Assembly (NCBI GenBank): GCA_010015805.1
Contig: ML978129.1
Location: 1,178,001-1,242,000, forward strand
DNA length: 64,000 nt
Direction: 5' to 3'
Origin: Rhizodiscina lignyota
Taxonomy: Eukaryota; Ascomycota; Dothideomycetes; Aulographales; Rhizodiscinaceae
This document shows, one piece after another, positions 1 through 64,000 of the stretch. Under the pieces are notes generated by a model. It made no database searches and had not been told where the DNA came from. It was given only the letters and a program-made list of their open reading frames with translations. How positions within the stretch are numbered: position 1 is the first letter of the stretch; every line of letters starts with the position of its first letter. The translations under genes were made by a program, and so were the position numbers.

Positions 1-266
1 ACGCCAACAATTCCTCCCTTTATCGCTTTCCGTAATGCCAATTCATTGTCGGTGTTGGTCACGGCCCAGTCCGCCAAGGATCGCGCAGAGCCAGCAATTA
101 GAAGATCATGGCGGTACCAAAAATCCGGGCGAAGTTTCGCTTTGCTGCTCGCACAGGTTTTGTAGAATGCGCGAGATGTTCGGAGAAGAGAGTACAGATC
201 CTTGAGGGAGTAGAGGTAGTCTGGAAGAAGAGTAATGATATCCACGGGAAGTTCGTCGAGCCTCAT
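1..266 (-). CDS. F-box-like protein, 5' part only
   Basis: The ATG is at 266 and an open frame of 88 codons runs off the left edge, so only the N-terminus is present. The first residues read MRLDELPVDII, then a Leu-rich stretch (LLPDYLYSLKDLYSLLRTSR) and a conserved aromatic/Trp region near residue 50. That is the layout of an N-terminal F-box-like helix bundle in fungal proteins. F-box proteins usually bind Skp1 and present substrates to SCF ubiquitin ligases; the substrate-binding part lies outside the window, so partner and role cannot be inferred. The start is the first ATG in frame, and a purine-rich leader lies upstream. Confidence 0.6.
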   Translation of the reverse strand, partial: MRLDELPVDIITLLPDYLYSLKDLYSLLRTSRAFYKTCASSKAKLRPDFWYRHDLLIAGSARSLADWAVTNTDNELALRKAIKGGIVG

Positions 267-1565
267 GATGGGTAGTATGAGTTATTTTTTCACGAGTTCG
301 TCTTGCTTTGCGCTGGGGATGAAGAGTATGTGAAGCAGAGTAGAGTTGAAGTAGAGTAGAGCTAAAGTAGCGTAAAGTAGCGTAAAGCAGAAACACAGTG
401 AAGTGGAGATGGAGTAGAACAAACATTGCGACTCAGTGGCCTTGCAGACCATACAGGGTCGGTATCAATCGCACCCGACTTATAGTCCGCTTCATTCAGC
501 GGTTCGTGCGAAGAGGCTGGTGGAGAAACCTGGCAATCGAAGGCCTCAAGGACTGATCTCAGGCTCAAAGAGATCGGAGGAAGTGAATGAATTGGACTAG
601 CAACGACACGACGGTTTCATACGAGTGACAGTTGCTAGTTGTTGGAAGTAGTTGTGGTCAGTTGGTGGCCAATTGTCGGAGCACACAAGTAGATTGATCA
701 AGGAAAGAAGTCTACGAGGAGAAAGAAAAGCTGAAATACGCTGTGCGGTGCTGACGTCGGTGGCGCCGCACCTAACACCTCCCAACACAAACAACACTGA
801 AGCGCTGCAGGTCTCTACGGTCGGCTGCCAAAGACGAAATCTGGTGATAATTCCAGAGTCGTTTGGGAATCTTGCGTAGGTAGTGGTTTATTCTGAGAAT
901 AGCTAGCGTATTTTGAAAACAGTTAAATTATAGGACTACTCCACAAATGCATTAGCTTCTTCTATTCATAGCCTTCGCCGAACTGCATCGTTTCTACCGT
1001 TGATTCAAGCAATCCCCCTGACCATATTCATGTATCGAGATGCCAAACAGTGGGTGTAGTGGCAGCATGAACCAAAAGATCGCAACTTTGTGTGCTTGCA
1101 ATGAGCCCGGCGGAGATGCGACCGCGTTTTGAGAAGGGAGGATTCTGGGACCCACAATCTGCTATCTCCTATCTTCACTGGAATCCTTCCGCAAGAGTTT
1201 TCTAACTCAGTATTTCTCTAGAGCCGCAGCGATCACTGTACCTTGACTCGGTAGAGAAGCCTTATCTCTGCTTCCTTGCCGGCGTTCGGCATCAGACTCC
1301 GAGACGTATCAAGAATCACCGAAGTCTCGCTTGCGACCTTGGATTGCGACTCAGAACTCAAGCAATACTTTCGGGATTATACGATTCTCAGTAATAAGGC
1401 CAAGCTTTCATCGCCGAACAAGCTTCGCATACAAGCTTCCTAGACCTCTCGCAGTATCAATCGGAGTTCTATTAAAATAGTCACTCCACGGCGTGATGGC
1501 AAGTATTCGGATGAAGGTTTCAATAGAGATTTCTTTCAAATTCCTCGTCATACTTGTCAGTTGCA
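267..1565. other. Intergenic region between divergent F-box and DUR3 genes
   Basis: No convincing coding frame on either strand. About 290-420 is a purine-rich stretch with imperfect GTAGAGT / GTAAAGTAGC repeats immediately upstream of the F-box start, probably its leader. The rest should hold the two divergent promoters. Confidence 0.5.
1163..1266. promoter_or_regulatory. Cluster of GATA motifs upstream of DUR3
   Basis: TATC occurs at 1163 and 1170, and CTTATC (GATAAG on the minus strand) at 1261, within about 100 bp and 300-400 bp upstream of the DUR3 start. Fungal nitrogen GATA factors (AreA/Nit2) bind HGATAR pairs, and urea permease genes are classic targets. The motifs are seen; the regulation is inferred, and such short motifs also occur by chance. 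Confidence 0.3.
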
Positions 1566-3960
1566 ATGGGCAATCCTGCATTTGAACTCCTCACTCCTGG
1601 AGCAGGGTATGGCATCGTCATTGGTCTCGGAGTTGGATTCGCTTTTGTGATGGTGGCTTTGACTCTCGTTCAGAATCGATATGGAACCCATAATACGTTC
1701 AAGTCGACGGAAGAATTCAATGCAGCATCCAGATCTATCAAACCAGGAATGATCGCAGGTACGCCTTTCTCAGAGCCCCTTAAACTGTTCTAAGGCTAAG
1801 CGATACAGCGGGCATCGTCTCGAGCTGGACTCACGCATCGACACTTTTGACGTCTTGCACGTTGGCCTTCTCTTATGGAGTGTCCGGTGGCCTATGGTAC
1901 GGAGCGTTTGGGACGTTTCAGACACTCCTTTTCGCTGTGACCGCATTCAAGATTAAAGAACAGTCCAATAACGCCCATACATTTCCAGGTACGAATTGGC
2001 AGAGACAGTGTTAGACTGTTCTAATGGCGCGCTAGAAATCGTCCTCCAGAAACATGGCAGACATGCTCACAAGGTCTACACCTGCTTCGGAATCTTCACC
2101 AATCTAATCAATGGATCAGCCCTTTTGGCCGGTGGGTGCGGAGTGTGGAATGCTCTGACAGGGATGGATATTTGGGCATCTTACTGGATCCTCGTAGTTG
2201 TTGTCACTGGTAAGTAATTTATAGAATAGCAATATGTTGCTAACGGCCTCTAAGCATACATTGTCGTTGGCGGTCTTCGGTCGACTTTCATCTGCGACTA
2301 CCTGCATACCATCTTCCTCTTCATCTGCATCTTCATATTCATGTTCCAAGTTTATGCAGTAAATCCTGCAATCGGCTCGCCGCGCAAGCTCTACGAATTA
2401 CTTCGGCACAAGACGGCAGATTCATACAACGGATCTTTCATGACCGTGAAGTCAAGGGATGGACTCGTCAATGGAATCGATATCTGGCTAGGTGAGCGAG
2501 CGAATCTGCAACCCAGCTTTGGAGACCGCTCTAACTTTTGGTGTCAGCTGGTTTCAGCGCCGTATGGACAGACCAAGCGTATTGGCAGCGTGCCATCGCA
2601 TCGCAGCCTGCTACTGCCGTAAAAGGCTATCTTCTTGGCTCTTTCGCGTGGTATGCTATCCCATTTGGTACGTAGCATACAACGGCGCAGAGATTCTGCA
2701 GAGTTACTTATCTTTATTAGCTATGAGCACCACGTTGGGTCTTGCCGCTGCGGCGATGCAGGATACAGTCGTTTTCCCGTACAAACTAACTACTGCCGAC
2801 ATCAACAACGGACTGGACGGACCTGCAGCAGCGATTGCGCTCATGGGAAAGAGCGGAGCAGCTTTGATGGTCGTTCTTCTATTCATGGCTGTGACGTCGT
2901 CTACCTCCGCAGAGAGCATTGCTTGCTCGTCCTTGATTACCTTTGACGTATACAAGGCGTACATCAATCCACTTGCGAGCACAAGGCGTCTTCTCTGGGT
3001 GTCGATTCTCGGTCTGGCTATCTACGGATGCCTACTGGCTTCGATATCTTGCGTCTTTCATTCTGTCGGGATTTCCCTCAACTGGCTTATTAAGATATTA
3101 GTATGCTTGCACTCCTCTTATCAAACTCTCCGGTTGGAAAACTGACAGCGTAGTAGGGCTGTCTCCTTGGCGGTGGTTCCATCCCGATGGCTTGCATCCT
3201 ACTTTGGAAGAAGACGTCTACGGTCGCTGCTGTATGCTCGCCAATCATTGGTCTTACCTCAGGGCTGATTGGATGGATGGTGACAACCCATGTTCGCTCC
3301 GGCTCAATCAGTATAACCACCACAGGAGACGCCACGAACTCTCTTGCTGGCGACTGTATCAGTCTGGGAATGGGCGGCTGTGCGGTTGTTGTGCTTTCGA
3401 TTCTCTTTCCGAGTCGAACGAAGGAAGTTATTGTGACCGAACTCGATGATTTGACTCCGCAGAATTTAGCAACATCTGGCTCCGAAAAGCATGCAGAAGT
3501 CAAAGATACTAAGGCCCTAGACCAGGAGATGGCGGCAACCGAGCCGCATGTACATGTGGTCGAAGAGAATGTAGAGGCGGAAGAACTGAAGCCGATACTG
3601 GAAGAGCCGTATGTGCCACAGAATGCCCTTACTCCAGAGCAAGTCAAATCGCAGAAGAGACTGGCATTGGTATCAATCTTCGTCGGTACCATGGTATTCT
3701 GCGTTGTAAGTCAATACACCACCTCTTCTGATCTGTCCGCTAACTCAGTAAAGATTCTGCCATTCACTTTATATGGCACCGGCTATACATTCTCCGTTGG
3801 CTTCTTCTATGGATACGTCATCGTTGCATTCATATGGGTTTGGGCCAGCTTTATAATATGCGCCTTGATGCCGTTGTGGGAAAGCCGAAAGGAGATATGG
3901 TATATCTTGGGCGCCATGGTTCGCGATGTTACGGGGCAGAAGATGCATTTTGCGGAGTAG
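1566..3960 (+). CDS. DUR3: Urea/polyamine active transporter (DUR3-like, SSS family)
   Basis: Eight exons: 1566-1758, 1809-1988, 2036-2209, 2255-2491, 2548-2667, 2721-3100, 3157-3705, 3754-3960; 2040 nt, 679 aa, normal for Dur3. The protein is a sodium:solute-symporter-type membrane protein with many hydrophobic helices. Family signatures include HTFPEIV, NALTGMDIW, DYLHTIFLF, DQAYWQRAIA, TSSTSAESIA (the best conserved SSS core) and a C-terminal PLWESR. A hydrophilic acidic loop (about residues 515-570) separates the last helices. Dur3 imports urea, and in yeast polyamines, across the plasma membrane by proton symport. The ATG at 1566 is the first in frame and gives the usual short outside N-terminus. 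The last intron is a multiple of three with competing acceptors (see findings). GATA motifs lie upstream. Confidence 0.9.
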
Positions 3961-4297
3961 ATGTCTCCGAGGCAGATACTTTGGCATCACTCCGAACCAT
4001 TGGGGATATCTGGAGATTCCTCTGAATAGCTAGATGTTTTGCTGCGTTCGACTTTGGGATTTCTTCATACCAGCAAACTACCCTCACAAATCCATCTTCA
4101 GAGTCAGATAGTTCTCGCATATAAGTGCTTCTGTGTGATAGAAGTCAGTTTGTCGCAACGGCAACTGGCCTCTAATATCGGTTCAAGATCGAAAAGATCA
4201 GGCCTATCTGGAAAGCCCCCATGTCTCACATAGAGCATTCAAGCCAAGTAAATTTGATCTGATGATATGCTGCTTCCTCAGCCTTTTCTTTCCCCCT
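3961..4297. other. Short convergent intergenic region
   Basis: 3' flanks of DUR3 (plus) and the NTF2-like gene (minus). A pyrimidine-rich stretch at about 4265-4310 is the only noticeable feature; no gene is seen. Confidence 0.5.
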
Positions 4298-4810
4298 TCA
4301 TTTCTTTCCGTCATCGAAGAGATCCGGTACGCGCTTCAGCATCTCCGTCAGCTCCCCATCAATGACACAGTACTCCCAGCCCGCCGTGCCGTCAGCTCTC
4401 TTCCGGAATCCGTAGAGGATATCGACGTCCCAAGGTTGAAAGCCACTCTTCTCTGAAGGGTGATACGTCCACTTCACAAAGCATGCTGCCGTTCCAACCC
4501 CTCGCTCCGCCTCACACACCACCTCTATCCGATGTGACTTCGGTCTCAAATCGAAACCGAGCCCTTTAGTAAAGTAGAGGCCGCTAACGTGGTTGAGCGT
4601 ATCTGCAACGTCTGTCGGGGTATCGAAGACGGTGAATTCCGGCATTCCGAAGAATACGGCCTTGGGGAGGTAGAAGGACGCAACGCCATCCGACAGCTTT
4701 CTTATTTTGCCATCTAGTTCTTCTTTTGGAGCGAATTTCAGCTCTTTGCCCGTGCTCACGGTGTCTTGATATGCCGAGAGATGCTTGGCCGCTGCCTCTG
4801 CGAGTGACAT
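4298..4810 (-). CDS. Small NTF2/SnoaL-like protein of unknown function
   Basis: Single exon, 170 aa, starting MSLAEAAAKH at 4810; upstream frame extension exists only with a non-ATG codon. The sequence alternates helix at the N-terminus with later strands rich in aromatic residues (GFQPWDVDILYGF, GWEYCVIDGELTEML), resembling the cone-shaped NTF2-like fold used by many small fungal enzymes and binding proteins. I cannot assign a substrate. No signal peptide or membrane segment is seen, so it is probably cytosolic. It is convergent with DUR3 and separated from it by 0.34 kb. Confidence 0.65.
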   Translation of the reverse strand: MSLAEAAAKHLSAYQDTVSTGKELKFAPKEELDGKIRKLSDGVASFYLPKAVFFGMPEFTVFDTPTDVADTLNHVSGLYFTKGLGFDLRPKSHRIEVVCEAERGVGTAACFVKWTYHPSEKSGFQPWDVDILYGFRKRADGTAGWEYCVIDGELTEMLKRVPDLFDDGKK

Positions 4811-5463
4811 TTTCGTTTTGAGGGGGAGAATAGAGAGGCTCGGAACATTTGAGGGCGATGACAATGATAAGTATCAGCTTCAGATATATGAAGACTGAAA
4901 AAGCTTATACCCACGTTTTCTGATACGCGTACCCTACCTATTAAAAAGACGCGCGATATGCTGACCCAACTTGGGTGGAGCGCCTGGAATAATAATCGCC
5001 TACCCTATTTCCCTTCTTGGCGGACCCAGGCCAAGACCTCAGTTCGTATCCGAGTCATCCTATAGTTGATTACGAATATCTCCACAGAAGGATGCTCCGG
5101 AGTCTCGCGCTGTTTTGTTGCCGGTCATCAATGACAAGGTGCGATGGAGCGAGGGTGAGTTTGTGGGAAGTGTTCGGACCAGCATACCGGGGAATATCTG
5201 ACTTTAGGCACGTAGCGCACTCAGGGTTAGGTGGGGTCCACCTAGAAGTTGGTTGGCTTATTCGTTGCCCTGAACCTAGCTCCTCGCAAGCTCGCGGGTT
5301 GATATTGTTATTGCTACGGAGTATAGCCATTCACATTTACCGGGAATCCAGAGTTGCAAGGCACTAAGAATAAATATCGTCATTTGTTTGTTTGTACTTT
5401 AGTACATACCTATGGGCGATCCTGAACAATCAGTTCTTAAATCTTACATATTGAGCTTCCACA
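4811..5463. other. Intergenic, no gene seen
   Basis: Promoter of the NTF2-like gene and 3' flank of the pyroglutamyl-peptidase gene. Frames at 5017-5367 (plus) and 5070-5330 (minus) overlap each other, have no domain signature and are treated as chance. Confidence 0.4.
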
Positions 5464-6585
5464 CTAGCACATCTTTTTCAAGTCACGTTCCTTTCTCTGT
5501 GCCTTTTTTCCACCGATAGTATGGGACCCGTCAACGACATCTCCGCACAGTCCCCTCCGCCGACTTTCCACGAGCGCTCTGATCATACCCTCCGCCACTT
5601 CAACTCCGTTTGAGACGTCTCCCATTTTGTCGGTGTCAGGAACATGAAGGAACATGACACACTTCTTCGGCCATTTCGTAGAGGTTCTCTCACCATCTTG
5701 CACGTGAACATTTGAGGTCTCCCCGTCTGCTCTTACAGGGCCTCCCTCTCCAAGCACACCCTCTTCCTGCTCCGACTTTCGATTCGCTTTCCAAAGCGTA
5801 GACAAACTCGCATAGTAGATGAAACCGCACAAGAAATTCCCCGGATCGGTGCTCGGGCGCAAATCCAAGTGGCCGCGAACGTCACCCCTCCACCGGCGCC
5901 ACACATCGTCGACATCCCATCCAGGCTGCAGAACCGGCGGGCACTCTCCCCATATTTCCTCGTTCTCCTCTTTGGAAAAAGTCATTCCCTCTACGTCTTT
6001 GAGCCTGTCGTAGCCGTCGCGGTATGCGGTTGTTTCGAGCGTGTAGTACGTCCGACCGGAGGCCATGCCGATATGCAGGATGATGTCTGGTGACGGATCT
6101 GAATACTCGTCTGATAATAGCGTGGGAACAGCCGCGATGACAGGGTGATAGGCGACCTTGAGATACTGATTGGGTACGACGAGGCGTATCGGCGTTGGAC
6201 ATGTCGGAGTTGGGTCGAGGCGAGCCGGGAGCGAAGACGCAATGGACCAGGACGAGTTCACTGGGAATTGGTCTAGAAAGGGCTGTGAAATAGAATTAGA
6301 CTTCTCCCAGTAAATCGCCCGATATCTTTTGTTCTTAAGAAGAGTAGCATATGAATGCACGTGATAACAATCGGACGCCTGCAACCTGACATTGTGTACC
6401 ACGCGAGGAAGGAGACATTAAACGGGAAAGGAGCACTTCATTTCATCTTGCAGGAAAGATAGAGGAGAATTTCTTACGCCATATCCAGTCACAAGAACCG
6501 TGACTTCGTCAATGGAAGGAGCTGCCCAGTCTGCCCCCCCTCCGCTCCCATCAAGGTCGGTGTGAACATCGGCGACCCGCGCCAT
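5464..6585 (-). CDS. Pyroglutamyl-peptidase I-like cysteine peptidase (C15 family)
   Basis: Two exons: 6478-6585 and 5464-6282, joined across a 195-bp intron in phase 0; 308 aa. The join restores the N-terminal family motif (VTVLVTGYG then PFLDQFPVNSSW). The three catalytic residues of the family can be placed in order: Glu in RTYYTLETTAY (about residue 110), Cys in NFLCGFIYY (about 186) and His in FLHVPDTD (about 244). C15 enzymes remove N-terminal pyroglutamate from peptides in the cytosol. Bacterial enzymes have about 215 residues; the extra length lies in a glycine/glutamate-rich insert before the His and a basic C-terminal tail ending in KKMC. The intron is long for this window, so a small extra exon inside it cannot be excluded. 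Confidence 0.75.
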
Positions 6586-7079
6586 CGTTAAGTCAAGGAT
6601 TATGCGCAGGTCGCTACATCTCAGCTAAAGTCAGCGAGACCTTTATAGAGATAAAGAAAGGCAGGCTGAGCTGGTCGCATGATCGTAATTCGATCCTCGG
6701 GTAACTCGATTGCTCATGACAGGAGCGTCTTGACACTAACCTTGTGATGTCCAAGTCGTCGTCATTGATACTATTGTATGGACTGAGGGCGGACGCTTTG
6801 TTTCGCATTGACGGAGGGAGTTCCAATAAATATTTTCTTGTAATAGCTATGTACTGGAAAGATATGGGATTCTTGTGAAAAACCGGAATTGGCTGAGTTT
6901 ACGTCAGAGAAAACGGCGTTCATACCGCCCCTCATTATATCGAGATTAAGATGGTGCATCTCGACCCCTATGCTAGAAATATTATGCTAGAAATATGTAC
7001 GTCCTCACATCGAAACCTTTTTACATGCCGTAAACATCGTCAAGACATTGAACTCCGTGATCGTCCCAATGCATGTAAT
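6586..7079. other. Intergenic, no gene seen
   Basis: Upstream region of the peptidase gene. It becomes AT-rich toward 6800-7080 with a short direct repeat (GCTAGAAATATTATGCTAGAAATAT, given here as two copies of GCTAGAAATAT, near 6970-6996). No supported coding frame. Confidence 0.4.
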
Positions 7080-7646
7080 TTAAATCGTCAATCGTGCAAA
7101 ATCATCACTTAGCAGAGCACCCAATCTCCGCAATAACGCCCGGGGACCAGACTCCCGTTCCTCTGCACCAGCATTGAGCCTCCGCCTTTTAAATGCACCC
7201 TTGGACGCCTCTCTATCCTGTCGGTCGACGTATCGACACCGTCGCTTGTTGTGCTCGCCGTACAGAACTAGCAGATCTAGGTACAGCTTCTTCGTCTGAT
7301 CGTCGCTGTAGAGCTCGATGTCTTCCAGGCTATCGACGTTTTTCCATCGCTGATTCCCGTAATAGCCCTTCATCTGCTGAAGTAGTTGCTGCCTCATCTC
7401 CAGCCGATCTTGTTCGCAGGACCATTTTTCCATGGCGGTGTCGTAGAGGTACTCATCCCACGAGGAGTTGCGACGGTTGCACTCCAATTGTGCAATGTTC
7501 TCGGTCGATGTATTGATGAGGTCGAAAGTGTCGGGTATGAGGAAGGAGGTGCTGCGACCCGTAATACCGCTTTTACCGGTAGATGCCGATGAAGATGTCG
7601 AGGAGGAGGCGGAGGAGGATGAGGAAGGAGGGTCGCGGGGTCGCAT
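7080..7646 (-). CDS. Hypothetical protein, Ser-rich N-terminus
   Basis: Single exon, 188 aa, ATG at 7646. Residues 6-25 are almost all serine with Ala/Thr. A charged middle follows with Trp, Tyr and acidic/basic clusters (WDEYLYDTAMEKWSCEQ, about residues 62-80; DQTKKLYLDLLVLYGEHNKRR, about 115-135), then a basic segment (KRRRLNAG) that could serve as a nuclear localisation signal. I do not recognise the family. The mixed, non-repetitive central part is protein-like, which supports a real gene, but a chance frame is possible. Confidence 0.5.
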   Translation of the reverse strand: MRPRDPPSSSSSASSSTSSSASTGKSGITGRSTSFLIPDTFDLINTSTENIAQLECNRRNSSWDEYLYDTAMEKWSCEQDRLEMRQQLLQQMKGYYGNQRWKNVDSLEDIELYSDDQTKKLYLDLLVLYGEHNKRRCRYVDRQDREASKGAFKRRRLNAGAEERESGPRALLRRLGALLSDDFARLTI

Positions 7647-8795
7647 TGTGAGAATGTGGAAGGGTTCGCGAACAGACGTTGGAAGCAGTCTGCAATGCCT
7701 CTGCGACGGGTTGAACTCTGCTCATAGGAAGTCAATTGAGGGTCTGAGGAAGGTCGACTTGATAGCTTTTAGCCTGAAAGGTAGCTGACCTCGTGGACCT
7801 CGCTTTTCTTCCGGATCCTGCGAAGCTGAGATGAGGTTCGATGCCTAACCCGCCGCTGCAATGGCGGAGAGTTGTCCTTCCTAAAATTCGGCGTGGCACC
7901 CTTTCCCAGGCGAAGATGAAATAGGACGAAAAGCTCCGAGAAAGGCAAAGATGTATCACTCCACAACTACGGTGCGCTGAAACGTCTTCGTCGTCACCTC
8001 ACCGCTACTCCTGCCGCCCACCAGCGTTGATTGTGTTGTCTCTTGTTCTTGGGCTTCTTCATAAGACGATGATTGACCCCTTGACTGACTCGCCGAAACA
8101 AAGGATATATGTATAGTGAGATGATGAGAAATGCTGGGTGGCCATTTTGAATTGCCATGAGACCCATGACCTGAGCTGTGCCGATGCGTCCGCGTCCGAA
8201 GTGTTGGGACACTTCGGGCTTTCTCGGGGCGCGAAGCAGGGGAGGCTTTTACGAGGCGAAGGTTCGCGCAGGCCGTATTGTTTGTCACTATGTACGGAAT
8301 ACCCATTAAGCTTTAGTTTCTCTAGTGGTTTTTACCATACGCCCTTCGGCAAACGTTTGCCGCTGGCAGTGAGCTCCCAATCTGCATGGAAATCGAGTTG
8401 GAATTGAACAAGGAGCGAAAGGCGTGAGAAGCGAGAGATAGAACACTCAAAATGACTGGATGACGTGGAAGTAGTTACTAGGTATTTGAAGGTCCGAACT
8501 CTAAGAGGTGGGAAATGGCGGTAAATCCAAAACCATATATTACGGACTAGTAAGGCTAGTGGGATACTTAGTTAAGTTCTTGCATCGATGTGGCGTGTGG
8601 CTGTCGGATGGCGCCGCAGACGGGCCGATCGACGGCTGCATGTCCGTGCAACCGCACTAGCGGGGTTTTGGGACTATAATGGTATTTGTGTAGGTACATC
8701 ACCACAGCACAATCTCTCCTTCAACTCTCAAGAGTACGTACTCTTAACAAAACCAAGCATAGCTACGATCAGTGAAAGCGGCGTGTACAATATGG
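7647..8795. other. Intergenic, no gene supported
   Basis: Contains a minus-strand open stretch at 7956-8306 (Ser/Thr/Arg-rich, no domain). I see no splice model joining it to neighbours, so it is left unannotated. 3' flank of the sugar transporter at the right end. Confidence 0.4.
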
Positions 8796-10908
8796 TCAAT
8801 GGCCCTTCTCTTCGTTTGTCTCATCCGCCTTCTCCGACTCCGCATCAACATGCTCCACCTGCCTCGTCGACTCGTTGCCCTTCGTTCTCGGAGCACCGTT
8901 GACAGAACCAACAACAGAGCTGCGCCTACGCTGCGCCTCCGCGAACTCCTCCGTATCCTCGTAGCGGACGAGGAGCTCTCCCTTCTTGCCATAACGGTGC
9001 GGCATCTCGTGGGCGACCTTGACGACGTTGAAGATGTTTGTGGTGTGATGGAAGATCTCGTCCATCTCTTCAAGGGAGCGACCCGCTGTCTCTGGCTGTG
9101 CAACATGTCAGCGAGCTAAACAGAGAGTCGTACGGGAATGACTTACATAGAAGAAGTATACACAGGGTATCATGAAAGCATTGATGACGGCGAATATTAT
9201 GTAAGTCTGATAACCTATGCTTGCGAAAGCAACAGGTGTGACCTGCAAAGTTCAGTCTCTAGCTCCTCCCGGTTCAGCTCTCTGTTACTGACCATGACAA
9301 CCATGAAGTTGAAGATCCAGTTTGCCGTTGTACTAATTGCGTTCGCAGGTGCTCGGATATCAAGCGGAGTGATCTCGGCGGGATACAGCCTTTCCTCTCT
9401 GTCAACATCGGCATTCAGAATTCTTGCCTCAAGAGACACTCACCAAGTCATTCCCAGCCATCCCACGGCGAAGAAGCTGTTGAAGACGAACAAGAAGACC
9501 GCTGCGGCGATACCTTTGGCCTTCGAGGGGGTCGCGGTTGTTCCGGCAAGCACGGCCATTGACATGGCCTGGCCAGCAGCTCCGAACAGCATGAGCTTGC
9601 GCCGTCCGAATTTTTCAATTGTGAAGATGGCGATCATGCCGGCCAGAAAATACTCTGTACCATTAAGAGCTGCTAGCAGTCGCGACGTGAAGGCTGGCAT
9701 GCCAATGTTGTTTTGGAAAATTGTTGCGGCATAGTAGGTTATGATCTAGATTCTTAAGGTTAGATTTCTATTGATTAATTGGCTCTCAATTCTTGGTATT
9801 ACATTAATTCCGGATATCTAATGGTTGACGAGATTAGTTAAATGCATGCTTGACTGGATGAGTATTATGTTAGCTTACCTGCTGGAACATCTGGTTGACA
9901 TAACCAAGTGCAGTTCGATGGAAGTTACGGTTGCGGTTCATCTTGAAGCAGTCGCTGAAGGTTCCCGAAGCTACCTCAAGTGTCGTATCTTTGATGGCTT
10001 CAAATTCGTTGACGACTCTCTCGTCATCACTGAAATAAAGTGAGTAAACGACATGCTATATTTCTAAAACCACGTACGGAGGTAGATCACTCAAAGCGCA
10101 AAGCACATCTAACGCCTCGTCTTCTCTGCCTTTGAAAATTAGCCATCTTGGCGATTCGGGCAGGCCTGGAATAAAGATGAGGATGATGAGCGCCAGCACG
10201 ATCTGGAAGGCAATCGGGAAACGCCATGCGACGGTGCTGGGTTCCGCAAATGAGAGGCCGAGATCGATCCAGTAGCTGATCATGACGCCGAAGACGATGA
10301 TGGCACCCTCAATCATAACCATCTGACCGCGACGGTGAGACTTTGAGGTCTCTGATTGCCACATTGGCACGGTGGATGTATTCATTCCTGATTCTGTCAG
10401 TCCTCTTACTTAGTTTCATCATCAAAAGGTAAAAAGTCCGTACCGTTTCCAAATCCAGTGATCAAGCGCGCGGGGATGAGCTGGCCCAGCCCAAAAGATG
10501 ACGCCTGTAGTACTGCGCCTATGACCATGATCGAAGAGCCAATAAAGATCGTGCGCTTGCGTCCCAGATAGTTGCCCAGCCATATCGTAGCGACTGCGCC
10601 GAAGAAGCAGCCGAGCGTGTAGCCTCCGACGGTAATACCCTGAACATTTGACGCTCGGGAAGCCGACCATCCAGCAGGCGGTTTCTGCACATCGATCTCG
10701 GGGAAGTGTTGAAGAAATGATGGCAGCGTCAGCAAGCCGCCCATAACTCCCTGATCATATCTGCAAGCTTTTAGCTGGGTCCGGGGGTTTATCTTGCGAG
10801 CTCATAAGGGCCTTACCCGAATAGTGCGAAATCAGTGCCTGCGATCAAGGCAATGGCAACATTGAGCTTCAGCCCTCGAAGGCCGTAATATTTCCCCATT
10901 GATTTCAT
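8796..10908 (-). CDS. MFS sugar transporter (sugar porter family)
   Basis: Nine exons: 10817-10908, 10444-10760, 10078-10387, 9879-10029, 9803-9817, 9444-9745, 9293-9389, 9147-9242, 8796-9095; 1680 nt, 559 aa, all phases consistent. Sugar-porter signatures appear in order: GYDQGVMGG in TM1, GNYLGRKR between TM2 and TM3, PARLITGFGNG, the TM6-TM7 loop LPESPRWL, QQISGINIITYYA in TM7, EKFGRRK, and PETAGRSLEEMDE after TM12. The acidic, charged C-terminal tail is cytosolic. It should be a twelve-helix plasma-membrane proton/sugar symporter or facilitator; lactose permease-like fungal transporters look similar, but the substrate cannot be read from sequence. The 15-nt exon 5 supplies ISGIN of the TM7 motif. 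Carbohydrate-active genes lie to the right. Confidence 0.9.
9803..9817 (-). other. 15-nt micro-exon of the sugar transporter
   Basis: Read on the minus strand it encodes Ile-Ser-Gly-Ile-Asn. It is flanked by an AG acceptor (9818-9819) and a GT donor (9801-9802), with introns of 61 bp upstream and 57 bp downstream. Without it the conserved QQ-(I/F)SGIN motif would be broken, and no other frame supplies it. Confidence 0.85.
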
Positions 10909-11577
10909 TATGAAAGTTCATCTACTTATTTTAATTTGCGACTGATGAGGGATTTGAGTCGATTCTACAGACGTGAGACGGCCAAGGAAGACCCTCTCAA
11001 CGACTTCATATGAAATGCAGCGCACAAGACTTGAATCATGAGAAAACAGCGAAGGAAGGTCTTTATGAATCGGATAACAGGCACGCACTTTCGCTAGCCC
11101 ATGTAAATCCATGTTGATTTGCGCTGATACAGCGTTCGCCGAGTTGTGCGGAGCATCTGTGGGGATGTGGGGATCGTGTACTGCTTCAGGATAAACGTGT
11201 GGCGCTTTTCTTCCCGAATGCAACATGACGTCGCATGAGCGGCAGAGCATTCAACTGACACAGCAAAATTAACCTACAAGATTAGTTTTCATCCTATCAG
11301 CTTCGCCAAATTGAGCAAGTCCAGTCAGTTTCAGAGAAGAGCGTAATCTATGACCGAAGAGGCGGTTTTTGGGCCGACGATCGGTCACAATACCACAAGT
11401 CAACGTTATGTCGCGTGTGTAGGCATCAAGATCGCCGTCCATGCGGTGCGCTTCCTCGACAGCGGAAATAAAAGTCCTTTGCTCGTAATACGGAGTCCTC
11501 TCCGTAGCAACAGGTCCGAAGTTTTTGCTGCGCAACCTTTGTCTGTGGAACAGAAACAATTCGAGTACTCCGTCTCT
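10909..11577. other. Intergenic, no gene supported
   Basis: Promoter side of the sugar transporter and 3' flank of the next minus-strand gene. Open frames here (10918-11250, 11269-11559 minus) have no recognisable content. Confidence 0.4.
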
Positions 11578-12714
11578 TCAAAGATCTGTACGCACATCGC
11601 CCACAACAACTCTGTGGTCGCTCAGATATATCCCATCGTCAAAGACGCTTGGCAGGACTGCATATCCATCTACTTGCCATGGCGACCCAGTTTTGGGTTT
11701 AATCATTTGGGTCTTTTTGCCTTCTTTGGCTTCCAGGCCGTCGGAAGTCGTCTGAGGACCAAGCCAGATGAAATCTATTCGGCCCTGCTCTCCCTTGTAT
11801 TTTCCAGGTTCAAACCCTGTGAATGTGGCATTCTCTCCGTACCGATATTGTGAAGGGATTGCACTATGCAGGTCTATCATGCAGCCACTTCTCTTCATCT
11901 CGAGGTAAGCTTCATCCGTCGGAAGAGAATTAAAGTCTCCTGTCAAGAAGATCGGCAGCTTTCCGCGGGGGCTTAGCCACTCATGGATTCTCCTCAGCGT
12001 CTCGAGGATGATTCGAACACTTTCCTTGCGACTCTTTGCTGCTGCGTTATCGAGGTGAGTGTTTGCAGCTAGAACCCGCTGTCTCGTTCGTCTATGCTCA
12101 AAAACTGCCAATGTAAGGATACGGATGCTTCCAGCATCCCACCCTTTGCTGGGTCGATCAGGTGTAGGACTGAGCCATACAGTCTCGTTATGAAGCAGCC
12201 GGAATGTTTGAATGGGATAGAGAATTGGACTGTACTCTCCTCGCTCTTTACCGTCATCCCTCCCGACACCGACATAAGACCAAATAGTATTGGCTTGTTC
12301 ACTCAGAGCGTCGCCATCTGCTCTAACATAGTTCAGGCCGGCGAGGATATCGTTGAGCTGACTGTGCAAGACTTCCTGCAAGCAAATGAATGCGTTTGTA
12401 GATGTCGTCGGAATTGCCGAGGAGCTTGGCGGTCCACTGAGGTATCGCACTTCATGCCGCAACTGGTTGAGAACTCGAGGAGCACGTTCAATCCAGAGTC
12501 TCTCGTTGGGAAACGGATCTGATGTCGCATACCGAATATTGTGGGTGACGATTCGGAGTTGGAGATTCGGGGTCGACGAAGCAGTGCTGGGCCATGTCAA
12601 GGCCGGAAACGAACCCCGTAGCTGTGTCTTGAGATAACTCACTGGTGGTGGGGAGAGGGACAGAATAAAGTGCGAACAGAGGGCAATAGATATTAAATGG
12701 AAAAGTGGGTTCAT
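11578..12714 (-). CDS. Secreted endonuclease/exonuclease/phosphatase-fold protein
   Basis: Single exon, 378 aa, ATG at 12714. The N-terminus (MNPLFHLISIALCSHFILSL) is a classic signal peptide. The EEP-fold metal and catalytic motifs follow in order: VTHNIRY (about residue 56), FICLQEVL (about 107), AANTHLDN (about 216), LTGDFNSLP (about 256), GRIDFIW (about 307) and a terminal SDHRVVVGD with the catalytic His. The fold covers DNase I-like nucleases, inositol-phosphate phosphatases and sphingomyelinases; extracellular nuclease or phosphatase activity is likely, but the substrate cannot be decided. A GTGAGT near 12642 looks like a donor, but splicing to the nearest good acceptor would shift the frame, so the single-exon model is kept. 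Confidence 0.8.
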   Translation of the reverse strand: MNPLFHLISIALCSHFILSLSPPPVSYLKTQLRGSFPALTWPSTASSTPNLQLRIVTHNIRYATSDPFPNERLWIERAPRVLNQLRHEVRYLSGPPSSSAIPTTSTNAFICLQEVLHSQLNDILAGLNYVRADGDALSEQANTIWSYVGVGRDDGKERGEYSPILYPIQTFRLLHNETVWLSPTPDRPSKGWDAGSIRILTLAVFEHRRTRQRVLAANTHLDNAAAKSRKESVRIILETLRRIHEWLSPRGKLPIFLTGDFNSLPTDEAYLEMKRSGCMIDLHSAIPSQYRYGENATFTGFEPGKYKGEQGRIDFIWLGPQTTSDGLEAKEGKKTQMIKPKTGSPWQVDGYAVLPSVFDDGIYLSDHRVVVGDVRTDL

Positions 12715-13290
12715 TGCGCTTGAGGACGGCAGAGGTTTGTCGTACCGCGAACATATGGGGCCTTATTTGCACTGCCGCTACAAATCTGAGCGAGTAGTTG
12801 GAGAAGATCTCATGGATGCCTGAGGAGTTACACTTGCACACTCAATGTACATTTACAGAGTCCTCGGAGTACATAGACTCGATGAGGTTTAGAAATAAGA
12901 CAGATCTCTTTTCAGCAAGTCCATGCGTACTGCGTACTAGTCCCATTCGGCAAGAAGGGGCTCCACTTTATCGTCCAACGTTGGCCTTGCTCAAATTCTC
13001 ACGGCATGGCACTGTTACAACTATTGATAATCCCTTTTGAATCCAAACCAAGTTACAGAGTCGCAAACTCGATACCAGAACAAAAAATACCCTGGAGCAC
13101 ATGAAGATGAGCATCCGAGCGGAGTTGGTGGGGCCTGCCGCCTCATGTGGTAGGGAGGTCAATCAAGTCCACCAACTCGCAACAGTGACTTACGAGTCAC
13201 TGATAATATTTCTGTGCATGTTTTATTCTATGCTACTCAACGTCCCTCCCTCTTCGTTTTGCAAATAAAGAAGAAAAAATTGAATGAATG
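12715..13290. other. Intergenic, upstream of the secreted EEP gene
   Basis: Nothing beyond the probable promoter. The sequence turns AT-rich and purine-rich after about 13200. Confidence 0.4.
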
Positions 13291-13395
13291 AAAAAAAAGA
13301 AGAAAAAATAACGGTGGTGGGATTTGAATCTGGGATCTATGGATTAGCAAGTTGGAGCGGACTGCAGCTCACACGCCATGTAAGAGACCATCTGT
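13291..13395 (-). pseudogene. Second tRNA-like sequence, inverted
   Basis: On the minus strand this reads TTGCTAATCCATAG, then a B-box-like AGATTCAAATCCC (complement of 13319-13331), then T-rich runs (complement of 13291-13309). It shares both blocks with the copy at 14133-14279. The A box is poor. A decayed copy of the same tRNA-derived family. Confidence 0.35.
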
Positions 13396-14132
13396 AACTG
13401 TGCTTCTAATCAAGATAGAACAAAAAAGAATCGAATCCTTCGCAGCAAAAGGCAAAAACTCTGCACTACCCCCATCTAATCCTTTTTATCGGATATAATG
13501 GAGGAAGGTGCAGTTGAACCAGCATTAACTGGTTTATTTGATGTTTAGTTTTGGTTTCGCCTAGATAAATATATAAGGTGCGCTAACCCCGAAAGAGTAG
13601 TACTATTAACTTGAAGCTCTCAGTTCTCGCTGCCGGTTGCGCCAGAGCAGGTCCTCGAACGCCTTTGATGAGTAAAGTTTAAAATTGAATATATAGTTAA
13701 CACTACAAGCTAGGAATATTATACGTATTCGCCGGACTTCGACTATTTCCACTAAGTCCCTTTTCTCCTAAGAGTGCATATATCGTGCTCATTTGACGAG
13801 CTTGGAACGACGCGACTCGAATTTTAGTTCCTACGCTAGCTGCGTAGACCACCAAAAAGGTAACAATGTCTGAACATCTAATGTTCAGACGTTAAGAGGC
13901 GTATATATACGGCCCTAACATCGAAATATTTCTACGGTAGTAGCTGTCTATAGGGAAGAAAATCTAAAAGACGCATGCATGTATGCAAAACGAATTGTAG
14001 GTGTTCGTAAGTATTGTGGGTTTATACGTTTAAAAGCTGGGTGTCAACATTATTAGGCGATTAAATAAACAAGGAAGGTGGCTATATAATTAACTTCAGG
14101 TTTAGATCTCTCACTAATCGGCCACTGCACAA

Positions 14133-14279
14133 TGGCCGAGGTGGTAATCTAAGTAAGAGTTTTAACCCGAAAAGAACATCTACACGTTAACCGTTTACAG
14201 TGCATTTGACCCCCTGCTAACCCATAGGTCGATATCCGGGCATCCAGAGTTCAAATCCCAGAGGGGATATCTTTTTTTT
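14133..14279 (+). pseudogene. tRNA-like sequence with A box, B box and T-run
   Basis: TGGCCGAGGTGG at 14133-14144 resembles a Pol III A box of the Leu/Ser type, GAGTTCAAATCCC at 14247-14259 resembles a B box, and eight T's at 14272-14279 resemble a Pol III terminator. TGCTAA at 14215 would sit in an anticodon-loop position of a tRNA-Ser(GCU). The A-B distance (about 100 nt) is too long for an intronless tRNA, and the T-stem and acceptor stem do not pair, so this is a decayed tRNA or a tRNA-derived SINE rather than a working gene. Confidence 0.4.
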
Positions 14280-14901
14280 CCTTCTTTTTTTTTGCTTTTC
14301 TTTATACGAAGAAAGGACGGCAGTGAAATGGTCCATTGTATTAGTAAATAGAGAATAAGCTAGCTATTGCACTGTTAAGTAGTTTTCGAATGCCGATGCA
14401 TCCGAGTTCTGGGACTGAGTTTTAGGCCCTCCGACAAAATTCATGCAATGTTCATCAGTATACAGAGAGCCGATCGGGTATTTGCACTGGAATATTTTAA
14501 GCATTTTGCCAATATTGGTCGAAAAGGCTTTTTCACCAAGCATGAATTTAAGAACAGAATTTAACTCTAATCTTTTGTCTATTAATATTCTGATGATGAC
14601 TCCTTGAGAGCTACCAATTTCGAAGTCTTAAGCGCGGAGGGCATAGGTTGTGCTGATTCATGCCACCTGCTTTGAATGTAGTAACCCTTCATGTTGGCCT
14701 AAGCCGAGTAACAATGACATGGATAAAAAAACCATTGAAATTCATGTATTATTTGTCTATGTAATTCCCGAGGGCATTAATGATGTTGAACGTCAGAATT
14801 TATGTGGGACCAAGGGACAGCTTTGTCCGTGTCGCCCAATGAGGCAACGATAATCGCCCATCAACATCAAAAACGAATGGGCTCTTGATTGCGATCTCAT
14901 T
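14280..14901. other. AT-rich intergenic DNA upstream of the GH2 gene
   Basis: Starts with a pyrimidine run; no supported gene. The last 200 bp probably contain the GH2 promoter and leader. Confidence 0.4.
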
Positions 14902-17115
14902 ATGCGAGCAGTAAACATGCCATCTTCCAGCCCGGTCTACCCAAGACCCGATTTCGAGCGCCCACAGCTCAATTGGACGCTTCTCAATGGCCCTTGGGAT
15001 TTTCTCTTCGACGACGAGGATGTGGGACTCGACGAGAACTGGCATCAGGAAGGACTGCCGGATTCAGTCACAGTCCGCGCAACCTCCAAAGGTGATCAAA
15101 CAGTCGATACAATCACCAAAAAGATTGCAGCCCTTCCGGAGAATCTGATAAAAGACAACATTTTCCAGAAGAGCGCGGAGAACAAGACGCACGAGAAACG
15201 TAAAATCACAGTCCCGTTCGTGTTTCAGACACCGGCATCTGGAATTGACGAACATGGAGCGCACGAGGTGATTTGGTACGAGCGGAGCATTCCTAATAAC
15301 GTACTGGAAGAAACAGCGTCGAAGAAGCACAATCTTCTCCGTTTTGGAGCCGTTGATTACGAGGCGACCATCTGGGTCAATGGACTCTATGCAGGAGCCC
15401 ATCGCGGGGGCCACGTACCTTTCGATATCAATATCACGGAAGCGCTACGAATTTCGACAGAAAAGACTGCTCGACTTACCGTTCGCGTTCGCGATTCACC
15501 TTCTGACCTGACCCAGCCGAGAGGGAAGCAGTATTGGGCTCCGCAGCCGGAAAGCATCTTTTATACGCCTTCGAGTGGGATCTGGCAGTCCGTCTGGCTT
15601 GAGACGGTTCCTTCAGCAAGGATTGCAGACAGCAGCCACGGCACAGTTTTGCGATCCAACGATATCGAGAATGGGGAACTACATGCTATCATACCCGTTA
15701 CTGGACGCAAGGCTAGCCAGAAGTATTCTGTTGAGGTTGAGGCTAGTTTTGAGGGAGTGAGTGTCGGAAAAGTTCAGGCACATGTGCCTCAAGAGAGCGA
15801 TCGTGTTAGCTTAGACTTGAGTCTTCGTCTCTCTGCAGAAGCGCTCGACAGGCTCCCGAAGCACTTACTGGAGGCCTCGCCACTGAGTAATAAGCGTTGG
15901 CGAAACGGACTTGCACTTTGGTCGCCTGAGCACCCGCAATTGTATACCCTCAGCTTGAAACTTTACGATGCCTCCGGCTCGCTAATCGATGAAGTGCGAA
16001 CAACAACTGGGATGCGCTCAATTACCTGGCAAGCCAGCGGTGGACACATTCGCTTGAACGGGGAGCCGTACTTTCAAGCTTTAGTTCTCGACCAAGGGTA
16101 TTGGCCGACAACGCTCATGACACCACCTACGGCCGACAGCCTTAAAGCAGACATCGAGATGTCGAAGAAGATGGGTTTCAATGGATGCCGCAAGCACCAG
16201 AAGGTCGAAGATCCGATATTCCTCTACTGGGCAGACCGTCTGGGTTACCTCGTCTGGGGAGAGATAGCCAATGCCTACCAATTCGACAAACAGTACGTTG
16301 AGCGATTCGATCAAGAATGGATCGAAGCAATGAAGAGAGACATCAATCATCCCAGCATTGTCGCCTGGACTCCTGTGAATGAGAGCTGGGGTTACCCTAG
16401 CCTGAAGGACAACATTGAACAGCGTAATCACATCCGATCGCTGTATTACATGACAAAGTTTGTTACTATATGCCATACTGAGAACGCAAGCGCAGAAGAT
16501 TGACGAGACTAACAAATTGGCAGGACTCTTGACCCGACCAGACCCATTAACGATAACTGCGGCTGGGAACACGTCTGCACGGACCTGACGACCTATCACG
16601 ACTATAGCGACGCTACGGAGCTGACCAAGACATCTGCTACAATGAAAGGGATTCTGGACCAGAAAGCAGGCCGCGACATGTTCGTCGCTGAGCTCTACGA
16701 TGGCATTCCCGATGCCGGCGCATCCCACAAATTCGGGGCTCCAGTGCTGTGCACGGAGTTCGGAGGCGTGAGCGTAGCGCCTGCAAAGGACGATGCGAAC
16801 GCGGGAGAGAGGGATTGGGGTTATACAACGGCTGAAGATCCACAAGACTTGTTGAAACGAATCGAGAACTTGGTAATGGGAGTCGTCAGAGGCGGTCATT
16901 GCTGTGGTTTCGTATACACGCAACTGTGAGTGGCCCCGATGAGTACCAACAGGGCGCACAGAGTAACTGAAACTGATAACGCGAGCAACAGAACGGACAT
17001 TGAGCAAGAGGTCAATGGATTGTACTCGTACGATCGGAGGGAGAAGCTCGACTCGGCAAAAGTTAAGGCGATTATGGATGGGGCGCAGAAGGTTTACTAT
17101 GAGCAACTTGGATGA
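14902..17115 (+). CDS. Intracellular glycoside hydrolase family 2 protein
   Basis: Three exons: 14902-16457, 16524-16925, 16992-17115; 2082 nt, 693 aa. An N-terminal sugar-binding jelly roll (about residues 10-220; NGPWDF, WYERSI, GAVDYEATIWVNG, GGHVPFDI, IWQSVWLE), an immunoglobulin-like domain (about 225-380; LWSPEHPQLYTL) and a TIM barrel (about 385-690) are in the standard GH2 order. The acid/base Glu is in VNESWG (about 494) and the nucleophile Glu in CTEFGG (about 597); both are intact. GH2 includes beta-galactosidases, beta-mannosidases and beta-glucuronidases; the exact sugar is not clear. No signal peptide is visible, so it probably acts on oligosaccharides after import. A second ATG five codons downstream is an alternative start. 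Confidence 0.88.
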
Positions 17116-17235
17116 GGATCTGAAACATGCCAGGTAGAATTTATAGAGGTAATGTGATGCAATGATAGAACCCGATCTCCAAGTCATCAACTTCATACCA
17201 CCGTACTCAATGACCGAAACCCTCAATATCCATGT

Positions 17236-20200
17236 TCACATGCCCATTTTGCTTTTGACCGCTGCGACGCACTGAATTAGCTTCCTTGTTACTTCAAGCG
17301 TGAAATTAGGCAAGTTGACTTACCGCCCATGACCATATTCCTCTTCTGCTGAGCAACATATTTGCTCACGTCGCTGGACCATCCAGCAGCGTTATCCTGC
17401 AGGCGCTCTACGTTATCACCCATGGTACCGAGCTTTTCTGTCCTCTCATTGATCTGCCTTGTCATGTACTCCCAGTACGACTCCTGGCTCTTGCCGGGAG
17501 CCGCTGAAGACGAGGAAGAAGTATGAGATCGGCCTGCTTTACGAGCAGCTTGCTCATCGGTACGAGCCTGCATGATCATGCGTTTCGAAGGCGGCCGGTC
17601 CGGACCACCGATGAGCATATCCATATCCGAGGGCGTGACGTACTGCGTGCCAGAGATCCACTGTATGTTGGAGATTGTCGGCCGCGGTGGAATGACCAGC
17701 TCGGGGTTGAAGAGTATGTCCTTCGAGCGATTGAGATTGAGCCCACTTCCCCAGACGTTGCATAGTGCTACCTCGCTCGGACCTGTCCAGCCAATGACAT
17801 CTCCCGTGCCGGTCACTACGGCATCACCCAACCGTCTAACGTCAAGTATCTTGTCAATCCTTGCGTTCGCAATCTCCCTAAGCGCAGGAATGCTGTATGC
17901 TCTGGCGCTGCCATCTCCGAATAGACCTACAAGCGCGCTTCCGGTTGCGCCTGTGACTGATACGTCGTCCACCCGGGTTACTGTGGCACTATGGCAGAAG
18001 AAGTTGTCGAAGGATTTGTGCGCGCCTTTGTGAGATGCCGGCTTGAAAATACGCGCCCCAGTCTCAGTGACTGCGAGTACAACTCCGTTTACACGTGCTC
18101 CATTTCGCAAGCCCGCAACTGCTGCTTGTGTTGCGTACGCTGTTCGACCGCTCGCAGCGTCTATGGGCACGATCTTGATGACACGGCTGTCGTCGACAGA
18201 AATGGAGCCAGCAAACTGCACCGAGTAGCGTCCACTCTGCTCTGGTAGCAACTTGAAGGTGGCGAGTGTGCCGGCACTTGTTCCAACATGTAACAGGATA
18301 CTGGAGTAAGAATCCTCGTCCGTGGTCATGACACTGAACTCCAACGCTGTCGGCCACTCTCGCTTTGTGGGAGACTGGATACTTGAACGTCGCAATGAAC
18401 CTCGCTTATCAGCCTTCTTTGATTCAGATATGGACGAGTGGAAGATGATCGCCGGTCCACGTAGGTCAATAACAGCTAAGCTGCCACTTTCAAAGCCTGC
18501 AGCGACGAAACCGACATCGGACAATTTGGCGGCAGATACGGGTCCACCTTGTTCATCTAGGAGTGTGAATGGGAATAGGCCTTCTGCTAGCGCTGGGTCG
18601 CGCCTATCAGTTAGATTGGTAAGGCCTCGGGGGACGTTTTCAGAAGGTGCTGGCGGCTCTCGACCGGTATTCTTGTTGTGACCCCAGCGGAAGACCACCA
18701 ATTCACCACTGCGCAAGCCCGCTGCCAATTCACCCGTAGCACCAGCAAGGGACAAGGTAGTAACTTCAAGATTGTCGTGGCGACCGACCGCCCGTGAGAG
18801 ATCAGCCTGTAGTACTGCATCGTTCTCTATTTCATCGCCATGGCCAGCATCCCACAACCTGATGGTGCCGTCGGCATGTGCTGTCTGTACGATATTTCGT
18901 TCTTCGAACCGTTTCAAAGGATACTGTGCAGGTGTCCCTCCTTTCAAAATCTGCGGCCCATGAGACCTCGTCTCGGTCATACCAAGCCATCTTGTTCTCT
19001 CAACGGGAGCCATGGTGATACGATTGATGAACGGATGAACAAAAGTCATAGAGACCGAGAGTTGATTTGTTGGCGAAATGGGCAGTCCGCTAGGAAATGT
19101 AAGAGTGATGAGTTCGCCGGAAGAGAGGACAGCGACGACAGCGACAGGATCATGAGCACCGTGGAAGTGTGGAGACGAGCGGGGAATAAGACAGAAGTCC
19201 AATACTTCTGCATTCGGTGGCGTGGGAAGCATTCGTTGCCTTTTAGGAGATTCAAAGTGCTGTGCAAGTATCTGCCACGATGAGGTCGAGTAATTTGGCG
19301 TCCTACCAAGCTCAAATAATGTGAGTCCATTTGCCGGCACAGCGGACGACGTGCCACCTGATATTAAGATTGCCGTGTCGTCCGGGTCTTGATTAGCACA
19401 CCATACAATCTTCTGCAAGGGTTCTCTCGATGTGAAACTGCCATGAGTAGATATTGGGGATAGTGGAGACATTGGGATCGAACGAGAAGGTTTGTCGATG
19501 TTCGTGTCAGTGAGTGTTCTCGCCATGACGACGCGACCATCAAAGGGATCCCAGAAAACAAGGCTGCCGTCGTCATGACCTGTCAGAATAAATGTCCCAG
19601 TTGGGTGCCAGACTGCATGCGTCAACGAAGGGCTTCGCGCCATGTTAATGACTGCTGGATCTGAATCGCCGCCAGGTGCCCCTTTGGGTAGTTGATAATG
19701 GAAGAACTTCATCGGCTTGTTTTGCTTGAATGAATAGATGACTGCGCCATCGTGATAGCCGATGAGCAGCGTGCCGATGTCTCTTGGATGAAAGGAGAGC
19801 GCCACTATTGGTAAGATCCGCGCTCTTGGATCCTGTTCCTTCCAGAAGTTGGGTATCTTGAAAGGTGCAAGTCCTTCTCGGTCGAGGTCGTAGGCCATAA
19901 TCTCGCCTGGATCATTGAGTAAGAACTTCTAGAAATGTGTGAGGTAATGCACAGCTTACCATTCTGCATTCCAAGTAATGCATAATCCAGGGTGGGATCG
20001 CTATGCAGCGAAGTCACAGTGCCAGGAGGAGAAAATGAGTTGATGATGCGTTTCGTCTCCAGAGAGAAAACGGTGAAGTCATTTTTGGAATCAAGGCACA
20101 AGATTTTGTCCGCGCAAAACTGCAATGTCTTGACTGAGGCTTTGTGAGCTAACGACAAAACGGCGTTGACGCGTTTTTGGCCGAAGACGTAAATTTGGCC

Positions 20201-20442
20201 ACGGCCAAACTGCGTATCATTCGTTCCTAGGGCGATGAGTGACTGAACCGGGTCGTATGCTATTTGTGAAATCTGTGAGTTGATTCCAAAACGATTTATC
20301 TAGCCACGTGGTCAGACACAACTCATATTTGGGTTGGGCTTCGCATAATACGTACGTCGTCAATGTTGAAAGCATCCGGCGTCAGGCCGGCTGACAGGTC
20401 GTTCTGTACTCCAGCTTGCTTGCCTCGAAGAAGGTGAGCCAT
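17236..20442 (-). CDS. Sro7/Lgl-family exocytosis regulator (WD-repeat)
   Basis: Four exons: 20356-20442, 19960-20299, 17324-19906, 17236-17261; 3036 nt, 1011 aa. The N-terminus has the lethal-giant-larvae signatures (FGINSQISQIAYDPVQSLIALGT, in parts) followed by two WD40 propellers (motifs such as HAVWHPTGTFILTGHDDGSLVFWD and TAHADGTIRLWD, in parts). The C-terminus (about residues 935-1000) is a coiled-coil, SNARE-like tail (NERTEKLGTMGDNVERL) ending in KSKMGM, supplied by a 26-nt last exon; reading through the last donor would give a non-homologous end. In yeast Sro7 binds the plasma-membrane t-SNARE Sec9 and Sec4 to control vesicle docking at growth sites. Highly conserved single-copy gene. 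Confidence 0.9.
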
Positions 20443-20748
20443 GGTTGCGGTTTTGCTTCTCCTTCTTCTCCAAGGTCTTATACATCCCACTTCATCCTAG
20501 ATTGTGTTCGAGTTCCACTGATGATCGGAGAACTGCAACGCCAATGCAGGGACTCGGACACTGCCCGGAGTGGTCGCGTCGGGCGGTTCTTGGGACACGA
20601 CTGACGTCATCGCTCTAAGCAAGCGCGCGCTTGCGCTTAGATCGTCTCTACACACAGAAATCTACTGCCTTGGGCAGAATCATGTTAACGAGGTCCATGA
20701 GAAACTCTTATAATTAATTTATCACTAAAACTGTATCAAATGTCCTGC
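20443..20748. other. Intergenic between SRO7-like and GH95 genes
   Basis: 306 bp holding the promoter of the SRO7-like gene and the terminator side of GH95, both minus strand. A GCGCGCGCTTGCGC-type GC-rich palindromic patch lies near 20620-20640. Confidence 0.4.
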
Positions 20749-23321
20749 TCAAACCAATGTGATTTTGTATGCCTTCCCCTTTGTCGTATTCAACTTCAAA
20801 AACGTAGCCTTGCCGGATCCACTTACGCTCACTTGCGGGCCTCCAGAGTGGCCAATCGTAGTGTTCCCAACAGTAACGTAAACTGGACCACCAAGCATGG
20901 ATATCACATTCGCTGACTTCAACGTACCCTTTCCATCCCAGTAAATATCGACTTCGAAGCCACCTCGTGCTCTGAGGCCCGTGACATATCCATCGCCAGC
21001 AGTCACCCATTGTGACGGTAGAGCCGGAAGAAGGCGAATCAGCGGGACTTTGTCGAGATTTCCTGTAAGTACTGGAACAAGGTTGTTGCTCTTGCTGTTG
21101 GAGGCGATATTTTCATGGCTGTGCAACAGGACTTCGGCAATCGCTGCAGTGCCGCCAAAATTACCGTCAATCTGGAAAGCAGCAGGCGGGCCGCTATCAA
21201 GCAACGAGTTGCCATACGTCAAATTGCCAATCAGTCGTGTAAGAAGGAGGTTGGCGTAGCTTGGCTCGAAGAGACGCGAAGATAGAGATGTGCCCCATGC
21301 TGCCGACCAACCAGTATCTCCGCCACCATTGCTGTTCAGCCAGGCTCAGTTTCGTATCCTTCATATTGCGGAACATGACTTACGTTATACGTCGAATAAG
21401 AGTTCCTCTGGCGGCATCGAACGTCGTGGAGTTGGTACTGGTGATTTGTGATCCTGGATATACTCCCCAAAGCGGCGACCAATGGCGGTGGCCTGGATCT
21501 TGCTGTAATGCGCGTTAGCCAACGGATTAAGCATTGATGATCAGCCAAGGTCTGACTTACCTCTTTGTAATCCTCAATCCACTCCATGATACCGCCCCAT
21601 GAATTAACTCGCAAAGGTGGCAGTTGAGTGCGCAGCTTGGTGATCTCTGAGATGAAGCTTGAGTCCGAGGCTCCGATAATGTGCTCAATCTCGTTCAGTG
21701 AGCCGAAAAGTTCCCACAGCAAGGAGTTGTCGATCGTTGACCCGGCCGTAATGGCTGCAGTTGTGACATTGTCTGGTAGGTAGTATTCATTCTCGGGGGA
21801 TATCGTGGGATTGGTAACCTTCCAACCGTTGTAGTCCGTCAGGAACCCGACGTAGAACTCTGCGGCATTCTTGATGGTCGAATAGTATTTCTTCAAGAAT
21901 GAAACGTCTCCAGTGAACCGATAGTACTCAATCATATGCGACATGAACCACGGGCCGGCACTGGGCCACCATGTTGAAGAAATGTAGTTGTCTTGCGGAG
22001 CAGTGTCGCCCCATGCATCGGTATTGTGGTGGCAAACCCACCCACTACTGCCATACATCTTCTTGGCGGTGTTTGCGCCATCGGCAGCTACTTTCTCGAA
22101 CAGATCCCATAGAGGTGATGTCAGGTCAGCCATATTCGTGATCAAGCTTGGCCAGTAGTTCATCTCCAAGTTTATGTTGACCGTATATTTGGAACCCCAT
22201 TCTGGGTCAAGATCCTCGTTCCATATGCCTTGGAGATTGGGCGGGAGTGTACCGACTCTGGAAGTCGAGATAAAGAGATAGCGTCCAAATTGAAAGTAAA
22301 GTGCCGTGAGACCTGGGTCAAAAAATCCCTTCGCGACTTCAGCAAGCCGTTCTGCTGTTGTCATCTGTGTCTGTGTGGAGCTTGCGTTGCCGAAGCTTAG
22401 AGTCACCCTGCCGGCATACTTTTGATAATCCGCACCGTGTGCTGCGCGAATGCTAGAATAGCTTTGCTTGATTCCAGCTAGATCCGTAAGCACAGCGGAT
22501 TGCGGATTGGACTTGCGGTACGAAGTCCAAGACGTAAAGTAAATCCACGCCTCGTTCGCATTGTCGCAGAGAATGGTATCACCAATTGTGTATACTTTTC
22601 CTCCAGATGCGACAACTCTAGCTCCAGACGCGAAGCTGATGCCTGTCACGCCCTCACTTTCACCTCCAATGATGACTGTGTCACTGCCAACTTTCTTGCT
22701 GTAATCTTCCCACCTATTGAGGGACTGGCCCTTTCGCAAATGCACGCGGAATGACACTTTGCCTGTCTGGTTTGCAGCAATTCTTACTGCAATAACGTCT
22801 CCTGGGTTGCTTGCAAGGTACTCGCGGAAGTAAGCTGTCCCATCGTTGACATAGTACACCCCAGCTGTCGCATCGTTGACATCGAGGTAGCGCTCGTAAT
22901 TTGAAGCGTCGGCGCTATGGTTCATGTACAACTCAAGATCGCCGAGAGGCTCATAATGCCGGGCGGAAACAGGTGTCGCGGCGTAGGAGTAACCGGCGAG
23001 CGTTCCTGCCTCTGGCGTACGTCCCTGTTTGATGAGAGACTGCAGTTCCGGCATATACGGAAGCGCATCCGGATTGACTCTACTAAGTTTACCGCCGGAC
23101 CAGAAGGAGTCTTCATTCACAGCAAAGACATCCGAGGCAGCACCTCCTCCAATAGCAGCTCCGAGGCGGCCATTTCCGATCAAATGAGAGTCGTTCCAAA
23201 ATACAGCTGCCGAATTGGACCAAATTCGGGATGGGATGGACGCAGAATTAGGAGCTTCCACTGATTGAGAAACTACCAGAGAAACAAGCGAGAGAAAGAG
23301 GAGTGCGGCTAGGTCTAACAT
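20749..23321 (-). CDS. Secreted GH95 alpha-L-fucosidase
   Basis: Three exons: 21561-23321, 21384-21502, 20749-21331; 2463 nt, 820 aa. A signal peptide ([20 protein letters not shown]) precedes the GH95 N-terminal beta domain ([22 protein letters not shown], in parts). The (alpha/alpha)6 barrel carries the two catalytic-site Asn in NINLEMNYW (about residue 383), the acidic SPENEYY (about 528) and the conserved Asp in [14 protein letters not shown] (about 683). GH95 enzymes release alpha-1,2- or alpha-L-fucose, or L-galactose from xyloglucan, by inversion. Several N-x-S/T sites fit a secreted glycoprotein. It probably acts on plant cell-wall side chains. Length and key residues look intact. Confidence 0.9.
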
Positions 23322-24404
23322 CGTAGCAGGACAAAGAATTTGGACTCAAGGTATTCTGTAGAGCCAAAGAAGCTTGCACTCTTGGACTATGAATACCCCA
23401 AAGACGCAAAGCAGTAACAGAGCAAGTTTCTGGCGTTTGAGAACTGCAGCTCCAGAGACCTACTTAACTCGCAAAGAAAGGCAACAGATTGCTGCATACG
23501 ATATTAATACCATGTGAACTATTGATTAGCTTAAGGTAGGTAAAAGGTACCAGTTTGTAACGTTGGCATGCACTTCTCCTCCCGTATTTTGGAGAAACAG
23601 CAGGCAAAAATATGCGGGACACTACTCCGATTGCATCCTCGACGAGGATCTCATGGCCATCCATAGGTAGAGTCTTCTCTCGAAATGTCGATCTTTCCAT
23701 ATTCTCGGCTAATATAAATCATGGAGCGCCTCAGCGTTGCACTGCGTAAATGTGAACATAGATGATCAGACCAGTTTTGTGTACGAAGTTCCCCCGCATC
23801 TTGGTGATTCCAACAGTGCGTGTCTGCGCAAGAATGAGGCGATTGGTGCAATATCTCATGTATAGTGTGTACCTGCGCACTGGGAGTGCGGATCAGTTCT
23901 GCGGGGGTGAATTAGCCAGGGGGACATTTCCCATGAGTAGAGCAAAGTCTCCTGCTGTACACATGTACAAGCACCCAAAGTTGCCTTCGTACTATAGACT
24001 GGTTGGAACTGTTCTTGTGTATGGATTCAGCAGATTGTATACTCTCGGTGAGCAGTATTCGGATGTAGACGTGGTTTTCGAGTTCGTCCGCGCTGTCAAT
24101 ATGGGGCTTGAAAGGAAGGGTGAGGGTAAGCAGTTCCATTGTCAGCTCTCGAATGAATATATAGTATATAGAAATAGATCTAGGACTTTGCGAGAAGGCC
24201 ACTTGAAGATTGGTGTATGTACTCCGTATTTATTGCAAGTCCCTTCACCTTGAAGAGACATAATGAGGCCATCTCAAGATGGTTAGCGCCAATATCCCTG
24301 TCGGACTTGGCTTGGCAAGCTTCGGCTCGCACACACAGAATTCAACATCGCGAACTTCGTGAAAAGCACAAATTCCCATCGATCAACCTCACGCCTTCGT
24401 CGCA
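23322..24404. other. Intergenic, GH95 promoter and RPL29 promoter
   Basis: Divergent promoters of the secreted fucosidase (minus) and the L29 ribosomal gene (plus). A plus-strand open frame at 23762-24253 lacks domain content and is not annotated. The 24300-24404 stretch is the likely L29 leader. Confidence 0.45.
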
Positions 24405-24820
24405 ATGGCCAGTAAGTCTTCGTGCACATTTTCGGAATCTCTAAGAAGCTCATGAATTGCCACAGAGTCAAAGAACTCGTCCCAGCACAATCAGGCGAAG
24501 AAGGCCCACAAGAACGGGTGAGCCTCCCTTCTCTCTGAATCCACACGCTCTTCGACCTATTCTGGATATTGTTCGAAAACGTCGAGAATTGCTACTGATT
24601 TCGAAATCCCGCATTTAGTATCAAGAAGCCAAAGACCCATCGTTATCCTTCCCTCAAGGGCACCGACCCCAAGTTTCGAAGAAACCATAGACATGCGCTC
24701 CACGGTACGATGAAAGCATTGGTACGTCGAATTTATCACCAAGCGACAAGTAGTACAACAGGCATGCGCTGACCGTTGGAACAGAAGGAGGTAAAGGAGG
24801 GTGTGAGGGAGTCTGCGTGA
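24405..24820 (+). CDS. RPL29: 60S ribosomal protein L29
   Basis: Four small exons: 24405-24411, 24466-24517, 24619-24721, 24785-24820; 198 nt, 65 aa. The first exon encodes only Met-Ala plus one base. The protein begins MAKSKNSSQHNQAKKAHKNG and continues with IKKPKTHRYPSLKG, DPKFRRNHRHA and a short acidic/basic tail, the near-invariant L29e sequence (yeast 59, most filamentous fungi about 65 residues). It is a surface protein of the large ribosomal subunit near the exit/joining region. No exon is long enough to be found by simple frame scanning. The tiny first coding exon and early introns are typical of fungal ribosomal protein genes. Confidence 0.95.
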
Positions 24821-25290
24821 GCTGGCCGAGTACGACTCATTTTCTGAAGGGCGTCTTCTCCATGGCATTTGCGGCATTACCCTGAGCATTGGGTGGATAG
24901 GGATGGGTCGATCGAATTAACGAATCAAGAAGTGCCATAAATGAGTGTGGCTACACAGTAATGTCCTTCGACTTTGTGATCCTCTCGTGTACTTGCGTAC
25001 CGCATCTTATCTCCACGAACAGACGGCATATGTGTGTACAGCGCTACGACAGTTCCATGTCTAGTTGCTGAAGGATAATCTTTACGTGCCAAGAAAGAAG
25101 TTCCCTTTCATTACCAAACATTTCTCCCTGAACAAGTCGGGAGCAGTGCATGAAGAATGGGCAACATCATAACTGATTGCCTAACCATGGCTTTATTCTA
25201 TCTTGTAGAATGCGGTTTCTTAGGACGATTCCAAAATGAATTATTATTTTTAAGAGCTATGAGGTGTATAACCCGAAATTGAGAGAGAAT
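24821..25290. other. Intergenic, 3' flank of RPL29
   Basis: No gene seen; AT content rises around 25190-25260. Confidence 0.4.
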
Positions 25291-25570
25291 CATAGATGCT
25301 GTGAGGTCCGGCTTGAGAGGAAGGAATTGTCGTGTGAATTGACCGAAGAAGTGTTACCACCCTGGACGATGTAACTCACGACTGTTCAGCACCTTCCTTC
25401 GTGACGTGGACCGCTTCAGTTCAAACACCAATTTCGCATAGACGCTGTGAGGTCTGGCTCCGACTCGTCATGTGAATTGGCCGACGAAGTGTTATCACCT
25501 GGACGACGTAACTCATTGGTGCACCTTCCCTCGCACCACGGACCTCCAATCCTAACACCAGCTTCCCACA
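25291..25570 (+). repeat. Degenerate two-copy tandem repeat (about 145 bp unit)
   Basis: CATAGAYGCTGTGAGGTCYGGCT opens both copies (25291 and 25437; shown with ambiguity codes). Both then contain TGTGAATTGRCCGA, GAAGTGTTAYCAC, TGGACGA, GTAACTCA and a closing CACCTTCCYTCG / CAAACACCA-like block in the same order. Copy 2 is about 10 bp shorter. It sits directly upstream of the next gene, ending about 80 bp before its ATG, so it lies in its promoter or leader. Confidence 0.7.
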
Positions 25571-25648
25571 AAAAGAAGAAATCCCTTACCATTCATCTAG
25601 ACTTATGTCTTTCGAGTCCTCAAATACTAAGTTCCTTCTGTCGCGACA

Positions 25649-27586
25649 ATGAATCCGTTCAGCGGTTACCCTAGCCGTCCCAAATCACCCTACCCTCCGC
25701 CACAATCGCAGCTCAAACCAGATCAGGCCCGGATGGCTGAAAATAGCGATACGGATCCCCGTGGTCCTCTTCATCAGGCTCGACCAAAGCTCACAAAGCG
25801 AATCAGCAGCTTTTCCACCGCCATGAATTATCATCAAGACCAATCTGTATTCTTCAACACCCCGACCGCGACTGAACCATTCGACTATATGCCAAAAGAG
25901 AACATGCACCTCTACGTTGGCCCCACGAACATTATGGCAACTGTGACTACTCTTCATGGAAAGATCATGAGCAAGCTCTGGCAAGGTCTCCCACCAAGTG
26001 ACAATGGATCACTCTGCGAGGTGTTCGAGGCATATCGAGACCTTGTCACGGAGAATGAGAAGCTTCGCGCTGAGCGAGATAGTGAAATCGAAGGTCGTCG
26101 CGCAGCCGAGCAAGCGTTGAATGAGGAAAGAAATATGTGGCTTGAAGAAGAGAAGGACTACAAGGTTGACGTCAAGAGATTGGAAACGATCATTGCTCAC
26201 AGCAACCATGGAATCGAAGGAGTCATTCGTGCTCGCCAACAGAGTGTTGTTCGTCACAAGAAGCGTGGTGAGCTTCCAGAGCCGACACGGTTATCAGAGG
26301 ATGACGGAAGGGAAAACGTGTACGAGTTCCTTACAAGCAGCAAAGCGAAGGACAAGCAAGTGGAGAAGCCAATGGAGAAGCCGGTGGAAAAGCCAACGCC
26401 GCGCAAGACGATGGGTATTGGTATGTCAGTGCACGAGGCTACTGAAAATACTGACGATATTCTCATCGTTTCAGGAGCCTCAGGCCCGGTCCAGCTTACC
26501 AAGAAGCTCCTAAAGAAGAAGTTCTCAACAACAAGCCTCAATGAGATGCAGTCGGTCTCTTTCTCAGATGATGAACAGCCTACTTCGCTCCCAGCGAGCC
26601 CGAAACGTGCAATTGGCGCTCCGTTGAAGGGACACGCGTTGCGACAACGCGCAACTGTTCGAAGCCACGCGAACGATTCCGACGCCGAACTTGAGCTTAA
26701 ACCACCTGCAACGAGCTCGACTGAACCTCGTTCCTCAAGTGATCCGATAGCCGCTCGATCGCGTGGAGGCAACACTCACACGATAGATGTAGGTGCAGGA
26801 CAGCGCGGTACATCGGCTACGTCGGGCATCGACCATGCCATATCCCAATTCAAGAGTTGGATGCCTCGGAAGCACCAAAAGAAGGGGAGCAATGTCGCTG
26901 GTGAGGTAGACAAGAATATTGAGCTGATCCCGCTTGGACAGCAGCCATATCAGAGCCTCGTTGAAGACGGCCCTCAGATGTCCCGCAACGCCGAACGAGA
27001 CCTTCGAAGACCGCTCTCCTTCTACGCTGGTGATGAAGCGAGTTTCCAGCGCCGCATTTCGGCTGGAGGATCCCGTGGGGCCTCGCGTCATCGAAGTCTC
27101 TCTCTGTCAGAAGTCCGATCGCCGCCGAAAGATGACACTCTTGAACTTGTCGACGTCGGTCCGACCACCAGCCCAAGACCTGCGTCAGTTGACACAATCC
27201 GACCTGTGATGCTGACCAAACCTACCGCCGAGAAGCTCGGTGAGTCTCAGCAGAAGCCAGCAAGGGAAGGCTCCCGGTCCAGTGTTTCGACAACGATCCA
27301 TCGACCCAAGAATGAGAGCAAGTCCGCGTCAGCAACCCCTTCATCATCGCAGAGTGAGTCAGGAGACGTGCTTTCCGATAAGACTGGAGGAGTGAAGAGT
27401 CGAGGAGCAAGAACAGAGCCAGCTCGCTCAAATTATGTGGCGCATGGCGGAGAAAATCAGAAGGCAAGCCCGGCAGTTGTGGCGGCAGCAAAGGCCACAG
27501 CTGCATCTACACGTAAGGAGGATGAGAACACGAGCCCAGCGGAGCGGCGCAAGAGAAAGGAGGGCGACAGAAACAAGAAAATGTGA
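25649..27586 (+). CDS. Low-complexity coiled-coil protein of unknown function
   Basis: Single exon, 645 aa, ATG at 25649. Residues about 1-60 are Pro/Ser-rich and basic; about 85-110 form a compact conserved-looking block (MHLYVGPTNIMATVTTLHGK); about 125-190 form a coiled coil (ENEKLRAERDSEIEGRRAAE). Then comes a Lys/Glu/Pro repeat with EKP triplets near 228-243 (MEKPVEKPTPRK). The remaining 400 residues are Ser/Arg/Pro-rich and probably disordered, with many S-P and R-x-x-S motifs suited to phosphorylation, and a basic C-terminus (KRKEGDRNKKM). I do not recognise the family. No transmembrane segment or signal peptide. A cytoskeletal, polarity or scaffold role would be a guess. Codon-scale structure and length strongly support a real gene. 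Confidence 0.75.
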   Translation: MNPFSGYPSRPKSPYPPPQSQLKPDQARMAENSDTDPRGPLHQARPKLTKRISSFSTAMNYHQDQSVFFNTPTATEPFDYMPKENMHLYVGPTNIMATVTTLHGKIMSKLWQGLPPSDNGSLCEVFEAYRDLVTENEKLRAERDSEIEGRRAAEQALNEERNMWLEEEKDYKVDVKRLETIIAHSNHGIEGVIRARQQSVVRHKKRGELPEPTRLSEDDGRENVYEFLTSSKAKDKQVEKPMEKPVEKPTPRKTMGIGMSVHEATENTDDILIVSGASGPVQLTKKLLKKKFSTTSLNEMQSVSFSDDEQPTSLPASPKRAIGAPLKGHALRQRATVRSHANDSDAELELKPPATSSTEPRSSSDPIAARSRGGNTHTIDVGAGQRGTSATSGIDHAISQFKSWMPRKHQKKGSNVAGEVDKNIELIPLGQQPYQSLVEDGPQMSRNAERDLRRPLSFYAGDEASFQRRISAGGSRGASRHRSLSLSEVRSPPKDDTLELVDVGPTTSPRPASVDTIRPVMLTKPTAEKLGESQQKPAREGSRSSVSTTIHRPKNESKSASATPSSSQSESGDVLSDKTGGVKSRGARTEPARSNYVAHGGENQKASPAVVAAAKATAASTRKEDENTSPAERRKRKEGDRNKKM

Positions 27587-30500
27587 AAGAAAATAACGCA
27601 GTGTGAGATGGCAAGGATGTGATACATACGGAGGCTCTTACAGAATGGTTAGCAGAGGACTTGATGTGTGATTTCGGGGTGGAGAATGCGCTGAGCTAGT
27701 GACCGACTTCGGTTTGCCTAAATTGCCAGAATGTGTCCGTAGAAGATGAAGAAGAGTATACAGCGAAGATAGACGTCCAATCGAAGTCAGCCATCGAACC
27801 TAAACAACCCCCCTACATGAGTTTACTGAAGTCTCCTTAAGTTGGAGGGCCAGAAAAGGAGACGTCTAATGGACGGTTAATGCATACTTCCCAACCGTTT
27901 GAGCAAAGCTATTAACCAACCCTCCACTGGACACGATCAAAGAGGCAGTTGGTTTCAAGAGATATCCGTTGAGGGCGCGTTGGCTCACATAACTGGTGCG
28001 CATCGGTGATATGCCAATTCTTGAATGCCATCCCGTCCCCCATTTTCTGCATCAGTCTCATCAGTCGCATACAACACGCTCGATCGCGCCTTATCGATTG
28101 GCTCGGGGATGATGCACGTTTGCGGCCTACGAAGACACTGTGAGCCTGTTCGCTGTGAGCATCCCGAAATTCCAGTGTTGAAGAAGGATGCCGTCGTTGA
28201 CGCTCCTTCCCAATGCAGCGATCGGCACGTTGACCTCCTCTCTCTTTTCTCACCCTACCAACGCCATTTGGAAGCTTCCAATCTCTTCACAAAGTCCTGT
28301 CATCTCTATTTTCGTCCGATGCGATCGCGCACCTGCTTCCAGGGCCCCTCGCGATCGTATTTGCCCCTTATTCGTGCGCCTCGAGCGCGCCTACCAACGC
28401 TGCGAGCGCGAAGACCCTTAGGTCCCAAGCAATGGATAGGATAGCTCCGATATCACAAACGCCGCTGTCTCAAGATGCCTCGTGGAATTCTTGAAACCAT
28501 GGCAGATGCTTGCCAAATCGCATGACCTTGGAATTCCTCGCTCATTTCACAGATTTCTTGCGAAGAACTGGGGCTCGCTGGGCCCACAGAGTGCACCGGC
28601 ACTTCCGACAACCCCAATCCCATTTCCAGAAGCCTGGATCGAAGCGCTAGAAATCTTCCATGTGGCAAAGTGGCTTTCCACCCCTACCAAGTCGTCCAAT
28701 TACCGACGCAATCTCTCACGGGGACACGCGGAACAGGCATGATAGCATCATTTCACCAAAACAACAAAATTTCCGGCCGGCATCGCGATGATTTTCTACC
28801 GACAGACTATCGAATATCGCGCGACGCCCTGTATAGGATCTATTGGCATCGCAGAAGGAAACCGCCCGGCTCGCTAAACTTCTTACAGTCAGCCTCAGGC
28901 TAGCGGTTAAATTTTTCTCTTAGAGCACCGTCTTATGGCACATGGATGCGGCATGGGGGCCTAGACCAGGTGCTTCGCAGCGAGCGGAAGTGTCTCCGGA
29001 GTTGATGCCAGTTGGCATGCAACCTAAGCTTCCCCATCTTCGCGCCACAACCCCAAGTGCACCGCCACGACCACGTTTCGCGGCGTCAGCTTCCGTAGTT
29101 GGCGTCGCTGTTTTGGTATCCCCTTCCCGCAGATCACCCTGGCCTGGAGAGGGTGGTATAGTTCAATTTCCATGTCGTTTCTGATCGCAAATCATCAAAC
29201 GCGAGCAAGCGCGAGAGCGAAGAACGATCTCGATCTCACACACGCCCTGGAGGCGAGAATCTAACGTTCCGAGCGCGTCGCAGGCAGGTCATGGAAGTTG
29301 CTATCGCCAGACGAGTGTGGGACCGAGCTGGCTTCCTGCATCAAGGTGATTTCCACTTTCGCTGCGTTGCACGGTTCTGTTTGCAACATCGCAAACTCGA
29401 ATTTGACTCCGGAATGAATGAGCAGCATTACGATTCATGAAGGACGTTGAAGGCGTCAGACTAGGAATCTGCCAACCAAAGACTCCCTCGTGGGCGCCAG
29501 GAAACGAATGCCCGCCATATGGGCCGTCCTTCATTTCGCTTCTAGAATTTCGAGATCATTCGCTGGTAAAAAAAGACAGGCGCACCCTTGCAATTTCGTG
29601 GGATATGGATGGCATGACCCTCGAAGCGCGTGGGTCACACTCACAGGGCAGGGCAGGCCGTTTCATCGCGGTGGTTGCCGCTCACTCTAAGTGCCTCTGG
29701 CGCGTTGGATGCCCCGTACCCTCCGCGCGCATTGCACACAAGACACGCATGGGAAATGAGGTTGTGCGCCGCAATCCGCCCAAAAGGGCATGACGGATAA
29801 TTTCGCGCATTATGTCATGGCTTTGCTGCAGCGTGCGCCAACAACGATACCGTTGCACGAGAAGGTCGACACACACACATGGATGCTGCTGGTGGGGAGG
29901 CCACAGAGCAGCAGACAGTGCCCAGCGTCGACCAACGGGCCGAGCTGTGGAGGGCGCTGCGGCGGTGTGCGCCTGGCAACCCAGGCCCGAAGAGAGAGGC
30001 GAGAGGCAAGTCGCGAACCATTCTGGTCTAGATTGCGTCGCAGAGGTGACGGATAGCAGAATCCGCGAGCGAAAGCAGCAGCGGGGCAGGGAAGTGTCTG
30101 CACCTAGCACGGAGTCGCATAGATCCAAACTCGGATGACGCGGGCAGAGGGCACTGATGACAGGCCGCTTCCAAGGTGAGAAGTTTAGCCACTACGAGCC
30201 ACAGGGCCGTCGCGTGTGCGACGCCATCGATGGCTGGTACCGAGCGGGTTGGCAAGAGTCCAGCACAGCGTTGCGTGGCTCGCCGCTGATCGCTTCCTGT
30301 CTCGATGCAACGGGTTTGCTCCCGAAAGCGATCGACAAGCTCCGCTCGGCGTGCGCGAGGAGCGCTGCATGCATGTGTGGCTGGTGCGCTGCTGTGAGTG
30401 GTGCAATCGCAGCATCGGCTTCACAGCAACGCTACCGGGCCACAGCTCTCTCACGCTGCCACACTCCTTCTCCCTCCTTCTGCTCTCGACCCATCTCTCG

Positions 30501-31228
30501 CATCGCTGCTCTGTACTCTTCGAACGAGCCACGCACGCGCGCCCGGCCCCATCGTCGCTCGCTCTGCCTTACTAGACGCTCGCGCACGGCCTCGTCGCCC
30601 GCCGTTTGGGTCAGTCTGTCACTTGATCCGCGCGCTCTCATTAAAGAGCTAGCCCTGGGCCTGCTCCACGCTGTGGCTTGACCCTCCGTCACCTAATTTC
30701 ATGTCCACTTCTCACCCTCATCACCTCGATCTCGCTGAAAGACTGCCTCTCCATGCCTCTGGCGCGTCGATGTGCTGCCGATAGACACGTGTAGCGATGT
30801 TCCGCAACCGGTACGTACCATTTCCCACCTTGTAGGCGTAGCCGCTGTGTTTCGCGTGCTCCGACACGCTGTGCGCGTGTGCTCGCGCATTGGAGCGTGG
30901 AGGCGGGCATTGCGACGACGAAGCTGATCTTGACCGAATAGAACAAACTCGCAGAAGCCAAACGATGAGCTCTACGAGACCTTCAGGGCCTCTTTCCCTC
31001 ACGTTGGAACTGCAGGGCGATCGCCCTCCACCACGACTGCTGCGCCTCAGAGTACGACATCTTTAACCGACGCCCTCGACGTAGCCCAGCTCCAAGCTCG
31101 GTATGTGTTTCCGTCTCCAGTAATCTGCCACACCCCAGAGCCTATCTTCCGTTTTAAAACTTACCCTCCTACTTTTTCCTATCTGCTCGTACACACTTTC
31201 TCACATTCGCTCACTGTCATGATTTACA
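27587..31228. other. 3.6 kb gene-free region upstream of the CP2 factor
   Basis: No frame with recognisable protein content. From about 29.2 kb it becomes GC-rich and carries open frames on both strands in the same place (29.8-30.7 kb), a sign of composition rather than coding. The last part (about 31140-31228) is a pyrimidine-rich leader running into the ATG. Such long upstream regions are typical of fungal developmental regulators with long 5' leaders or non-coding transcripts; that is inference. Confidence 0.45.
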
Positions 31229-33677
31229 ATGTCTGCCACCGTCCTCACAAGCCCCGCACTCACTGACATGTTCTCGTCCATGTATAGCCCCTTTGGCGAG
31301 GGCGACGAGATCAAAGATCTTGACCCGACGCCGCGAGGATCTAATGAGCCATGGAGATTTACTCCTTCTATGCTGGATCCAAACAGCTATGCTTTTCATT
31401 CTTTTGCAAATCAGCCTCCTGGGTACTACACCCCGACGCCGGGGGGCACTAACACGCTCTACCACAACCAAGCTGGCGACCTCCATACGCCCTCAGGATT
31501 CACCATGGGACTCGGCACTCCTCTTTCGTTACCGACTTCTGAAGGCGCCCTTCATGCTGCGCAGCAATCAGGAGCGCCATTGCAAGGCTTTGCTCCATTG
31601 CCGACACACACTTTCCAAAATCCTAATCCGTTCGCAATGCCACCTCATCCCCACCATCCCCAAGAGGCTGGCTTTGCGCCCCACCAATTCCACCACCCAG
31701 AGGCGACATTCAATCCTCTTGAGCATCCTGACCCTCATCAGATTGGCGACGTAGGCCTTGATGTGGAGATGCAGGAACGGTCACCAGGAGTTCCGTATGC
31801 TGGCCAGCCTTTCGAAACCGCATTGCGACCACCGCCGTCTAAGCACCCGATCGAAAAGTATGTTTCCCTTACGGATCTACGAGCTTCTGTCGAATGTTCG
31901 CTAACCTTGCTAGTTTCCGCTTCCATGCAACACTCAATGCTCCGACTGCCATGATCAAGCATGCTGACGAGATTCCCGTCACGTATCTCAACAAAGGCCA
32001 AGCGTACTCCATCTCTGTTGTCGATACTACTCCAGTACCAAATCAGATGGTTCCGCCTCGGTATCGTACATTTGTGCGAATTTCGTTCGAGGATGAACAA
32101 CAACGCCAGCGACCTGCCGCCTGCTGGCAGCTCTGGAAGGAAGGACGGGGGACGAACGAGGCCCATCATCGAGGTGGCAGACTCCAAGCTGTCGAATTCG
32201 TGGATCCTGCACAGGCGGGAGGTGCAGAAATCGCAGGAAGGCCGAGAATAGAACTCGAATCTGCGTCCTTTGACGGATTCTGTGTGACGTGGACTCCTCC
32301 ACCCAACGCACCTGCGGAATGTGCGATTGCTGTGCGATTCAACTTCCTGTCGACCGACTTTAGCCACTCAAAGGGCGTAAAAGGCATTCCTGTACGATTG
32401 TGTGCGAAGACTGAGCAGTTGGTCGCTCAATCACCGACTTCGACGGGAGATCCAAAGCCAGAAATCTGCTATTGCAAAGTCAAACTTTTCCGTGACCACG
32501 GCGCGGAACGAAAGCTGTCGAATGATGTTCAACACGTTAAGAAGACGATCGACAAGCTCAAGCAGCAAATCGCTCAAATTGAATCTGGTATGAAGGACTT
32601 CGGCAAACGGAAGCGGAGTGGTTCGATCTCGAAGCCGAACACCAGCTCTAGGCCCGGTAAAGTGCCAAAACACAAGCGAACTTGGTCAATGTCTTCGGCA
32701 AGCGATACTGGCAACCGTACTGCCCCCGAGGAGGACTTGCACATGAAGCTACAAACGCTCACAGACATGTTCACATCGACAAGACCAGCTAGTGTTTTAT
32801 TTTTACGTGGAGACGAGCTCGACGACCCTGATCTACATCCAGTCCATCTTTCTGGAGAGCCGACAGACTTGACGAGAGTAAACACTGGTGAAAGCTCCGC
32901 TTGGGAGAGACACAGCTCCCTGACCGGTGGTACTTCTTCAATCGTCTCACCCACTCCCAGCAATCAATCGATACAGTCTGGTGGTGAGGAAAGTCGACGT
33001 GGATCGGCTTTCCAACGTCCAGCGCCTTTCCAGCCTCCTTCCAGAGTCTCGTCAAACGAATGGCGAAACATGCCGCAGACAGCAACTGGAGACATTGTCG
33101 CGAGTCAGCCTGCGCAACGTTTCAGTCCCACCGATGCCCCGGTCAGAATCCAGAAGCGAGCTTCGTCAGATCAAGGGCATCTTGCCGGCTGGATTGAGGC
33201 AACTGGAGTGGATCCTTATTATCAGCCACCTCCAGAAAGGGCAGTGAAACCTGGTTTGTTTTACATCCTCCATAATGTTTGTTACCTCACTAACCTTCTT
33301 TAGTCGCATGTTTTTATGTACAGCTCAGCCGAGCAGGCCGGCAACCTGATGACAATTACTACCGAGCAATCTACCTGATGCAACGCACGCTCAAAGATTT
33401 CATAAACGGTATTGCATCAAAAGCCAACATCGAGCCGACACAAGTCATCCGCACACTTCGAATCAACCAGAAAGGCCTCCAAATCCTGGTAGACGAGGAG
33501 TCGGTTCAGGAAATTCCCGAAGGCCAGGATATGATCGCTGAGATTCAGGATCTCCATCCTCAGGAGCCTATGAAAAGGGAATGGGACGCAGGGCCAACAG
33601 ATGTTCAAGTGGACGGCGATATCGGCTTCGTCGAGAGCACAAACACCGAAGGTTACGAACTGCGACTTCACTTTTAG
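31229..33677 (+). CDS. CP2/Grainyhead-type transcription factor
   Basis: Three exons: 31229-31857, 31914-33253, 33304-33677; 2343 nt, 780 aa. The first 210 residues are Pro/His/Gln-rich and probably an activation or disordered region. The CP2 DNA-binding domain (about 211-400) starts FRFHATLNAPTAM and has VTYLNKGQAYSI, YRTFVRISFEDE, and IAVRFNFLSTDFSHSKGVKG with VRLCAKTE, the family hallmarks. A coiled coil (KKTIDKLKQQIAQIE) and a basic patch (GKRKRSG) follow near 410-440. The C-terminal about 125 residues (YVQLSRAG, YRAIYLMQRTLKDFI, IRTLRINQKGLQILVD) match the ubiquitin-like dimerisation domain of GRHL/CP2 proteins. In Neurospora the homologue CSP-2 controls conidial separation and cell-wall remodelling; a similar role is inferred. 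Confidence 0.88.
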
Positions 33678-36600
33678 ATTGCTCTATTGGCATTCTTCTT
33701 CTCAACGTTCGTTTGCGATACCCTTCGGCGTAGAATGTTTCAAACCCGCTTTGAGATCGATCACATCGAATGGAGTTCACGACCGTCTACGACACTTAAT
33801 TTATGACGTCCGGCGGAGACTGATACCTGAGTCAAGCCGCCGGACAAATTTCACGCACACATGGGAGTTTCTATTATATTCACACTTTTGAGATACCACA
33901 GGCGCTGCGCCGTTACATTTTCTTTTCTAAGCGATACCCCCGGCGTTCCCAGAGTCTGAGGAATCCTTTTTGTGTTCATAATTCGCTTTGTAATTGTGAC
34001 TTGCTGGTGCGATCTTTGCAGGGCTAGCACCGCAAGAGCAGAGCATCATCACTGTCCATAATACCCGTTGGTTTTCTTATGTTAAGCGTAAACTATTGGT
34101 CTACAAAGTTTCAATAATCTCCCCATAAGGCGGGGAGCTCATACAGTACGACGTACACGATTTTTTCGTACCCCCTTAATCCACGCATGTATCCTATCCA
34201 ATACTTCTACAACTATAACACCCAACCAATTTTCCTATGTTACAGCAGCCGAGCGGCCCGCATCAGGTCATGCGACGCTTCTATGTTCCGGCTTGCGTGT
34301 CTATCACTTCTTCTCTTACAGTCATGTTAGGCCCACTCTCGGTTGTCCCGAGGAGTTTAAGCCAAGCGCTGTACAATATCCTATCAAACCAACGAATCAA
34401 CCTCACGTTGAGGTACATTTTGCACAAAAGTTTTGGGCTCAGCCTACATCATCTCCTGGTATGCGGTTCGGCGGACGTGCTAATCCTAGGCGATTATCTG
34501 GCGAACCGCTGCCCTTGCATAAGGCTATCGACTACCGCAGGCGACTCAAAGCGCATACTTGGCTTTCGCCACCACGACTTCTGACAACGGCATGCTAGGA
34601 AATAAGTGACTCGCATTATCTTGCCACCGGTCTGTCAGAAACGACAAGGCGAGGCCCCGGCTTTGATCGACATGCCCATGGCGGCCCTACGGAAGCGAAG
34701 TTTGGATACGGTTCTTCCAGAAACCGTACCAACGGCCCGTAGCCGCTTGGTGGGACTCGCTTGATTGTAGACACAGCGAATGAGGGCCTGTATGCTCAGC
34801 TTGTCAAGGATCAATTTGTCCTTCGCTTCGTGAGGCATAGCCTCCTGGAAAGAGGGTCTAGAGATTGGCAGACCCGCGCAGGGACCTAGCGTTCACTGGC
34901 GTTCACTTTCCCTTTGGTCTGGGGTCATATGGGACTCATACAACTGTAGCTAGTATGCCGGTAAGATGGGCACGAAGTGAGGCGCAATGCCCATGGCTCA
35001 ACCAGTGGAACAACGAAGAACGCGTGGATGTAACGATGAGCGGGACGGAAAGCTTCGGTATAGCCGGGCAAAAGCATTTTCTGAAAGAACTAGGCCCATC
35101 TACTCGGACAGGCCTCATGGTAGAGCATTTGGAAAAAGTTACTAGATCGCCGTGCCACCTGTCCCCTTTCGAGCGAAGTCAGATGGACGTGCAGACACAG
35201 CCATATGCACTCGCCACACAGGAACCCTGAGATCCGACCCTCGAGCGGGAAGTGTGGCGCCAGAATATAGCCGAGAAGCACGGCGCTCCGAAAATAAGTG
35301 ATCTGCGGTCTTGGTGATGGGATGGAGAGCCTCGGAGTGTGCCTCCGTGAGGGGATAATCGGGGGGACGATCGTGGGGCTTAGTTCGCGGGATGGTCTAG
35401 GCCGGCAATTCGGTATCGTCACAGAATAATGGGCGTGAGATGCCCCAATGGGCAGCTGCCGGAGTGCACCGCGACATAGGTGAGCATTATGATACGGCGA
35501 CGTGGGACTTGCAGGACTTGAGACGTGCTGGGAGAGGGGCATTCAAAGTCTATAGGAAGGATGACGGGCCACGTGGGTGTGCTGTCTGCATTGAGTGTGG
35601 CGACTGTGTTACTATGGAGTAGCTGCATATAGGGAACGGGCCAATCGAACGTCTCAGCAATACAAATCACACGACCTTGGGCTCTGCAATCGTGTCTGAC
35701 GATGTGGCGATCTTCCAGAAGTCCTCGCCCTTGCTGCCGTGCTCCACCCGCACTATTGTGACGCAGGCACTCAGGCACCAACGTTTGGCGGAGCTACTCC
35801 GCGCCTCTCACACCCTTGTAGGATGATGTTGGTGAGGCAAAACAACGCCCGACGAGGTAACTCACCCTGGAATATTCCGACGGACCGAAGAGACTATTGT
35901 ATTGCCGAAGATCCTCTGAATCTGTGGAGTGATTTACCCAAAGCCCCAGCGCTGACAGCGATGTGAACGGACCGAAAGCACGACATCGCAGGCGCTTTTG
36001 GGAAGAGATGATGTCAAACGGCAATCAGGATTTGCAAGGGGACCGGGAGGACCCTAGTTCGCAGGGACGTTGCGGGACACAGAAGGCATCCTGGCTTGCA
36101 CTGCCACAGAAACAGCTGCAGAGAGGGCTGTTTGGGCATTCTGGATCGTCATAGCGTATTCTGAAACGTAGGTTGCAGGCGCGTTAGTGCTGCTGCAGGT
36201 GGAGGGATTCGAGGTGTTTGACGGCGAGCGTTCATTGGGCTGGAGGATCGTGACGGCTCACGGTGCAGATTATTGCTATTGTGGGAAGCGGGCGATGAGG
36301 TCATGTGAGCAGTTGGAGATACATGATATTCGGAGTAGTCGTTTCGATATCAAGATGGCTTTAGCTAAGCAATTGTCGAAACAGTGCAATGCTCGAGCTC
36401 GTGTCAGTGTGGCTTGTGCCTTGCTTGAACGCATTGCTGCGGAACACTCCGAGTGGAAGGTAGCATTCCTCGAACATGATGACATGATGCAGGAAAATCC
36501 TTTATTGCTTCGGTGCTTAGAAGGAAGCGCATTTCCGCTGCACTCTTTGACGAGCCGATGAGCGTACCATCGAATCCACAGGATTATACTACCCACCTCC

Positions 36601-37379
36601 AACTAACGACCGCTCAATTTGGCTGCAGTGTTCTGCATGAGCTGAAGTGACCAAGTTTTCGTCGGCGAGTTTTCGAGACTCAGCCGGAAAGCCACTACGC
36701 TTGACGAGCACCAACAGCTCAAGTGATAGACCCCAAATTCGAATCATGCTAACAGTTAAGTTGAATCCCCCACGGAGCGGGATCATCTCGAGATACGACT
36801 TGAAGTCGAGGCTGCAGAAGCACACTGGTTATGCATCCGAACTAGACGAAGAGAGCGATTGGAGCTGCCAGAGAGCTGAGGCTGTGAAGAATGCTCGCAA
36901 GCCTTGCTTCACCCTCACCGTCTATTCTTTCTTCCTTTGTATGGCATGTGCCCGCTGGCTGCTGATTCCGGCAGCGTCCGCCTTCGCCGTTTAGTGGTTC
37001 AGTATAGTTCCCATGGTCTGTGCTATGAGGGAGCCAAAGGGCATTGGCATGGGTGCTTTCAGGATGTACTGCGAAATCACGATTCGATCTCGCATCTGAT
37101 CTACCGCATCGCTTAAGAGAGGAACCAGGGGTTGCAAATTCCGTTTGAACAGAAATATTTGTACCCGGATGACGAAGGAAATGAGCATAATGTCAAACAT
37201 GACGAAAGTGAAGGAAAGCCAGTAGCAAGAGAGTTCCTTGGCGTGAACTCCATGGCTTACCCAGTTCACGAACAATCCTTCTGCTCAATTGTCTAGTCAA
37301 TGGATCCGAAGATGCACGCTTGAACCAGTTTATGCAAAAGTCATTGCGGCGGATAGAGGAGGTTCCACGCGGATTGGTT
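33678..37379. other. 3.7 kb gene-free region
   Basis: 3' flanks of the CP2 gene (plus) and the CENP-K-like gene (minus) meet here. Open frames up to 150 codons occur, but none has domain content, and I found no consistent splice chain. It may hold non-coding transcripts, long 3' UTRs or an unrecognised decayed gene. The frame at 36187-36561 (plus) is the most protein-like but unsupported. Confidence 0.4.
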
Positions 37380-38479
37380 TCATTCATCCAATTCTCTACC
37401 AAAGTCCACCAAGCGCAGACGTCGAGCATCTTTAGGATGGAACTGAGCGACCTTTGTTCGCACCAGGAAGCGCGCAGCTGCCGAATCACGCTCAAGATTA
37501 ACGTAGACGCCAGTCGGCGATGTCCCAATGAGAGCTCCAATTAGCCTCTCGACCAAGGTATGGACATCATTTCCTGCTACTTGCTTCTCACTCTGAGGAT
37601 GGCCTCCGTGATGGGGATCTGCGGTGGCCCAGATCTCGTCGATTCTCCTCTGCCTGTCACCCGAGTTTGGTTTGGTTGAAGTCTTTCCTTTCGTAAATCC
37701 CGATGCCAACGCCTCCTCATCAATCTCGAGGTCGCTTCCAACGATAGGTCCTCCCAAGTCTTCTGCCGCTACCATGGCGGCTAAGTGCTGCTCAATGAAC
37801 TCCACCAGAGCATCGTGAAGCCTTTGTGTTTCACGTTCAAAGTCAAGCTTCCGTTTCTGCTTTGAGCGCACTAGCTCGTTCGCTATTTGTCGTGCTGGCT
37901 TATTGGATTCGGCAATTTGATGCTCGCGAAGATGATCAATGCGACGCTCCAGGCTGGCCGTGATGAGCCTGTTCTCTTGCAAATCGCCACTCTCGCGGCT
38001 GAGATCACCTTCTGCAGATGCGAGGAGCTGCCGTGTGCTGGTGATTTCATGTATGGTGACTGCAATCGTTTGCTGTACGGTTCGGAGAGCCAAGATAGTA
38101 GGGAGCAACGAATCGGGACTTGGCAAGTCAGGTTCCTTTGGAGTGAGTTGTTCGTAAGCGGCCTTAACAACCCTTAGTTGGTGTAGACGGGCGCTCTTCT
38201 CTGTCGAGGGAACTGTAAATGTCGTTTGTGCAGATGCTCGCAGCTAGAAGATTGTAAGCGTTTCTACCCGGTGAGCATGGCACAGAAGGGCAGTACAGTT
38301 TCTAGGGCAGCTTGCTGCCGCTGGACACGGTCTCTCAGATCCTTGATCGTATTATCAAGACGCTCTTCTAATTCGGAAGTGTCTGACATGTCAAGATCCA
38401 TGACTGTCTCCCGCGTTGCTCTGATATCAGCCGCATAATTCTGGATGTTCTGCATAACTTCGCTGCTGTTCTCCGCCAT
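37380..38479 (-). CDS. Coiled-coil protein, probably CENP-K/Sim4-type kinetochore subunit
   Basis: Two exons: 38297-38479 and 37380-38243; 1047 nt, 348 aa. The only junction that keeps frame uses donor GTACTG and acceptor CTTCTAG (53-bp intron). The N-terminal half is heptad-rich (ELEERLDNTIKDLRDRVQRQ; LLASAEGDLSRESGDLQENR; IDHLREHQIAES). It is followed by KRKLDFERETQRLHDALVEF, IEQHLAAMVAAEDLGGPIVG, then a low-complexity linker and a C-terminal block with VYVNLERDSAAARFLVRTKV. Coiled coil plus the AAEDLGGP block resembles fungal CENP-K (Sim4) of the constitutive centromere complex, which bridges CENP-A chromatin to the outer kinetochore. The assignment rests on pattern memory only; another coiled-coil family is possible. 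The divergent neighbour is the KH gene. Confidence 0.6.
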
Positions 38480-39545
38480 GTTTGAAACGTGGAGCGTTCA
38501 AGCTGAGAGGGAGCGCTCTTTACTCGGCGTGGAGGATCAATGGAAGTGTAGAAAATGTCTTCATTCAAAGTACATAGCAAGGCCAAGATGCACAGATAGA
38601 GAGTGAATGAGCTCCGCGCGCATGCGTGAGGTGCTTCTGTCGGAATATTCTAGGCCTCGTACCTTACAGCTGGAAGACGCGAGCGCGTCACTGTGTACGA
38701 TACCTAGTCTCGACGCGCTCCCCCGCACAATGTGGGAGGATGTAAGCGGGCGTTGAGCATGAACGGCAGAAGCAGAAACGCGTACTCAGACACAGAATGC
38801 AGTTCTCCACCCTCAACACGCAGCGAGCGAAATGCAGCTGTGTTACGCATGAATCGCGTCACGGGATCGCGCTGAGGAGCGAGCCTTTCCGCATCGGGCG
38901 GGCTTGGCGCGACCTCCGGGGCAATTTGAAAGAGCGCTCAAGCTATCGCATCCTCCTTTCTCCAACTACATCAACCCACTGACAGCCCAACGACCACTTG
39001 GCAGCGACCTGTCGAGCCCTCAATATCGCTGCTGCCCTTCACGCAGCGCAAACGTACGAGCTGCAATCGAGCTCGACTGGGTGGAAAGATCTACCAAGGT
39101 TTGGCGGCAGAGCTACTCACTTCAACTTCACTTGCACATACAAAACACTCCAGCAAACCACACACCTGCAACTTCACCCAAATTCCACCTCCCTGGCGTT
39201 CAAGGCACACCTTCAACCCTCCGCTTTCGACGCTCCGCTCCATCCTCTCGCACCAGCACCTCTCCAGCTCTCCTGTTCGACGACTTCTCCTTGCTGCAGC
39301 TCATCACCTCTTACATCACCACCACCAAAATCTCCGCCCGACACCCTTCCGCCTCCACCAGCAAGTTTTCCTTCGACACGTCTTTCGTGTACGTAACGAA
39401 GCAAATACGAGTCACTTTCCTCGAAGCGAACTTGACCACTTTGGGTTTCTGATCACCCGTGAATTTTGCCGCCTCTCACACTTAGCTCGGAAGACCGAAA
39501 CTCCCGTGATTCAAGCACAAAATCGACCCTGCACCACTACCAAAC
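38480..39545. other. Divergent promoter region with long CT-rich leader
   Basis: Serves the CENP-K-like gene (minus) and the KH-protein gene (plus). From about 38930 to 39540 the plus strand is strongly enriched in C and A with CACC, TCACC and CTCC runs and few G's, the look of a long 5' UTR of a highly expressed or translationally regulated fungal gene. Overlapping frames there encode only Ser/Thr/Pro-rich text and are rejected. Confidence 0.5.
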
Positions 39546-41107
39546 ATGTCCGACTCTCCTCCATCAGTTGCGGCTCCATCCCAGAAACGACCTCTCGAAG
39601 AGCCGTCCTCTCCCTCCGCTCCAGGCGATCAGCCAGACGCCAAGAGGCAAGCTCTCGACAAGGTGGTCAAGGAAGATGCCACGGAGAATCATGAAGCGTA
39701 TACAGTGCCAGAGCCAGTGCCTGCCCCCAACCCCACCGACGAAGAAGTAGCAAAGCCGGACCAAACGGACGATGTCGCTCCAGCAGCAAACGGCACGAAG
39801 GATGGCCAGGGAGACACGATTGTTCCTGACGCCCCAAATATGACAAGCGCTCTTGCCGTACTTGGCACTCAGCCCATCCAGTCGACCGCATCCGCAACCA
39901 ATGGACAGAACTCCCAGGGATCCAATATGCATCATCAAGACGAAACCGGCTGGCTCCATGTCCGCGCGATCATTTCCAGTGCCGAAGCGGCAACTGTCAT
40001 TGGCAAAGGCGGTGAGAACGTGACTCTGATTCGAAAGATGTCCGGAGCAAAATGTACCGTCAGTGATTATTCTCGCGGTGCTGTGGAGCGTATTTTGACA
40101 GTCAGCGGCTTGGTGGACGCTGTCGCTAAAGCAAGATTCCCTTTCCCCTTCGTCTCTTTTAATGGCATTTCTTACTGACTATTCAGGCTTTCGGTCTCAT
40201 CATTCGCACCTTGAACAACGAACCTCTTGAATCGCCTTCTACTCCCCAGTCTAAGACCTACCCCCTGCGCTTACTGATTCCGCACATCCTGATTGGCTCC
40301 ATCATTGGCAAGTCTGGTGTCCGCATCCGCGAGATTCAGGAGGCTTCTGGTGCACGCCTCAATGCCTCCGACTCGTGTTTGCCGCTCTCCACGGAGCGTT
40401 CACTTGTCGTCCTCGGCGTGGCCGACGCTGTGCACATCGCGACGTACTATGTGGGCCAGACACTAGTGGAGCAGTTGACTGATCGATTCGGCGGACCAGC
40501 AGCCTCGGCTTACGCTACGCGTAGTGGTGGACCAGCGGGTGTTGTTCCTGGTGGCATGCAAGTTGTGCCTTACGTCCCGCAAGCCGCTGGTGGCCAGTGG
40601 GGTCATCCAGAGACGTACAAGAGAAACGCTGTGCAGGCCCAGCGTACACCAACTCAAGCATACGGCATGCCATATGGTATGCATGCGCAGACGCCTCACC
40701 AGCCACCACAAGCCGCTCTCCACTATGGCGCCGGCTCTCCTCGCGCCGGCTATACTGGTGCAGGCCCGCATCAGCCTCAGCCGTACGGTGGACATCATGC
40801 GCAGCCTCAAGCTGCCCATGCCGGACCACCTGCGCAGCCAATCCAAGGCATGGTTCCTGGCCAGCCCATGACCCAGCAAATCTACATCCCGAACGACATG
40901 GTTGGTGCGATCATTGGTAAGGGTGGCGCAAAGATCAACGAGATCCGCCAGCTCAGTGGCAGCGTCATCAAGATCAACGAGCCTCAGGACAACAGCAACG
41001 AGCGCCTTGTCACGATCACCGGTACTCAGGAGTGCAATCAGATGGCGCTGTACATGTTGTACTCGCGGCTTGGTATGAACAGCTCACGTACTCCCCCCCA
41101 ATATTAA
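39546..41107 (+). CDS. Three-KH-domain RNA-binding protein (PBP2/HEK2-like)
   Basis: Two exons: 39546-40130 and 40187-41107; 1506 nt, 501 aa. The intron has a GC donor (GCAAGA) and AG acceptor; no GT donor gives a workable join. An acidic/Pro-rich N-terminus (about 1-130) is followed by KH1 (about 137-200, loop IGKGG in AATVIGKGGENVT), KH2 (about 215-285, loop IGKSG in IGSIIGKSGVRIRE), a Gly/Pro/Gln/His/Tyr-rich linker (about 300-410) and KH3 (about 420-490, loop IGKGG in MVGAIIGKGGAKINE). This is the poly(rC)-binding protein layout; yeast Pbp2 and Hek2/Khd1 bind mRNA and control localisation, stability and telomere length. It acts in nucleus and cytoplasm by family analogy. Confidence 0.88.
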
Positions 41108-42039
41108 TATCTAATTTTACCTGCAGAGAGTGAAAAGCATCGTGTATAGAATATTCGGGTATGTCAAGCATGCCATGGTCATGATGCTTCAAACGCCCGC
41201 TTCACAATTAAAGAGCCGGCTCGAACGTGTTCGGCTAAAGATCATCGAGGAATTCAAGAACGGTTTTCGATATGTTGCCACATTGCAACGGCTGAACTGA
41301 TGCGTTAAAAGGAACATTGCGGTATGGGTCGCTCAGGTTTTCTTTTGCTCGGTGTTGCATACAAGTTGGGGGCTTTGTCTTCTCTTTTCTGCATTTTCGG
41401 CAGACTCAGGTCCGGTGATGAACACTTTGCGTGTACTCTAAAAGCTTCCAAATGATGCCCCCATTTTCATATTTTCGCAATGATAGTCTCGTATACAAAC
41501 GGTTGCGTTCTTGCGACTAATTACCCGGACTGACGTGGAGGTTGTTTGTGTCGCGTGCGAAGGTCCGCAACCGTTCCGTCAAACAAAGAACTCCACCGAC
41601 GGTTGCAAATCGCGAGACAAATACATACCGAGAACCAATTGAAAACGCCAACGCTTTATACAAGGCCAAGTTCGTGCCGCAGTGTTTTACAATTTCATTC
41701 ACTCTAATTGCTCTGAATCTTGTCACGCTGCTGTGGCCATTTTCGGAACAACTCCGAATTCAAGGTCTTTGTCTGTCACTAGATTGCAGTGAAAGAGAGC
41801 TTCGCGACAATTTACTCAGCCGCTTCCGGTGATTTGGAAGACTCATCTTTTCAGTTCGCCGGTTGAACATTGGCACTTCAACAACTTCGTCTTGCTATTT
41901 CGTTCTACAACTTGTTGCTGCGATCGTGCCGTGAACTGGTGGTACATAGTTCACATCACGCACCGCAGCGACTGCAGGACACGCTTCAGAACTTCACTCC
42001 GCTTCTATCAGGAGGATAGAACCCTGTAGGGGCTTCAAA
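41108..42039. other. Intergenic, no gene seen
   Basis: 3' UTR of the KH gene then promoter of the BTB gene. A plus-strand open frame at 41542-41832 has an overlapping minus-strand mirror and no domain content. Confidence 0.45.
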
Positions 42040-42978
42040 ATGGGCGATTCCGGCGCCGTGCGGTCGCCAAGTGGGCAGCCTTATACGACAGTGATCCCCT
42101 ACTATCCTCTTAGGTATGTACCCTCGTATCATCTTACCACATGAAACTCACGGAGGTTTTTGACAAGCTCTAGGACGACCTTCAAGTCTTTTACGTCAGT
42201 GGCAGAGATAATCGTCGGCCAGAATGAGACCAAGTTTCTCATACACCGCGAGCTGCTCTCGCACTACTCCACGTTCTTCGCCAACGCACTGAACGGAACC
42301 TTTGCAGAAGGCATCTCCCAGGCAGTCACCCTACGCGAGGAGCGCCTTGACCTCTTCGAGTACTTCGTGTACTGGCTCTACACGCAGCGCCTCGAGGACA
42401 TCTACAAGGACGGCAAGCCGACATACTTCATCCTACTAGAGCTGTATAGCCTCGCGGACAGGCTCGCGATCGAGAAGCTGCGCAACGACGCCATCGACAA
42501 GATCGCAGAGCTCGCCGAGAAGACAAACTCGGTTCTCACGCCCAGCGATACGTACATCCTGTACGAGCAGATCCGCGACAGCTCGCCATTACGCAGACTA
42601 GTCTTGGACCTCTTCACGTTCAAGAAGACGGACAACCTGCTCGCCAACCACCCGGACGAGTGGCACCCGACCTTCCTGCGCGAGCTGGTCGTCAAGCTCA
42701 AGCGCCCTGGCTACCCAGCGATGATGCGCCACGAGCTGCAACCGTTCAAGCCGGCAAACTGGACGATGAGCCAGGCGTGCGATGTCTGCAAAAAGCTGCT
42801 CAAGCCGCAGGCTGCTGGGAGCCAGTGCGTCGCGGAGAAGTGCTCGAGGGTATTCTGCAACTCGTGTGTGGGCAGGGGCGGCGCAGTCTGCTTCGATTGG
42901 CCAACTGAGAGCTTGTGTAAGCCGTGGAAGAAGAATATGTGCTATTATCATGAGCACGTGGATACGGTTCCCTGTTGA
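42040..42978 (+). CDS. BTB/POZ-domain protein with C-terminal Cys-rich segment
   Basis: Two exons: 42040-42113 and 42174-42978; 879 nt, 292 aa. Exon 1 gives MGDSGAVRSPSGQPYTTV and leads into the BTB domain (about residues 27-100): SVAEIIVGQNETKFLIHREL, LSHYSTFFANALNGTF and LFEYFVYWLYTQRL. This is the fungal BTB family in which the domain is followed by a helical region (about 110-215). The C-terminus (about 230-285) has eight or more Cys, CDVC / CVAEKC / FCNSC, suggestive of a zinc-binding module, although not a named finger I recognise. BTB proteins dimerise and may serve as Cul3 adaptors. The GC content of exon 2 is higher than in neighbouring genes. Confidence 0.8.
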
Positions 42979-43532
42979 TGTTGCGCCTAAATGGGGGAAT
43001 TGGGTGGTCTTTTGCTGGCCCGCTTCTGGAGTTCTTTGTGTGAGGTATCTTACATTCCAATGGGACGCAGCAGGCCAACAAAGACTTTGGTCACGCTGGA
43101 ATTATCATATATCTTGGCTACTCTTAGGTAACGGCGTGAGGTACCAAATTCTATGTATCATGGCCTGTTTAGGATAGAACTCATTTGTCGGCTTACAAAG
43201 ACGCGCCTATTGATCCCATCTTTAACCACTTTGCTCCATTCTTGTCCCCGCTTTTCCAACATCGCTCCCTCGGACTTAACCAACGGAAAGATACCGCTAC
43301 GCTACGTACAAGATGTAGTAGCTCGGCGTGACCATCTGATTTGCTACATCAAGGAGTTCGGGACATGGGGTAGCCACTACATGTGAGACTCGTATACCGC
43401 ATAAGTTAAGTGCCGGTGCGCGGCTCAGGTTGATTCCTTTTCTTTTCTGTATATCTTCTCCTGCTGACCTCACAGCAATTGTCTCTCGATAGCACCTCTA
43501 GAATTCCCGCCAGATTCTCGCCTTTAGTCATT
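42979..43532. other. Intergenic, no gene seen
   Basis: 3' flank of the BTB gene and promoter of the next plus-strand gene. Nothing else recognised. Confidence 0.45.
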
Positions 43533-44382
43533 ATGTCGGTGCCAATTACGGAGATCGCGACTCTACCCCTCCACACCCATAAGGGTATGGAGTTCGAATC
43601 GACGGACCCTGCGCAGCGAGGTGTCATCGACAATACCTTCAAAGTGCTCAGCGAGCAGAAGGGCTATCAAGATGCCGCATGGGGTCTAAAGATGGAGGAC
43701 AGTGAATGCTCGATCCTGCTTGTGGGTGAGTAACAGCCACCCATGCACCTTCCGTCCCATCATCCACCATGTGTCCCTTCCATACATGACTTCAATTGTT
43801 CACGATTTCTCGAAATACCAGACTGGGACACAATTGAAGACCACACCGCCTTCACCAAGCGCGACATCTACAAGCCCTTCGCAGAGAAGATCGGCGAGGC
43901 CGTCGACGTGCCCAGCCTCAAGCTCGTGCACTGCACACCGACCAAGCCGATCAAGCCAACCCTCGATGCCCCAGCCACCGAGATTGTATACTGGTATTTC
44001 GCCGCCGACTCGGTGCCCGCGGACTTTGGCGACGTGTGGGACACCTTTGTCAAGTCTGCGGTAGAGCCGGCGGTGGATGCCGGGGCGTGGGGTGAGGCGA
44101 GTGGATGGATTAAAGAGGACGTGGAGTTTAAGAGCTTGCAGGGGGAGACGTTGAAGGGAAAGGCATATGTGTGCTTCATTGGATGGGAGTCGAGGGACCA
44201 TCACTTGCGGTTCAGGGAGACGGAGGCGTTTAAGACGCACATGCCTGAGGTCAGGAAGCATATTCAGGGTATAGAGGTGGTAAGGCTGTTACCGTGAGCT
44301 GTGTTCCTAGGCACCCAACTAACCTGTGTTCTAGTATCACGTTGCCATCGGCAAAGGAGGCTTGAGGACGTGGAAGCCGTAG
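43533..44382 (+). CDS. Dimeric alpha/beta-barrel (ABM-like) protein
   Basis: Three exons: 43533-43725, 43822-44279, 44335-44382; 699 nt, 232 aa. The N-terminus (MSVPITEIATLPL) and two repeated half-domains, each with a beta strand ending in a W-DTIEDH or W-ESRDHH segment (WDTIEDHTAF about residue 66; GWESRDHHLRF about 190), fit the ferredoxin-like dimeric barrel of fungal ABM/DABB proteins, here as two tandem halves in one chain. The last exon supplies YHVAIGKGG and the natural end; reading into the intron would give a different tail. Members include small monooxygenases and stress proteins; no cofactor residue can be assigned. No signal peptide. Confidence 0.75.
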
Positions 44383-45109
44383 GATGATGATACTGTTCGA
44401 CCCTGATGATCGGGCCAGGGACGAATTTCAGCACTGTGTACATCGACACATATATCAAAGACGCACGAATTGAGAAGAAGTAATGAATTTATTACTAACT
44501 CAGTTAGCTACCATTATCGACTTTTCATTCTCGACTGCAAAGAAACATGACTGGTTCTTTACATGACGATGCACTGGGTCCAGTTCATGCTAGTGACAGG
44601 CATAGTGTCTGTTGTTATTTATTGCTTGGATGTGCGAAAGAGCGATATGACTTTTATCGTTTGCTGGAGTTGAGGTTGAATTTGTTTATGGGAGTGTTCT
44701 GGAGAGAACTCGAAGGGTAGGAGAAAGTTCAAACATCGAAGAATACGCGGGCATAACGGTGAGAAGTGAGTGATCAACAAACGGTATTGGTGAGTTCATT
44801 GAGTATTTGTCGTTCTTTGTCCGATTTCTGCACAACGTTGGTGGCGATGAAAGCAATGCGCTGTTTCTCTGTTTGTTCCAACATGCTAACAAATGTTGAA
44901 TGAGGAAAACAACATAGGGATCGGAGAAGTGCACAGATTTATCCCATCGTCTGTGCTATTTGAGAAGTTTGAGCTAGGGTATTTCTGATGCGCGGCTGTC
45001 GATATATTGAGAGACGCGTTTGACATGCTAATTACAGTTGCGACGTCTCTTCCTTAGCTCGTCGACAATAAACGAATGACATCGCTTGGGTGAACCCCTT
45101 CGCGTCGCC
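44383..45109. other. Intergenic, convergent 3' ends
   Basis: 3' flanks of the alpha/beta-barrel gene and of the repeat-peptide gene. No coding content seen apart from the decayed repeat remnant at 45099-45107. Confidence 0.45.
45099..45107 (-). other. Out-of-frame RRE remnant of a sixth repeat
   Basis: Just after the TAA stop (45110-45112) the minus strand reads CGACGCGAA, Arg-Arg-Glu in a shifted frame, exactly where a long repeat unit is expected after MVS. It suggests that the last unit was of the long type and was cut off by a small indel plus stop. Confidence 0.4.
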
Positions 45110-45717
45110 TTATGATACCATGTCGCCTCCATCTATTAGGTCATCAGCATACAGCCCAATAGTTGCCCGTCAAGAATTACGTACCGGGGACTTCTCCTAC
45201 GGCAACAAATCGAGAGACCATGCTATCGCCATCTTCCTGATATCAGCAGGGCATGTGTAGAGACTTTAGGGTCAGAAACGTACCCGGTGTCTCTCCAACG
45301 GCGACAATGGGAGCCGCTTCTCGGCGGTACAACATTTTGTCCATGTCTGTCATAGTATGAGCAATTCATGGCCCAGTGACTGGAGGAAGCTCCTCGAACA
45401 ACACACCTGGCGACTCTCCAACTGCAACAGCCCGAGATACCATATTGTCTCCATCTGTGTTGCAATTAATTGTTAGAGCTCGTTAAGCAGCGGGAGCGCC
45501 GTTGAGTGCAGACGCACCTGGAGCCTGACCGACTGCTACGATGGGTTCTGCCTCTCGGCGGGAGACCATGTCTGTCTCGCCTAAATGGCTGTCAGTATTT
45601 GTGGAAGGCTTGCACCATACAGGCTGTGAACTGACTTAATGACTCTCCAACGACGACGAATGGTGCCGCTGCTGCAACGGCGAAGAGCGAGGCGAAAGCG
45701 ATTGCGATGAACTTCAT
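45110..45717 (-). CDS. Secreted repeat-peptide precursor, one repeat per exon
   Basis: Six exons: 45636-45717, 45518-45580, 45407-45454, 45284-45346, 45185-45232, 45110-45132; 327 nt, 108 aa. Exon 1 encodes a signal peptide (MKFIAIAFASLFAVAAAAP) and a first APFVVVGES. Exons 2-5 each encode one unit: long units RREAEPIVAVGQAP and RREAAPIVAVGETP (63 nt) alternate with short units SRAVAVGESP and SRFVAVGEVP (48 nt). Units are joined by an acidic spacer ending in MVS or MLY. Exon 6 gives DGGDMVS and stops. All introns (51-63 bp) are phase 1, so every internal exon can be skipped or added without a frame change. Arg-Arg sites suggest Kex2 cleavage, and the following EA-EP / EA-AP dipeptides suggest dipeptidyl-aminopeptidase trimming. 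No Cys or Trp. Family unknown to me; the nearest concept is Kex2-processed repeat precursors (pheromones, RiPPs). Confidence 0.8.
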
Positions 45718-46397
45718 GACTGCGGCTATGCACGAATCTTTTAGATGAAGGAATGATAGTTCGACCAGCGAGAATTGAAATGAATTAGTCTATGAACGAA
45801 AACTGTAGAAAGTCAAGAGGCCTCGAGGTAGAGAAGTGAAAATGATTCCTCTGAGAGGAACGCGCGGTGGAGGTCGTAGTCTCGGCATGAAACAGCATTT
45901 GTACCAGAACCTGGACAATCCGCCGCAAACCGTGGAGTTTCAGAGGCGGCTGAAAATCATTGATTCAGAGCATTGACAAGCCACCAGCAAATGAAAACGC
46001 AAGCTTTTGGTCTTTGTGAATTGATGCAGCGGCTGCTGCCGCAGTGTGCATGAGTACATTTGAGTGGAAGGGGGCTAGCAACAAATAACAATCCTGACCA
46101 TTACGAATGCCAATTGCCAATTGCAACAAGAACGAAGAGAATATTACCATGTACGCTCGATTTGCAAGAGATTTGAGAGGTTTGAGTTTGGCTTAATTCT
46201 TCTTATTGGGATTGGGTTCGGTCGATCGAGGCTCTTTTCCACAACACTTGTCCGCTGGCACTATGTATGGTTCCAAGCTCACGGCTCTGCCTTCTATATG
46301 CAAGATATAATCGCTATGGATAAATGCACAAGCGCCTGTACTCCAACAAGACTATATGACCTATATCCACGTTTCGCTTCGCCAAACTGCGGTATCA
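45718..46397. other. Intergenic, promoter of the repeat-peptide gene
   Basis: 680 bp without supported genes, upstream of the peptide precursor and downstream of the DUF7053-type gene. Confidence 0.45.
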
Positions 46398-46971
46398 TTA
46401 TTGATCCTTTGCCATCAAGCGATCGACGAATCTCTCGTGCGTGCCTTTCCAATTTGCTTCGCATTTGCCTTTAACCACACCTACGAGGAGCCTCGTACAC
46501 GTTATTGACGTATCCTCCACCAAGCAGAGCTTGTGCTCCCCCTCCCCGTCTGTTTCGAGCGCATCCTCGATCAGCCATTTAGATCGTTGGTAGATACCCA
46601 AAGGAGCACGTATAATCCAGTCACATCCGTTTTCAACGTCTGTCATTTCTGAGTTGAAGGACACAGTTGAGTCCCAGAGGCCCTTTGGCAACGTGTGCAT
46701 GATGTCCGTGACCTGATAATACTTGGTTGCGGGATTTGCGTCCGCCGGAGCCTCTGCGACAGTATAGTGTGATAGCTCAGGATCGAGGTGGATGAGAAAG
46801 TCATGATCGCGAAGGAGAGCAATCGCTTGCTCGCGAGTGATAGAAGTAGGCAGAGGAGTGCGATGGACGAGATTGGCAGTTGAGTTGAGGACTGTAAGTG
46901 TTAGCCGAGAGCTGCCCGTCTGTCCATCTGTCCACCGGTTTGTCGAGGAGAATTTACGTACTTGACACCAT
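46398..46971 (-). CDS. DUF7053-type fungal protein
   Basis: Two exons: 46962-46971 (Met-Val-Ser plus one base) and 46398-46891; 504 nt, 167 aa. The protein begins MVSILNSTANLVHRTPLPTS and contains AIALLRDHDFLIHLDPELSHY, YYQVTDIMHTLPKGLWDSTV and ENGCDWIIRAPLGIYQRSKW, the conserved text of a widespread filamentous-fungal family resembling SRPBCC/START-like lipid-binding folds. Function is unknown. A short C-terminal helix with ANWKGTHERFVDRLM closes it. No signal peptide. Confidence 0.75.
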
Positions 46972-47635
46972 GGTTCAATATCTACAGTTCTTTCCCTAGA
47001 TCGAAGAGTGTCTTGATATGTTAGTCTGATAGCCACAACTGGTCACACGATATAGATGTCACTCATGGCCTGAAACGCGTTTCATTTGGCGCATGGCTAA
47101 AGTGCTGACGCGGCATTTGGAATTGTGCGTCTCTGCCTGACGGGAGGCACAGTTACATGGAAACAAAACCAACAGGGCGGACAAGAAACGTTGACTTTAG
47201 TGAAGAATGAGAGAATCGAGAGAGGCGCCGGGAGAAAGCCCAATTGACGAGGACGCCGTGGGATAATAGCGCCCTTTTAGACAGAATATTTGCGTCTAAA
47301 CTTATCGAAATATACCGCCACAGGCCAAAGTGAATCCAGGTAGACAGGACTAAAGGAGCTTAATCTGCTCCGTGGACCCTCATCAGTTAGGGGAAATGAC
47401 AGAACAATTCCAAGTTATTGCCGTTATAGTACTTTAGTGGAGTTCCCGAACGGGTTTAATTGGACAAGCCACTCACGTGACAGCGGGACGGGTTCGCGTC
47501 AAAAACCAAAGTGCGCTAGCGTCTTGTAACCTATCATTTGCGACCTCCTCCTTCCAACCCTCTCCTTTCAAACGCACACTTGAGCCTTTCGCATACCAGA
47601 CACGCCATTGCGACTGCACAGCAGATAGAATCAGA
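46972..47635. other. Divergent promoter region (DUF7053-type gene and RAD7)
   Basis: No gene seen. It contains the RAD7 leader near 47530-47635. Confidence 0.45.
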
Positions 47636-49632
47636 ATGTGAGGACAGAGAATTCATTCACTTTGGCTCTGCTAACGCTCTTCAGGTCTGGCCGTCGCAAT
47701 GCGAACCGCATTCGCGGCCCGCACTCTGCCTTGACAGACTTTCTTGCTGTAAGTGTTCACTAAACGCATACCTTTTATGGGACATACATCGTACTCATAA
47801 TGATCTAGGCGAACAACATCTCAGCTCAACAGATCCGCGAAGACTTCATCCGACGCCAACGAGAAGCTGCCTCGACGACGCCCGGTAGCGGAGCTCAGAC
47901 ACCCGCTGAAGGCGAAAATAATGCCGAGACTACTGAACAGGCAGATGAAGAAGTTGCTGAGGCAGCTGTCGAGGTCCCGTCATCGTCCAAGAAGAAGGGA
48001 AAGGGCAAGGCTGAGGCTGAGGAGGTGAAGTCCGTGAAAGATAAGAAGAAGGAGAAGACCAAAGGCAAGAAGCGCAAGGGGGGATCCGATGACGATGACG
48101 ACGAGGACTGGGCCGACATCAGCCGTAACATGTACAAGAAGGCGAAGAAATTGCCTGGACAGCTTGAAAACTGCGAAATCTGCAACAAGCGCTTCACTGT
48201 GACACCGTACAGCAAGACTGGTCCAGATGGAGGCCTCCTCTGCAGTCCCTGCGGAAGAGAACTGGCAAAAGACGCGGCTACGGAGAAGAAGCCAAAGACT
48301 TCGACTGCTGGCCGGAAGCGCCGTAAGGTCGAAAGCGACCGCCTCGATGGAAGAGTCAGCATTGGCGCGAAGAGCCTGCAGACACTATGCATTGAGAAAG
48401 TTGCGCAGCATCACCAGGATCTGGATGAGTTGGGTGATCTGCCGCAAGATGTTGTGGAGAGACTGGGCGAAATCTTCACGAAGAGACGTGTCATGAAGCC
48501 TGAGACGCTCAAGTTGTTCTTAAGGGGCGACTTGGATCGAGTTGTCATTAATGACTGCGCTTACCTAGAGATCGAGGACTACGAACAAATCTTCGCCATT
48601 GCCTCAAAGGCAGACACCTTCATGTTCAACAACGCCTGCCAGTTTCAGAACAGGGCAATGGAATACATGACGGAGAAGGCAAACAACATTCGCTTCCTCA
48701 AACTGTACGCCGCAAACCTTGTCTCAGACGAAGCTTGGTGCTCCTTCTTTGTTCAACGAGGCAAGGACCTGGAAGCACTGAAGCTTCAATGGCTGGATGC
48801 CTCCTTCGATGATGAGACCGTTCGTCAACTTGTCGAGAGCTGCCAGAACCTCAAGCGACTTAAGCTCTACCGCTGCAGGCGTCTTGGCCCTGAGGCTATA
48901 GATGCCATCTCTTGTCTGCCACGACTTGAGCATTTGTCCCTCCAGATCTCTCAGCCTGTTGACTGTGAGCGCCTCATAAACCTTGTCTCTGGCGTAGGCG
49001 AGAATCTCCGCACGCTTTCACTCCTCCGCTTCGAGGAAGCGGATGACACTCTGCTTGAAGCCATCCACAAGCACTGCTCCAACCTTGCGAAGCTGCGCAT
49101 CACGGACAGCGATACTATCACCGATGTCGGCTTCATGAACCTCTTCAGTGACTGGTCAAACCCGCCACTTGTGCAGGTTGATTTTAGCAGTACTCGCGAT
49201 GTGGACAACTCCAATCCAGACGGCCCTGAGGTGCCGGTTGGTCTGGCGGATGAGGGCTTCAAATCGTTGATGACCCATTCTGGAGAGAAGCTTGAGAAGC
49301 TCAACATTGTGTCTTGCCGTCACATTACCACGGCAACATTCATGGATGTGTTTGACGGTCAGAAGACATATCCAGAGCTGCGCGAAATCGATATCTCATT
49401 CTGCAATACCGCCGACACGGTGGTTATTGCAGGCATCCTCAAGACTTGTCCAAAGCTGGAGAAGCTTGTTGTTTTTGGCTGCTTCAACGTGGAGAGCGTG
49501 GTCGTGCCAGCAGGAATCTTATTTATCGGAGCGCCAAAGGCACAAGATGCGATAGAGCAACTCGGAAACTCTGCGTTAAACGTGGAACAGGCGTTGGGTG
49601 GAATGTTGACGATGATCCAGGCGAATGCTTAA
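47636..49632 (+). CDS. RAD7: Rad7-like nucleotide excision repair LRR protein
   Basis: Three exons: 47636-47637, 47685-47748, 47809-49632; 1890 nt, 629 aa. The start codon is split: AT at 47636-47637, then a 47-bp GT-AG intron with a CTAAC branch site, then G. The joined N-terminus MSGRRNANRIRGPHSALTDF continues into ANNISAQQIREDFIRRR-like sequence, the conserved Rad7 start. A Lys/Glu/Asp-rich stretch (about 60-110), a four-Cys zinc ribbon (CEIC...CSPC, about 135-165) and leucine-rich repeats (about 290-590: LKLQWLD, LKRLKLYRC, LEHLSLQ, LAKLRITDSD, LREIDISFC) follow. Rad7 works with Rad16 in global-genome repair and as the substrate-binding part of an Elongin-C/Cul3-type ubiquitin ligase. Confidence 0.88.
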
Positions 49633-49996
49633 GGATAAGAGGTATGACTGATTTGCGGAAGGACTTGCTTATGGCTATGAGACGAAGAAATGCTGGCAGA
49701 TGAGATGATGAGGCTTGATGGAACTGCATTATTGCAACAGACGAGCATGATGCTCGCCAATCTGCTTTATGAGCTCAATGATAGTAAATGCAATACCATG
49801 GCTACCTGAAATTCTCAACTACACTACCGTTACAAAAATACTGAAATTTTCTTTCCAAGGTTCCTGAGCTTGAAGATTACGTCAAGCACGAGACTTCGGC
49901 GTTGTGGTGGTTTCGATGCCAAGCCACTTTACGCGGTGCGCGTCAACTTCAGATTCAAGACGCGTCCAACAACCTTCCTCTCTCTACAACTACGAT
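49633..49996. other. Short intergenic between RAD7 and RFC5
   Basis: Same-strand genes; holds the RAD7 3' end and RFC5 promoter. No further feature seen. Confidence 0.45.
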
Positions 49997-51309
49997 ATGG
50001 CATTGCTCGTAGATAAACACCGTCCTCGGTCGCTTGAGACACTCAGTTACCATCAGGACTTATCTGATCGGCTAAAATCATTGGTGAGGCAATCCCAGAA
50101 CAAGCCCTAAAGTCCAATCCACGCCCATAACGAACATAGTCGTCCGTTCCACCTGTAAAGTCTAACTTGAGTTCTCTTGCAGGCGCAAAGCGGTGATTTC
50201 CCTCATCTCCTCGTCTACGGCCCCTCTGGCGCCGGCAAGAAGACCCGCATCGTCGCGACCCTCAAAGAGCTCTATGGACCCGGCGTGGAGAAGATCAAGA
50301 TCGACTCGCGTGTCTTTCAGACCACCAGTAACCGAAAGCTCGAATTCAACATCGTAGCCTCCGTATACCACCTCGAGATCACGCCCTCGGACGTCGGTAA
50401 TTACGACCGCGTTGTCGTGCAAGACCTGCTCAAGGAGGTAGCGCAGACACAGCAGGTTGACCTGTCGGCGAAACAGCGTTTCAAAGTCGTGGTGATCAAT
50501 GAGGCAGACCATTTGTCGAGAGACGCACAAGCGGCGTTGAGGAGGACGATGGAGAAGTACAGTCCAAATCTGAGGCTCATATTGCTGGCGAATTCGACGA
50601 GCAACATCATTGCGCCGATACGGTCAAGAACACTTTTGGTGAGAGTAGCTGCGCCTACCGAAGAGGAGATATGCAGTGTCTTGAAGGTGGTTGGGAAGAA
50701 GGAAGGCTTCAAGGATGTGGAGGCCCTGAACAAGAGAATCGCGAAGGATAGTGGGCGGAACCTGAGGAAGGCGTTGTTGATGTATGAGGCAGTTCATGCG
50801 CAAAAGTACGTTCGGGGAACACAAGGCTATTCAAAAACAGCGGACTGACCATCATTTTCAGCGAGACGGTCAGCGAGAATACTCCCATACCACCGCCGGA
50901 TTGGGAGGCTTTGATTGCCCAAGTCGCGGACGACATCATCAAGGAGCATACGCCGCAGCAGATAATGATCGTTCGAGCTAAGCTCTACGACCTCTTGACG
51001 CATTGTATTCCAGCAACTATGGTCCTCAAGGCATGAGGTGCTCGCATTTTTTAATAAACGGTCACTAACATTCTACAGACTCTGACCTTCAAGCTGGTGC
51101 CGAAAGTCGATGATACGCTGAAAGCAGAGATTGTCAAATGGGCGGCATTCTACGAACACCGGGTGAGAATGGGCACAAAGGTCATCTTTCACCTTGAGGC
51201 TTTCGTCGCAAAGGTGATGCGCATCCTCGAGAGGTATTACACACTTATAGCACTCTACAATTGCAGTAAACTGACGTTCAATAGCTTCCTAATGAACATG
51301 GATTTCTAA
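49997..51309 (+). CDS. RFC5: Replication factor C subunit 5 (clamp loader small subunit)
   Basis: Five exons: 49997-50083, 50183-50805, 50862-51030, 51079-51233, 51285-51309; 1059 nt, 352 aa, the usual length. MALLVDKHRPRSLETLSYHQ opens the protein. Walker A is GPSGAGKKT (about residue 45), followed by LEITPSDVGNYDRVVVQDLL, Walker B-like VVINEADHL (about 130), AALRRTMEKYSPNLRLILL and IRSRTLLVRV (about 180). The C-terminal collar has LYDLLTHCIPATMVLK and the end FLMNMDF. It matches yeast Rfc5 / human RFC3, a subunit that loads PCNA in DNA replication and belongs to the checkpoint Rad24-RFC complex. Intron 3 uses a GC donor. Confidence 0.93.
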
Positions 51310-51725
51310 AGAGAGAATCTGGACTCGTTGTGAGAAGATGGCGAGCTCGGCTGCCAGCAACCCACATGTGTGCATCCTTACCTGCATGCACTGCAATTTA
51401 GCTCACACCGAAAGCTCAGCGATCGAAACAGACCCTACATCAAGGTCTTCGTATGGAAAGGGTAGCATATAGCAAGGCGTTATGATTTTGACTGGCTTGT
51501 ATGTTCCAATTAACTAAGACGTCCTTAATACGGCAATGAGATGCGCGTTACGTCACCAGTCGCGTCGACTTTTCTCAACCTTCAACTTCCCAACCGCGTT
51601 CAATTTCAATACATATCTTGCGTGCAGAACATTAAATTTCTCTCCCTAGTTTTTGAAATAAGCACACTCTCACCTATCCCTGTTCGGAGAGCCCAATTGC
51701 ATCTGAAAATCCTCTTCAATTCAAG
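51310..51725. other. Intergenic, no gene seen
   Basis: RFC5 3' flank and promoter/leader of the small hydrophilic protein gene. Confidence 0.45.
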
Positions 51726-52241
51726 ATGTCCGACAAACTGATGGACACGCGCCCTGGCGGCGAGAATACACAGTCAGTCTACCATTTATGTGTATTATAG
51801 TTTCCGCAATCGAAAGAGCTCAAAGTTTCCTTCTCTGAGTACTTATGCTCACATCGTCGCACAGATACGAATCTACAGCAACCTTCACTAAGCCTCATAA
51901 CAAGGAAGGTGGTCAGCTGAGTGGTATACTTCCACTCCTCAAGGGCTATATATATATACGCCCAATTCTGACACCCATCTGATACAGATCCCACGACATC
52001 CACAAGCACTCCCAAAGGTGTCGACCCCGAACGCGCAGAGAAGACAGCCCAGAACATTCGGTACGGCCAGGCCATGAGCGAGCAGGGCATGGGCGGGCAG
52101 ACGACGACGAGTGGTGAAGGGAATGTAGATAGTGGCTTTGGAGGTGCAGCGTCACAGTCTGAAGATCTTTCTACAAGCGATGCAAGGACCGCGCAAGGTT
52201 ACGGTGGGCAGAGTGACATGCGGAGAGATGTGGGTGCGTAG
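51726..52241 (+). CDS. Small hydrophilic protein of unknown function
   Basis: Three exons: 51726-51772, 51865-51908, 51988-52241; 345 nt, 114 aa. It starts MSDKLMDTRPGGENTQYEST, the 44-nt middle exon adds ATFTKPHNKE, and the last exon reads DPTTSTSTPKGVDPERAEKT, NIRYGQAMSEQGMGG and a Gly/Ser/Thr-rich tail ending MRRDVGA. It is charged, Gly/Gln/Thr-rich, without Cys or hydrophobic segments, so probably disordered and soluble; the composition recalls stress-related hydrophilins, but that is only an analogy. Phases close in one way only. The second intron contains a TATATATATATA run. No family recognised. Confidence 0.7.
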
Positions 52242-52726
52242 ACTAGTAGATGAATCACCAACTTCTGCTTACATACCATCCAAAGCTATGAATATCGAGT
52301 CAAAGCATTTGAAAAGTGATTTCAATAGACACTACTTCAGACATAGTGTATGCATCCGAACTCATGTGGCGAATATCACCAACACCCTACACAAATTATG
52401 AGGATGCCCTACAAACACCGAGTCAAACTAGTTGAGGATAGGTTTTGTATAATTGAACTGGAGGCCAATATCGCAAACGACTGAATTTAGAGCGTCAATC
52501 TGACTTAGCAACTGTACAGTCTAGCTGCCCCTCTTCCCCCCTCCGCCTCCCGCTACGCTCTTCACCCTCATCTCCTCACATTCAGGTGTATTCACACTCA
52601 ACGATGTCAGCAGCCTCGGCCATGAGGACCTCTCAGGGTCTGCGAATATTAGCCGGTGCTCTACGTTACAGCCGCGCGGATATGCTCATACTCGGCAGAC
52701 TTCTTAATCAGCCCCAGTCCTTTCAC
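52242..52726. other. Intergenic before decayed fragments
   Basis: No gene seen. A run of pyrimidines lies near 52520-52570. Confidence 0.4.
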
Positions 52727-52897
52727 CTAGTTGAGCAAGTTGAGCTGCGTGAGCATCTCCAGCTTGTCCATGTTGTTTGCCTGCTGGTGAATGTTCTGGG
52801 CTCTGTGCCATTTTTTGTCCATCGGTGTAGGATTCAGATGCTCAGTGGGATCAGGTAGCTGAGCGTGGCGATTGAACACATAGTTCTGTTCTTTCCA
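52727..52897 (-). pseudogene. Decayed gene fragment, minus strand
   Basis: Fifty-six sense codons before a TAG at 52727-52729 read as real protein text: WKEQNYVFNRHAQLPDPTEH, then NPTPMDKKWHRAQNIHQQAN and NMDKLEMLTQLNLLN. Downstream, after the stop, the same frame continues as VKGLGLIKKSAEYEHIRAAV before another TAG. Upstream a TAA blocks the frame, with no start codon. The family is not recognised. Either a broken gene, or a real exon whose partners I could not find. Confidence 0.4.
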
Positions 52898-52941
52898 GCT
52901 TTAACACTCTTTACACCTGGCCCACTCTAACCTCCATCCGA

Positions 52942-53483
52942 GTGCCCATAAACCTACATGAATGGCTTGCGTCTCAAATGCTGGACGCGATCAAGACCTG
53001 GAGGCGGACGGGCGGAAGCGTCTGCCATAAAATAATTAGAACGGTAGCGAAAATCGGACTGAACAAGGAGAAGATGTCGCGTGCAGCTCAGGATAACAAG
53101 GCCGTCAACCTTCAAAAGAGGAATATGGACGAAGTCAGATTGTTAAAAGAGAACGCTCCATGACAATCATACATAAGACAAGTGTGAGCTTCGCAAAAGT
53201 CTCCGCTACACAGCAAAGCCAGCGCCAGAAGAAGAGATCGACCGTGCAATCAGACAGTTATAGAGCGAAGCATGGCATGACAGACGGACTACCAGCTAAA
53301 TGGCGAGCTGAAGAAACACCCCTTTGATGTGACAGACAACGGTAAGCTGTTCTCTCCATTGGATTCTGGAAGAACACGACATTCCATACCTGTGGCGAGA
53401 CATTTGACAACATGGATGATTTGGAACATCTCTGGGATAAAATTAAATGCCGTAAGCTTGCTCAAGTGTTCGTGGGGTTGTAG
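52942..53483 (+). pseudogene. Decayed gene fragments, plus strand, ending in a zinc-finger-like piece
   Basis: An open stretch at 52942-53163 encodes a Lys/Glu/Arg-rich segment (LNKEKMSRAAQDNKAVNLQK, then NMDEVRLLKENAP). Further on, other frames give KSLRYTAKPAPEEEIDRAIR followed by an in-frame stop, then KKHPFDVTDN, and finally FHTCGETFDNMDDLEHLWDK ending at a TAG (53481-53483). That last piece looks like a C2H2 finger that has lost its first Cys. Frame changes and stops between protein-like pieces suggest a dead gene. Low certainty. Confidence 0.35.
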
Positions 53484-54171
53484 AAGCTTGGGACGTAAGA
53501 GAGCTGATGTTGGGAGGAGCCTTTGAAGGCGACTAAGACAGAAATAAAAGAGCGGGCTATCCCTAACAGCTCGCCCCCAAACAACCCAACTCGTTCCTTC
53601 CTTTGTTAAAGGCATCTTCCCTCGAATCGTTCATAATTCTTAATTTCGGAATATTCACGTACTTCAGCAAACTTTTGAGAATCATAATGTGAGACCGTCG
53701 TTGCTGTTGTCCGATGTTAGTTGATGCGCCGCTCAAGGGCGCACAGACCGCCGATGTTGGAAGGATAAAGACGCGAGATAGAAGTAGATACTAAGCCATA
53801 CTTTATGTCAGATGGGTTAATGCGCGGCTCGAAATGTGTACACTTCTGACCATGTTGTACCGATCGATTGCATCGAGTTCAATTTCGACATATGTCTACT
53901 CGGGGGACATGTGCTGAATGATCGGCCTCGAATTGTAGCTTCACGGTGCGTTTGGTCGTCTCTTTACCTACAAAGCTAGATCTGTACACTGGTAGTAAAG
54001 AATCATTCTTCACCCGACCCTTTCTGTAATGTAAGCTCGTCGTCAATAGCAACAGCTGCAGATCGGCTAGGATGAGGAACGTTTCGAGTGAACTTTGATG
54101 CTCTTGCGAGGCGACCAGTTCATATAGTACGCCAGACCAACTCGTACAACGCATATCAGAAACCGAACTCT
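53484..54171. other. Intergenic, no gene seen
   Basis: 3' flank of the alcohol dehydrogenase gene. A minus-strand frame at 53879-54154 has no domain content. Confidence 0.4.
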
Positions 54172-55403
54172 TTACCCTGACAGATCAAGCACCACCCGGC
54201 CCATCAACTTCGCATCGTTCATCTCTTTGAAAATGTCCGTCAGTTTGTCCATCTTCTCCATCCTGTAGTGCACCTTAACAAGCCCTCTCGCGGCGAAGTC
54301 TAGCGCCTCAATCGCATCTTGCCTGTCTCCAACCGCGACACCAATAATCGTGAGCTCCTTCGCAATCATAAACTGCGGCAATGCGCTTCCAATTGGCACC
54401 GGCTTGCCTTCTGGAATGCCAACAACGACCAAGCGTCCGCCGAAGCGCAGCATGTCGCACGCTTCAGCGTACGCAGCGTTTGCGGCTGTCAGTACGAGCA
54501 CTGCGTGTGCACCGAGACCATCCGTGAGTGCCTTTACTTGCTCCGTCGTGCTCTTCTCTCCACCCAGACCAATAAAGTGCTCCGCGCCAGAATCAAGAAC
54601 AAGCTTCTCTTTCCCAGGCGAATCAACACCAATCACCCTCAGCCCCATACCGGCGCTTGCAAACTGGCACGCCAGATGGCCCAGCCCACCACCAGCACCG
54701 AGAATTACGACCCAGTGACCTGACTGGGTATTCGATTTCCGCAGCGCAGAGTAGACAGTCACACCCGCGCAGAGCAGAGGCGCGGCAGCGGCAGAGTCGA
54801 GGTTGTCGGGAATGGGGGTGACATAATGCGCAGGCCCGATCACGTACTGCTGAAACGTGCCGGGGTAGTAGTATCCGGAAATGCTCTGGTTGAAGCAGAC
54901 ACCGTCGTGGCCTTGCAAGCATGGTGCTGTTTATCATCGTTAGCTGTTATAGCCCTTCCGCAACCGAGTCGGAGTTGCACGTACGGCATCCGCCGCATGC
55001 GTTCGCGAGCCACTTGATGCCAACTCGGTCTCCAACTTTTACATTCGCCTTCTCCGTCCCAGGGCCCATCTTCACGATCTTGCCGATGCCCTCGTGCCCG
55101 CCTACTTGATCCTTTGGGGTTGGGTAAGGAAGGCCAGCCCATGTGCAGGTCATGACGCCGAGATCGGAATGGCAGACACCGGAGTGAGTCCTGGTAGACC
55201 CGTTATCAGTACAGAAACCCCTCTGTGAGAATATAGACATGAATCAAACATATTATGAATATTAGCACGCACAAATTGACAAGGACCTCACCCGGCCCCG
55301 GTTCCGGAGTTTCGACATCCTTAACTGTAGTCGATATCTCGCCCGGGTTATCGTACACAACGGCCTTGTGCGTCTTGGGGATCTGAACGTCCGCGGTCGC
55401 CAT
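54172..55403 (-). CDS. Zinc-containing alcohol dehydrogenase (medium-chain)
   Basis: Three exons: 55273-55403, 54985-55190, 54172-54926; 1092 nt, 363 aa. MATADVQIPKTHKAVVYDNP opens the protein. The catalytic zinc site is HSGVCHSDLG and GGHEGIGKIV (about residues 48-75). The structural zinc loop has four Cys (ACGGCPPCLQGHDGVC, about 103-118), reassembled by the second junction. The NAD-binding Rossmann motif is VILGAGGGLGHLA (about 185). YYPGTFQQYVIGPA is typical of fungal ADH1-type enzymes, which interconvert ethanol and acetaldehyde in the cytosol. Intron 1 is 82 bp with a GTGCGT donor. Substrate range of this family is broad, so ADH1 itself is not claimed. Confidence 0.88.
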
Positions 55404-56862
55404 TGTGCCTTTCGACTGTTGATATCTTGAAATTTCCTAGCTCCTTAAAGACGCGTCGAAGCTTCACAACGCGTTCAGGGCGTAAATTGAGGAAAAAGAC
55501 AAGAGCAGAGAACAGAGCGAGCTCGCGCGACCAAATGCCTCTAAGAAATCTGGACAACAGAGGAGGATCCTTTATACGAGGAGAAAACCGTCTTAGAAAT
55601 GAGAACAGAGAATTCCCCATATATATCTCTCAAAATCCATTCGCACGCCTTTCGTCCATCGCCCCACTGCTCCGTACCACCCCGCCCTCGCAATCACAGC
55701 TACACGGCCGAGATAGAGAGGGTACGTACTTGCCGTGCACCAAGAGCACTCCTAGCTCACTAGGCTTCATGCAATGCGCGCTCCCGTATCGCCCAGCCCA
55801 GGTAGGGAAGCACTTACGGAGATGGGCTTCGTCTCCGATGGCGCGCATTGCCGTCGCCTGCCTCGGCAGCTGTATCTGGCCTCTGAAGGCTAAGGACGCG
55901 ATGCGGGGAAGAGCGAAGAGCTACGTAAGGTGGCTACAGCTGCTGCATAGGGCTCAGTCTGGGACCCCGTTGGCGGATCGCCGAGGCCTAGGTTGTTGAC
56001 AATATCTCGAATTGAGAGCATAGGAGGTTGATGCTGCCTTGATGGAGTAATAGGAGACGTCCGACGTCCAGGGAGTGATGTGCTTACTCACGTCTTATTA
56101 GCCGTCGGCGTGAGCTCGCAAAATGTCTTCAAAAATCACGCCGCCGGATGAGGACTGTGAGACGTTCCACTAAGGATAAGCTTAACGTCCAAGGTTCTCA
56201 GTATGCTGAAGTACACAAAGGATGTTGGATCCACAATTGCCTCCACTCCCCACGTCTCCGCAGTGTCCGGACGAACCTCTGATGAGGTCCACCGTAAACA
56301 TATCTTCTTGCGAGAACACATGATTTAGAACTAGATTGGCCTCCGCATTTCTCCGCCCATGTGTACGAATTGGTCATAGAGCGTATACAGCGCCTGTGTT
56401 CCTCGCTAATCTCGCTCACTGCATATGATTTGCATGCGAGAAGGAATCCGCAATGTCCAAAAAGGCTCTCTTATTTATCATTATTACAATACAAGGCTGG
56501 AGAAGAACCCCCGGTTCATCCATCCAGCGAGAGATCCCCTAATCGTACCCCAGATGCCCCCGCCCAATCTTTTACCCTAAGGGGAAATACCCCAGGAAGT
56601 CAGCAAGCAAGCGATATCAACATCTCATCACCCATCGCTTGCTTCGTTCCCTAATTTCCTCCCGAATAGAAGTCCATAATGCGATTCTTTACTTCATGGC
56701 TGAGACTCATTTGCAGCATTTGAAAACTTGTAAAGGAAAACCCAGCATCCCATGCAAGTTAAGAAAGTCCGCCCAGCCATCCCGCAAATGCAAAAACAAA
56801 GAGAAAAGGAAATCGGGTATTTTCCGTATCAACATCCATTGCAGTCTTTTTTAGCCAGTCCC
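55404..56862. other. Intergenic, no gene supported
   Basis: Promoter of the dehydrogenase and 3' flank of STE11. Open frames (for example 55403-55999 plus, 56361-56654 plus) have no recognisable content. Confidence 0.45.
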
Positions 56863-59852
56863 TCAAGCCCGAACCTCGCAGAGCCTCATGCTCAAAAGCT
56901 CCTCCGCCGTCGGCCTTCTCTCGTGGTCAAGATCGAACGTGCGCTGCAAGAACTCCTGCACCATATCGCTCGCGCCGTCAGGGATCGTGGGACTCGCATC
57001 GCCGCTGCCACCAATCTTGAAGATTGCCTGCAGCTGCGTGCAGTTGGGATGGGGATGATGGCCTGTGAACATCTCGACAATCAGGCATCCTAATGACCAG
57101 ATATCTGCCTTGCGAGTGTATGCCGTTTGCTTGACGACCTCGGGTGCCATCCAGAACACACTGCCCTGCAGCGACACGCGTGGGCCACCGGCCTTGCCAC
57201 GTGCAGAGCCGCTAGCAGAGAGGAGAGTGGATGCGTCGACGCGCTTAGAAATACCGAAGTCTGAAATTTTGACGGCGCCCTTGTTGTCGACCAAGATGTT
57301 GGCGCCCTTAATGTCACGGTGAATGATGTCTCGAGAATGAAGGTAGTTGAGGCCGTTGAGAATCTGACGGACAAAGTTGGCGATGAGACCCTCGCCGAGT
57401 GGGCCGTAGTTAACCAGCATGGTGGCGACAGAGCCACCAGGTACGTATTCGAGGAAAATATTCAAGTGAGTGTCGTCGCTGTTCGAGCCAAGGTACTGTA
57501 CGATGTTCGGATGCTTGAGGTCTCGCAGGAGGCCGATCTCATGCTTGAGCGCCTCGACCATGTTGTTCTTCTTCGCGTCCAGCTGCGTGCCCGTGCTCGA
57601 CGGCATTTCGACCTGCTTGACCGCCATGAGTTCACCAGTGACAGCGTGTAATGCCAAATACACGCTGCCGAAACTACCTTGGCCGATCAAAGCACCTTTC
57701 ATGTACTTGACATTCTCCCAGCTGTCCTGCTCGAGATACTCGCTGAGCTCCTCGTCGCTCTCCTCGCTATCTTCCTGCACCATCTGGCTTAGGCGCTTGT
57801 TGAGGCTGTCACCATTCTCGGTGCCAATGGCACTGCCAGAGCCAAGACTCGATGCCGCCGCAGAGGAGCCGCCATCGTCATAGTAAGACTGCATCGTAGT
57901 GTTGCCATCGGGGTCGGTGATGGAAATGTCGTTCTCGCCAAAGGAAACATATGACTTGCGATTGGGCTCGAGTGGTGACTCCTCATCTAAAGGTTCGAGG
58001 ACTGAGGATGCAACGCTATCTCTATAGCCTGCACCTGCTGGAGCGCCCAAGCGCATGACTGACAGTGGCCTGATGCCACGCTGCTGACCATTATTAAGCC
58101 AAGCATCTGAAATGGCTGGCAATGGTGGAGCATCTCTTAAGCTGCTTGCGAAGGAGATGTTGCTGGCAGTACTCATGCGGCTTGTTGCTCGGCTTATGCG
58201 GCGTGATCTTCGTATCGACATGCGAACAGTCTTGTCAATCTCGTCCTTCTCGAAATCAGGGAAATATGTCGACAGGTCGCTAGCAATAAGTTCCGATGGC
58301 GGTCGGCCACCGTGGAGCTCCTTGATTCTTCTAATTCGCGCGCTGGCCGTCGTTCTCGAGCTATCAGCACGTTCGAGATCCTGCTCCGCCATGTTGATGT
58401 GTTTTTCTCTCTCTTTCGCCGAGGCAGGAGAGAGAGGGTATGAGACAGCAGCCAAGGATTCTCCAGTAATTTTCTCTATCTTGAGCTGCGATCGATTGGA
58501 AACTGGGACAAACACTTGTTGTGTCTGTTGCAACTGCTGCTGGCTGGCTATGTTTGCTGCTTGCCGTAACTGATCCTCCTCTGGTTCGCCGGTGTGGATC
58601 TTCCTGAAGATGAGTCTTCCCCTCTCAAGTCCTTGGCGGTTGTTGATGATTCGCATAAGCTCTATGTCAGAAAGCTTCCTGCACAGAACCGGATTGGGGT
58701 CAACGCCATCGAGCACGTAGAAGCAGTAGTTCTTCACATGTGCTTCGTTCAACGAACCCTTCCTTAACGTCTTCAAGATCACGTCCTCGGCAGTCTTGCA
58801 TCCTTCAACACTGAGCACGGCGGTGCGTGCGTTGTCGGGATAGATGACTCTGATGAGGGCCTTGTCTGTGGGAAGAACCATACTGTTTGTCATGGCGTCC
58901 TGACTGGGGCTGCTCCGTACGTGCGTGGCAAAGCGAGCTGTCTGCGGCGTCTCTGCAGGCGTCACTGGGGTTCTGCCACTGCTGTTGGCACTCCGGGGAA
59001 TGGCACCGTAGTGTTCTCGTTTGGGGCTTGGTTGACCGTGGTAACGACTGCTTTTGGTCTCTTCAATGAACGGTGATGATGGCCTTGAGGATGATTTTGC
59101 GGGTAAGTGAGCGAGAGTGGAAGCGTATGAGAGGTCGGAGCCGGCTATTTGTCTTGACATGCGTTTTTCGGAGCGAGCAGAGCGAGCAGAAACGACACCA
59201 CGAGGTGAAGCGGATGATGGAGGAGTGAACAATGGATTGACATCAAGCAAAGCAAGAGATTCCTGTATTCATTGTGAGTAAGTTTGGCATCGAAGAAGAG
59301 CTCGTTATACCTACCCTATTGCTCTTCTGCAACGACGCCTTCTTGTACTGCTTGTTGCGAAGGATCTTGACCTCGGTGCTGATCCGAAGACGGTGGCCCA
59401 TCTTCTTGATGCCCATATCTTTGAGATGTGTTGCGTCCATCTCCATGAGGTTTTCGCCATTAATATTATTGCCTACAATGCGTCAATAGGGTCCGTGCAA
59501 CAATAGCACAAGACAACAGGAGACGTACGCTTGAAAAGCTCGACATATTGGGCGCAGCCTTCTATGCCACGCAACCATTCGCAAACAGTCTCCTCACCCC
59601 AGTTTCTAAGACAGGTGTTAGCTGTTGAGTGATCCAACGAAAACAGGTAAGCACGTACCTGATCGAGTCCGGAGCTCCATCGAAGTGCTCGGAAAACTCA
59701 GACTCGGTAGGGCTCGCGAAGAAGCCATTGTTTTCCTTTCCGGAGCTCGAGTGTATTCGATAATTAGCGACGTTCGAATACTGTGCGGACGAGGGTTGCG
59801 TGGAGGCCGAGTGAGGCGCGGGATATGGTGTTTTGCTAGCCAACATGGCCAT
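56863..59852 (-). CDS. STE11: MAP kinase kinase kinase Ste11
   Basis: Four exons: 59659-59852, 59529-59605, 59315-59472, 56863-59262; 2829 nt, 942 aa. MAMLASKTPYPAP starts the protein. A SAM domain spans exons 2-3 (about residues 66-135; NWGEETVCEWLRGIEGCAQY, LMEMDATHLKDMGI). A Ras-association-like domain (about 275-375; ALIRVIYPDNARTAVLSVEG) and a Ser-rich regulatory linker with a basic RRSRRISRATSRM patch (about 495) follow. The kinase domain is about 660-935: glycine loop GQGSFGSVY, VAIK-like MAVKQVE, HRDIKGANIL, DFGISK, APEVV. Ste11 activates the MEKs of the pheromone/filamentation and osmostress cascades. All catalytic motifs are present. Confidence 0.93.
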
Positions 59853-62800
59853 CGCTACGTTGTTTGGAAGGCGTGAAGAGGATGTTTCGGTTTTAGAGAA
59901 GTGGGAGGCGTCGGGTGTAAGAGTGTCGTGCGTGCGTGCTTCCTTCACAGATGCATCATCGGCGTGCTCGAGTGCAAGTGGCTGTCAGATTAGGCGCCGC
60001 GTGTGAATGGAGGGCTTCGGAGAGCGTCGAGCTGACGACGGCGTAGTGGTGAGGAGGAGTCGGTCGCAGATGTATGCAGGTGACGAAATGAGATCGGATC
60101 TCGCAGCACCCTGCTCAATATCGGTTGTGTCGGGCGTGTGGGAGGGTTGAGCAGAGCGTGGATTGAAGGAGGGCTGATAGGGGGTGGGATGCAGGCGATT
60201 GCAGGAGTCGTCGCTCAGCACGGAAGAGATCGCGCAGATATGGAGGGAGGTGCAGCAGCTCGCTCGAACGGGGACTAGGCGTGGTGTCGGTGAAGATGCT
60301 GAAACGCCAGACCAGCAGCGTACGGAGAGGGAGCGGAAGGGAGAGGTGTGGTGCTTTGGCGAAGTCAGCGGCCCAGGGGGAGGCGCGTGCTGGAGGCTGT
60401 CCTTGTCGAAGTCAAAGCGGATCTCGCTGCCACTGGCGGGTTTGATCGCCTCTCGCTTTGTTTGGCCGGGCAGCAGCGGTGGTGGTGCGAGATTGAGGGA
60501 GGGAGGGAGTACAAAGAAGCTGGCTCACTACGCGCGCTCTGCCTCTGCACAAGCTGCTGTCAGTCGCTGCTGCCCTCCGACCCTCGACACCCTCTTGGCC
60601 CGCCGTTTCAGCCAGTTAGACGCGTGCACGTCCCGGTCAGCCTGAAACCCGCTAGGCCTGCTGCGGCTAGTGTGAAACGGCGCGCCTGGCCAATGTCGCG
60701 AGGGCGGGCAGGTGCAGCAGCTGCCTCCACCACCAATCGCCGTGCGCGTCCTTTATATCGGAGCCTCAGCTGTCTGGCAGCAGCTACAAGAAGCTTGGCC
60801 GTGAAGCAGCCTTTTCTATCGCACGCTGCACACATAACCCTTCTACCCAGCCCAGGCCCCGTCTCCGCATGGCGACCCCATCAACCCAAGGCCGTGGACC
60901 CCTACGATCAGCATTCTCTCTGCGACACCACTCCGAAAACTCCTCTGACCTGACCAGCCCGTGAAACATGCTCTTTTACCGGCTGATTGTTTCGCTGACG
61001 ACTGCGAACCTTTGCCGGCGGCGAGCCCAACACCTGCTCCTTGTGTCGGTTCTCCTGAGCCTCATGGCTCCTGCGCAGGCTCAGCTCACCGCGCACCGAC
61101 CGGTTATCGCAATGTTTCCTGCATCCTCATCTATCCTCGGCGCTGTTTTGTTTCGGCGGATGATGATTCAATGTCAAAGCGCGCTCCTGAAATAGGCATG
61201 ACGACGGCGAGCATGGAGCACGCGACCCTTTTCAGCGGTATAGAGCGCGTCTGAGCTGTGAGTGCAGGATATTCCCAGCTAAAAACAGCTTCCAGGGCGC
61301 GTCGCGCGCAATCAAGTAGAGAGCGACAGGAGACGCCAGGTTCTCCTCATACATAATAAGCAGCCCAGTCCATCGGACTCAAATATTGACGACCTATAGT
61401 ACTATATGCTCTACCAACGCCAGATATATTATTAGGAGCCCACCCCGAGTCGCAATTCGTGTCCCATCTGGATTGTGGGTATGTCCTGAGACGGTATCAG
61501 AGCGATCGCTATCTCCGACCTTTGACAATCAATGTTGGCTCATTTGAGAAGGCCCATTCTTTTCGAATGGCATGACGATAACGCGGCCACCCCTTCTCAG
61601 GCCAGGCTCTGTCCATTGTCCCATCGTGTCGCAGGGTGGGAGTCCCACACTGTCCTGCCTTGCTCCTTCCATGCTGTCACGAGAGCTGGACTGCTCTCGG
61701 CGCGTAGGAGGATTCCAACCATCCACTCAGGCTTTCAGCGCATTGGAGCCGTCTGCCGCCATATATGCGTGGTAATGAGGGTGCGTCATGACCCGGATCT
61801 TTCACTCGACATTCCCTTGTAGCAGCAGAGCGCTAGCGCTTCGCCTCGTGCGCGCGTGGGGCCTCTTCAATATTGCACCAAAGGCAGTCATTTCGTGACG
61901 CAATACCACGAGAGCTCTGGTGCAATTGGCAGTGTTGTGCACAGCAACTCTGCGGCTCTTCCTTCGAGACGAGGTGTGTATAGACGAATAACAAATCAGT
62001 GGGTCAACAGCCACACGATATTCGGTGATGGACAGTCGATCGCGGTGCTTGCGGAAGGCGCGATTCTAGCCCTCTCGCGGCGTTCGTTAGATACGCTGTA
62101 ATTATCGATATAATACATACATACACGCCTGCTCTGGCTCTCAAATCAACATGGATCACACCATTCAAGCATGACATTGTCGAAGATTAATGTGCCTCTC
62201 TCGAATGGCATGCTTCTCTTTCGACCCTCTTCATTTCACATCCCTCTCGTGACTGTCTCGTGAGGCATGCAGTCGAATGACACAATTGAGCAGCTGCGAG
62301 ATCGGTTTAGCAGAGCCAGTAAGGCGGAATATACGCTCCAAGATGGGCCATTTTCCGATTCGCATGGTACAGTACGCAACATTACCATCCTCCAAACCGG
62401 GTCTACCCTGGGTGCGTGCCGAGAGGGCGAGGCGCGGGCGGCATCCTAGCCTTCTATGACATCGCTGCCCAGCCGTGCAGCTCTCTTGTACAGCGCACTC
62501 GTCTCGGGCGTCGAGGCCTGCCATCGTGTTCAGACGACACCCCGTCCTACAATCTTCCAATCTGCGCCGTCTACCTGCATTTGCTGTTCCTGTCCTCTCG
62601 CCATTCCTCTCTCTGTCGCACAAACACACGGACACGCACCACGTCAAACCTCCTCCTCTCCGCCCCGCCGTCGAATGCCAACCATCCAGCCTTCTGGTTC
62701 GGTCGGCCCGCTGCCGTACCCACGTTGCTAGAGCTGCATGTTGCGGTCATTAGATCCTCTCGACAGCCAACGGCGTCACTTCAGATTACAAGCCTTTGCA

Positions 62801-62875
62801 AATCACCCTTGAACGCCAATTCTCCACCGTTTGCCGTCTGACGCGTTGTCGTCGACGGCGCAAACTTTTCTCGCC
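59853..62875. other. 3.0 kb divergent intergenic region
   Basis: Promoters and leaders of STE11 (minus) and the DUF7514-type gene (plus). Part of it (60.2-61.0 kb) is GC-rich with overlapping open frames on both strands and no domain content. The 62.45-62.87 kb stretch is a CT-rich leader. Nothing else is recognised. Confidence 0.45.
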
Positions 62876-64000
62876 ATGTCATACGATCCTTACAGCAACC
62901 CGCCGCCTCCTCCTCCTCCTCCTCCTCAGCAGCAGCAGCAGCCTTACCCTCCATACCCACCAAGCGAACAACATCCCAATCTCTACCCTCCGTACATGCC
63001 CTACGATGTCTCCCAATACGCACCAGATCCGCGGAGTCAGTCTCTTCCCTACCCGCCAGAGGGACCAGATGGAAGACCTCGAGTACCACCGCCGACCTAC
63101 CACCACCCGTCCCAGCCGCATATCTTCGAAGCTGTCAATCAGGCATTCGATAAGAGCGAACCCATGCCGCCATCACACAACGGCACGAGTCAAATATCGC
63201 CAGACCTGATACAGCAGATCACACAGCAGATAACAGAGTCTGTGAGGACGCAGGTGCTGAACGAACTCCAAGCAAGCGCAACCGTTCCGCCACAATCACA
63301 TGGACCGCCTCATCAGCCATCAATGCCCATCCCGGTACCTCAGCAAGCGAACCTAAATTCGCCTTTGACTTCAACAAGCTCCATGCCCGTATATACTCCT
63401 CCAAGTCCAACGAGACATGACGAAGACGAGAGTGACGATAATGATACTATACCGCCTTCGGAACCGAGACGCCACCACAAGGAGGATCTGAGTGGTAGAT
63501 ATGGGGATAGAAGCGTACCTATGGAAGAGCGTAGCCGTTCTCGCCCACCAATCGAGAGAACTAGGACGAGTGAAGAAGAGACCACATTAGAGAAGATATG
63601 GCAACCACTGTTCGACTCTGAGAATCGGCCAACAAATCGTCTCTCTCAATTTCTATGCGGTCTGGCACTGCATCTGATCGAGGATTACGAGCCGAAGAAG
63701 TCCCTTGTTATCCCCCCGGCGAAAATGCTCCGATTCTACGACGAGGTTGCTCTAGACCGCGAACCCTATCCGTGGCGTGATCTCTTCACCAAACTCAAGT
63801 ACGACACTCTTTCACGCATCTATCGCTCTCTTGGTTGCACCCACCACTTCATACAAGATGCACCAAATAGCCAACCATCTGTTCCTGCTCTGACGCCTGA
63901 AGGCTTCTGCCAATGGCTGACGCTCCTGATCCAAGCTCATCCGGAGACGGAATTCAACAGACTCGCAATGGCAGTCCGCGACATGCCCATCTCCAATGCC
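62876..64000 (+). CDS. Pro/Gln-rich protein with DUF7514-like domain, 5' part
   Basis: ATG at 62876, then 375 codons open to the window edge with no stop. The start MSYDPYSNPPPPPPPPPQQQ leads into a Pro/Tyr/Gln-rich, disordered N-terminus (about 1-85), a short amphipathic stretch (SPDLIQQITQQITESVRTQV, about 103-122), another Pro/Ser-rich and acidic/Arg linker (about 130-235), and a folded block from about 238: TTLEKIWQPLFDSENRPTNR, LCGLALHLIEDYEPKKSLV, PPAKMLRFYDEVALDREPYP and SRIYRSLGCTHHFIQD. That block matches a conserved fungal domain of unknown function that I know as DUF7514. The C-terminus lies outside the window. Confidence 0.75.
   Translation, partial: MSYDPYSNPPPPPPPPPQQQQQPYPPYPPSEQHPNLYPPYMPYDVSQYAPDPRSQSLPYPPEGPDGRPRVPPPTYHHPSQPHIFEAVNQAFDKSEPMPPSHNGTSQISPDLIQQITQQITESVRTQVLNELQASATVPPQSHGPPHQPSMPIPVPQQANLNSPLTSTSSMPVYTPPSPTRHDEDESDDNDTIPPSEPRRHHKEDLSGRYGDRSVPMEERSRSRPPIERTRTSEEETTLEKIWQPLFDSENRPTNRLSQFLCGLALHLIEDYEPKKSLVIPPAKMLRFYDEVALDREPYPWRDLFTKLKYDTLSRIYRSLGCTHHFIQDAPNSQPSVPALTPEGFCQWLTLLIQAHPETEFNRLAMAVRDMPISNA

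Follow-up and report, generated by a model that had tools for sequence, protein, structure and literature searches.

Gene model and surroundings

The window analyzed here (the whole 64,000-nt stretch of DNA, from the fungus Rhizodiscina lignyota) carries on its minus strand, from position 45717 to 45110, a 327-nt coding sequence for a 108-residue protein, obtained by joining six exons across five GT..AG introns. The protein has a signal-peptide-like start and five copies of a repeat unit, and the gene is laid out as follows.

Exon 1 (82 nt), 45636..45717, minus strand: start codon, signal-peptide-like MKFIAIAFASLFAVAAA, AP, and the N-half of unit 1 (FVVVGESL)
Intron 1 (55 nt), 45581..45635, minus strand: GTCAGT..CTGAC..TTAG
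Exon 2 (63 nt), 45518..45580, minus strand: C-half of unit 1 (SETDMVS), site RR-EAEP, N-half of unit 2 (IVAVGQAP)
Intron 2 (63 nt), 45455..45517, minus strand: GTGCGT..CTAAC..ACAG
Exon 3 (48 nt), 45407..45454, minus strand: C-half of unit 2 (DGDNMVS), single R, N-half of unit 3 (AVAVGESP)
Intron 3 (60 nt), 45347..45406, minus strand: GTGTGT..ACAG, without a clear CTRAY branch site
Exon 4 (63 nt), 45284..45346, minus strand: C-half of unit 3 (DMDKMLY), site RR-EAAP, N-half of unit 4 (IVAVGETP)
Intron 4 (51 nt), 45233..45283, minus strand: GTACGT..CTGAT..CAGGAAG, with the AAG acceptor assumed
Exon 5 (48 nt), 45185..45232, minus strand: C-half of unit 4 (DGDSMVS), single R, N-half of unit 5 (FVAVGEVP)
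Intron 5 (52 nt), 45133..45184, minus strand: GTACGT..CTGAT..ATAG
Exon 6 (23 nt), 45110..45132, minus strand: C-half of unit 5 (DGGDMVS), closed by a TAA stop at the point where R follows the other units

The original prediction placed a spliced, 108-residue minus-strand protein at this locus, and re-splicing reproduces its coordinates and sequence exactly. In the spliced model all five introns are in phase 1, the acceptors of introns 1 to 5 are TAG, CAG, CAG, AAG, and TAG, respectively, and CTRAY-like branch sites are present in introns 1, 2, 4, and 5, with a weak branch region in intron 3. According to the reading-frame list, each intron contains an in-frame stop if retained. From these features we infer that the transcript is spliced as modeled. 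The weak point of the model is the acceptor of intron 4, an AAG ending at 45233 that lies past a nearer CAG 4 nt upstream; splicing at this CAG would end the protein early (VAVGETPGRWR-stop). An antisense gene in the PTAT shadow frame was considered and rejected: on the plus strand all five introns are bounded by CT..AC, so that the antisense frame could not be spliced there. The N-terminus is hydrophobic, with a mean Kyte-Doolittle value of 2.44 over residues 3 to 18 (calculated directly from the sequence), and includes an A-x-A-type site. This is in line with the signal peptide proposed earlier, and the precursor is probably secreted.

The repeat is not a product of chance. In a six-frame reading of the window, the pattern V[AV]VG[EQ]x[PL] occurs five times, always at this locus, compared to a mean of 0.03 matches and a maximum of one in 100 Markov-simulated windows. 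In a blind scan of the window for 4-residue peptides that are made of three or more different residues, contain no stop, and repeat at least four times within 700 bases, VAVG is the only peptide recurring four times, besides its antisense shadow PTAT. On both results, a chance origin can be set aside. Genome-wide, V[AV]VG[EQ]xP has 11 matches (20 for the reversed-pattern control), four at the locus and seven elsewhere; single-frame reading of 1.2 kb around the latter revealed no repeat or precursor context.

The gene seems to stand alone in the genome searched (33.4 Mb in 29 contigs, with the locus on contig C9). A query with the unit protein scored one candidate, the locus itself; the VAVGE pattern uncovered no paralogue, and the two DGDxMVS matches in the genome are both at the locus (control, 0). 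No relative was confirmed by tblastn in viral contigs (6 pattern matches) or prokaryote contigs (28 pattern matches), as expected for a fungal gene. The best Pfam match, DUF3931, falls below the cutoff (E 0.0029; 18 bits versus 25), and the best PDB match has an E value of 1.4. The unit strings have no relevant match in the open-access literature searched, nor in the main text of Le Marquer 2019 or Umemura 2020.

One flank of the gene, at 42145-44294, is occupied by plus-strand open reading frames (ORFs), of which the first has a BTB domain. On the other, upstream of the peptide gene and on the same strand, is a DUF7053 gene (46398-47042, minus), followed by rhp7-like, RFC3/5-like, and zinc-dehydrogenase ORFs. 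No tailoring-enzyme cluster was found in the 20 ORFs scanned among the 55 in the window of at least 150 amino acids. The original prediction also noted the lack of DUF3328/UstY neighbors, and indeed none of the 76 UstYa matches listed for the genome lies on contig C9.

Several features elsewhere are recorded here for completeness. Some of the UstYa (DUF3328) matches are grouped tightly, e.g., at C3:338-342 kb, C24:104-107 kb, and C2:1453-1461 kb, which suggests several RiPP-type clusters in the genome. A Ste11/Byr2-like MAPKKK with a Ras-binding domain and a kinase domain is encoded at 56866-59268 of the window (minus strand), some 11 kb away from the peptide gene; the proximity of a pheromone-pathway-type kinase is probably a coincidence. 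A 651-codon open frame at 25631-27583 (plus strand) has no Pfam match at E 0.001 and overlaps the AT-skewed stretch 26001-28000 (skew 0.213) as well as a 12-nt tandem array (26350-26396).

Repeat units and probable selective constraint

The repeat unit is 15 residues long, with the outline [FIA]V[AV]VG[EQ]xP-Dxxx-MVS, and the five copies align without gaps (units 1 to 5 in order: FVVVGESLSETDMVS, IVAVGQAPDGDNMVS, AVAVGESPDMDKMLY, IVAVGETPDGDSMVS, and FVAVGEVPDGGDMVS). Five copies of a 7-residue V-x-V-G-(E/Q)-x-(P/L) peptide, separated by acidic spacers and basic sites, had been proposed. The count of five stands, whereas the length does not, and the supposed acidic spacer, DGDxMVS, belongs to the 15-residue unit itself. 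Basic sites do occur between the copies, but dibasic ones make up only two of the four separators (RREAEP after unit 1 and RREAAP after unit 3); the other two, after units 2 and 4, are a single R, and unit 5 ends at the stop. Both dibasic sites fall exactly at unit borders and are followed by EAEP or EAAP. Unit 1 is the most divergent copy, with L in place of P and S in place of D. The 108-residue protein contains no Cys, Trp, or PYG, and there is one Tyr among the units, in unit 3.

In all five units an intron cuts the sequence after the first base of the codon for residue 9. Because every unit is split in this way, exons 2 to 5 each encode the last part of one peptide, a cleavage site, and the first part of the peptide that follows. 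No precedent for an exon-per-repeat arrangement or for splicing of such precursors was found in a narrow search of the open-access literature, which brought up a paper on the Paracoccidioides alpha-pheromone (PMC3464258); the words "intron" and "exon" are absent from the main text of Le Marquer 2019 and Umemura 2020, and the passages of PMC8329847 and PMC12048977 that were searched contain no unit or intron precedent. The unusual feature of the locus is the intron inside every peptide, together with the mixture of cleavage sites.

The units resemble each other at the DNA level (z = 2.5 to 9.9 over 10 pairs), whereas the introns, with their ends trimmed, are not clearly alike (z = -0.6 to 2.4 over 10 pairs, with 2.0 and 2.4 as the top two values). 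Differences between units are concentrated at third codon positions (46, 42, and 95 at positions 1, 2, and 3, out of 150 each). Pooled over all 15 columns, pS is 0.83 and pN is 0.28; the corresponding values are 0.67 and 0.07 for the VAVGE columns, 0.83 and 0.12 for the MVS columns, and 0.98 and 0.47 for the seven loose columns, all of these figures being biased towards constraint because the units were chosen by amino acid similarity. The mostly synonymous differences suggest purifying selection on the peptide, and the pattern would fit an old tandem exon duplication followed by such selection.

Comparison with alpha-pheromone precursors and KEPs

Ascomycete alpha-pheromone precursors, including MFalpha1 of S. 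cerevisiae, resemble the locus in their signal-peptide-like start, their several near-identical short peptides, and their R or RR sites followed by E-A and x-P dipeptides. The locus protein differs in that it has no pro-region and no Trp or Cys in its core; alpha-pheromone cores are of the two-cysteine C-x3-G-Q-x-C type or PYG[LM]P[IV]G, and neither occurs in the locus protein. The Ste13 signature (a Kex2 site followed by XA/XP) is present as RR-EA-EP and RR-EA-AP at two of the four separators and is lacking at the two that are a single R. The original prediction of a pheromone-like repeat precursor without a Trp/Cys core is thus borne out, except that this lack does not by itself separate the locus from alpha-pheromones, since the core in Pleosporales is PYG[LM]P[IV]G (PMC6339444).

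The fungus has an alpha-pheromone precursor of its own, at G000:C6:1851048-1851977, in a single open frame of 309 codons, unlike the six-exon peptide gene with its intron in every unit. It encodes five CHLVGQPC cores (VVHFCHLVGQPCLK type) and three divergent C-x3-G-x2-C copies towards the ends, and it was located with a query based on a consensus, through two weak overlapping matches (E 0.139 and 0.188). The string CHLVGQPC was not found in the open-access literature searched. Among genome-wide patterns, C-x3-G-Q-x-C has 198 matches (control, 73); among the 100 listed, the match at C6:1851396 lies in this precursor, and 20 stretches around 19 other chosen places contain no pheromone precursor. 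W-C-x3-G-Q-x-C and the PYG-type pattern each have one match in the genome (control, 1 for each), in neither case a precursor. As this separate five-copy precursor exists, the locus is not the conventional alpha-pheromone gene, and its reading as a canonical alpha-pheromone was rejected.

The cleavage sites of the two genes are nonetheless comparable: the dibasic sites of the alpha-pheromone precursor include SRREATANPDP and YRRAADPEP, to be set beside SRREAEP and YRREAAP at the locus. K-A-R or K-V-R comes next after four of the five CHLVGQPC cores, and KKKR after the fifth, so that a mixture of mono- and dibasic sites fits this fungus; the single-R sites at the locus (VSR-A and VSR-F), however, have no upstream Lys, unlike those of the pheromone precursor. 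As for the machinery, the genome contains one match to a Kex2-type P-domain, one to the DPP-IV N domain (a candidate for the Golgi Ste13 type), and one STE2 locus with two adjacent matches. STE2, together with the spliced genes and the alpha-pheromone, points to a filamentous ascomycete.

KEPs (Kex2-processed repeat proteins) are, like the predicted product of the locus, secreted repeat precursors with units bounded by Kex2-type sites. They are very diverse, 2,560 of the 7,878 in Umemura's survey having no homologues (PMC7329392), so that a new core alone would be ordinary. The published rules nevertheless pass over this gene. Le Marquer 2019 asked for a signal peptide and no membrane span, for which the locus offers its hydrophobic N-terminus with the A-x-A-type site. 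It required at least four fragments from cutting at KR/RR, and the two RR sites here give three. That survey also required at least three similar fragments, the C-terminal one being first set aside, with motifs making up at least 15% of the protein; by inspection, all three fragments carry a unit and 75 of the 108 residues belong to units, although two fragments are left once the C-terminal one is set aside. In Umemura 2020 the threshold was three or more tandem repeats, each 8 amino acids or longer, between dibasic sites; the locus has strictly one fragment so placed, or three if both ends count. By its sequence, the precursor would work like an alpha-pheromone-type KEP, yet it is not a KEP by the published cutoffs.

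Proposed maturation and function

We consider it probable that this six-exon gene encodes a secreted prepropeptide like those of alpha-pheromones, from which Kex2/Kex1/Ste13-type processing would release linear, unmodified signal peptides other than the conventional mating pheromone. After removal of the signal peptide, a Kex2-type protease would cut behind RR, and perhaps behind the single R as well. The basic residues would be trimmed by a putative Kex1-type carboxypeptidase, while a Ste13-type dipeptidyl aminopeptidase would strip the E-A and x-P dipeptides, along with the A-P behind the signal peptide. Cutting at both types of site would yield five linear 15-mers. If only RR is cut (there is no KK in the protein), the products would be a first fragment with one unit, giving one 15-mer, and two longer ones of 31 residues each once EAEP or EAAP is trimmed, as counted by hand (IVAVGQAPDGDNMVSRAVAVGESPDMDKMLY and IVAVGETPDGDSMVSRFVAVGEVPDGGDMVS). 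Cutting at the single R is possible by analogy with mushroom KEPs expressed in Pichia, several products of which seemingly arose from cleavage after a single Arg (PMC9769878). This proposal builds on an internally consistent gene model, the repeat and its sites, the Kex2, DPP-IV, and STE2 family matches, and the separate alpha-pheromone gene; cleavage and function of the precursor are predicted from these. Against it are the presence of only two dibasic sites, the missing Lys ahead of the single-R sites, the divergence of unit 1, the nearer CAG in intron 4, and the weak branch region of intron 3.

The released peptides are most likely extracellular signals. A signaling role is preferred on account of the Ste13 signature, which in Ascomycota is said to be reserved, as a rule, for alpha-type pheromones (PMC6339444); the signature is no proof of a pheromone, as KEPs of unknown role in Basidiomycota and Rhizophagus carry it as well (PMC6339444). 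The same signature argues against a structural role, in which the peptides, once cut, would be valine-rich, amyloid-like repellents assembling at the hyphal surface, like the peptides from Rep1 of Ustilago maydis. Rep1 (compared here by description) gives Kex2-released repeat peptides, possibly beta-prone, and we would expect the VAV strand and GExPDGD turn of the units to be beta-prone too. Peptides derived from Rep1 form amyloid-like fibrils (PMC9769878). The locus differs from Rep1 in its Ste13-like sites, five copies, and short units. The low copy number and the lack of a second gene in the genome searches also speak against a structural role, which we regard as unlikely. It is distinctly unlikely that the secreted protein functions in its uncut form, as a small extracellular or wall protein of repetitive sequence with incidental RR motifs: the scarcity of dibasic sites (two in 108 residues) and the single R in two of the four separators would suit this reading, but both dibasic sites lie exactly between units and precede EAEP or EAAP, unit 5 stops where the other units meet R, and SRR-EA and YRR-..P sites recur in the pheromone precursor of the same fungus.

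Two further alternatives bear on the nature of the product. That the peptides are a second mating pheromone acting on Ste2, beside the two-cysteine one, seems very unlikely to us; the Ste13-like signature and the STE2 gene would allow it, and the alpha-pheromone core can change wholly, as in Pleosporales (PMC6339444), but a conventional five-copy CHLVGQPC precursor is encoded elsewhere in the genome and no evident core is common to the CHLVGQPC peptide and the 15-mers. A dikaritin-type RiPP precursor, its core cyclized by UstYa enzymes, is extremely unlikely. Dikaritins such as ustiloxin and phomopsin share the signal peptide and Kex2 repeat architecture, and the genome is rich in UstYa domains (at least 76 exon-level matches, a lower bound). 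However, no UstYa match lies on the contig among those listed or in the 20 window ORFs scanned, and the units have no Trp or Cys, a single Tyr, and nothing resembling the EDYXI-like dikaritin core (PMC6339444). The missing neighbor is in itself common, since 22% of KEP genes had a DUF3328 neighbor in Umemura's survey (PMC7329392).

Returning to secreted signal peptides, the gene structure invites a bolder idea, which we hold to be quite improbable: a second, non-mating peptide-signal system on the alpha-pheromone maturation line, its output set by splicing. Skipping any of exons 2 to 5, which are symmetric (phase 1-1), would keep the frame, resulting in a hybrid peptide or a lost Kex2 site; retention of any one of the five introns would end the protein after the N-half of the affected unit. 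If so, exon choice could tune the number and identity of the peptides made.

The locus is of interest as a likely secreted peptide precursor passed over by the rules of both KEP surveys. Gene predictors may also miss mini-exons of 23 to 82 nt. If the gene is real, surveys built on annotated proteins and counts of dibasic sites would under-count such peptides, and the fungus would have a candidate signal that takes the maturation route of its own mating pheromone but carries a different message.
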